Below are positions 1 to 35,983 of a stretch of DNA of 35,983 bases, one piece after another; position 1 is the stretch's first letter, and each line of letters opens with the position of its first letter. Position numbers and translations under genes: made by a program. Under the pieces are notes generated by a model. That model ran no database searches, was not told the DNA's origin, and worked only from the letters and a program-made list of their open reading frames with translations. This stretch comes from Ruminococcus sp. (lineage in GTDB: Bacteria > Bacillota > Clostridia > Oscillospirales > Ruminococcaceae). The stretch is from positions 1 through 35,983 of the forward strand of contig JAAVHJ010000067.1 of assembly GCA_014799805.1 (NCBI GenBank). Reading direction: 5' to 3'.

Positions 1-313
1 AAGTGATTACTAGCATATAGCCTAATATTAGCCATAATACATGACTTTCTGTTTGAAAATCAGCTCCTGTCCTGTCAGCTCCGCCAAATTGCAAATAGAG
101 TGTATAATTTATCACAAATCCTGCAATTGTTCCGAAAATTAATAATATCCCACACATAGTAGGGCGTAATTTAATATTAATATTATTTTTTTTATTTTCT
201 GATTCAGGCAAACTGAAGTTACATTTTTCTAAGAACGGAATCAAGGCAACTCCCATAAAGCCACTTAGTAACCCTGAAATTAATACAGAAACAAACTGCA
301 ACCAGATAGGCAT
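1..313 (-). CDS. mraY: Phospho-N-acetylmuramoyl-pentapeptide transferase MraY, N-terminal part
   Basis: Only the first 104 codons are present; the gene runs off the left edge. MraY moves phospho-MurNAc-pentapeptide from UDP to undecaprenyl phosphate in the membrane, giving lipid I. The translation starts MPIWLQFVSVLISG, has a first membrane helix at about residues 4-28, then a polar loop with the RPTMCGI sequence that matches the R/T-P-T-M-G-G element of MraY, then a second hydrophobic segment. The ATG overlaps the murF stop codon by one base (TAATG), so it is translationally coupled to murF, which supplies its substrate. The family is identified from this short stretch and from its place after murF. 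Confidence 0.85.
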   Translation of the reverse strand, partial: MPIWLQFVSVLISGLLSGFMGVALIPFLEKCNFSLPESENKKNNINIKLRPTMCGILLIFGTIAGFVINYTLYLQFGGADRTGADFQTESHVLWLILGYMLVIT

Positions 314-1680
314 TATATTTCTTCCTCAGGATAAAGCTTTGCAATAACCTGTTCTAAATGCATACCATGACTTGCTTTAAATAAAATCACATCACCTTCT
401 TGTGTGGAATTCTGGAGCTGTTCTATTAATTTAGTTTCTTCTTCTGTGCAGAAAATTTCTAATTTATCACCAGCATGTAACGCAATTTGTTTTGCTTCTT
501 TGCCGTAGCAAATTAATCTATCAATAGTTGCATTTTTAGCCATTTCACCGACTTTGGCATGTAATTCCTTGCTAAGCTCGCCTAATTCCAGCATATCACC
601 AAGTACTGCAATTTTTTTGCCTTTGCAATCATAATTGCTTAATACAGTTAAACCTGCTTGCATGGAATCAGGACTTGCATTATAGCAATCTGCAATAATA
701 ATCTGCCCGTTTTTTTCCATAATATTCTGTCGCATACCAGTAGGCTGATATTTGGCAAGACCACAGAGAATTTCATTTTCCTGCATACCTGTTAATATTC
801 CAACGAAATAGGCTGCAAGAGCATTTTTGACATTATGTTCACCAACGGCAGGCAACACAGCAAGTAACTTTTTATTTTCATGACAGATAGTAAAAGTCGT
901 CACACCATTTTCTTCTTTAATATCTTCTGCATAGACATCAGCGGAATTTCCTTGTGTTGAGAACATATAAACGGGTCTGTCAAGTTCTTGTTTTAAACTT
1001 GCTAAAAATTTATCATCTGCACTAGTAATAACTGGTGAATCAGATTGCATGCCTTCAAGAATTTCAAGTTTTGCTTTTTTAATACCCTCTTGTGAGCCTA
1101 AATTTTCCACATGCGAAAAGCCTATATTAGTAATCACTGCAATAGTTGGCTTTGCACTATGGCTCATGTGTGAAATTTCTTCAAAATGATTCATGCCCAT
1201 TTCTAATACAATTGCTTCATGTGTTTTATTTAATTTTAGCAAAGTCTTAGGCATACCGATTTCATTATTTAAATTTGCTTCTGTTTTAAGCGTATTAAAT
1301 TTTTCAGATAAGACACAAGCAATTAATTCTTTTGTCGTTGTTTTTCCAACGCTTCCTGTTACAGCGACAACAGGAATATTAAATTTACTTCTATACAAGC
1401 TAGCAATTTCTAATAACGCTTTGCCTGTATTTTCTACAATAAGGCAAGGCATATTAGCAACTTGAAAATCTGTTACAGCTACAACTGCACCATTAGAAAT
1501 AGCCTGTTCCACAAAATCATGCCCGTCAAAATTTTTTCCTCTTAGAGCTAGAAACAAGCAACCTGTTGGCAAATTTCTAGTATCTGTACTAATTTCTGTA
1601 ATTTCAGTATTTAAATCTAAATTTAAATTTATTTTTGCATGCAAGTAATCTGCAATTTCTTTTAAATTTAAGCTTTCCAT
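313..1680 (-). CDS. murF: UDP-N-acetylmuramoyl-tripeptide--D-alanyl-D-alanine ligase MurF
   Basis: A 455-aa cytoplasmic Mur ligase that adds D-Ala-D-Ala to the UDP-MurNAc-tripeptide with ATP. The N-terminal substrate domain (about 1-95) carries STDTRNLPTGCLF, typical of MurE/MurF. The ATP loop TGSVGKTTT is at residues 108-116. The central domain holds LEMGMNHFEEI and NIGFSHVENLGS, and the C-terminal domain holds DCYNASPDSM and LGDMLELG, both MurF signatures. An AGGAGG ribosome site stands nine bases before the ATG. It follows murE after 22 bases and overlaps mraY by one base, so it is part of the mra operon. Confidence 0.97.
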   Translation of the reverse strand: MESLNLKEIADYLHAKINLNLDLNTEITEISTDTRNLPTGCLFLALRGKNFDGHDFVEQAISNGAVVAVTDFQVANMPCLIVENTGKALLEIASLYRSKFNIPVVAVTGSVGKTTTKELIACVLSEKFNTLKTEANLNNEIGMPKTLLKLNKTHEAIVLEMGMNHFEEISHMSHSAKPTIAVITNIGFSHVENLGSQEGIKKAKLEILEGMQSDSPVITSADDKFLASLKQELDRPVYMFSTQGNSADVYAEDIKEENGVTTFTICHENKKLLAVLPAVGEHNVKNALAAYFVGILTGMQENEILCGLAKYQPTGMRQNIMEKNGQIIIADCYNASPDSMQAGLTVLSNYDCKGKKIAVLGDMLELGELSKELHAKVGEMAKNATIDRLICYGKEAKQIALHAGDKLEIFCTEEETKLIEQLQNSTQEGDVILFKASHGMHLEQVIAKLYPEEEI

Positions 1681-1702
1681 GAACTAAAAAACCTCCTGTA
1701 TC

Positions 1703-3121
1703 TTAAACTAATTCTTTTAAAATTTCTGCCACAACTTCACGTTCATCAAAATGCGTATGATAATTATTTGCAAAAATCTGATAATCTTCATGACCTTTGC
1801 CAGCAAGAACAATGACATCACCAGATTCCGCTGTTTGCAAAGCATGTTTAATTGCCTCACGTCTGTCAACAACAACATCATAAGCAATATCAAAATTTTC
1901 AAGACCTGTTAAAATATCTGCAATAATTGTTTCTGGGTTCTCATCTCTGGGATTATCAGAAGTAACAATTAATTTATCTGCAAATTTCGCTGATGCTTGT
2001 GCCATAAGCGGACGTTTTGTTTTGTCACGATTCCCGCCACAACCGAATAAGCAAATTAATTTATGCTCTGTATAAAGCTTGACATTTTCTAAAATATTTT
2101 CTAATGCGTCTGGTGTATGGGCATAATCACAGATAACTGAAAAATCTTTTCCTGTTGGAATTACTTCACAACGTCCTTTCACGCCTGCACAAGTCTGCAA
2201 ATATGGCAAAATATTTTCATTTTCTAAGCCTAACAGTCTACAAACTGCATAACTAGCCGTTGCATTCGCAATATTAAAATAACCTGTCATTTGCATAGCG
2301 ATTTCCAATTGATTTAATAAAAATTTAGTGCCGTTTGCTTTAACTGAAATCGGCTGATATGCATAATCACCTGTATTGCCATAACAATACTTTTCACAAG
2401 TAATTTCAGAAAATAATCTTTTGCCATAATCATCATTAATATTAATAATAGCCTTATCACAGACATCAAATAGCATTTTTTTAGCTTGATAATAATTTTC
2501 CATTGTTTCATGATAATCCAAATGGTCTTGTGTTAAATTTGTAAATACAGCAATATCAAAATGCGTTAAGCCGATTCTTTTTTGCACCAATCCAAAAGAT
2601 GACACTTCCATAACGACAATATCACAGCCTGCTTGATACATTCTGTCATATAATTGCATTAATGCAAACACCATAGGCGTAGTATTATCTGTATGAATAA
2701 TCTCATCACCAATTTCATTTTGAATCGTTCCGATTAAACCGACTTTATAATTATTTTTCGTCAAAATATATTTAATTACATTTGTAATAGTTGTTTTGCC
2801 ATTTGTACCAGTCACGCCAATAAATTTCATTTTGCGTTCAGGGTGGTCAAACCAAGTTGCACATAATGCACCGTAAAAAGCTCTTGTATCATCTACTAAA
2901 ATTTGCTTTTCCCCAAGTCCTAAATCACGTTCTACTACAACAGCATATGCACCTTTTTCAAGAGCTTGTTTTGCAACAGTATGCCCATCGAAATTTCCGC
3001 CTTTGATACAAACAAACAAACAATTTTCCTGAATTTTGCGATTATCATCTGTAATGCTTGTAATTTCCCTGTCTTCCAGACTGGTCACAACTCTGTGTTC
3101 TAGTAATTTTGATAACAACAT
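1703..3121 (-). CDS. murE: UDP-N-acetylmuramoyl-L-alanyl-D-glutamate--2,6-diaminopimelate ligase MurE
   Basis: A 472-aa Mur ligase that adds the third amino acid to the peptidoglycan stem peptide. The ATP loop GTNGKT is at residues 105-110, followed by the TTPMVFALMQLY and NLTQDHLDYHETMENY motifs of the central domain. The DNPR motif at residues 389-392 is the signature that recognises meso-diaminopimelate; lysine-adding enzymes carry a different sequence there. The wall is therefore predicted to be DAP-type, as in most Clostridia. It lies between the penicillin-binding protein gene and murF in one minus-strand operon. No strong ribosome site is seen before the ATG. Confidence 0.97.
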   Translation of the reverse strand: MLLSKLLEHRVVTSLEDREITSITDDNRKIQENCLFVCIKGGNFDGHTVAKQALEKGAYAVVVERDLGLGEKQILVDDTRAFYGALCATWFDHPERKMKFIGVTGTNGKTTITNVIKYILTKNNYKVGLIGTIQNEIGDEIIHTDNTTPMVFALMQLYDRMYQAGCDIVVMEVSSFGLVQKRIGLTHFDIAVFTNLTQDHLDYHETMENYYQAKKMLFDVCDKAIININDDYGKRLFSEITCEKYCYGNTGDYAYQPISVKANGTKFLLNQLEIAMQMTGYFNIANATASYAVCRLLGLENENILPYLQTCAGVKGRCEVIPTGKDFSVICDYAHTPDALENILENVKLYTEHKLICLFGCGGNRDKTKRPLMAQASAKFADKLIVTSDNPRDENPETIIADILTGLENFDIAYDVVVDRREAIKHALQTAESGDVIVLAGKGHEDYQIFANNYHTHFDEREVVAEILKELV

Positions 3122-3154
3122 AAACCCATCATCTCTTTCTTAAAAATTTAAATA

Positions 3155-5485
3155 TCAACCACTTTGGTCATTGATAACATAATTTAATTCAATCACTGTA
3201 CCAACTTCAACAAGACTTCCAGCTTGTTCAGATTGCGAACCAACTAATACATCAGCTCTATCTGTAGACGCTCCCAAAGCAACATAATTAAAGCCACTTG
3301 CTGTAAGCACTTCGCTTGCATCACTTGCACGATAATTTACCACATTAGGAACTTCAATTAATTCAGGTTCATAATTTTCTTCTGTATATAAAATTACTTT
3401 GCCACCTGCTGAAACAGTACTGCCAGTGACAGGAAATTGTGCGGCGACTGTATCACCATTACCTTTGACATCATATTGCAAGCCCATTGCTTCTAGTGTA
3501 TCAATCGCACTGGAAATACTTGCATCACGCAATAACGGAATTGTGACATCTAATTTTGCATATTCTTCGCTTGTATATTCTGGATAATATCCCAGATATG
3601 GCAAAGCTTCTTCCAGAATATCTCTCGCATATGGTGCAACTACAACAGAACCATAATAATTAATACTTGTGTCTGGTTCATCAGCTAAAATTAACATCAC
3701 AATTTCAGGGTCATCTGCTGGTGCAAAACAAGCATAAGACGCTACATATTGCATATCAGAATCGCTATATTGGTCTAATTTCTGAGACGTACCAGATTTA
3801 CCGCCGATAGCATAACCTTTGATATACGCATTAGAACCGCCGTTATCATCAACAACAGCTTGTAATAATTTTCTGACAGTTGCAGAACTTTCTTCTGAAA
3901 TTACCTGTCTTTTAACATTTGTATTAAAATTTTTCACAATATTGCCGTCACTGGAAACAATTTTATCCACAACATGTGGTTCTACTAAATAACCACCATT
4001 AATAGCAGCTGCAATACCAGTTATCATTTCCATTGGTGTTAATTTATTAGACTGTCCGAATGCACTGGACGCTAAGTCAACAATACTTAAATTTTCCTCA
4101 CTTCTGTAAATACTGGAAGTTTCTCCTGGTAAATCAATGCCTGATTTTTCAGTTAAGCCAAATGCACTAAAATATTGTGAAAATTTATGAATTCCTACAC
4201 GCAAACCGACTTCAATAAATGCAGGGTTGCAAGAATTTGTCAAAGCTTCTGAAAATGTCTGTGAACCATGTCCAGCTAATTTATGGCAATGGATTGGGTT
4301 GGGAACACCTGTAATTGTATATGCACCTGTGCAATAAAAATTATCTGTGTCAACATTGACAACTTTTTCTTCTACAGCCATAGCCGTTGTGAAAATTTTA
4401 AATACAGACCCTGGAATATATAATTCCGTCACGGCTTTATTTTTCCATTGTTGCTCACGTGCAGAAATATAAGCTTCCTGATATTCGTCCTGTGGCAAGC
4501 TTTGCAATTCGTTATAAGTCGCTTGGTCATGAATCACAGACGGATTATTTAAATCAAAACTTGGATAAGTCCCCATTGCATAAATAGCACCTGTTTTTGC
4601 ATTCATGATAATACCACAAGCACGGTTACGAACTCTATATTTTTCACACATTGCTTGTAAATTCTTTTCAAGATAATACTGCAATGTTGTATCTAGTGTT
4701 AAATACAAAGAATTTCCGTCTTCTGCTGGATATGTCGTAGAATAACGGTAAGGCATTTCATTTCCTTGGGCATCTGTCGCAGAAATGACTCTGCCATTTG
4801 TACCAGAAAGATATTTATTATAATAATATTCCAGTCCATACTGTCCATCACCGTCACTATTTGTAAAGCCGATTACTTGAGCAGCAAGGTCATTTTGCGG
4901 ATAATAACGCTTTGTATCTTCTGTTGTTTTAATAGACTCCAGACCATATTTATCTAAATATTCCATTAATTCATTGGCAATATTTTTTTCAACTTGTGTC
5001 TGTAAGACATAATACTTTGTATCTTTTTCAATTGCTTCCCAAATCTCATCTTCACTAATACTTAATAAACTTGCTACTGTTTGCACAACTTCTGCACGGA
5101 GTGTTTCCATAGGCATGACAATTTTATCAGGATCTAAAGTTCCACCATTGTCCAAAATTTCTTGCCGTGTTTTCATTGTATCATCAATTTTTTCCATATC
5201 ATCTCGGAATTGTGTGGGGTCGATGTACACTTTGTAAACAGTTGCACTCCATGCAAGCGGGTCTCCGCTTGCATCATAAATAGCACCTCTGTTTGCAGTT
5301 AAAGTAATCCTGCTAAAATGCTTGCTGTTTGCCTTTTCTGTGTAAAAATCATGCTGGCTGATACACAAATAGCATAATCTAATAATCGTCAGCAATGCCA
5401 GTGTCATGACAATTCCCAGTATAACAAATACTGCCTTTTTTTTCATCAGAGTGGTTGGCTCATAATCTTTTGGCTTTGCGTCCAA
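3155..5485 (-). CDS. Class B penicillin-binding protein with C-terminal PASTA domains (FtsI/SpoVD type)
   Basis: A 776-aa membrane-anchored transpeptidase that cross-links peptidoglycan at the division or spore septum. There is one membrane helix at about residues 17-40, a dimerisation domain (about 55-240) and a transpeptidase domain (about 290-600). The catalytic motifs are all present: S360-V-F-K, S418-C-N, and K563-S-G-T. Two PASTA modules cover about 645-770. The start is TTG, eight bases after AAGGGAG; no ATG fits better. Many Clostridia have two tandem genes here (ftsI and spoVD) but only one is seen in this window, so it cannot be assigned to vegetative division or to spore cortex from sequence alone. 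Confidence 0.93.
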   Translation of the reverse strand: MDAKPKDYEPTTLMKKKAVFVILGIVMTLALLTIIRLCYLCISQHDFYTEKANSKHFSRITLTANRGAIYDASGDPLAWSATVYKVYIDPTQFRDDMEKIDDTMKTRQEILDNGGTLDPDKIVMPMETLRAEVVQTVASLLSISEDEIWEAIEKDTKYYVLQTQVEKNIANELMEYLDKYGLESIKTTEDTKRYYPQNDLAAQVIGFTNSDGDGQYGLEYYYNKYLSGTNGRVISATDAQGNEMPYRYSTTYPAEDGNSLYLTLDTTLQYYLEKNLQAMCEKYRVRNRACGIIMNAKTGAIYAMGTYPSFDLNNPSVIHDQATYNELQSLPQDEYQEAYISAREQQWKNKAVTELYIPGSVFKIFTTAMAVEEKVVNVDTDNFYCTGAYTITGVPNPIHCHKLAGHGSQTFSEALTNSCNPAFIEVGLRVGIHKFSQYFSAFGLTEKSGIDLPGETSSIYRSEENLSIVDLASSAFGQSNKLTPMEMITGIAAAINGGYLVEPHVVDKIVSSDGNIVKNFNTNVKRQVISEESSATVRKLLQAVVDDNGGSNAYIKGYAIGGKSGTSQKLDQYSDSDMQYVASYACFAPADDPEIVMLILADEPDTSINYYGSVVVAPYARDILEEALPYLGYYPEYTSEEYAKLDVTIPLLRDASISSAIDTLEAMGLQYDVKGNGDTVAAQFPVTGSTVSAGGKVILYTEENYEPELIEVPNVVNYRASDASEVLTASGFNYVALGASTDRADVLVGSQSEQAGSLVEVGTVIELNYVINDQSG

Positions 5486-5528
5486 ATTATCAACTCCCTT
5501 TCTGAAATAATATTATTATAATATATTA

Positions 5529-5571
5529 TTTAAAAAACAGGCAGGTTGTGTATTCCATGTCCTGCCTGTTT
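5529..5571 (-). terminator. Intrinsic terminator between ftsL and the penicillin-binding protein gene
   Basis: A perfect 11-bp inverted repeat (5535-5545 with 5561-5571, AAACAGGCAGG on the plus strand) with a 15-base loop. Read on the minus strand the hairpin ends in a run of six T, so it should stop or attenuate transcription coming from rsmH-ftsL before the downstream wall genes. Confidence 0.75.
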
Positions 5572-5592
5572 CTTTTGCTTCCTCATTTTGGA

Positions 5593-5631
5593 GCTGTTGC
5601 CTGTGAATCTCTTTTTTATACAGGCAACAGC
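5593..5631. repeat. Second hairpin, 12-bp stem, sharing ACAGGCA with the terminator stem
   Basis: Perfect inverted repeat GCTGTTGCCTGT (5593-5604) with its complement at 5620-5631 and a 15-base loop. The 3' arm contains ACAGGCA, which is also in the stem of the adjacent terminator hairpin. On the plus strand the loop holds a T run; on the minus strand (the transcribed one) no T run follows, so it is not a plain terminator for ftsL. Confidence 0.7.
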
Positions 5632-5638
5632 CAATCGT

Positions 5639-5654
5639 ACAACACTCGTGTTGT
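5639..5654. repeat. Short near-perfect palindrome ACAACAC-TC-GTGTTGT
   Basis: A third dyad in the ftsL to PBP gap: 7-bp arms around two bases. It could be an RNA hairpin in the 3' part of the ftsL transcript or a protein-binding site; nothing in the sequence decides between these. Confidence 0.5.
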
Positions 5655-5694
5655 CATTTTCTTTTATTTCTGCCGTTGTTAAAATTTATGCGGA

Positions 5695-6075
5695 CTACCC
5701 TTGCAGGTATGCCACAAAATCATCAAACCAATTTTTGATTTTTACAAAAATATTCTGGTCATTTTCTGGAATTTCTACAACATCATTTTTTTGAATCTGC
5801 ATATATTCTACTTGCGAAGAGTTCAACGCATGCATGCCAAGAACATTTTCGGCATATTCTTGTACATTTTTATTGGAAGTTTTTCCAGCAAGTTCAGATT
5901 TCATTCTGACATTTTCGCTTTGCAGGTCGCTATATTCTTGTTGTTTCTGTGTAATATCACTTGTTACTTGTAATTGCTGAACGTTACTAAAAATAACTGC
6001 TGCTAATAATATAAAACAAATAATTGTCCCCAGAATAATCTTCACAACAGAAATTTTCTTTTCTTCTTGCTCCAT
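5695..6075 (-). CDS. ftsL: FtsL/DivIC-type septum formation protein
   Basis: A 126-aa single-pass membrane protein. A short charged cytoplasmic N-terminus is followed by a helix at about residues 11-29 (VVKIILGTIICFILLAAV), then a heptad-rich region at about 33-70 predicted to form a coiled coil, then NVQEYAENVLGMHALNSSQVEYMQI, which matches the end of the FtsL/DivIC fold. FtsL proteins bridge FtsB/DivIC and FtsW/FtsI in the divisome. The call rests on topology and on its place between rsmH and the PBP gene, since FtsL sequences diverge quickly. A 210-base gap with three hairpins separates it from the PBP gene. Confidence 0.8.
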   Translation of the reverse strand: MEQEEKKISVVKIILGTIICFILLAAVIFSNVQQLQVTSDITQKQQEYSDLQSENVRMKSELAGKTSNKNVQEYAENVLGMHALNSSQVEYMQIQKNDVVEIPENDQNIFVKIKNWFDDFVAYLQG

Positions 6076-6094
6076 AAATACAGCTTAAAACAGC

Positions 6095-7024
6095 TTAGCT
6101 CCTTTCTTTTTCTAGTAATCTAAGCTTTGCACTGTGACTACGGTGATTTTGTTCTAATTCAGATTGGCTTGCCGTAATTGGTTTACGAACAAGCAATTTT
6201 GCTTTTGGTTTCCTACCACAAACACACTGCGGAAAATCTGGCGGACAGATACAACCTTTGCACCAAGTTGCAAATTGTTGTTTTACAATACGGTCTTCCA
6301 ATGAATGAAATGTAATCACCGCAAGTCTTCCGCCTGATTTCAGGCAAGCAAATGCTGTTTCCAGTCCTGCTGTTAAATACGCAAATTCGTCATTGACAGC
6401 AATTCTAATCGCCTGAAATGTTTTTTTACAAGGGTTTTTTTCACGCCGATATTTCTGAGGCACAGCTTGTTTGACCAGCTCTGCCAGCTCCCCTGTTGTC
6501 TGAATGGGTGCATGTTCTCTCGCACAGATAATACGTTCCGCAATTCTGCCTGCAAATTTTTCTTCACCGTATGCCCATAAAATATTTTGAAGTGTCTGCT
6601 TATCCCATGTATTAATCACATCATAAGCACTCATGCCTTCCTGATTCATACGCATATCTAATTTTGCATTCGCATGATAAGAAAAGCCACGTTCAGAATT
6701 ATCTAACTGATAGGAAGACACCCCTAAATCTAATAAAATGCCGTCTACTTGTGCAATTTGTAAATCATCTAACACATTTCGCATATCAGAATAATTGCTA
6801 TGTATGACTTTTGCAGGAAATTCCTGCAAACGCTCTGTGGCTACTTTCACGGCATCTGGGTCACGGTCAAGACCGATTAACAACCCGTTTTTTCCTAATT
6901 TAGAGGCAATTTCTTTTGCGTGTCCCGCTCCGCCAACCGTTCCATCTATGTAAATACCATCTGGACGAATGGCAAGCCCTTCTATTGTTTCTTTCAAAAG
7001 CACAGGGATATGCGTAAACTCCAC
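6095..7024 (-). CDS. rsmH: 16S rRNA (cytosine(1402)-N(4))-methyltransferase RsmH
   Basis: A 309-aa enzyme (also called MraW) that methylates N4 of C1402 in the 16S rRNA P site using S-adenosylmethionine. The start EFTHIPVLLKETIEGL is the family N-terminus. The SAM loop is DGTVGGAGH at residues 27-35; LLDLGVSSYQLDNSERGFSY, the RREKNPCKKTFQAIRIAVNDE region and ITFHSLEDRIVK are family hallmarks. The start is GTG, with an AAGGAGG ribosome site just upstream. It is the first gene of the mra cluster here; mraZ, which usually stands in front, is absent, and the next gene upstream is the divergent nrtR. Confidence 0.97.
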   Translation of the reverse strand: MEFTHIPVLLKETIEGLAIRPDGIYIDGTVGGAGHAKEIASKLGKNGLLIGLDRDPDAVKVATERLQEFPAKVIHSNYSDMRNVLDDLQIAQVDGILLDLGVSSYQLDNSERGFSYHANAKLDMRMNQEGMSAYDVINTWDKQTLQNILWAYGEEKFAGRIAERIICAREHAPIQTTGELAELVKQAVPQKYRREKNPCKKTFQAIRIAVNDEFAYLTAGLETAFACLKSGGRLAVITFHSLEDRIVKQQFATWCKGCICPPDFPQCVCGRKPKAKLLVRKPITASQSELEQNHRSHSAKLRLLEKERS

Positions 7025-7111
7025 AAAATCAGCCTCCTTTTTGTTAATTGCTTTTTTCCTCGATTTTTTTCTTTTGTTCTAATTATCTCTATATGGCTTT
7101 CGCCTTATTTC

Positions 7112-7140
7112 ATTATAACATATTAGACAACTTCTAGCAA
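7112..7140 (-). promoter_or_regulatory. Sigma-A promoter for rsmH-ftsL
   Basis: On the minus strand a TTGCTA -35 box (7135-7140) is followed after 17 bases by a perfect TATAAT -10 box (7112-7117). It leaves a leader of about 80 bases before the rsmH GTG. Confidence 0.65.
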
Positions 7141-7369
7141 TTAGATAATATTACAAATTTATTATAAATTAAAATATATTTTTTAGTAAATTTAAACAAG
7201 TTTTAAAAATTTTATAAATAATCATTATTTTATGCTATCAAAATATGTTACACGTTTTCGAAAAATACTTGTTTCTTAATAATAAAATAATTTGAAAATC
7301 ATTTTACACAAATTCTAAATAGCTATTTTATAAATAATAAATAAAAAATTATTTTTTTCAAAAAACCTC

Positions 7370-7398
7370 TTGACAAAGTAGCAAAAATATACTATACT
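7370..7398 (+). promoter_or_regulatory. Sigma-A promoter of nrtR
   Basis: Consensus TTGACA (7370-7375), a 17-base spacer and TATACT (7393-7398). The transcript would start near 7405. Both operator-like repeats overlap or abut this promoter, which fits repression by the NrtR product. Confidence 0.85.
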
Positions 7399-7428
7399 AG
7401 CATTATGCTAAGTAGCAAATAAATACTA
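7377..7428 (+). promoter_or_regulatory. Candidate NrtR operator pair (two AGTA-N9-TACT repeats)
   Basis: AGTAGCAAAAATATACTA at 7377-7394 and AGTAGCAAATAAATACTA at 7411-7428 agree at 16 of 18 bases. Each contains the inverted pair AGTA/TACT around nine bases, and the copies are 34 bases apart, close to three helical turns. Between them, TAGCATTATGCTA (7398-7410) is a further palindrome with 6-bp arms. The first copy fills the -35/-10 spacer and the second lies just after the start point. Binding by NrtR is inferred from position. Confidence 0.6.
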
Positions 7429-7469
7429 ACTTAAATTTAAATTAAAATCAAGAAAAGAAGTGAATGCTT

Positions 7470-8123
7470 ATGACAGAACAAGAATTTTTAAAAAATTATG
7501 ATAGTTCTAATTATCAAAAGCCGTCTGTTGCAGTAGATATTGCATTATTCACGATTCATGAAAATCAATTGCAAGTACTTCTGACAAAACGACAGGCACA
7601 CCCATTTGCTGGCATGTTAGCACTTCCTGCAACATTTGTTGGCATAGATGAAACACTGGACGAATGTGCCAAAAGAGCTTTATACCAGAAAACGGGCTTA
7701 CAAAATATTTATCTTGAGCAATTATATACATGGGGAGATATTAACAGAGACCCTAGAATGCGTATTATTTCTGTTTCTTATTATGCATTAGTATCAGAAT
7801 CTAATATACAATTTTCTGAATTGGAACAAGAAGCAAAATTTTATCCTGTTGATGAAATCAAATCACTTGCCTTTGACCATGAGAAAATAATTGCTTATGG
7901 TCGTGAACGAATTCGCAATAAAATTAATTATACAGATATTGCATTTTCGCTTGTGCCTGAAGAATTTACACTTCCTCAGCTCCAGAAAATTTATGAAATT
8001 TTATTAAATCAAAAACTTTATAAAGCCAATTTCCGCAAAAAAATTTCTGATAAAATTATATCTACAGATAAAATGCTTTCTGGTACAAAACATAGACCGA
8101 GTCGCATTTACAAGAAAAAATAA
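7470..8123 (+). CDS. nrtR: NrtR-type Nudix-related transcriptional regulator of NAD metabolism
   Basis: A 217-aa protein with an N-terminal Nudix-like domain (about 15-140) and a C-terminal winged helix (about 145-217, with LPQLQKIYEILL and the late FRKKI segment), the layout of NrtR. NrtR proteins repress NAD synthesis or salvage genes and let go when they bind ADP-ribose. The Nudix box at 58-77 is degenerate: the catalytic R-E and E-E pairs read Y-Q and K-T, so it probably senses and does not hydrolyse. The ATG at 7470 is chosen because GAAGTG lies seven bases before it; the ATG at 7464 is too close. Genes for nicotinamidase and nicotinate phosphoribosyltransferase lie downstream. Confidence 0.88.
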   Translation: MTEQEFLKNYDSSNYQKPSVAVDIALFTIHENQLQVLLTKRQAHPFAGMLALPATFVGIDETLDECAKRALYQKTGLQNIYLEQLYTWGDINRDPRMRIISVSYYALVSESNIQFSELEQEAKFYPVDEIKSLAFDHEKIIAYGRERIRNKINYTDIAFSLVPEEFTLPQLQKIYEILLNQKLYKANFRKKISDKIISTDKMLSGTKHRPSRIYKKK

Positions 8124-8173
8124 GATAATTCGAGAATCTTTGACAAAATTTACAAAAAAATCCCACAAACCTC

Positions 8174-8202
8174 TTGACGATTTCTCAAAAAAGTAGTAAA
8201 AT
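8174..8202 (+). promoter_or_regulatory. Sigma-A promoter of the pduL-like gene
   Basis: TTGACG (8174-8179), a 17-base spacer and TAAAAT (8197-8202). The 12 bases AAACCTCTTGAC covering the -35 box are identical to those at the nrtR promoter, and AAGTAGTAAAATA (8191-8203) resembles the nrtR operator half AAGTAGCAAAAATA, suggesting possible shared control. Confidence 0.75.
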
Positions 8203-8275
8203 AAAATTAACACGGTTTTTTTATTCTTCAATAAAAACTTGTGAAATATTTTATTACAACGGAGGAATAGTTATT

Positions 8276-8860
8276 ATGTCCAAGAAGTTTATCATTGAAA
8301 CCTCTGCCCGTCATGTCCATGTGACACAAGAACATTTGGAAATTTTATTCGGCAAAGGTGCAACACTCACCCACAAAAAAGATTTGTCACAACCAGGACA
8401 ATATGCCTGTGAAGAACGTGTGACAATTGTAGGTTCTAAAAAAGAACTTGCAAATGTATCTATTTTGGGTCCAGTTCGTCCTGCAACACAGGTTGAACTT
8501 TCTGCAACAGATGCACGTTCCATTGGCATTTCTGCACCAATTCGTGAATCTGGTGATGTAGCTGGCTCTGGTGCCTGTAAAATTGTAGGTCCTTGCGGTG
8601 AAGTGGAAATTAACGAAGGTGTCATTGTTGCAAAGCGTCATATTCATTTGACACCAGAAGATGCCGAAGAATTAGGCGTTCAGGACAAAGAAGTTGTGTG
8701 GGTTCTGTGCAATACAGACGGTAGAAAAGCCATTTTAGGTGATGTTGTCTGCCGTGTGTCAGAAAAATTTGCAAGAGCTATGCACATTGATACGGACGAA
8801 TCCAATGCCATTGGTGCAGGTCGTAACTTAGAGGGCGAAATTATTAAAATTTCTGAATAA
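8276..8860 (+). CDS. pduL: PduL-type phosphate acyltransferase (phosphotransacylase)
   Basis: A 194-aa enzyme of the PduL family, which interconverts acyl-CoA (propanoyl- or acetyl-CoA) and acyl phosphate. The two PduL repeats are visible: HVH at residues 13-15 in the first and HIH at 122-124 in the second, with H170 in ARAMHID; these are the expected metal-binding histidines. ILGPVRPATQVELS is the conserved CoA-site region. No shell-targeting N-terminal helix and no microcompartment genes are nearby, so a cytosolic acetate or propionate energy role is likely. The start follows GGAGGA by nine bases; an upstream in-frame ATG at 8174 sits inside the promoter and is not used. Confidence 0.92.
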   Translation: MSKKFIIETSARHVHVTQEHLEILFGKGATLTHKKDLSQPGQYACEERVTIVGSKKELANVSILGPVRPATQVELSATDARSIGISAPIRESGDVAGSGACKIVGPCGEVEINEGVIVAKRHIHLTPEDAEELGVQDKEVVWVLCNTDGRKAILGDVVCRVSEKFARAMHIDTDESNAIGAGRNLEGEIIKISE

Positions 8861-8894
8861 TTTTATTAAATGCTCTGAAAAATTTCTGAAAATT

Positions 8895-8930
8895 ATCTGC
8901 ACAGGTATTTTTACTTGTGCAGATTTTTTT
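8895..8930 (+). terminator. Intrinsic terminator after pduL
   Basis: ATCTGCACA-G-GTA, loop TTTT, TAC-T-TGTGCAGAT forms a 13-bp stem with one G-T pair, followed by a run of T. It separates pduL from the nicotinamidase gene. Confidence 0.9.
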
Positions 8931-8974
8931 ATTTAAATGATTAATATTAATTTTAGTAATGGAGTGATATTTTT

Positions 8975-9616
8975 ATGATAGCTAGTTTAGAAAACTGGAA
9001 AAATCAAATTTCAGAATTACCAGAAATTTCAAGTCAGGATTTATTTTCTGGCAAAACTGCATTTGTAATTGTTGACATGGTAAATGGTTTTTTAACAGAG
9101 GGTATTTTATCCAGTCAAAATGCTTTGTCTGTCCTTCCAGCCGTAGAAAAATTATTATTATTTGCAAAAACCAATCAGATTCCTTGTGTGGCATTTGCTG
9201 ATTGTCATGAACCAGATTGCATAGAATTTCATTTTTTTCCGCCTCACTGTTTAAAAAATAGTTCTGAATCGGAAATTGCACCAAGTTTAGCAAAAATAGG
9301 CGGTTTTCAGAAAATTTGCAAAAATTCTACCAATGGTTTTTTTGCACCTGAATTCCAGAATTTTCTAAATCAACATGCCGAACTGGAAAAAATCATTATT
9401 TCTGGTGTTTGTACTGATATTTGTGTGATGCAATTTGCATTAAGTTTAAAAGCATTTTGCAATCAAAATAATAAAAATTTAGAAATTATCATTCCTGTAA
9501 ATACAGTACAAACTTATCATGCACCAGATCATAATGCAGAATTGATGCAATTAGTCGCATTGCAAATCATGACACAGGCTGGAATCAAATTAATTGGAGA
9601 GGTGAATTATTTATGA
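8975..9616 (+). CDS. pncA: Nicotinamidase (isochorismatase-like hydrolase)
   Basis: A 213-aa cysteine hydrolase that turns nicotinamide into nicotinate for NAD salvage. D34 in FVIVDMVNGF and C150 in SGVCTDICVMQ are the expected catalytic Asp and nucleophile; a lysine in GGFQKICK (K113 or K116) would complete the triad. D76, H78 and H86 fit the metal site. Identity within the isochorismatase superfamily is settled by the neighbour: its last four bases overlap the start of the nicotinate phosphoribosyltransferase, which uses its product. No canonical promoter is seen in the 45 bases after the pduL terminator, so its transcription start is unclear. Confidence 0.88.
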   Translation: MIASLENWKNQISELPEISSQDLFSGKTAFVIVDMVNGFLTEGILSSQNALSVLPAVEKLLLFAKTNQIPCVAFADCHEPDCIEFHFFPPHCLKNSSESEIAPSLAKIGGFQKICKNSTNGFFAPEFQNFLNQHAELEKIIISGVCTDICVMQFALSLKAFCNQNNKNLEIIIPVNTVQTYHAPDHNAELMQLVALQIMTQAGIKLIGEVNYL

Positions 9617-11055
9617 ATATCATGAATGAAAGAAATTTAAGTATGTTAGTTGATTTTTACGAATTAACAATGGGCAATGGTTTCCTGGAAAATAATTGCA
9701 GTGAAGAAATTGCTTATTTTGATATGTTCTACAGGAAAGCCCCTGATAATGCTGGGTTTGCTATCTGTGCAGGATTAGAACAAGTGATTCAGTATTTGAA
9801 AAATTTAAAATTTACGGAACAAGATATTAATTATTTAAAAACTAAAAATTTATTTAGCGAAAAATTTTTAGAATATTTAAAAAATTTCAAATTTTCCTGT
9901 GATGTCTGGGCAATTCCAGAGGGAACACCAATTTTTCCATTAGAGCCAATTTTGACTGTTAGAGGTCCAGCAATACAGGCACAGCTAATTGAAACTATGA
10001 TTTTATTAAGTATCAATCATCAAAGTTTAATTGCGACTAAGGCAAATCGCATTGTGACAGCTTCACAAGGTCGTCCTGTTATGGAATTTGGTTCACGCCG
10101 TGCGCAAGGCTATGATGGTGCAGTTTTAGGTGCAAGAGCGTCTTATATTGGCGGTGTTACTGGAACAGCCTGTGCAATTGCTGACAGAGAATTTCAAATC
10201 CCAGCACTTGGCACAATGGCACATAGTTGGATACAATTGTTTGATACAGAACTTGACGCTTTCAGAGCCTATGCGAAAATTTACCCTGATGACTGTACGT
10301 TTTTAGTTGATACTTACAGTGTATTACATTCAGGGATTCCCAATGCAATTACTGTTTTCAAAGAATTGGAACAGCAAGGGCATAAAGGCAAAGCGATTCG
10401 TATTGATAGTGGTGATATTGCTTATTTATCTAAAAAAGCCAGAAAAATGCTGGATAATGCAGGATTAAATTATATTGGCATAGTCGCTTCTAATTCTTTA
10501 GATGAATATATTATCCGTGATTTAATTATGCAGGGTGCGGAAATTACAAGTTTTGGTGTTGGCGAAAGATTAGTGACTTCTAAATCTGAACCAGTTTTCG
10601 GAGGCGTTTACAAATTATCTGCCATAAAAAAAAACGGCGAAATTATCCCAAAAATTAAAATTTCTGAAAATGCTGTCAAAATTACAAATCCGTCTTTTAA
10701 GACAGTTTGGAGATTATTTGATAACCAGAGTAACAAAGCTATTGCAGATGTTATCACTTTGCATGATGAAGTAATTGACAACAAACAGCCTTATGAAATT
10801 TTTGATCCGATTCATACTTATAAAAGAAAAATAATTACTAATTTTACAGCGAAAAAATTACAAGTGCCAATTTTTAGAAAAGGCGAATGTGTGTATACTA
10901 GCCCTATACTTGAAGAAATTCAGACTTATTGCAAAAATCAGTTAGAAACACTTTGGGAAGAAGTCAAACGTTTTGAAAATCCACAGACTTATTTTGTGGA
11001 TTTATCTCAAGAACTTTGGGATTTAAAACATGATATGTTAAAAACAACATTTTAA
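9613..11055 (+). CDS. pncB: Nicotinate phosphoribosyltransferase
   Basis: A 480-aa enzyme that makes nicotinate mononucleotide from nicotinate and PRPP with ATP (Preiss-Handler salvage). LVDFYELTMGNGFL at the N-terminus, EFGSRRAQGYDGAVLGARAS, GTMAHSWIQLF and IRIDSGDIAYLSKKAR are the family motifs, the last in the phosphoribosyl-binding barrel. The length is normal for the PncB type found in Firmicutes. It overlaps pncA by four bases (ATGA), so the two steps are made together. Presumed target of NrtR, but no operator copy is seen directly in front of pncA. Confidence 0.96.
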   Translation: MNIMNERNLSMLVDFYELTMGNGFLENNCSEEIAYFDMFYRKAPDNAGFAICAGLEQVIQYLKNLKFTEQDINYLKTKNLFSEKFLEYLKNFKFSCDVWAIPEGTPIFPLEPILTVRGPAIQAQLIETMILLSINHQSLIATKANRIVTASQGRPVMEFGSRRAQGYDGAVLGARASYIGGVTGTACAIADREFQIPALGTMAHSWIQLFDTELDAFRAYAKIYPDDCTFLVDTYSVLHSGIPNAITVFKELEQQGHKGKAIRIDSGDIAYLSKKARKMLDNAGLNYIGIVASNSLDEYIIRDLIMQGAEITSFGVGERLVTSKSEPVFGGVYKLSAIKKNGEIIPKIKISENAVKITNPSFKTVWRLFDNQSNKAIADVITLHDEVIDNKQPYEIFDPIHTYKRKIITNFTAKKLQVPIFRKGECVYTSPILEEIQTYCKNQLETLWEEVKRFENPQTYFVDLSQELWDLKHDMLKTTF

Positions 11056-11093
11056 TTAAATTTTAATGATACTATGACAGGAGGAAAATTTAT

Positions 11094-11867
11094 ATGAGTA
11101 TTTTTGATATATTTCATAAAAAACCAGAAAATAACCAAAAAAAAGAAATTTCTAAAACAGATACTATTGAAAAAAATGAAGAAGATAAAAGAGCAAGAGA
11201 CGAAAAGATTATGAAAAATTTAGAGGAACATTTAGAAGAACAACGCAAAACAGACCCCCTAATTGGTGCAAAAGTAGGAGCAAAAATGATTTATTCCCAG
11301 ATAGTAGAGAATTTAAAAGAAACAGATAATAAATTAAATGTTGATAATTTGTTATTAGTGTGCAGTGGACTTGCGGGCATGTCTTGCCAAATGACTGTGA
11401 GAAAATTAGCAGAATTAAAACAGCTCCCTTTGAAACAAGTGTTAATTTTAGTAGAATATAAAAATGGCAAAAAATATCTCATGGGTGATAATTTAAATTA
11501 TTTTTTGCTGGAAAGTCAATTTTCAGTTTATCATCTAGTGCTTGGGATTTATCATCATATTGTACCTGAAAAGCCTTTGCCAGATATGCACCAATATGTA
11601 CGGACATGTATTGATAATTTAGGAAAAGAAAATTATAAACTTTGGGATAAAATTTTAGAACAAGATATTAAAAAAATAAATTTTTCATTCTGGGAAAAAT
11701 CACATACTGTTGCAGAAAGATATTGCAAAACGCCTGAAGAACTTCCAATTTTATATGGACTTATTTTACAGAACGCAATGGAAATGGCGATAAAAGTTAT
11801 TGACGCAGAAAAAGTGCTTGACCTGACCATAGAAAATATTTTATTTTCTGCCAAATTAGATTATTAA
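11094..11867 (+). CDS. Unrecognised 257-aa soluble protein following pncB
   Basis: No family recognised. The first 55 residues are highly charged and rich in K and E (probably disordered or helical); the rest looks like a compact alpha/beta protein. A LLLVCSGLAGMSCQM segment at about residues 87-101 begins the folded part, followed by LVEYKNGKKYLMGDNLN. There is no signal peptide or membrane helix. A GGAGG site precedes the ATG by nine bases. It begins 38 bases after pncB with no terminator or clear promoter between, so it may be cotranscribed with pncAB; a link with NAD metabolism is only a guess from position. Confidence 0.75.
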   Translation: MSIFDIFHKKPENNQKKEISKTDTIEKNEEDKRARDEKIMKNLEEHLEEQRKTDPLIGAKVGAKMIYSQIVENLKETDNKLNVDNLLLVCSGLAGMSCQMTVRKLAELKQLPLKQVLILVEYKNGKKYLMGDNLNYFLLESQFSVYHLVLGIYHHIVPEKPLPDMHQYVRTCIDNLGKENYKLWDKILEQDIKKINFSFWEKSHTVAERYCKTPEELPILYGLILQNAMEMAIKVIDAEKVLDLTIENILFSAKLDY

Positions 11868-11872
11868 TAGGC

Positions 11873-11901
11873 TTGCAATTTTTTAAAAACTATGCTATAA
11901 T
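11873..11901 (+). promoter_or_regulatory. Sigma-A promoter of the MTA/SAH nucleosidase gene
   Basis: TTGCAA (11873-11878), 17 bases, TATAAT (11896-11901), 45 bases before the ATG at 11947. Confidence 0.8.
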
Positions 11902-11946
11902 AAAATAAATGATATTATATTAGCAATTAGCAAAGGAGAATTTCAC

Positions 11947-12624
11947 ATGAAAATGATTGGTATCATTGGAGCAATGCCATCTGAATTAAAAGACATTCAA
12001 TCTGCACAAGTGAATCCTGTAAAAACAAAAATTGCAGGCTATGAATTTTATGAAAGTATGCATAATGGAAACAAAATTATTACTGTATGTTGTGGAATTG
12101 GAAAAGTCAATGCTGGAATTTGTACGCAAATTTTAATTGACAAATTTCAAGTAGAGCAAATTATTAACACAGGCATTGCTGGTGGTATGAAACCAGATAT
12201 TAAAATTTTAGAAATTGTTATTTCAACAAGTGTATTATCTCATGATTTAGATTCGCATTTCTTAAATGATTATCCGCCCTATCATGCAGAATTTGAAGCA
12301 GATAGCAACTTGCAAAAACTTGCAAAATCTGTCTGTGATGAGAAGCAAATTATTACACATGCAGGTAAAATTATTTCTGGTGATATATTTGTAACAGACA
12401 GTGCTGTCAAAGCAAATTTAGTAAAACAACATAATCCTTATGCCGTAGATATGGAAACTTCTGCAATTGGACAATGTGCATGGAGAAATCAAATTCCATT
12501 TGTTAGTGTGAGATGTATTTCTGATTTAGCAGATGATGACGGTGCAATGTCTTTTGATGAATTTGAAAAAATTGCTGTAAAACGAGTGGCTGAAATTGTT
12601 TTGACCATGTGCGAAAAAGCTTAA
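11947..12624 (+). CDS. mtnN: 5'-methylthioadenosine/S-adenosylhomocysteine nucleosidase
   Basis: A 225-aa enzyme that cleaves adenine from MTA and SAH in the methyl and methionine cycles. The N-terminus MIGIIGAMPSEL aligns E13 with the catalytic Glu12 of the E. coli enzyme; CGIGKVNAGI and NTGIAGGM form the substrate pocket; DMETSAIGQ carries the ribose-binding Glu, and ISDLADDDG carries the catalytic Asp. Its own promoter and a shared terminator make it a single-gene unit. A clear AAAGGAGA ribosome site precedes the ATG. Confidence 0.95.
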   Translation: MKMIGIIGAMPSELKDIQSAQVNPVKTKIAGYEFYESMHNGNKIITVCCGIGKVNAGICTQILIDKFQVEQIINTGIAGGMKPDIKILEIVISTSVLSHDLDSHFLNDYPPYHAEFEADSNLQKLAKSVCDEKQIITHAGKIISGDIFVTDSAVKANLVKQHNPYAVDMETSAIGQCAWRNQIPFVSVRCISDLADDDGAMSFDEFEKIAVKRVAEIVLTMCEKA

Positions 12625-12629
12625 ATAGC

Positions 12630-12665
12630 AAAAAGACCCCCGTCTATCAAGACGAGGGTTTTATT
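12630..12665. terminator. Bidirectional terminator between mtnN and the flavodoxin gene
   Basis: ACCCCCGTCT (12636-12645), loop ATCA, AGACGAGGGT (12650-12659) with a single mismatch; T runs follow on both strands. It serves both converging transcripts. Confidence 0.9.
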
Positions 12666-12667
12666 AA

Positions 12668-13144
12668 TTATTGAAATTTTTTAATAAATTTTTCCAGCTC
12701 TGCAACAGATGAATGATTTAAAAGCATTCCTTCTGTTAGAATAGCCGAATCAGAAACACTGTTTTTTAAATTATCAACTGTTTTTCCAAAGCCACTACTG
12801 CCAGAAGTTGCAAATAAAATAATTTTCTTACCTGAAAAATCATAGCTTTCTAAAAACGTATTAATAATTGTTGGTGCAATATACCACCAAATCGGAAACC
12901 CTAAAAAAATCACATCATATGCTGAAATATCAGCATTTTTATCTGCAAGAGCAGGACGGGAAGATTTATTTTTCATTTCAACAGAACTACGAGAATTTGG
13001 ATTCTGCCAATCTAAATCAGCATTTGTATAGTTTACTTCTGGTTTAATTTCATAAAGATTGGCATCTGCTACTTGTGCTAATTCTTTTGCGACTTTTGCA
13101 GTCACACCACTTGCTGAAAAATAAGCGACTAATTTTTTAGACAT
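12668..13144 (-). CDS. Flavodoxin family protein
   Basis: A 158-aa flavodoxin-fold protein. The phosphate-binding loop of the FMN site is FSASGVTAKVAK at residues 9-20, after the first beta strand; FLGFPIWWYIAPTIINTFLE is the aromatic flavin-contacting loop and LFATSGSSGFG the third loop. Such proteins act as small electron carriers or NADPH-dependent reductases. It starts three bases after the stop of the iron alcohol dehydrogenase and is last in its operon, suggesting a shared redox or detoxifying role, for instance with aldehydes. Confidence 0.88.
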   Translation of the reverse strand: MSKKLVAYFSASGVTAKVAKELAQVADANLYEIKPEVNYTNADLDWQNPNSRSSVEMKNKSSRPALADKNADISAYDVIFLGFPIWWYIAPTIINTFLESYDFSGKKIILFATSGSSGFGKTVDNLKNSVSDSAILTEGMLLNHSSVAELEKFIKKFQ

Positions 13145-13147
13145 AGT

Positions 13148-14314
13148 TTACATACTCTCCTTTAGAATTTCAATAATTTCATCATGATTTAATTTTTTAT
13201 AACCACCCTCACAAATAAATGACCCATTGGCAATGCCCTCTAGCATATCTTCTGTCACACCTAATTCAGAAATATGCATGACAAGACCAATTTCTTTCAT
13301 CCATGCTTCCATTGCAAGCAAGCCTTCATTTGCAATTTCTTCATCAGATTTATTATCTGGGGTGATATTCCAGACATTGATTGCAAAACGCTTGAATTTT
13401 TCCAGACCATAAGGCATTACATAATGATAATATGCCATAGAAATTGCTGAAAGTGTCATACCATGCGTCGCATCTGTATAAGCTCCGATAGATTGCCCTA
13501 TCATATGAACCATCCAGTCAGTTGTTTTTCCTTTTGCAACCATAGTATTTAATGCCCATGTTGCAACCCACATAATATTACTACGTGCTTCATAATTTTC
13601 AGGATTTTCAACTGCAATTCTGGAGCTGTAAATTAAAGATTTCATTAAGCCTTCCATCACATAATCAGACGTACAATCATCAAAATCTGAAAAATACTGC
13701 TCTGTGATATGATTAAAAATATCATAAAAGCCTGCTATCATTTGATATTTTGGCAATGTAAACGTATAAACAGGATTTAAAATAGAAAACTTCGGGAATA
13801 CATTTTCGCCAAATACATGACCTATTTTCAATTTAGATTCATGATTAGTAATTACTGCACCGCCATTCATTTCTGAACCTGTGCCAACCATTGTTAAAAT
13901 ACAGCCTACAGGAATAATTTTATTATCTACATCTTCCATACGCAAATAATATTTTTCCCATGGGTCTTCTTCACAGTAAGCAGACACAGACAAAACTTTT
14001 GCATAGTCACAGACAGAACCGCCACCCACAGCAAGAATCAAGTCAATTTGATTTTCCTTTGCAAGTTTACAACCCTCATATAATTTATTTACAGTAGGAT
14101 TTGGCATAACACTAGACAGCTCCACAATATTTTTGCCGTTGTCACTTAAAATTTTTACGACTTCATCATAAAGTCCTGATTTCTTAATAGAACCGCTTCC
14201 ATAAGTAAGCAAAATATTTTTGCCATAATTTGCAAGTTCTTCATTTAAATGCTCTAATGCATTTTCTCCAAAATAGATTTTTGTAGGGTTGCAATACGTA
14301 AAATTACCTAACAT
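13148..14314 (-). CDS. Iron-containing alcohol dehydrogenase (butanol dehydrogenase/YqhD-like)
   Basis: A 388-aa group III alcohol dehydrogenase that reduces aldehydes with NAD(P)H. The nucleotide-binding GGGS is at residues 97-100 and VGTGSEMNGGAVITN at about 143-157. The four iron ligands are present: D198 and H202 in GFYDIFNHITEQYF, H270 in WMVHMIGQ and H284 in DATHGM. The NAFTYCNPTKIYFG-like N-terminus (here NFTYCNPTKIYFG) is typical of the BdhA/YqhD branch. It lies between the acetyltransferase and the flavodoxin gene in one minus-strand operon. Substrate cannot be read from the sequence. Confidence 0.94.
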   Translation of the reverse strand: MLGNFTYCNPTKIYFGENALEHLNEELANYGKNILLTYGSGSIKKSGLYDEVVKILSDNGKNIVELSSVMPNPTVNKLYEGCKLAKENQIDLILAVGGGSVCDYAKVLSVSAYCEEDPWEKYYLRMEDVDNKIIPVGCILTMVGTGSEMNGGAVITNHESKLKIGHVFGENVFPKFSILNPVYTFTLPKYQMIAGFYDIFNHITEQYFSDFDDCTSDYVMEGLMKSLIYSSRIAVENPENYEARSNIMWVATWALNTMVAKGKTTDWMVHMIGQSIGAYTDATHGMTLSAISMAYYHYVMPYGLEKFKRFAINVWNITPDNKSDEEIANEGLLAMEAWMKEIGLVMHISELGVTEDMLEGIANGSFICEGGYKKLNHDEIIEILKESM

Positions 14315-14335
14315 AAAATAAGTTTCCTCCTGTGA

Positions 14336-14884
14336 TTAAAATTTATTTTTATCCAGTATTTTAATTACTTTTGCTGGATTTCCAACTGCAACAGCATAAT
14401 CTGGTACATCTTTTGTCACAACAGAACCTGCACCAATAATTGCATATTTTCCGACACAAACACCAGCTAAAATAGTTGCTCCTGCACCAATCCATACACC
14501 TTGTTTAATTACTACTGGTTTACAAGTCAATATCATTCTATGATAAGGGTCATGATTATTAGAAATTAATTGTGCATTACAAGCTATTTGCACGTCATCT
14601 TCAATGGTAATTCCTCCACGACCCATGAAAAGCACATTGCTATTAATAAATACATGATTACCAATTTTTATATTTTCTGGACAAACAATAGAATTTAATG
14701 GTGACATCATCACGCTATTTTCTCCAATATTGCCCCTGAACAATGTTTTTAATAATTTTAGATATTCAGCTGTCATAGGCATTGTATGATTTAATTGAAA
14801 TAAAATTTCTCTATTTATTTCTGCTTTTTTTGTTTCATCTGGATTCGGAATGCTAATATCTACTCTAATTTCTTCACATTTCAT
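14336..14884 (-). CDS. Hexapeptide-repeat (left-handed beta-helix) O-acetyltransferase, maltose/galactoside type
   Basis: A 182-aa CoA-dependent acetyltransferase. The N-terminal helical part (about 20-50) leads into hexapeptide repeats from about residue 52 ([63 protein letters not shown], here cited in pieces). H111 in NNHDPYHR is the expected catalytic histidine. The ATG at 14884 is chosen because TTGGAGA lies about eleven bases upstream; a longer reading frame begins inside the promoter. It is first in the operon with the alcohol dehydrogenase. The acceptor is unknown. Confidence 0.9.
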
Positions 14885-14930
14885 TTGTTTTAATCTCCAA
14901 TTTTTTGATTCTAATTTGAATACTACAGGT

Positions 14931-14959
14931 ATTATAACACAAAATTTCATGATTGTCAA
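14931..14959 (-). promoter_or_regulatory. Consensus sigma-A promoter of the acetyltransferase-ADH-flavodoxin operon
   Basis: On the minus strand TTGACA (14954-14959), exactly 17 bases, TATAAT (14931-14936): a full consensus match, about 50 bases before the ATG. It stands back to back with the promoter of the dockerin protein. Confidence 0.92.
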
Positions 14960-14981
14960 CTAATATTTTTGTAAAATTTTC

Positions 14982-15010
14982 TTGATTTTTTTATGATTTC
15001 AGTGTATAAT
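14982..15010 (+). promoter_or_regulatory. Sigma-A promoter of the dockerin protein gene
   Basis: TTGATT (14982-14987), 17 bases, TATAAT (15005-15010). An AGAAAGG ribosome site follows before the ATG at 15040. Confidence 0.8.
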
Positions 15011-15039
15011 AATATTACTATATAGAAAGGCGTGCTATT

Positions 15040-18000
15040 ATGAAAAAAATAGAACTATTTAAAAAATTAGCATTGGCTACAATGACACAAGCATTGTTAT
15101 TATTTTCAATGCCTGTCATGCCAGCTACAGCGAAAAATACGACAGAGCAGTTACATAATATCGTACTTTTTGCACAGTTTAATTCGCTTGCAGAGTCAAA
15201 TTTCATGCAAGAACGTACAGAAGATATGATTTCTATGTGCAATGCAACAGATACATTACATTCATTATCTGGCTATATTAATGCAATTTCCTATCATCAA
15301 ATGCAAGTTACAAGTTATTTTCCGCAAATGCAAAATAATATCATCATTCCCTATGTCATGCAGGCTAGTGAAAATAATTATTTAACTTGTGAGCAAATCG
15401 CAATAGAAATTTTGCAGAATATCACTATTCCAGATAATATTTCTATGGACGCAAATTCTGACGGCATTGTAGATAATATTATTTTAGTCGTTGATGGTGA
15501 AGCAAAAGACATGAATTCTCCCCTATGGGCAAGAGCTTTTTCTCTGAATGGCATGCAGTTAAATGGACTTGCTGTCAATCGTGTGAATATTCAAAACAGC
15601 TCACAGCTTTTTGAAAATCAAATTACAGGAGCTGAAGGCGTTTTATGTCATGAATTTTTGCATTCTTTGGGATATCCTGATTTATATCGCAATGACAGAA
15701 CAGGTACACCAGTTGGACTTTGGGATATTATGGCATCTAATTCTGTGTTTTTGCAATATCCGCTTGCCTATCATAGGGCAAAAATTTCTAATTGGCTGGA
15801 TTCTGAAGATATTACAAAAACTGGAACATATACGATTTATCCTGCATCTTCTGATAACGGAAATAGACTTTATTTATTAAAAACGCCCCTCTCCGATACA
15901 GAATTTTTTGCTATAGAATATCGAAAACAGAGTGCAAGATATTCTAACGAATTAGATACTAAAATTTATGGCACAGGCTTAGTAATTTATCGTGTCAATA
16001 CAGAAATAGACGGAAATTTTAAATCTGATCAGGATGAAATATATATATTCCGTCCAGAAGAAACTGCTCTCGATGCAGGAGAGGGAAATATTTTTTTATC
16101 TAATTATGGCGGAACAAATGCCCCTGATTCTATAGGTTCTCTTGACTGGAATGCAGATATTACTGAAAATGCACTTGTATATTCTAATGGCACAAATAGC
16201 GGAATTTATATTCATGATATTATCATGAACGAAGAAGCATTGACTTTTTCTGTTGATTTTGCAGATGTTTCAGAGGCGAAACTTTGGGAAAGTGTCAATC
16301 ATAATTTAGAAAATAATAAGCCTTATCAATTAGCAACTTCAAATGATAACACAGTATATTTAATTACTTCTGATAATAATTATGCACAATTATATCAGCT
16401 TGATGATAATAAATTAATTAAAACAGGTAATTTACTTGGTTCTGGGCAATATATGGACATGAATCAACCAAAGCTTGTATGCTCTGGAAATACACCTTAT
16501 GTGTTATATCAAGATAAAAATTTTATATTACATGTATGCAAATATGATACAGTATCTGGTATCTGGACGGAAATTTATAAAACAACAGAACTTGCACAAT
16601 ATGCAGATATCATAGCTGATAATCATAAATTATATGTTACATATACAACAGGAAATTTTCCATATGCATTGCATGCTGTTTGCTATGACACGCAAATAGA
16701 AAAATCAGAAATAATTGGTAATACAATTGCAACAAATGCTTGTAATATGTCAATTGCAATTTTAAATCATAATCCAGTTATTGCTTATCGTGATATTAAT
16801 GACGAAAATAAACCAAAACTTGCCATTTATGAAAATCATAACTGGCAGATTACAACAATTTCAGATAATGCTTGTGGTACAGTTTCTATGACATCAGATG
16901 GTAATACTGCATGGATTGCACCGTCTGGAAATGGAAAAGCAGTTTATCAATTTTCAGATAAAAAACTAACAGCTTATCCTTTACCAGAATCTATTTCTGA
17001 AAATATTTTTACACAAGTACCAATTTTGATTAATAATAAATGCTATTTAGCAGTGAATACACAGAATCCAGATGAATTAGCTGTTTATTATTTAAATAAT
17101 ACCAATTGGGAGCTGACAGGAAATCTATTAGCAACAGATATTGTCAATAGTTTATCACTTACCTATAGCAAGCAAATATTATATTGCTCTTATTATACTG
17201 ATAATGGTACAGCAATTATTCGTCAGTTAAAACTGGATTCATTAAATCAAAATAATTCACATACAGGTGATATCAATGCAGATGGTAAATTTGATATTTT
17301 AGATATTATATTATTAAAAAAATGGCTTCTTGCTGTACCAGATACGACACTTGCCGATTGGCAAGCAGGAGATTTATCTCAAGATGGCATATTAAATATT
17401 TTTGATTTCTGCAAAATGAAATATATGCTATTACAGGAATTAGAAAAAAATACAAATTCTGCTAACTATCAAAATGCACCTGATACAAAATCCAGTGAAA
17501 TTATACACACAGGAGATATAAACGCAGACGGTGAATTTGATATGTTAGATATCATATTATTAAAAAAGTGGCTTCTTGCTGTTCCAGATACTAAACTTGA
17601 TGACTGGCAGGCAGGTGATTTCTATGAAGATAATAAATTAAATATTTTTGATTTCTGCAAAATGAAATATATGCTGTTACAGAAATTAAATAATAATAAT
17701 AATAATAATAATATCATTCATGTTACAAATTCTGACGAATTACAAAATGCCCTTGAACAAGCAAAAGCTGGTGATGAAATTATACTTGCTTCTGGAACCT
17801 ATATCTATCATGGAGAAACAAGCAAAGGGCGTACATTTACAGGTACAGCAGACGGTACAGAAGAAAATCCAATTATACTTCGTTCTGAAAATCCTGATAA
17901 ACCAGCTATTCTTGAGGGAGCAACGATTGATAGTAATTATGGGTTAACAATTACTGGTGATTATTGGATAGTCAAAGATATAATTATTACAAATTCTTCT

Positions 18001-18696
18001 AAAGGCATTATTTTAGATAACGCAAATTATACACAACTTATTAATTGCGAAGTTTATCATACGGGGACAGAGGGCATTCATATTCGTGATGGTAGTTCTA
18101 ATTGTATCATTGATAGCTGTAAAGTACATGATACAGGGCTTGTAAAAGCTGGCTATGGTGAGGGGATTTATATCGGCAGTGCAAAAAGTACAACAGAATA
18201 TGAACATGCTTGCGATAATAATATTATTAGAAATTGCGAATTAGGACAAAATATTTCTGCTGAATGCATTGATGTAAAAGAATATACAACAGGAACTATT
18301 ATTGAATATTGTACTTTTGACGGAACAGGCTGTTCAGGTGAAAATTATGCAAAGGCTTTTGTAAATATTAAAGGCAATGATTGTATTCTAAGATATTGTA
18401 CAGGCTATCGAAATAACTGTGATAAAATCACACGGGCTTTTGAACAAAATGATGTTGTTGAGGGTTGGGGACAAAATGCTTATGTCTATGGCAATAAAGT
18501 TTATATGGATATTGCTCAAAATGCAGACGGCAAAAAAATGTATTTCTTAAGTGCATGGGATTGTTCCTGTACTGTGTGGGATAATTATATTGCATATGAT
18601 AGTAATTTATTTTCTATTGATAATCCTGATGACCAGTGGAATTATTATAATTCTAATTTCATTACTTACGGTGACAGTAGTTATGAAAACAAATAA
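15040..18696 (+). CDS. Secreted M6-like metalloprotease with tandem dockerins and a C-terminal beta-helix
   Basis: A 1218-aa exported protein. A signal peptide covers residues 1-31 (likely cut after ATA). The first domain carries HEFLHSLGYPD at 204-214, the HExxHxxGxxD zinc motif of M6/metzincin proteases, followed by GLWDIMASN, whose Met fits a Met-turn. Residues about 415-735 are strand-rich and propeller-like, without a named family. Two dockerins lie at about 741-802 and 823-883, then eight Asn (884-891), then a right-handed parallel beta-helix (about 892-1218) with repeated N-C and I-I-x-N-C strands, as in pectate lyase or chondroitinase-type folds. It is probably docked on a cellulosome scaffold by cohesins. 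No other cellulosome gene is nearby, so its target polymer is unknown. Confidence 0.88.
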   Translation: MKKIELFKKLALATMTQALLLFSMPVMPATAKNTTEQLHNIVLFAQFNSLAESNFMQERTEDMISMCNATDTLHSLSGYINAISYHQMQVTSYFPQMQNNIIIPYVMQASENNYLTCEQIAIEILQNITIPDNISMDANSDGIVDNIILVVDGEAKDMNSPLWARAFSLNGMQLNGLAVNRVNIQNSSQLFENQITGAEGVLCHEFLHSLGYPDLYRNDRTGTPVGLWDIMASNSVFLQYPLAYHRAKISNWLDSEDITKTGTYTIYPASSDNGNRLYLLKTPLSDTEFFAIEYRKQSARYSNELDTKIYGTGLVIYRVNTEIDGNFKSDQDEIYIFRPEETALDAGEGNIFLSNYGGTNAPDSIGSLDWNADITENALVYSNGTNSGIYIHDIIMNEEALTFSVDFADVSEAKLWESVNHNLENNKPYQLATSNDNTVYLITSDNNYAQLYQLDDNKLIKTGNLLGSGQYMDMNQPKLVCSGNTPYVLYQDKNFILHVCKYDTVSGIWTEIYKTTELAQYADIIADNHKLYVTYTTGNFPYALHAVCYDTQIEKSEIIGNTIATNACNMSIAILNHNPVIAYRDINDENKPKLAIYENHNWQITTISDNACGTVSMTSDGNTAWIAPSGNGKAVYQFSDKKLTAYPLPESISENIFTQVPILINNKCYLAVNTQNPDELAVYYLNNTNWELTGNLLATDIVNSLSLTYSKQILYCSYYTDNGTAIIRQLKLDSLNQNNSHTGDINADGKFDILDIILLKKWLLAVPDTTLADWQAGDLSQDGILNIFDFCKMKYMLLQELEKNTNSANYQNAPDTKSSEIIHTGDINADGEFDMLDIILLKKWLLAVPDTKLDDWQAGDFYEDNKLNIFDFCKMKYMLLQKLNNNNNNNNIIHVTNSDELQNALEQAKAGDEIILASGTYIYHGETSKGRTFTGTADGTEENPIILRSENPDKPAILEGATIDSNYGLTITGDYWIVKDIIITNSSKGIILDNANYTQLINCEVYHTGTEGIHIRDGSSNCIIDSCKVHDTGLVKAGYGEGIYIGSAKSTTEYEHACDNNIIRNCELGQNISAECIDVKEYTTGTIIEYCTFDGTGCSGENYAKAFVNIKGNDCILRYCTGYRNNCDKITRAFEQNDVVEGWGQNAYVYGNKVYMDIAQNADGKKMYFLSAWDCSCTVWDNYIAYDSNLFSIDNPDDQWNYYNSNFITYGDSSYENK
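17260..17445 (+). repeat. Dockerin module 1 coding repeat
   Basis: Encodes residues about 741-802. The first calcium loop is D-x-N-A-D-G-x-F-D-x-x-D, a full match; the second is D-L-S-Q-D-G-x-L-N-x-x-D. It is a tandem copy of the module at 17506-17688, with long stretches identical in protein and synonymous changes in DNA. Confidence 0.85.
17506..17688 (+). repeat. Dockerin module 2 coding repeat
   Basis: Encodes residues about 823-883. The first loop is intact (GDINADGEFDMLD). The second reads D-F-Y-E-D-N-K-L-N-I-F-D: tyrosine replaces the third-position ligand and Asn replaces the loop Gly, so calcium binding there may be weak. Confidence 0.85.
17689..17712 (+). repeat. (AAT)8 tract encoding an Asn linker
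   Basis: Eight perfect AAT triplets give Asn884-891 between the second dockerin and the beta-helix. Copy-number change would alter linker length but not the reading frame. Confidence 0.9.
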
Positions 18697-18726
18697 GCAT
18701 AAATAATATTTTTTGGAGGAATAAAA

Positions 18727-19202
18727 ATGATAACAGATATTTTTGAAAAGAATACAATTTTAGAATCTAATCGGTTGTTATTAAGACCTCTAGAAAAAAG
18801 TGATATATTAGATATTTATGAAATATTTTCAGATGAACTTGTCATGAAATATTATGATTTGTTATGAAAATATTACGGAAGCAGAAAATCGAATAAAAAA
18901 CTAGTGAGAACATGTGGCTTTTTTGCTTTTTCTGAAAATGCTAAAAAAGCCGAAATAGGTTATGAACTTAATAAAAATTACTGGCATAGTGGATTTACGT
19001 CAGAAGCACTTGAAATGATATTGAAATTTATTTTTATAAATTCGGAGATAAACAGGATAGAGGCATTTGTGGAAATTCCAAATATAGCATCGTATATGAA
19101 AAAACTGTAAAAAAGGGTTTTGTTGACGAAATATTAAATCAAGCATATCTTGAATTAACAAAAATATTTGAATATTATAATGATAATGCAAGTCTAAATT
19201 AA
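18727..19202 (+). pseudogene. Frameshifted GNAT (RimJ/RimL-like) acetyltransferase remnant
   Basis: A GGAGG site precedes an ATG that gives 46 codons ending in a stop at 18865 (LLLRPLEKSDILDIYEIFSDELVMKYYD, cited as the typical RimJ/RimL start). The reading then shifts frame: YENITEAENRIK at about 18863-18900, then CGFFAFSENAKKAEIGYELN and WHSGFTSEALEMILKFIF at 18913-19066 in the original frame, then EKTVKKGFVDEILNQAYLE at about 19090-19150 in a third frame. Pieces of a GNAT enzyme therefore appear in order but in three frames, with stops between. Either the gene is dead or the assembly has indels here. Confidence 0.85.
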
Positions 19203-19216
19203 TGGAGGAAAAAGAG

Positions 19217-19777
19217 TTGAAATATATAGCCACTAAAACTTTAGAGCTTAGGCTAAAAGCATTACTTTTACTTGATGAAATTATGACACCTCCAGAACAT
19301 GATTATTTACGAATCATAAATTCTGGTAATGATGGGCAGGTACTTTGGTATATCATTGATAATGGTAGTGGGGATTCTTTAATGATTTTATTTATAAATC
19401 AAGATGTTTTTATAAAAGGATTTGACCATGAAAGCGAATTGAATCAATTTGCTGCTAAAGAATGGGATAATGAATTTTTTACAAAAATATTTGCAGGAGT
19501 TCCAGATAATTTAATGAAACTTTTGACGAAAGAGGAACGTGATGAAACTACTTTTTGCATGTGGTATTTAAGCGACGTGAAAAAATGGCATGAAAATAAA
19601 ATTTCAGATAATGATGGCGGAAAATCTTGGCTATTGAGATACATCCCACAAAGTGCTGATCAATTCCTTGAATGGGCAGAGGATTATTATGGAAAGTCCT
19701 TCAATTCGATTGTGATGGAAAAATTATTTAATTCGGCGGAACTTTCAGCCAATGATAAAGCCATATTAAAACAATAA
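19217..19777 (+). CDS. Unrecognised 186-aa soluble acidic protein
   Basis: No family recognised with confidence. The likely start is TTG at 19217, eight bases after GGAGG; the ATG at 19202 overlaps that ribosome site and the stop of the broken GNAT gene. The sequence is Trp- and Asp-rich, with VLWYIIDNGSGDSLMILFIN near residue 45 (a WYxIDNGxGD pattern) and WLLRYIPQSADQFLEWAEDYYG near the end. No signal peptide or membrane helix. Its size, acidity and solo occurrence beside decayed genes resemble orphan immunity proteins of polymorphic toxin systems, but no toxin is present; this is an inference only. Confidence 0.65.
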   Translation: MKYIATKTLELRLKALLLLDEIMTPPEHDYLRIINSGNDGQVLWYIIDNGSGDSLMILFINQDVFIKGFDHESELNQFAAKEWDNEFFTKIFAGVPDNLMKLLTKEERDETTFCMWYLSDVKKWHENKISDNDGGKSWLLRYIPQSADQFLEWAEDYYGKSFNSIVMEKLFNSAELSANDKAILKQ

Positions 19778-19805
19778 TTGTCAAAAGAAGAAAGGAGATA
19801 AAAAT

Positions 19806-20246
19806 ATGATATGGCTAAAATCAAGTGATTATAAAAAACAGAAATATATAGTGTTAAGATTACACGCACCTAAAAGTGAAAAAATTCTATTGGATTTTAA
19901 TCCTCTTAAGATTTCTAATGCACCTAACTGGAATCCAGCATGGGAAGAATGGCATTGTTATTCTACACCCTTAAGAATATATAAGCAAGATTATGAATGT
20001 TTAATTGATTATTTTAATAGAATATATCCTATTAAAGACGCATTTGATGGAACACTTGAACCTGTTTTTGATGTCTGTTTTGATAATTGGATTGGGAAAG
20101 AAGACTGGATTAAAATCATTACTGAAATAGAACAAGAATTAGACAGCTTTTCTGTTGATAAAAAGCTTTTTTTTGAAGATTTTCTTAAATGGCTCAAAGA
20201 AGCACTTAGCTTTAGCTCTATTATTGTTGTTGAAGGAAATTTGTAA
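19806..20246 (+). CDS. Unrecognised 146-aa soluble protein
   Basis: Not recognised. A strong AAAGGAGAT site precedes the ATG by six bases. The protein is small and acidic, with many aromatic residues (NWNPAWEEWHCYSTPL at about 41-56, DNWIGKEDWIKII at about 96-108) and a helical C-terminal half. No membrane helix. It follows the preceding unknown gene by 28 bases, and its stop codon overlaps the start of a broken small membrane gene (TAATG), so the three were probably one transcription unit. Orphan immunity-type role is possible but unproven. Confidence 0.65.
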   Translation: MIWLKSSDYKKQKYIVLRLHAPKSEKILLDFNPLKISNAPNWNPAWEEWHCYSTPLRIYKQDYECLIDYFNRIYPIKDAFDGTLEPVFDVCFDNWIGKEDWIKIITEIEQELDSFSVDKKLFFEDFLKWLKEALSFSSIIVVEGNL

Positions 20247-20406
20247 TGATGAAAAAATCAGAATAATCATATTATTTATAATAAGCTGTTTTGCAATATA
20301 ATTCATATGTAAGCCTATATATTATCGCTTAAAGGAAAATATTAAAGTAATGATTAATAATAAAGTATATGATGTGCAGGAAACAGAAATTTTTTTGAGA
20401 CTTTAA
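20246..20406 (+). pseudogene. Broken small membrane-protein gene
   Basis: The ATG overlaps the previous stop (TAATG) and has GAAGGA about ten bases upstream. Reading MMKK, then shifting by one base in the A6 run, gives IRIIILFIISCFAI (a membrane helix), an in-frame TAA, then FICKPIYYRLKEN and KVMINNKVYDVQETEIFLRL to a stop at 20404-20406. One frameshift and one nonsense codon thus interrupt a roughly 53-codon gene. The family is unknown. Confidence 0.5.
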
Positions 20407-20470
20407 AGAAATGCTATTATTTTCTAATAATCAAAATTTTTTAAGAATTATTTAAGATTTCGTCATTTTG

Positions 20471-20499
20471 TTGCAAAATGGATAATCTTGTGATATAAT
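20471..20499 (+). promoter_or_regulatory. Sigma-A promoter of the VanZ-family gene
   Basis: TTGCAA (20471-20476), 17 bases, TATAAT (20494-20499), about 35 bases before the TTG start. Confidence 0.8.
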
Positions 20500-20534
20500 A
20501 ATTTCAAGCAAATAAAAAATCGGAGGAATACAAT

Positions 20535-21161
20535 TTGAATTATTTTATTTTTTATATTTATGAATTTTTAGCATCATTTACGCCATTTTTGATAATTCTA
20601 ATATTTTTTAATCACTCACATAAAAAACAAAAATTACAAATTCCCAAGTTTTATAATATCCTGCTAATTATTTTTGCATGTTATCTCATTGGTGTATATC
20701 ATTTTACTGGAGCGGGGACATTTTATGAAATTGCAACTTATCAATTAGAAATCAGAAAAGACAAAATTAATCTTGTTCCATTTTCTAATACAATTGATAT
20801 CATTGCCTATTTGCTAAATATTATATTATTTATTCCATTAGGTTTTTTAATTCCTGTGTTATGGAAAAAAATAAATAAATTTATTTATATATTAGGTATT
20901 GGCTTTTTATTTTCTGTTTTCATAGAAACAACTCAATTAATTAATAATAGACAAACAGATATTGATGATGTGATATTAAATACATTAGGTGCAGTGATTG
21001 GATTTATATTATATAAAATATGCAAGTATTATTTAAAACAAAAATTTCAGCTAACTGTTATTCATACGATAGCATTACCAGTTTGTATTTTAGTTATATT
21101 TACTGGAAGATTTTTATTATTTAACGAAATGGGACTTGCAAAAATGCTATATCATTTTTAA
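20535..21161 (+). CDS. VanZ-family membrane protein
   Basis: A 208-aa integral membrane protein with about five hydrophobic segments. The VanZ signature is clear: INLVPFSNTIDII in the first half, LNIILFIPLGFLIP, then FIETTQLINNRQTDIDDVIL and NTLGAVIGF. VanZ of glycopeptide-resistance clusters gives low-level teicoplanin resistance; most family members, like this one, are not beside van genes and their role is unknown. The start is TTG, preceded by CGGAGGA. It has its own promoter and converges on tyrS with a shared terminator. Its base composition is even more AT-rich than its neighbours. Confidence 0.88.
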   Translation: MNYFIFYIYEFLASFTPFLIILIFFNHSHKKQKLQIPKFYNILLIIFACYLIGVYHFTGAGTFYEIATYQLEIRKDKINLVPFSNTIDIIAYLLNIILFIPLGFLIPVLWKKINKFIYILGIGFLFSVFIETTQLINNRQTDIDDVILNTLGAVIGFILYKICKYYLKQKFQLTVIHTIALPVCILVIFTGRFLLFNEMGLAKMLYHF

Positions 21162-21203
21162 AAATTAACAGCTCCAAAAAAATAAACTGGAGCTGTTAAT
21201 TTT
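21161..21203. terminator. Bidirectional terminator between vanZ-like gene and tyrS
   Basis: A perfect 16-bp inverted repeat: AAAATTAACAGCTCCA (21161-21176) and its complement (21188-21203) around 11 bases. A and T flanks provide the U run on both strands. Confidence 0.92.
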
Positions 21204-21220
21204 ATATTATTATTTTAAAA

Positions 21221-22438
21221 TTATTTTAAAATCACTTTATGAAATATTTTCTTTCCTTTTTTAATAATTACTTCAGGATTAATTGCAATATTGGCTTTTG
21301 GGTCAGTAATTTTTTCTTGATTAATGCTAATTCCACCTTGTTGCACAAGTCTTCTGCCCTCTGATTTGGTCGGTACAAGCTTTGTTTCTACAAGCAAATC
21401 TAAAATATTAATCACATTATCAATTAATTTGTCTGCTGTTAGCTCTGTCGTTGGCATATTTTCAGAAACACCTGCACCACCAAAAACAGCTTTTGATGTT
21501 TCTAATGCTTTTTTTGCTTCCTCTTTGCCATGCACAAGCGCTGTTAATTCATAGGCAAGTAATTCTTTTGCTTTGTTAAATTCTGCACCCTCCAGATTTT
21601 TTTCCATTTCTTCAATTTGTTCTACAGGAACAAAAGTTAACATTTTTAAGCATTTGATTACATCAGCGTCAGCGACATTTCGCCAGTACTGGAAAAATTC
21701 ATAAGGACTTGTTTTTTCTGCATCAAGCCAAACTGCACCTTTTTCAGTTTTGCCCATTTTTTTACCCTCTGAATTTAATAACAATGTAATTGTCATAGCA
21801 TAAGCATCTTTGCCAAGTTTACGGCGAATTAATTCTGTACCACCAAGCATATTTGCCCATTGGTCATCACCGCCGAATTGCATATTACAGCCGTAATCCT
21901 GATATAATCTATAAAAATCATAGCTTTGCATAATCATATAATTAAATTCAAAGAAAGTCAGACCTTTGTCCCATCTTTGCTTATAGCATTCATGAGAAAG
22001 CATTCTGTTTACTGTAAAATGCGGACCTACTTCACGCAACAACTCTACATAATTCAAATCTAAAAGCCAATCTGCATTATTGACAGCAATTGCCTTGCCA
22101 TCTGAGAAATCAATAAATTTACTCATTTGTTTCAAGAAACAATCTACATTATGTTGAATTGTTTCTATTGTCATCATCTTACGCATATCAGATTTACCAG
22201 ATGGGTCGCCAATCATACCAGTTCCGCCACCGAGTAAAACAATTGGCTTATTACCTGCCATTTGTAAGCGTTTCATTAAACATAATGCCATGAAATGCCC
22301 TACATGTAAAGAATCTGCTGTTGGGTCGAAGCCAATATAAAAAGTTGCTTTGCCAGTATTAATTAGCTCCTCAATTTCTTCTTTGTCCGTCAACTGTGCT
22401 AACAGTCCACGGCGTTCTAATTCTTCAAAAACTGTCAT
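21221..22438 (-). CDS. tyrS: Tyrosyl-tRNA synthetase
   Basis: A 405-aa class I synthetase that charges tRNA-Tyr. The HIGH motif reads HVGH at residues 45-48, the tyrosine pocket includes GFDPTADSLHVG and QSYDFYRLYQ, FGGDDQWANM binds tyrosine, and the KMSKS motif is KMGKT at 227-231. An S4-type RNA-binding domain closes the protein (about 340-405, SEGRRLVQQGGISIN). It has its own AAAGGAG site. It is the second gene of a T-box transcript, downstream of a small membrane-protein gene, and so should be induced when uncharged tRNA-Tyr builds up. Confidence 0.97.
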   Translation of the reverse strand: MTVFEELERRGLLAQLTDKEEIEELINTGKATFYIGFDPTADSLHVGHFMALCLMKRLQMAGNKPIVLLGGGTGMIGDPSGKSDMRKMMTIETIQHNVDCFLKQMSKFIDFSDGKAIAVNNADWLLDLNYVELLREVGPHFTVNRMLSHECYKQRWDKGLTFFEFNYMIMQSYDFYRLYQDYGCNMQFGGDDQWANMLGGTELIRRKLGKDAYAMTITLLLNSEGKKMGKTEKGAVWLDAEKTSPYEFFQYWRNVADADVIKCLKMLTFVPVEQIEEMEKNLEGAEFNKAKELLAYELTALVHGKEEAKKALETSKAVFGGAGVSENMPTTELTADKLIDNVINILDLLVETKLVPTKSEGRRLVQQGGISINQEKITDPKANIAINPEVIIKKGKKIFHKVILK

Positions 22439-22479
22439 AATTTTAAGATACTCCTTTTCTTAAAAATAAAATTTATCTA

Positions 22480-22773
22480 TTATTCTGCTGGTGACAGAAC
22501 AACATCTGCATGGTTCGGCACAAATTTAACAGAATCATAAATTTTGATAATACCAAAAATTTTAATTTCTGTACCGATTTTTTTCCCGAACCAATGAGAA
22601 CCTTGAAATATGTCACAGGCATTATTATCATGGTATTTTACTATCTGATAAGCAATTGCCCTGTATTCTTTTCTGCCATTATTGCTATCATATTTTACAG
22701 GAATCAGCATGGCAACCATTACTAAAATTAGCAAAATCCATGCTTTTTTTCTCATGTTACTATTTGTTTTCAT
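22480..22773 (-). CDS. Small membrane-anchored or secreted protein under the Tyr T-box
   Basis: A 97-aa protein with a basic start (MKTNSNMRKK), one hydrophobic helix at about residues 11-24 and a soluble tail with RKEYRAIAYQIVKYHD and IKIFGIIKIYDSVKF. I recall similar short conserved proteins with an EYxAxxYxVxK pattern and a late IxxIY motif in Firmicutes, but no function is known to me. The ATG at 22773 is chosen because AAAGGAG lies nine bases upstream; the longer frame runs back through the T-box. It stands between the T-box terminator and tyrS with no promoter or terminator after it, so it is co-regulated with tyrS. Confidence 0.75.
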   Translation of the reverse strand: MKTNSNMRKKAWILLILVMVAMLIPVKYDSNNGRKEYRAIAYQIVKYHDNNACDIFQGSHWFGKKIGTEIKIFGIIKIYDSVKFVPNHADVVLSPAE

Positions 22774-22795
22774 AACATTCTGCTCCTTTACAACC

Positions 22796-23059
22796 ATAAC
22801 AAAAATCCCCCCTGCAAAAACATGCAGAGGGCGATTAAAACCGCTGTACCACCTCAATTTGTCAGCCAAAATATCTGGCGAACCTTGACTATGCAATAAC
22901 GAGCATAACTCCGTATTTTCCTAATAAATTATAATATATCTTTCAGAAAATCCGCTCCAGAATGTATTTCATGAAATCCTGATTTATGCCTTGCACCAAA
23001 CGGCATTTCTCTGTAATCAGAATATTTCATTACTTTTTTCTATCACAGCGTTTATCATA
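22796..23059 (-). promoter_or_regulatory. Tyrosine-specific T-box riboswitch
   Basis: On the minus strand the leader shows the T-box parts in order: an AGAGA-type element (ACAGAGAAATGCC), GGTG in stem I, the specifier region GAAATACATT with codon TAC (22964-22966, tyrosine) and TGGAGCGG after it, then the T-box core AGGTGGTACAGCGG (22841-22854), then a terminator CCCTCTGCA / TGCAGGGGG with a T run ending near 22801. Uncharged tRNA-Tyr would stabilise the antiterminator and allow reading into the small membrane-protein gene and tyrS. The TAC specifier agrees with tyrS downstream. Confidence 0.93.
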
Positions 23060-23065
23060 TAGTAT

Positions 23066-23094
23066 ATTTTATCATATTTTTTAAAATTTGTCAA
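23066..23094 (-). promoter_or_regulatory. Sigma-A promoter of the T-box/tyrS operon
   Basis: TTGACA (23089-23094), 17 bases, TAAAAT (23066-23071) on the minus strand. The -35 box begins just six bases after the stop codon of the 58-aa gene upstream. Confidence 0.88.
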
Positions 23095-23099
23095 GGGGT

Positions 23100-23276
23100 T
23101 TATTCTATTATCTCAAACATGCCCATCATGCCATGCAATCTAGTTCCCACATCACAGCCAAATGGCAATAATGCAATTGCGACTGGAAATAATTCTGGAT
23201 TATCCGCATCTAATTGTTTTAACTGTGCATAATCACCTTGAATATCTACAATTTCATAATCATGCATTTCTAGCAT
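23100..23276 (-). CDS. Conserved-looking 58-aa protein downstream of recN
   Basis: A 58-codon reading frame, MLEMHDYEIVDIQGDY at the start and LFPVAIALLPFGCDVGTRL in the middle, ending EIIE. AGGAGTG lies eight bases before the ATG. The pattern YEIVDIxGDYAxL followed by ALLPxGxDVGTxL looks like a small conserved Clostridia family that I recall but cannot name. It begins 10 bases after the recN stop on the same strand and ends directly at the next promoter, so it is the last gene of the asp23-to-recN operon. Confidence 0.75.
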   Translation of the reverse strand: MLEMHDYEIVDIQGDYAQLKQLDADNPELFPVAIALLPFGCDVGTRLHGMMGMFEIIE

Positions 23277-23286
23277 AATAACACTC

Positions 23287-24936
23287 CTATTCCTGAAAAA
23301 ATTTTAATTCTTCACGTGCATTTTCAAGCATAAGCTTGCTAGGATTTTCACCGCCCATAATTCTGGCAATTTCCTGTACACGACCGTCAAAATCCAGTAA
23401 ATGCACTTGTGTGATAGTTCTATCTTGTTCGTCATGTTTTTCTATCATGTAATGCGTATTTGCCATGACGGCAATCTGTGACAAATGTGTGACACAAAGT
23501 ACCTGTCGATTGCGACTAATTTCACGAAGTTTCACGCCAATTTTTTGAGCAGCTTTACCACTAACACCTGTGTCAATTTCATCAAAAATCAAAGTCGGAA
23601 TTTTATCTCTGTCAGCAATTACAGATTTCAAAGCCAGCATAATTCTTGATAGCTCACCGCCAGAAGCAATTTTAGAAATAGGCTTAGGCGTTTCGCCTTT
23701 ATTGGCTGAAATTAAAAATATCACAGAATCCCTGCCCTGAATGGTCAATTTGCCTTTTAATTGCTGAACAGTTAAAATAACATTCGGCATATCTAAAAAT
23801 TTCAATTCTTCCGCAACACGCTGAGAAAAAAATTTACCAGTTTGTTCCCGATAATCTGATAAAGCCTTTGCTTTTTCTGTCACATCAGCAAGTAATTCTG
23901 CTTTTTTAGATTCTAACGCTGCAATTTTATCTGAATTTTCTTCTAGGCAATTAATTTCTGCAATTGCATTATCATAAATATGTAATAATTCATCAAAATC
24001 ACAAAAAAATTGCTTTTTCGCCTGTGAAATAGCCGAATATCTTTGTCTTAACTGTGATATTTTCATTTCATCAATTGAAACATGTTCTGCTTGATTTTGC
24101 AAATCCTCTGCAATATCTTGTAATTCAATCAGACAAGCCTGCAATCTTGGCAAAATTTCTTGCATATCTGGATAGACATCTTCAATTTCTTGTAACAACT
24201 GTATCGCATTTTGAATATTATTATTTTCATTATCTAAAGCATTTGCACTATTAGACAAATGATAAATAATTCTCTCAGAATTTTCAGCTTGTATCAACGC
24301 ATTTTCTAATTCTTCTTCTTCGCCAATTTTGGGATTTAATGCACCAATTTCTTGAATCTGTTTTTGCAAAATTAATTTTTTTTGCTGACGTTTTTGTTGT
24401 TCTGATTTTAATTTTTTCAATTCTCTTGCAATATTCTGCAAATTTCTGAAAGATTCCTGATAGGCAATTAAAAATTCAGAATTACCGCCAAATTCGTCTA
24501 ATACTTGCAAATGATATTCAGGATTTAATAAAATCTGATTATCATGTTGTCCATGAATAGAAATTAACAACAAGCCTATTTCTTTTAAATTAGAGACAGT
24601 AGCTGTTTTGCCGTTAATTCTGCCAATGCTCCCGCCATCTGCCCGAATTTCTCTTGTGAGTGTAATTTGCCGTTCCTCACAAGCAACATGCATTTCAGAT
24701 AATAAATAAATCACACTATCAGGCAAATTTGTAAACAAAGCTGTAATACTTGCATATTTACAACCTGTACGCACCCAATCTTTAGAAACACGCTGTCCCA
24801 ATACAGCTTGAATTCCATGAATCAAAATAGATTTTCCTGCACCAGTTTCCCCTGTAAATACATGAAACGCTTGTTTAAAACTAATACAAGCTTTTTCAAT
24901 CACAGCAAGATTTTCAATATATAATTCTTCTAACAT
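23287..24936 (-). CDS. recN: DNA repair protein RecN
   Basis: A 549-aa SMC-like ATPase that acts early in double-strand break repair. The Walker A GETGAGKS is at residues 29-36, the start MLEELYIENLAVIEKA is typical, ISIHGQHDNQILLNP is the family motif before the coiled coils (about 150-360), and ASGGELSRIMLALK with LIFDEIDTGVSGKAA gives the ABC signature and Walker B. Length is normal. It overlaps argR by seven bases, the usual order in Firmicutes. Confidence 0.97.
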   Translation of the reverse strand: MLEELYIENLAVIEKACISFKQAFHVFTGETGAGKSILIHGIQAVLGQRVSKDWVRTGCKYASITALFTNLPDSVIYLLSEMHVACEERQITLTREIRADGGSIGRINGKTATVSNLKEIGLLLISIHGQHDNQILLNPEYHLQVLDEFGGNSEFLIAYQESFRNLQNIARELKKLKSEQQKRQQKKLILQKQIQEIGALNPKIGEEEELENALIQAENSERIIYHLSNSANALDNENNNIQNAIQLLQEIEDVYPDMQEILPRLQACLIELQDIAEDLQNQAEHVSIDEMKISQLRQRYSAISQAKKQFFCDFDELLHIYDNAIAEINCLEENSDKIAALESKKAELLADVTEKAKALSDYREQTGKFFSQRVAEELKFLDMPNVILTVQQLKGKLTIQGRDSVIFLISANKGETPKPISKIASGGELSRIMLALKSVIADRDKIPTLIFDEIDTGVSGKAAQKIGVKLREISRNRQVLCVTHLSQIAVMANTHYMIEKHDEQDRTITQVHLLDFDGRVQEIARIMGGENPSKLMLENAREELKFFQE

Positions 24937-25382
24937 GAGTTTTTATCACCTGTTTTAAAATTTTTAATTAACTCTTCTGCAAGATTTTGAGCCTGTTCTT
25001 GTGTACGCACTAAAACAAAAATTGTATCATCACCAGCAAGCGTTCCGACAATATCAGGCAAATTCATACTGTCAATTCTAGTACAAACAGCCTGTGCTGT
25101 TCCAGTATTGCATTTCATAACAAGTATATTTCCTGCATAATCAATATTTAATATATTACTTGTAAATAATTCCTGTTGATTCAAATTTTTTTCAGTTTTC
25201 TGATAGCAATACTGATTTGTTTCATCTGCTTTTTTTATTAAGCCTAGTGTCCGAATATCTCTTGAAATTGTCGTCTGTGCAACTGGAAATCCTGATTTTT
25301 TTAAAGCATTCTGTAATTCTTTCTGATTATGAATTTTCTGTAAGCTAATTAATTTTAAAATTACTTCTTGTCTTGCATTCAT
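24930..25382 (-). CDS. argR: Arginine repressor ArgR/AhrC
   Basis: A 150-aa regulator of arginine metabolism. The N-terminal winged helix (about 1-70) contains FPVAQTTISRDIRTLGLIK, the DNA-recognition helix of the family. The C-terminal domain (about 80-145) carries GTAQAVCTRID and GTLAGDDTIFVLVR, the arginine-binding and hexamer-forming core. GGGGTGA precedes the ATG. No arginine genes are in the window; its place before recN is conserved in Firmicutes and says nothing about targets. Confidence 0.96.
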   Translation of the reverse strand: MNARQEVILKLISLQKIHNQKELQNALKKSGFPVAQTTISRDIRTLGLIKKADETNQYCYQKTEKNLNQQELFTSNILNIDYAGNILVMKCNTGTAQAVCTRIDSMNLPDIVGTLAGDDTIFVLVRTQEQAQNLAEELIKNFKTGDKNSC

Positions 25383-25416
25383 GAAAATTTATCACCCCTT
25401 ATTTTTAATTAATTTA

Positions 25417-26289
25417 TTAATTTCCAGAAATCCCCTTAATAGACTGCATTAATTTTTGATTCACAGAGTCAAAAAAACTATTATTTTTCATGCTAATCAG
25501 CGAAATTTTATGCTTTGATTTTTTAATTTCCAGTGCATAACCGACTGGAAATGCAATCGGCGGTTCACCGTCTGCACTTAAACAAATCTGTCTTGAATAA
25601 TCAGCCGTATGTTGAATTTTAATAATTCTATCAGAAGATAATAACATTGGTCTATAAAACAACGAATGCGGACAAATTAACGCAATTTCAATGCAAGATA
25701 ATTCGGGTTCTATCAGAGAACCGCCAGCGGATAAGGCATAAGCTGTTGACCCTGTGGGTGTACTGCAAATGACACCATCTGCACGATACTTACCAATTAA
25801 AGCATTATCCGCAAATACAGAAAAATCAAATACTTTTCCATAAAATCCAGAAATAGCAATATCATTCAGGGCAGTTAATTTTATTTTTTTTCCGTCGCCA
25901 TTTAAAACAGCCTGCAATAGCATTCTGTCAGAATAAACATATTCACCCTGAAATAATTTTTTTAATTCATCAAGCTGATTCATTTCTAAACTTGCCATAA
26001 AACCAAGATGTCCCGTATTAATGCCTAATAATTTCGCAGAAGAACCTATCATTTGTCTTGCACAACGCAAAATGGTCCCATCACCGCCAATTGCAATGAC
26101 AATATCTACATGATGGGCTAAATTTGCAAAAATTCCATATTGCATATATTCACATTCTGCAAATTCTGTCATATAAGATTCATCTGTATAAATCATTGCA
26201 TGTAATTCATGTAATCTATGACAGACTTCCAATGCACAAGATAATGCATCTTTTTTTTGAAAATTCGGATAAATCGCAAAACTTAGCAT
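25417..26289 (-). CDS. nadK: NAD kinase
   Basis: A 290-aa enzyme making NADP from NAD and ATP. The GGDG motif is in IAIGGDGTILRCAR (residues 68-71 of this start), and the second signature DGVICSTPTGSTAYALSAGG follows near residue 170. The ATG at 26289 is used because AGGTGAG stands four to five bases before it; a GTG three codons upstream has no ribosome site. It follows tlyA closely. With nrtR, pncA and pncB it is the fourth NAD(P) gene in this window, although in a different operon. Confidence 0.95.
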   Translation of the reverse strand: MLSFAIYPNFQKKDALSCALEVCHRLHELHAMIYTDESYMTEFAECEYMQYGIFANLAHHVDIVIAIGGDGTILRCARQMIGSSAKLLGINTGHLGFMASLEMNQLDELKKLFQGEYVYSDRMLLQAVLNGDGKKIKLTALNDIAISGFYGKVFDFSVFADNALIGKYRADGVICSTPTGSTAYALSAGGSLIEPELSCIEIALICPHSLFYRPMLLSSDRIIKIQHTADYSRQICLSADGEPPIAFPVGYALEIKKSKHKISLISMKNNSFFDSVNQKLMQSIKGISGN

Positions 26290-26304
26290 AATTCTCACCT
26301 AAAT

Positions 26305-27027
26305 TTATTTTTTTAGCCAAACAAGATATTCTATATTGCCAGAACCGCCTTGAATCGGCGATTGACAAGAATTTTTTATGATAAAGCCAGTTTGTTTTGC
26401 AAAATCTAAGATTTCTTGTAATACTTGTAATCTAATTTTTTCAGATTTCACAACGCCTTGTTTATTTAAAAATTTTTTCCCTGCTTCAAACTGTGGTTTT
26501 ACTAATGCAACGCAATTAGAATTATTTGCTAATAAATCATAAACAGACGGCAAAATATATTTCAAAGAAATAAAAGAAACATCAATGCTGCAAAATTCAG
26601 GTAATTCTAAAAAACTAGATTGCTTTAAATTTCTAATATCTGTATTTTCTAAACTAATTACTTTTAAATTATTTTTTAATTTTTCTGCCAACTGGTCATG
26701 TCCGACATCAATGGCATAAATTAATTTTGCATGATTTTGTAACATACAATCTGTAAAACCACCTGTAGAAGCTCCAATATCCATGCAGATTTTATTTTCT
26801 GGACTAATTGAAAATACTTGTAACGCATGTTCTAATTTTAAACCGCCTCTGCCGACAAATTTTAAATCTTCTAATATAATTTTATCTGTATTTTCTACTA
26901 AAACAGATGGCTTTGTACAAATTTCGCCGTTTAATAACACTTTGCCATTTTTTAATAATAATTTTGCACGGGAACGACTTTGGCAAAGTCCACGTTCCGC
27001 AAGTGCAATGTCAATTCTTACTGCCAT
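26305..27027 (-). CDS. tlyA: TlyA-family rRNA 2'-O-methyltransferase
   Basis: A 240-aa protein with an N-terminal S4 RNA-binding domain (residues about 1-60: RIDIALAERGLCQSRSRAKLLLKNG) and an FtsJ-like methyltransferase domain with the SAM loop CMDIGASTGGFTDCML at about 80-95 and later DVSFISLKYILP. Homologues methylate the 2'-O of ribosomal RNA cytidines; some act as haemolysin-like proteins, an older name for the family. The first 17 bases overlap the end of dxs, so the two are coupled. Confidence 0.94.
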   Translation of the reverse strand: MAVRIDIALAERGLCQSRSRAKLLLKNGKVLLNGEICTKPSVLVENTDKIILEDLKFVGRGGLKLEHALQVFSISPENKICMDIGASTGGFTDCMLQNHAKLIYAIDVGHDQLAEKLKNNLKVISLENTDIRNLKQSSFLELPEFCSIDVSFISLKYILPSVYDLLANNSNCVALVKPQFEAGKKFLNKQGVVKSEKIRLQVLQEILDFAKQTGFIIKNSCQSPIQGGSGNIEYLVWLKK

Positions 27028-28900
27028 AAGTGTAAATATATCTGCAAACAGCCTGTGCTGATAACTGTGATTTTTCTAATAAAGCCGAAACTGATGCATG
27101 TTTTAAAAAACTATCTGCGGAGATTCTGACATATTGTCCCTGAAAGCCATACTGTGCTAATAAAGACCCAAAAATAGTTGAAATTCCGCCATAGCCACTA
27201 CTTTCTTCAAAAAACATGACAGTTTTATAATTTAAAGCTTTTTCTATTAATTCCTCTTGTATCGGAAAAATTCTGGTTAATTTTAATATACTAGTTTTAT
27301 AACCACTTTTTTCACAAGTACAATGTGCATTCCAGACAGCCTGAAACACTCTGCCATAAGAAATTAATAATATACTTGCATCACATTTTGTAAAATAATA
27401 ATCTGTATTTATATTTTCTTTTGGAAAATTCATATTTGCATCATTGCCTTTGGGATAACGCACGGCTGTTAAGCCAGTATCTTTTTGAATTGCCCGTCTT
27501 AAGCAAAGCTTTAATTCTTCATAACATGCAGGCGAATAAATCACAGATTCTGGGATAGAAGTCAGCATTGGCACATCAAAAGTCCCCTGATGTGTTTCAC
27601 CATCTTCTCCAACAATTCCAGCACGGTCAATTGCTAATACAACATGTAATTTTCCAATTGCAACATCATGTAAAAGCTGGTCATAGGCTCTCTGCAAAAA
27701 CGTAGAATAAACAGCAAATACTGGTGTCATTCCAGCAGAAGCAAGTCCTGCTGAAAATGTCACAGCATGTTGTTCTGCGATTCCTACATCATAGAAACGT
27801 TCCGGAAATTTTTCCTGGAAATATTGCAGACCTGTTCCATAAGTCATTGCTGCTGTAATGGCACAAATTTTAGTATCCTGTTCTGCTAATGCTGTTAATT
27901 CTTTTCCAAATACATCAGAATAACAATCATTGCCTGAAACTTCAGGATTTCCTGTTATAATATCAAATTTAGACACACCATGAAACTGACTGGGATTTTG
28001 TTCTGCTGGCAAATAGCCCTTCCCTTTGACAGTTTTTACATGAATAAACACAGGTGCGTCATAACGCTTAGCCGTTTTAAAAACTTCTTCTAATTCCTGT
28101 AAATTATGCCCGTCAACTGGGCCTAAATACACAAATCCCAATTGTTCAAACATAGTCGCCTGTTGAAATATGACACGTTTAAAACTATCTTTTGTTTTTT
28201 TCAAAACTTTCACAGCTGGCATACCAATTTTAGCATTGCTTAATAAATTTTTTTCAAGTTGCTGTTTTTTCTGGACATATCTTTCACTCTCTCTGATAGA
28301 ACGCAAATAGCCCGAAACAGCACCTACATTTCCAGAAATAGACATGTTATTATCATTTAAAACAACGATTAAATTTTTTAATTTTTTCTTTCCGCCGTTA
28401 TTTAATCCCTCAAATGCCAGACCCCCTGTTAATGCACCATCACCAATGATAGCAATTACTTTATGATTATCACTTTGTAACCGCATTGCTTCTGCAATAC
28501 CACATGCAACAGAAATTGATGTGCTACTATGCCCACTAATAAAAACATCATGTTCTGATTCGTCTGGTTTCGGAAAACCTGAAATGCCGTTTTCTTTTCT
28601 AATAGTTTCAAACTTATCAGCACGCCCTGTTAAAATTTTATGCGTATAGCATTGATGCCCTACGTCCCAGATAATTTTATCTTTTGGTGACTCAAATATT
28701 CTATGCAAAGCCATTGTTAATTCTACTGTTCCCAAATTAGATGCCAAATGCCCACCGTTTTTAGAAATGACCCGAACCATGAAAGCCCGAATTTCTTTGG
28801 CAAGTTTTCGGCATTGATAAAAATTTAATTTTTTTAAATCCTGTGGGAGTGTTAGCTCACTAAGCTTATATTCTTTAGATTCTTGATTCATCATACTCAT
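27011..28900 (-). CDS. dxs: 1-deoxy-D-xylulose-5-phosphate synthase
   Basis: A 629-aa thiamine-diphosphate enzyme that opens the MEP isoprenoid pathway by joining pyruvate and glyceraldehyde 3-phosphate. GGHLASNLGTVELTMALH and IWDVGHQCYTHKILTGR are the N-terminal motifs, IGDGALTGGLAFEGLNN binds the cofactor, and DVGIAEQHAVTFSAGLA carries the catalytic Glu of the transketolase fold. The ATG at 28900 is preferred: GGAAGTGA lies eight bases before it, while the ATG at 28918 has no such site. It is next to ispA, as in many bacteria. Confidence 0.96.
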   Translation of the reverse strand: MSMMNQESKEYKLSELTLPQDLKKLNFYQCRKLAKEIRAFMVRVISKNGGHLASNLGTVELTMALHRIFESPKDKIIWDVGHQCYTHKILTGRADKFETIRKENGISGFPKPDESEHDVFISGHSSTSISVACGIAEAMRLQSDNHKVIAIIGDGALTGGLAFEGLNNGGKKKLKNLIVVLNDNNMSISGNVGAVSGYLRSIRESERYVQKKQQLEKNLLSNAKIGMPAVKVLKKTKDSFKRVIFQQATMFEQLGFVYLGPVDGHNLQELEEVFKTAKRYDAPVFIHVKTVKGKGYLPAEQNPSQFHGVSKFDIITGNPEVSGNDCYSDVFGKELTALAEQDTKICAITAAMTYGTGLQYFQEKFPERFYDVGIAEQHAVTFSAGLASAGMTPVFAVYSTFLQRAYDQLLHDVAIGKLHVVLAIDRAGIVGEDGETHQGTFDVPMLTSIPESVIYSPACYEELKLCLRRAIQKDTGLTAVRYPKGNDANMNFPKENINTDYYFTKCDASILLISYGRVFQAVWNAHCTCEKSGYKTSILKLTRIFPIQEELIEKALNYKTVMFFEESSGYGGISTIFGSLLAQYGFQGQYVRISADSFLKHASVSALLEKSQLSAQAVCRYIYTYGSKN

Positions 28901-28925
28901 AGTTTTATCACTTCCCATTATAAAT

Positions 28926-29363
28926 TTATTGCAAAGGCATAAATGCACCAATCATAATCCCCAATATTGCCCCACATACAACTTGTAATGGCGTATGCCC
29001 AAGCAATTCTTTAAATTGACTTTTTTTATCCGTCTGTTCATCTTGTGAAAATAATTTTGACATAATAGCATTTAATTGCTTTGCATGTTTTCCAGCTTCT
29101 AATCTGACATTTGCCGCATCATACATGACAATTGCCGAAACAACAAACATAATTGCAAAAGTAGACGAATTCCAACCGTCTAATCTTCCTGTTGAAATCA
29201 ATGACGCACATACCAAAGACGAATGCGAACTTGGCATACCACCTGAACCATATAATCTTTCTATATTAAATTTTGTATTTTGCACAAAAAATAAAATAAA
29301 CTTCAAAACTTGTGCTGCTGCCCATCCTAAAATACCTGCACACAAAATTGGATTATATATCAT
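28926..29363 (-). CDS. Divergent PAP2-family membrane protein (DUF212/YuiD-like)
   Basis: A 145-aa protein with about four hydrophobic segments. The motif RLYGSGGMPSSHSSLVCA at about residues 36-53 is the hallmark of the divergent PAP2 family (a phosphatase-like G-x-P-S-S-H), and LLGHTPLQVVCGAILGI holds the distal conserved H-T-P-x-Q-V. AGGAAGTGAG precedes the ATG. It sits between ispA and dxs, so a role in prenyl- or undecaprenyl-phosphate handling is plausible from context, but the activity of this family is not established. Confidence 0.9.
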   Translation of the reverse strand: MIYNPILCAGILGWAAAQVLKFILFFVQNTKFNIERLYGSGGMPSSHSSLVCASLISTGRLDGWNSSTFAIMFVVSAIVMYDAANVRLEAGKHAKQLNAIMSKLFSQDEQTDKKSQFKELLGHTPLQVVCGAILGIMIGAFMPLQ

Positions 29364-29382
29364 AAATTCTCACTTCCTGCCT

Positions 29383-30291
29383 TTACTGCACACGCACTAA
29401 AAGCATATCAGTCAAAGCGTGTAAAAATTCAGTATTTTCAAAATTATCTAACACTTGATGTGCCATTTTTGTTAATGTTATGGCTTGCTTTCTAGCTTCT
29501 TCAATTCCCATAAGACTGACAAATGTTGTTTTATTTTTTTCTATATCACTGCCGACAGGCTTGCCAAGTTGTTCTGACGTACTTGTGACATCAAGAATAT
29601 CATCTATAATTTGAAATGCTAATCCAACATAACTGCCATACTGTCCAGCAGCTTGTATTTGTTCTTCTGTCGCATTACCACAAATACAACCCATTTGACA
29701 AGCCGCTTGCATTAAAGCACCTGTTTTTCCAAGACACATTACTTGCAGTTCTTCTAATTTTACTTGCTCCTGATTTTCAAACTGCATGTCCAGCATTTGA
29801 CCGCCAATCATGCCAGAAATACCCTCACATTCTGCAAGCGTTTTGATTAAATTAATTTTTTGTCCTGCATTTAAATTTTCTGATTTGGCAATTAATTCAA
29901 ATGGCAAACAAATTAAAGCATCTCCTGCTAAAATTGCAGTTGCTTCATCAAAAGCTTTATGACAAGACGGCTTGCCACGTCTGAAATCATCATTATCCAT
30001 AGCAGGCAAGTCATCAAAAACCAAGGACGAAGTATGCGTCATTTCCATTGCACAGGCAACAGTATCCGCAGAATATAAATTTCCACCACATGCTTGACAA
30101 AATGCATAAATTAACGCAGGTCTGATTCTTTTTCCGCCTGCTGTCAGAGAATATCGCATAGCATCAAATAAATTTTCAATCGGCATTCCTATTTTTTCCT
30201 GTATAGATTTTAATATATCATGCATATAATTTTCTACACGTTTTGCATATTCTGCTAATTGCTGATTGACTAAATTATTATTATCATTCAT
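29383..30291 (-). CDS. ispA: Polyprenyl (farnesyl) diphosphate synthase IspA
   Basis: A 302-aa all-alpha prenyltransferase that condenses IPP with allylic diphosphates, mostly to C15. The first Asp-rich motif is DDLPAMD at residues 93-99, the second DDILD at 230-234, and GGKRIRPAL at 52-60 binds the diphosphate. The two-residue insertion in the first motif (DDxxxxD) is typical of bacterial FPP synthases. The ATG overlaps the end of xseA by four bases (ATGA). In related operons xseB stands at this junction; it is missing here. Confidence 0.95.
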   Translation of the reverse strand: MNDNNNLVNQQLAEYAKRVENYMHDILKSIQEKIGMPIENLFDAMRYSLTAGGKRIRPALIYAFCQACGGNLYSADTVACAMEMTHTSSLVFDDLPAMDNDDFRRGKPSCHKAFDEATAILAGDALICLPFELIAKSENLNAGQKINLIKTLAECEGISGMIGGQMLDMQFENQEQVKLEELQVMCLGKTGALMQAACQMGCICGNATEEQIQAAGQYGSYVGLAFQIIDDILDVTSTSEQLGKPVGSDIEKNKTTFVSLMGIEEARKQAITLTKMAHQVLDNFENTEFLHALTDMLLVRVQ

Positions 30292-31208
30292 AAATTATCT
30301 TCCTCACTTTCTACTTTAACCCTAATACAACCATCAGTCAGGCAAATTTTTAAAATATCTCCTGTTTTTACCTGATTTACAGAGATAAGCCCTTTATTAT
30401 CAGACAATAAAATTTCAGGATATTTTTTTTGCGTTGCAAGTTCTGCACCTACGGAGGGCGTAGATGCCCGCAAATCTGCAACAAAATCTGTTAATGTCAT
30501 ATCTGTTTCATGCCCAATGGCTGAAATCACAGGCGTTTGGCAACAAGAAACAGCTCTTACAATTTTTTCTGAATTAAAAATAGCTAAATCTTCTGCACTT
30601 CCGCCACCTCTGCCAAGAATCAGCACATCACAGCCTTGTGTATCTGCAATTTTGAGTGCTTGACAAATTTCAGATTCTGCTTGTTTTCCTTGCATTTTTG
30701 CGGGAAATACTATAATTTCTGCTAACGGACAACGTCTTTCTAAAATTTTTAGCATGTCCTGCAAAACTGCTCCTGTTGAAGAAGTAATTAAGCCTATTTT
30801 ATCAGGATTTTCTGGAATCTGTTTTTTCGCAGACTGGTCAAATATACCCTCTGCATGCAAGATTTTTTTTGTTTTTTCTAATCCTCTTTGCACAGTTCCT
30901 AAGCCTTGTAATAGCATATCTGTCACATGCAATTGAAATATGCCATTGACTGGATAAATATCAGCACTAGCCGAAGCGATAACTTGCAAGCCATTTTCTG
31001 GCTGAAAACGAAGATTTTCTGCCAAATGCCGAAACATCACAGCTTTTACAGAACTTTCTTCATCACGCAACGAAAAATACAAATGCCCTGTATCTTGTAT
31101 TTTTAAATTTGCGATTTCGCCCTCTATTAAAAGCAATTGCAAATCAGGATATTTTCGGATAAAATGCATTGCTTTTTGATTTAATTCAGAAACTGTCAGA
31201 ATTGCCAT
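30288..31208 (-). CDS. xseA: Exonuclease VII large subunit, short form lacking the coiled coil
   Basis: A 306-aa protein; the family usually has 400-450. The OB-fold domain (about 1-100) starts LTVSELNQKAM and contains LLIEGEIANLKIQDTGHLYFSLRD. The catalytic core follows: GLITSSTGAVLQDML (139-153), LILGRGGGSAEDLAIFN (196-212), ISAIGHETDMTLTDFVADLRASTPS (cited at 228-252). Immediately after GAELA (255-259), where a coiled coil of about 130 residues normally follows, the sequence passes to the C-terminal element ISVNQVKTGDILKICLTDG (275-293). No stop or frameshift is involved. The ATG at 31208 fits the family start; longer frames run into the neighbour. xseB is not in the operon. Confidence 0.92.
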   Translation of the reverse strand: MAILTVSELNQKAMHFIRKYPDLQLLLIEGEIANLKIQDTGHLYFSLRDEESSVKAVMFRHLAENLRFQPENGLQVIASASADIYPVNGIFQLHVTDMLLQGLGTVQRGLEKTKKILHAEGIFDQSAKKQIPENPDKIGLITSSTGAVLQDMLKILERRCPLAEIIVFPAKMQGKQAESEICQALKIADTQGCDVLILGRGGGSAEDLAIFNSEKIVRAVSCCQTPVISAIGHETDMTLTDFVADLRASTPSVGAELATQKKYPEILLSDNKGLISVNQVKTGDILKICLTDGCIRVKVESEEDNL

Positions 31209-32142
31209 GATAAATACTAGCATAAACAGCCGTGCCGACTGCATTATCACAGGAAAATGCAGGTTCTGCAAAGGCTGTTTCTGTTTTGGAATAAAAATAT
31301 TCTGAAATTTGCTTCTGAATATATTGATTCGACATGACACCACCGACATATAATACAGGCAAATTTTGTTCTTGTAGTAATATTAAACTTGTCATTTTTT
31401 TTAAAATTTCAGAAATCGCAGTCAAACAAAACATGGCAATATCACGGGCTGGCATATTATCTTGATATAATTTAGCACACTGGTTTTCTAAGCCAGACAT
31501 ACAACAAGAAAGACCTTTCATCACAGGCTGGTATTTAAATTTTGCTTTGCTTTGCATAGCAAGCTGTTCTAAGTCTTTTCCACAGGGGAAATGTAAGCCT
31601 AACATAATGCCCACTCTGTCAATTAATTGCCCTGCTTTCAAATCCAGTGAAGATGAAATTGTTTTTACATGCAAGATATTTTTATTATCTGGTTCACACA
31701 AAACACAATCTGTTGTACCACCACTTACATGAAATGCGAAAAATTTCTGATTTCGCCATGCAAGTTTTTTTGCTGAATATAAACCTGCTAAAATATGCCC
31801 TACCTGATGATTTGTTTCATACACAGGAATATTTAACACATGCCCTAATATCTTTGCAGTATGTTCACCGCAAAGAAAACAGGGCATATAAGATTTTTCC
31901 ATATTTCTTGGACGAACAGAAACACCAATGCCTGAAATTTTTTTCTCAGAAATATTTAATTTTTCCAGAACTTCAGGCAATTGCATGACATGATGAAATA
32001 CAGCATCACTCTGTCTTAAACCTTTTTGTCCTGATTTTACAGGCAATAATTTTTTGGCTTGTAATATTTTTTTCTGGCTGGTATCATAAATAGCTGCCGA
32101 AGTTGTATAATTACTGGTATCTAAGCCAAGATATAATGCCAT
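31186..32142 (-). CDS. TsaD/Kae1-like ASKHA protein (M22 peptidase family paralogue)
   Basis: A 318-aa protein of the TsaD/Kae1 fold. It starts LYLGLDTSNYTTSAAIYD, carries the HxxxH metal site as H112-Q-V-G-H116, the phosphate loop FHVSGGTTDCVL (about 137-148), LPVLYVGGVMSNQYI and a late SCDNAVGTAVYASI, where TsaD has a TDNA motif. It is divergent from TsaD (the tRNA t6A enzyme), and a separate tsaD is expected elsewhere. Similar paralogues occur beside nusB/xseA in Oscillospiraceae; function unknown. The ATG at 32142 overlaps nusB by 32 bases, and its end overlaps xseA by 23 bases. Confidence 0.85.
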   Translation of the reverse strand: MALYLGLDTSNYTTSAAIYDTSQKKILQAKKLLPVKSGQKGLRQSDAVFHHVMQLPEVLEKLNISEKKISGIGVSVRPRNMEKSYMPCFLCGEHTAKILGHVLNIPVYETNHQVGHILAGLYSAKKLAWRNQKFFAFHVSGGTTDCVLCEPDNKNILHVKTISSSLDLKAGQLIDRVGIMLGLHFPCGKDLEQLAMQSKAKFKYQPVMKGLSCCMSGLENQCAKLYQDNMPARDIAMFCLTAISEILKKMTSLILLQEQNLPVLYVGGVMSNQYIQKQISEYFYSKTETAFAEPAFSCDNAVGTAVYASIYHGNSDSF

Positions 32143-32500
32143 TAATAAAAGCTGTATCTTCTGCACTTGCATATAATTCTGATAATCTGACAGCTTCACT
32201 CACGACAACATTCATAGGCGTTTCAGAACAGTATTTTAATTCATAAATTGCCATGCGTAATAAAATTAAATTTACTCTTGCAATGCGATTTAATGCACGT
32301 TTCGGACTATAAACAGCAATAATTTCATCTAAATTTTCTGTTTCTGCAATAATATGCTTTACAAGTTCTTCTACTTGTGAATTGATTTCAATTTCACCGA
32401 TTTCATTTGCAATTGCAAATAATTCTTCCAGTGTATCATTTCTAAAAGACGCTTCAAATAAAATTAAAAACGCATTTTCCCTGCACTGTTGTTTTTTCAT
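32111..32500 (-). CDS. nusB: Transcription antitermination factor NusB
   Basis: A 129-aa all-helical protein that, with NusE (S10), binds boxA RNA in antitermination of rRNA operons. RENAFLILFEASF at residues 7-19 is the N-terminal RNA-binding helix; RIARVNLILLRMAIYELKY and TPMNVVVSEAVRLSELYA with FINGIISWL are the conserved C-terminal motifs. The ATG overlaps the preceding Asp23 gene by four bases. Confidence 0.95.
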   Translation of the reverse strand: MKKQQCRENAFLILFEASFRNDTLEELFAIANEIGEIEINSQVEELVKHIIAETENLDEIIAVYSPKRALNRIARVNLILLRMAIYELKYCSETPMNVVVSEAVRLSELYASAEDTAFINGIISWLRYQ

Positions 32501-32811
32501 AAAACCTCCTGTGCGATACCGCTAATTTCTACATTGACATGAACAGTTGTTACACCTGTCATATCCTGAATGCTTTGTTTTACAGTCTGTTGTACACGTT
32601 CAGCAACTGTTGCAGCACGGCTGTCATTCTTGACAAGAATTTTTACTTCCACAGCAATTGCACCACCAAGATTCATAATACCAACTTTTGTATCAGGCAC
32701 AAGCCCTGCCACACCTGCAATATCTTTTACAGACAATGCTGCAACCTGACGAAGTACTTCATCTGAAATCTGAATTGTTCGTTCAGATTTTTTAATCTGA
32801 TCCATACTCAT
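32497..32811 (-). CDS. Asp23/Gls24-family (YqhY-like) protein
   Basis: A 104-aa Asp23/Gls24 protein. QISDEVLRQVAALSVKDIAGVAGL near the start and VHVNVEISGIA at the end are typical. In Bacillus the equivalent YqhY stands between the acetyl-CoA carboxylase genes and nusB and affects lipid synthesis; here accB and accC are absent between it and spoIIIAH. It is first in its operon, behind a clear promoter and an AAAGGAAG ribosome site. Confidence 0.92.
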   Translation of the reverse strand: MSMDQIKKSERTIQISDEVLRQVAALSVKDIAGVAGLVPDTKVGIMNLGGAIAVEVKILVKNDSRAATVAERVQQTVKQSIQDMTGVTTVHVNVEISGIAQEVL

Positions 32812-32845
32812 TTTTCAAAACTTCCTTTCATAAGCTAATATATAT

Positions 32846-32874
32846 ATTTTAACACAAATTTATACACTTGTCAA
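32846..32874 (-). promoter_or_regulatory. Sigma-A promoter of the asp23-nusB-...-recN operon
   Basis: TTGACA (32869-32874), 17 bases, TAAAAT (32846-32851) on the minus strand, between spoIIIAH and asp23. No terminator is seen after spoIIIAH, so sporulation transcripts may also enter this operon. Confidence 0.88.
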
Positions 32875-32892
32875 TCAGAATATACACGAAAA

Positions 32893-33468
32893 TTATTTTA
32901 CTTCAAAAATCCTGATATTTTCAGCAGGGATAGAAACTTCTTCGAGAATCGCAGATTTAATTAATGCCGCACCAGATGCATCAAGTCCGTCAGTACGCAC
33001 AACAACTTTTGCTGTATCAGCATCAAGATATACAACACAATCTGAAAAACCTTGTGATTTAATAAGCGATTCAATTGTTCCTTCATGTTCAATCATGCTT
33101 GCTACTTCAGCAGCATCTAATGCAACACTAACGGCTTCATCATCTGTAATATCACCACCGCCCATAATCATTTGCAAAGTTTGTACAGCTTCATCACGAT
33201 TTGTTGTTTTCTCAAGTCTTGCCTTAGCAAAATAATCTGCTGATGCGTCTGGTTCTGCTTCAGCATTTACAAATTCCGTGTCACCGTAATGCGGAATTGT
33301 AATATTATCTTCCTGTGTTTGTTCAATTTCTGTTATGGGTGTTGTCTGAACAGTCTGCAAATCGGTTTTTGTATAGGCATAATTAATATATACCGCCGTT
33401 GCAAGCAACACTGTCAATCCTGATAAAACTAATTGCTTTTTTCCAATAATGAAAGATGGTTTTGGCAT
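32893..33468 (-). CDS. spoIIIAH: Stage III sporulation protein AH
   Basis: A 191-aa mother-cell membrane protein. One helix at about residues 12-30 anchors it; a low-complexity acidic linker (about 35-85) is followed by a YscJ/FliF-like domain (about 90-191: RDEAVQTLQMIMGG, EVASMIEHEGTIESLI and AKVVVRTDGLDASGAALIKSA). In Bacillus it binds forespore SpoIIQ across the intermembrane space, forming the feeding channel and the engulfment ratchet. It starts two bases after spoIIIAG ends. Confidence 0.95.
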   Translation of the reverse strand: MPKPSFIIGKKQLVLSGLTVLLATAVYINYAYTKTDLQTVQTTPITEIEQTQEDNITIPHYGDTEFVNAEAEPDASADYFAKARLEKTTNRDEAVQTLQMIMGGGDITDDEAVSVALDAAEVASMIEHEGTIESLIKSQGFSDCVVYLDADTAKVVVRTDGLDASGAALIKSAILEEVSIPAENIRIFEVK

Positions 33469-33470
33469 AA

Positions 33471-33989
33471 TTATGACTCCTTTCGTATTGCGGTTTGCTC
33501 AAGCTGTGTGACATAAATCTGTGCCGTACGTAAGCCACATGCAACAGAAACTGCCTGATAAACAGTTTCCTGCACAGTGCTTTTTCCTCCGCCCTCACAT
33601 GCGACAACAACGCCTGTAATTTCTGGGTGTGATACAGATTCTACCAATGCTTCTTTTTGAGAACCGCCTACCGTCACATAACGGCTGTCAGCTTCTTGTG
33701 CATAGTGATACGCTTCGCTTCCCTGAATTGTCACTAATACTTCTACTTTTCCAACACCTGTGATATTCCCAAGCATTTCTGCAAGCTGTTCCTGCAATTG
33801 CAAACGATAAGCTTCTTGTGAAATTTCTGCATGTTCAGATTCTTGTGTTTCTGGTTGCTCTTGTGAAGATTCAAAACAAGAAGATAATAAAATACATAAT
33901 ATGCCAAGAATGCCTACAATTACTAAAATATGCACCAGAATATCTTTTTTAAAATTTTCTTTATATTTATTCCAGAACTTCCGTAACAT
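33471..33989 (-). CDS. spoIIIAG: Stage III sporulation protein AG
   Basis: A 172-aa membrane protein of the SpoIIIA channel. A helix at about residues 18-40 (ILVHILVIVGILGILCILLSS) is followed by a Glu/Gln-rich stretch and then a ring-building domain with GNITGVGKVEVLVTIQGSEAY and ITGVVVACEGGG, the SpoIIIAG hallmarks. In Bacillus it forms a large ring in the outer forespore membrane. Its first 23 bases overlap spoIIIAF. Confidence 0.94.
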   Translation of the reverse strand: MLRKFWNKYKENFKKDILVHILVIVGILGILCILLSSCFESSQEQPETQESEHAEISQEAYRLQLQEQLAEMLGNITGVGKVEVLVTIQGSEAYHYAQEADSRYVTVGGSQKEALVESVSHPEITGVVVACEGGGKSTVQETVYQAVSVACGLRTAQIYVTQLEQTAIRKES

Positions 33990-34407
33990 GAATTTCTACC
34001 TCCTCTCCTAGTGCCTGTTCCAGCACACGGCAAGCTTTTTGAAAATCATCGCATACTGCGTTGACATCACTAATAGATATGCTTTGATTTTCATCAATAT
34101 GCACAGTGACCTGTAATTCAGAACAGGAAATCTGTTCTTGTGCCAGTAATAAATATAAAGCTTCTTCGACATATTTCTGTGTCACAGCCTTTGCACTTTC
34201 CTGTGAACGTTCCTGTTGTATTTCCATCATAGAAACGGGAAATTCTAAATTTGTCAACGGTATAGCAAGACTAATAATAAATAATAATGCAATTAAAAAA
34301 CGTACTTGTTTTGCAAGTGCTGCATTTGGGCATACTAACGTACAGACAGCAATTGCTATGCTTAACATACAGACAGAAATCACAGATATTTTTAAATTTT
34401 CTAGCAT
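33967..34407 (-). CDS. spoIIIAF: Stage III sporulation protein AF
   Basis: A 146-aa protein with two membrane helices in the first 52 residues (ISVICMLSIAIAVCTLVCP-like and VRFLIALLFIISLAIPL) and a soluble domain (about 55-146) with VHIDENQSISISDVNAV, matching SpoIIIAF topology. It belongs to the mother-cell SpoIIIA complex. It lies eight bases after spoIIIAE and overlaps spoIIIAG. The assignment rests partly on position because the family is weakly conserved. Confidence 0.88.
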   Translation of the reverse strand: MLENLKISVISVCMLSIAIAVCTLVCPNAALAKQVRFLIALLFIISLAIPLTNLEFPVSMMEIQQERSQESAKAVTQKYVEEALYLLLAQEQISCSELQVTVHIDENQSISISDVNAVCDDFQKACRVLEQALGEEVEIHVTEVLE

Positions 34408-34415
34408 GTTTTAAA

Positions 34416-35462
34416 TTATCCTCCACTCCCCAATGTTAGCATAATGCCTGTACTGACAATAAACATCACAGAAAAGCTCACAGCAACGGAAAATCCAACA
34501 GATAATACAGATTCTAAATTTTTAAATAATCTTGCAAGTCCAGAAACAGAAAATAATTCTGCTATCGTTGATGCAATTGCTGTAATAGCTTTATATAAAA
34601 ATAATTCCGTCAAAACAGGTAATAATAATGCAATAATTGCCAAAATTCCAATCATACCTGTAGCAGATTTTAATACATTCATACTGCCTAATACAGCCGA
34701 ATATGCATCAGAAACAGCTCCCCCAACAAATGGAATAAATCCAGAAATAGCATATTTAATTGCTTTTGTGCCAAGCTTGTCCGTCGCATTAGAAACAATG
34801 CTTTGTACAGATAAAAATCCTAAAAACAAAGACATTAAAAAGCCTAATATCCAAATCGTAATTTTTTGTACAAGCTTAATCATTCCAGACAATGAAATTT
34901 CAGGATTTACAGCATCAACAAGACCCATTGCAAGACACATTGTTAAAAACGGAAATAATAATTTCACTGCAATTTCTAATGCAATATTACATAAAATTAT
35001 CATAGCACTTTGATAACCAGCTGAAGCTGTTAAATTACCATTCACAGCTAAAATACCGCCAAAAATTGCCGAAAAAGCAAGCATAAAATCTGCTGTTTTT
35101 TCTAATATCTGTGTGGCATGCCGAAATATTTCCGTAAATGGTGTAATCATTGCCCCTGTCGCACATAATACAGCTACTGTATCACAAATTTTTGCAATTG
35201 CATTTTTCTGATTTTTTAAACTGCTTGCCAATGCAGATAATAATATCACACCAATTAATAAGCCTAATATCTGTAATGGAATATGTATTTGATTTTTTAT
35301 ATTATCTAAAATATGACTCATAAAATCAGAAAATTGCAGTTCTGTCAAACTTGATATATCTTGTTCTAATCCAATATTTTCTAATAATTCTCCTGTTCCA
35401 CTTGCATTTAATAATTCTGAAAGTGTTTCATCATAATAATACTGAATTTCTTCTGTACTCAT
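34416..35462 (-). CDS. spoIIIAE: Stage III sporulation protein AE
   Basis: A 348-aa polytopic membrane protein. After an amphipathic N-terminal part (about 1-55) it has some seven to eight hydrophobic segments, with LGFLSVQSIVSNATDKLGTKAIKY and FIPFVGGAVSDAYSAVLGSMNVLKSATG (cited as the conserved SpoIIIAE core) in the second half. It is the largest membrane component of the SpoIIIA transport complex and resembles a transporter. The ATG overlaps spoIIIAD by four bases. Confidence 0.95.
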   Translation of the reverse strand: MSTEEIQYYYDETLSELLNASGTGELLENIGLEQDISSLTELQFSDFMSHILDNIKNQIHIPLQILGLLIGVILLSALASSLKNQKNAIAKICDTVAVLCATGAMITPFTEIFRHATQILEKTADFMLAFSAIFGGILAVNGNLTASAGYQSAMIILCNIALEIAVKLLFPFLTMCLAMGLVDAVNPEISLSGMIKLVQKITIWILGFLMSLFLGFLSVQSIVSNATDKLGTKAIKYAISGFIPFVGGAVSDAYSAVLGSMNVLKSATGMIGILAIIALLLPVLTELFLYKAITAIASTIAELFSVSGLARLFKNLESVLSVGFSVAVSFSVMFIVSTGIMLTLGSGG

Positions 35463-35851
35463 TGCATCACCTCCAGTACTGTTTCCGCAAGTGTTAAAAA
35501 TAACGGCAAAGCTAATAATATTAATAACACTCTACCACATAATTCTACAACTGTACTAATTGCATTTTCGCCACAGTCTTTACAAATATCAATGCCTAAC
35601 TGTGTTAAATAAGAAATTCCAATGGCTTTACATAAAATCCCAAAATAAGAAATATTTAAATTTGTTTTCGAATAAATAGTTTCTGCTGTATGAAAAATTT
35701 GTTCTAATTCTGGCATGATAGCTAATAATACGACTACACAGACAGCAATGCTTACTAATACGCCCTGTACTTTTTGATATTGCTTTAAAATTAAAATCAA
35801 AATACAGCCAATCACACAAAAAATAACTGTTGTTTCAATCTGCAAATTCAC
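35459..35851 (-). CDS. spoIIIAD: Stage III sporulation protein AD
   Basis: A 130-aa membrane protein with four hydrophobic segments and the conserved FGILCKAIGISYLTQLGIDICKDCGENAI region (shown here by its key residues K, Y, Q, D, C, G, E and A). SpoIIIAD is paired with SpoIIIAC in all spoIIIA operons. The start is GTG and overlaps the SpoIIIAC stop as GTGA; its own stop overlaps the spoIIIAE ATG. Confidence 0.93.
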   Translation of the reverse strand: MNLQIETTVIFCVIGCILILILKQYQKVQGVLVSIAVCVVVLLAIMPELEQIFHTAETIYSKTNLNISYFGILCKAIGISYLTQLGIDICKDCGENAISTVVELCGRVLLILLALPLFLTLAETVLEVMQ

Positions 35852-35983
35852 AATCCGAACACCGCCTTGACAGTATCAAATAACGTGCTAATCTGGTCAA
35901 TAATCAGCATTAAAACAACAATCAAACCAGCAAGTGTTGTCATCATTGCTTGTTCTTCTCTGTCTGCCTTTTTCAGAACAAGA
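35848..35983 (-). CDS. spoIIIAC: Stage III sporulation protein AC, C-terminal part
   Basis: The last 44 codons or so are in the window; the gene continues past the right edge. The translation ends REEQAMMTTLAGLIVVLMLI and DQISTLFDTVKAVFGL: one membrane helix plus the LFDTVKxVFGL tail of SpoIIIAC. Gene order (AC-AD-AE-AF-AG-AH) confirms it. Confidence 0.92.
   Translation of the reverse strand, partial: LVLKKADREEQAMMTTLAGLIVVLMLIIDQISTLFDTVKAVFGL

Follow-up and report, generated by a model that had tools for sequence, protein, structure and literature searches.

Whether an exonuclease VII can be maintained without the long coiled coil of its large subunit, XseA, and without its small subunit, XseB, is the question raised by a 306-aa xseA product encoded in the 35,983-nucleotide stretch of DNA analysed here (the window). 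To our knowledge, it is not settled why exonuclease VII (ExoVII) depends on a long coil bearing many XseB subunits. XseA is described as binding DNA through its OB fold, cutting it with its middle domain and binding XseB through the coil (PMC5684230). The gene lies in a genome labelled Ruminococcus (G000), in the context detailed in Table 1.

The window protein, which begins MAILTV, is a member of the XseA family (NCBIfam TIGR00237, 344.9 bits, cut-off 180) and matches the Pfam models PF02601 (214.3 bits, cut-off 35.9) and PF13742 (81.2 bits, cut-off 27). The PF02601 match is confined to model positions 1-142 of 315. A longer mechanical frame begins at 31349, within the upstream gene; the ATG at 31208 was used instead, since relatives align from that point. 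An earlier note, made from the letters of the window, had described the frame as intact and free of frameshifts, and both its coordinates and its length proved correct. Alignment with E. coli XseA (PDB 8txr) places query residues 2-262 on chain residues 8-267 and query residues 262-300 on chain residues 405-443, the second stretch being weak by itself (4.4 bits, HMMER), and skips about 137 E. coli residues in between. The two proteins share the OB fold, the catalytic core with its motif residues and the C-terminal element, at 42-43% identity; they differ in that the coil, the XseB-binding part of the holoenzyme, is absent from the window protein and no XseB was found in its genome.

The size of the missing segment depends on the comparison. 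It amounts to 93 residues against the coiled proteins of the congeners G021 and G001, and to 115-137 against those of G022, G007 and G011, the last of which has the full 137. The spacing between the AAE and RGY motifs is exactly 97 residues in 11 of 15 coiled congeners and 141 in one, the pattern giving no value in the remaining three. The proposal that about 130 residues are missing at residue 260 therefore stands for the position of the break (about residues 258-263) and for the distance from E. coli, but overstates the difference from most congeners. Retention of the OB fold, the catalytic core and the C-terminal element, also claimed from the window, is supported by PF13742, by PF02601 and by the alignment with congeners, in which residues 263-300 are collinear with all 15 coiled proteins. 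The predicted structure shows C-terminal strands at residues 265-267, 285-290 and 293-298; its pTM is only 0.55, so the placement of domains in it is unreliable. These strands conflict with the description of the XseA C-terminal domain as three alpha-helices in PMC5684230.

Table 1. Features of the xseA locus in the window.
Feature	Position	Strand	Evidence and remarks
xseA, coil-less exonuclease VII large subunit, 306 aa	30288..31208	-	TIGR00237 xseA and PF02601
OB fold, N-terminal, residues 4-98	30915..31199	-	PF13742, E 6.6e-23; dN/dS 0.134 (residues 1-99, four coil-less pairs)
Catalytic domain, residues 122-262	30423..30845	-	PF02601; dN/dS 0.117 (residues 120-258)
Conserved motif region, residues 232-256, GHETD...D...AD.RA.TPS..AE	30441..30515	-	Alignment of 12 coil-less proteins
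Deletion point, residues 262/263; site of the 93-residue coil in G021 and G001	30422..30423	-	Alignment
C-terminal element kept, residues 263-300	30309..30422	-	Alignment with 15 congeners; model strands; weak 8txr match
ispA, farnesyl diphosphate synthase	29383..30291	-	Start overlaps xseA stop by 4 bp (ATGA, 30288-30291)
TsaD/Kae1-like gene, upstream, overlaps xseA start	31186..32142	-	PF00814, E 1.2e-19; start 32142 chosen by the authors
nusB	32111..32500	-	TIGR01951, 92.2 bits (cut-off 88.35)
Asp23-family gene	32497..32811	-	PF03780
Divergent PAP2 family (DUF212) gene, downstream of ispA	28926..29363	-	PF02681
dxs, 1-deoxy-D-xylulose-5-phosphate synthase	27011..28951	-	PF13292, E 3.6e-115; frame as listed, start provisional

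The four-base overlap between ispA and xseA that the earlier note had reported is correct. A programmed frameshift from xseA into ispA was considered for the window and appears less likely, as by eye no classical slippery run is present and an overlap-coupled restart is simpler. Scanning for consensus promoters gave at most 1.7 standard deviations above shuffled sequences, and the terminator scan gave nothing above shuffles; neither result supports a conclusion. Directly upstream of the asp23-nusB-xseA-ispA-dxs run, SpoIIIAH and SpoIIIAE were identified with Pfam at window positions 32893-35462.

In the window genome, an assembly of 76 contigs that is 88% complete, PF02609 returned no match to xseB and no second XseA was found above the PF02601 cut-off. 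Both results favour the earlier reading of a reduced, XseB-free nuclease. One PF02601 match below the cut-off (19.6 bits, model positions 99-197) was not counted as XseA; it turns up in numerous relatives, frequently within a frame of about 370 aa. The state of this assembly could suggest an artefact, namely an error of assembly or a deletion in one metagenome genome. We regard this explanation as almost certainly wrong and already refuted, since the same architecture, again without xseB, recurs in 12 genomes and at 13 loci of one clade, in proteins whose identity with that of the window falls to 55%.

These genomes belong to a congeneric sample of 38 (G000 to G036 and G430). The coil-less form was identified in G000, G003, G008, G014, G018, G025 (two loci), G027, G029, G031, G034, G035 and G430; the XseA of G430 is identical to that of one G025 locus, and the set therefore comprises 12 distinct proteins, all of which match both PF02601 and PF13742. 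No xseB was detected with PF02609 in any of the 12 coil-less genomes, that of the window included (assemblies 72-96% complete, with the caveat that G031, G003 and G029 are metagenome assemblies). The possibility that xseB is hidden elsewhere was rejected, the model being silent in all 12 while yielding 52-66 bits in each of the coiled congeners. A coiled XseA, with 44-53% identity to the window protein over the core, is encoded by 15 of the 38 genomes in the same locus order (nusB - TsaD-like - xseA ... ispA - DUF212 - dxs). In all 15, xseB is located on the contig of xseA and separates that gene from ispA, confirming that the ispA start of the window sits where xseB is usual. Coil and xseB hence go together in every case: both are missing from all 12 coil-less genomes and both occur in all 15 coiled ones, as expected if the two were lost jointly.

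The remaining 11 genomes have no XseA. In three of them (G012, G016 and G032; loci L099, L100 and L098) the matches for the TsaD-like gene and ispA lie 40-73 bp apart, so that both xseA and xseB have been cleanly removed. The distance between these two matches is 890-927 bp at 12 coil-less loci and 1351-1616 bp in the 15 coiled genomes. At the G008 locus (L045) no match for the TsaD-like gene was observed between nusB and xseA, and this locus hence has no distance value. The other eight genomes (G006, G017, G019, G020, G023, G026, G030 and G036) lack matches to XseA and xseB and also to ispA (the latter at E <= 1e-30), and seven of them also lack a dxs match; G019 is 91% complete. Since the locus is probably missing from these assemblies, the eight were left out of the comparison. 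Either a systematic assembly gap or a true loss of the locus is possible in them.

A tree of NusB, IspA, DUF212 and Dxs from 31 loci, in which the rows for G015, G025b and G035 fill less than half of the columns, separated all reduced loci from the rest by a branch with 100/100 support. Within them, the deleted genomes form a single clade, whose sister is the group of G000, G031 and G003, and provide a third state for comparison. The coil-less clade was likewise recovered with 100/100 support, on a stem of 0.75, in an XseA tree rooted with five XseA proteins of other families; the long rows of this tree, G011 and G022, are both coiled. Because the coiled relatives make up the other side of a fully supported split, the coil-less state is an old lineage trait, and the local deletion or assembly error that coiled relatives might have pointed to is dismissed. 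The co-loss represents one evolutionary event or series, and the 12 and 15 genomes therefore do not amount to 27 independent observations.

Whole-gene dN/dS for coil-less XseA was 0.144 (G000-G031), 0.167 (G000-G003), 0.179 (G031-G003), 0.121 (G018-G027), 0.123 (G025a-G025b) and 0.233 (G034-G029). The corresponding values for IspA were 0.175, 0.170, 0.163, 0.098, 0.462 (102 residues of a gene cut short) and 0.153. Nothing was gained from the near-identical pair G025a-G430 or from its repeat, G430-G025b. The gene is thus under purifying selection and not damaged, as had been argued from its intact frame. In six coiled pairs with dS below 2.5, the XseA core gave 0.071-0.133, and the coil-less proteins are overall somewhat less constrained than the coiled ones. 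Comparison by segment, using four pairs of each kind, located this difference. The catalytic segment gave 0.117 in coil-less against 0.111 in coiled pairs, as compared with 0.134 against 0.078 for the OB fold, 0.377 against 0.133 for residues 100-119 and 0.379 against 0.236 for the C-terminal element; the coil itself gave 0.244 in the coiled pairs. The constraint on the nuclease core equals that of full ExoVII, and the periphery is looser.

Conservation by alignment column was assessed for the 12 coil-less proteins against 33 coiled ones (15 congeners and 18 from other families). Of 84 non-gap columns in which the coiled set reaches at least 85% conservation, the coil-less set keeps 60 at that level and 19 partly, and has replaced five (33, 48, 91, 100 and 239). 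All 12 coil-less proteins share G232, H233, E234, D236, D241, A244, D245, R247, A248, T250, P251, A255 and E256, and the putative catalytic residues D151, R200, H233 and D236 are invariant among them and belong to the 60 columns kept. We take these four to be the equivalents of the E. coli catalytic residues D155, R205, H238 and D241. The substitution H238A appears in the title of the 8txr entry.

These patterns bear on the main rival to a self-sufficient nuclease, namely slow decay, by which coil and xseB would have been lost first, function would have waned and the gene would be drifting toward the deletion seen in the sister lineage. All of G012, G016 and G032 have lost xseA entirely, which indicates that it is dispensable there, and the C-terminal element and residues 100-119 are under weaker constraint than in coiled relatives. 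The long stem of the coil-less clade is also compatible with a period of relaxed selection and counts against a maintained nuclease. A decaying gene would not, however, be expected to hold the catalytic segment at the constraint of coiled relatives through divergence down to 55% identity, to keep its catalytic residues invariant in 12 of 12 proteins and to show no stop within the XseA match at any of 13 loci. We therefore consider the coil-less xseA to be maintained, given that the constraint on the catalytic core is the same in coil-less and coiled proteins, and a remnant on its way out to be rather unlikely. A self-sufficient nuclease is the simplest account. As judged from sequence, the gene probably encodes a maintained, compact, XseB-independent predicted nuclease of exonuclease VII type, in one clade of the Ruminococcus-labelled genus. 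With the coil and, apparently, XseB gone and the nuclease core under unchanged selection in this lineage, the need for XseB becomes directly testable within one genus.

The origin and working of such a nuclease can be outlined conditionally. One ancestral event or series would have removed a 93-residue coil together with the neighbouring xseB, leaving an OB fold for single-stranded DNA, a complete catalytic domain and the C-terminal element. A cryo-EM paper from 2024 reportedly shows that the E. coli coil keeps the active sites within a large cage and that the C-terminal barrel is domain-swapped. In a protein that lacks the coil, the C-terminal element could extend no further than its own subunit or the one next to it, from which we infer a closed monomer or a small oligomer whose active site is open, with nuclease activity and XseB-free DNA binding. 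Self-sufficiency would probably be achieved by the C-terminal element closing within one subunit; this idea of a passage from swapped to closed draws on the length of the linker and on an rmsd of 77.7 A in the alignment with 8txr. The looser constraint on residues 100-119, on the C-terminal element and, slightly, on the OB fold speaks against this explanation. So do two reports on E. coli: XseA is described as requiring XseB for DNA binding (PMC11077951), and mutants in the XseA-XseB interaction are, like other loss-of-function mutants, hypersensitive to ciprofloxacin (PMC5684230).

At nine of the 13 coil-less loci (L052, L046, L047, L048, L049, L050, L051, L053 and L139) xseA continues in frame into ispA. 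Where complete, the fused frame measures about 620-640 aa; those of G025 (C84) and G035 (C136) end at contig ends within ispA. Two of the nine frames were scanned (L052 and L051), and both contain PF02601, PF13742 and PF00348. The four unfused loci have start/stop overlaps of 4 or 8 bp. The fusions, and the outright deletion of xseA and xseB in three sister genomes, are new with respect to the earlier note. Because two unrelated enzymes share one frame, these fusions would mislead annotation and serve as a warning to annotation pipelines.

The nine fusions and the tight overlaps at the other four loci could also mean that XseA now serves IspA, being a partner linked to it covalently or through co-translation that positions or regulates farnesyl diphosphate synthase, with nuclease activity secondary. 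A covalent link is not maintained throughout, since the three closest relatives, G000, G031 and G003, all differ in their junctions (4-bp overlap, 8-bp overlap and fusion), and the fused state requires at least three changes on the NusB/IspA/DUF212/Dxs tree. In the eight fused junctions inspected, of nine, the ispA ATG and the purine-rich stretch preceding it persist, and free IspA may therefore still be made. The conserved residues, moreover, are those of the nuclease. Recruitment to IspA thus appears improbable to us, and the close coupling of the two genes may reflect merely a compact operon. On these sequences, fusion appears frequent but not obligatory. Returning to the self-sufficient nuclease, its fullest form would be an active ExoVII that has shed its cage, changed by coil loss from a domain-swapped assembly of many subunits into a closed and XseB-free enzyme, and that in most members of the clade forms part of a bifunctional nuclease-isoprenoid polypeptide with farnesyl diphosphate synthase; we advance this more specific picture as a tentative possibility.

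Beyond the genus, 360 of 394 genomes in an order-level sample carry both genes, five carry XseA only (G000, G110, G238, G277 and G297) and three xseB only (G216, G236 and G380). In a phylum-level sample, 278 of 398 genomes matched XseA at E <= 1e-75. Among the matches listed, no other intact coil-less XseA was found in either sample, G000 being the sole case in the order. The coordinates listed cover part of the 365 XseA matches in the order and of the 278 in the phylum, and for the remaining rows we infer absence of the coil-less form from how they rank and, for the order, also from their having xseB. Several candidates were rejected: the short frames of G277 and G297 (order) and of G446 and G783 (phylum) lie 4-29 bases from a contig end and were taken, from these coordinates and the lengths of the contigs, as cut genes; G238 has a stop within the match, and G110 has no PF02601 match. 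Fourteen control genomes gave a PF02601 signal in 12 cases and a PF02609 signal in 10, some of them below the cut-off. A signal for XseA but none for xseB was obtained in Thermus composti, Haloferax volcanii and Methanosarcina acetivorans, and XseA with no detected xseB is therefore not unique to the genus; in Sulfolobus acidocaldarius only an xseB signal was obtained. XseB-free coiled XseA, or other short forms, may occur far from the genus. In the literature searched, no paper was seen to address, by its title or the start of its abstract, a coil-less or XseB-free ExoVII or an XseA-IspA fusion.

XseA matches were also obtained in 197 plasmid and 61 phage records. None of the seven examined encodes a coil-less XseA; all their genes are longer (350-430 aa), and six have a small-subunit gene beside them. 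Close parallels are the plasmid proteins of Halorubrum (L163) and Halobacterium (L164) (350 aa; 1447-2499), which are also naturally shortened. L163, the one scanned, contains the OB fold and catalytic core by Pfam. The cut is opposite to that in the window protein: these haloarchaeal proteins keep, shortened, the segment that follows the core, and by eye a hydrophobic, membrane-helix-like tail replaces the C-terminal element. An xseB adjoins xseA in the Halorubrum record, and a transposase follows it in the Halobacterium record, with no xseB annotated in that stretch. The Gordonia phages OneUp, Yvonnetastic and Engineer and plasmids of Spiroplasma citri and Acinetobacter also carry XseA outside its usual chromosomal setting; in contrast to the window, their proteins have 388-430 aa and a small-subunit gene adjoins. 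In OneUp this gene, annotated merely as an exonuclease, was identified by PF02609. Spiroplasma citri is a plant- and insect-associated mollicute, and its plasmid (L160) presents the order xseA - xseB - hypothetical - dxs, resembling the chromosomal neighbours of xseA in the window.
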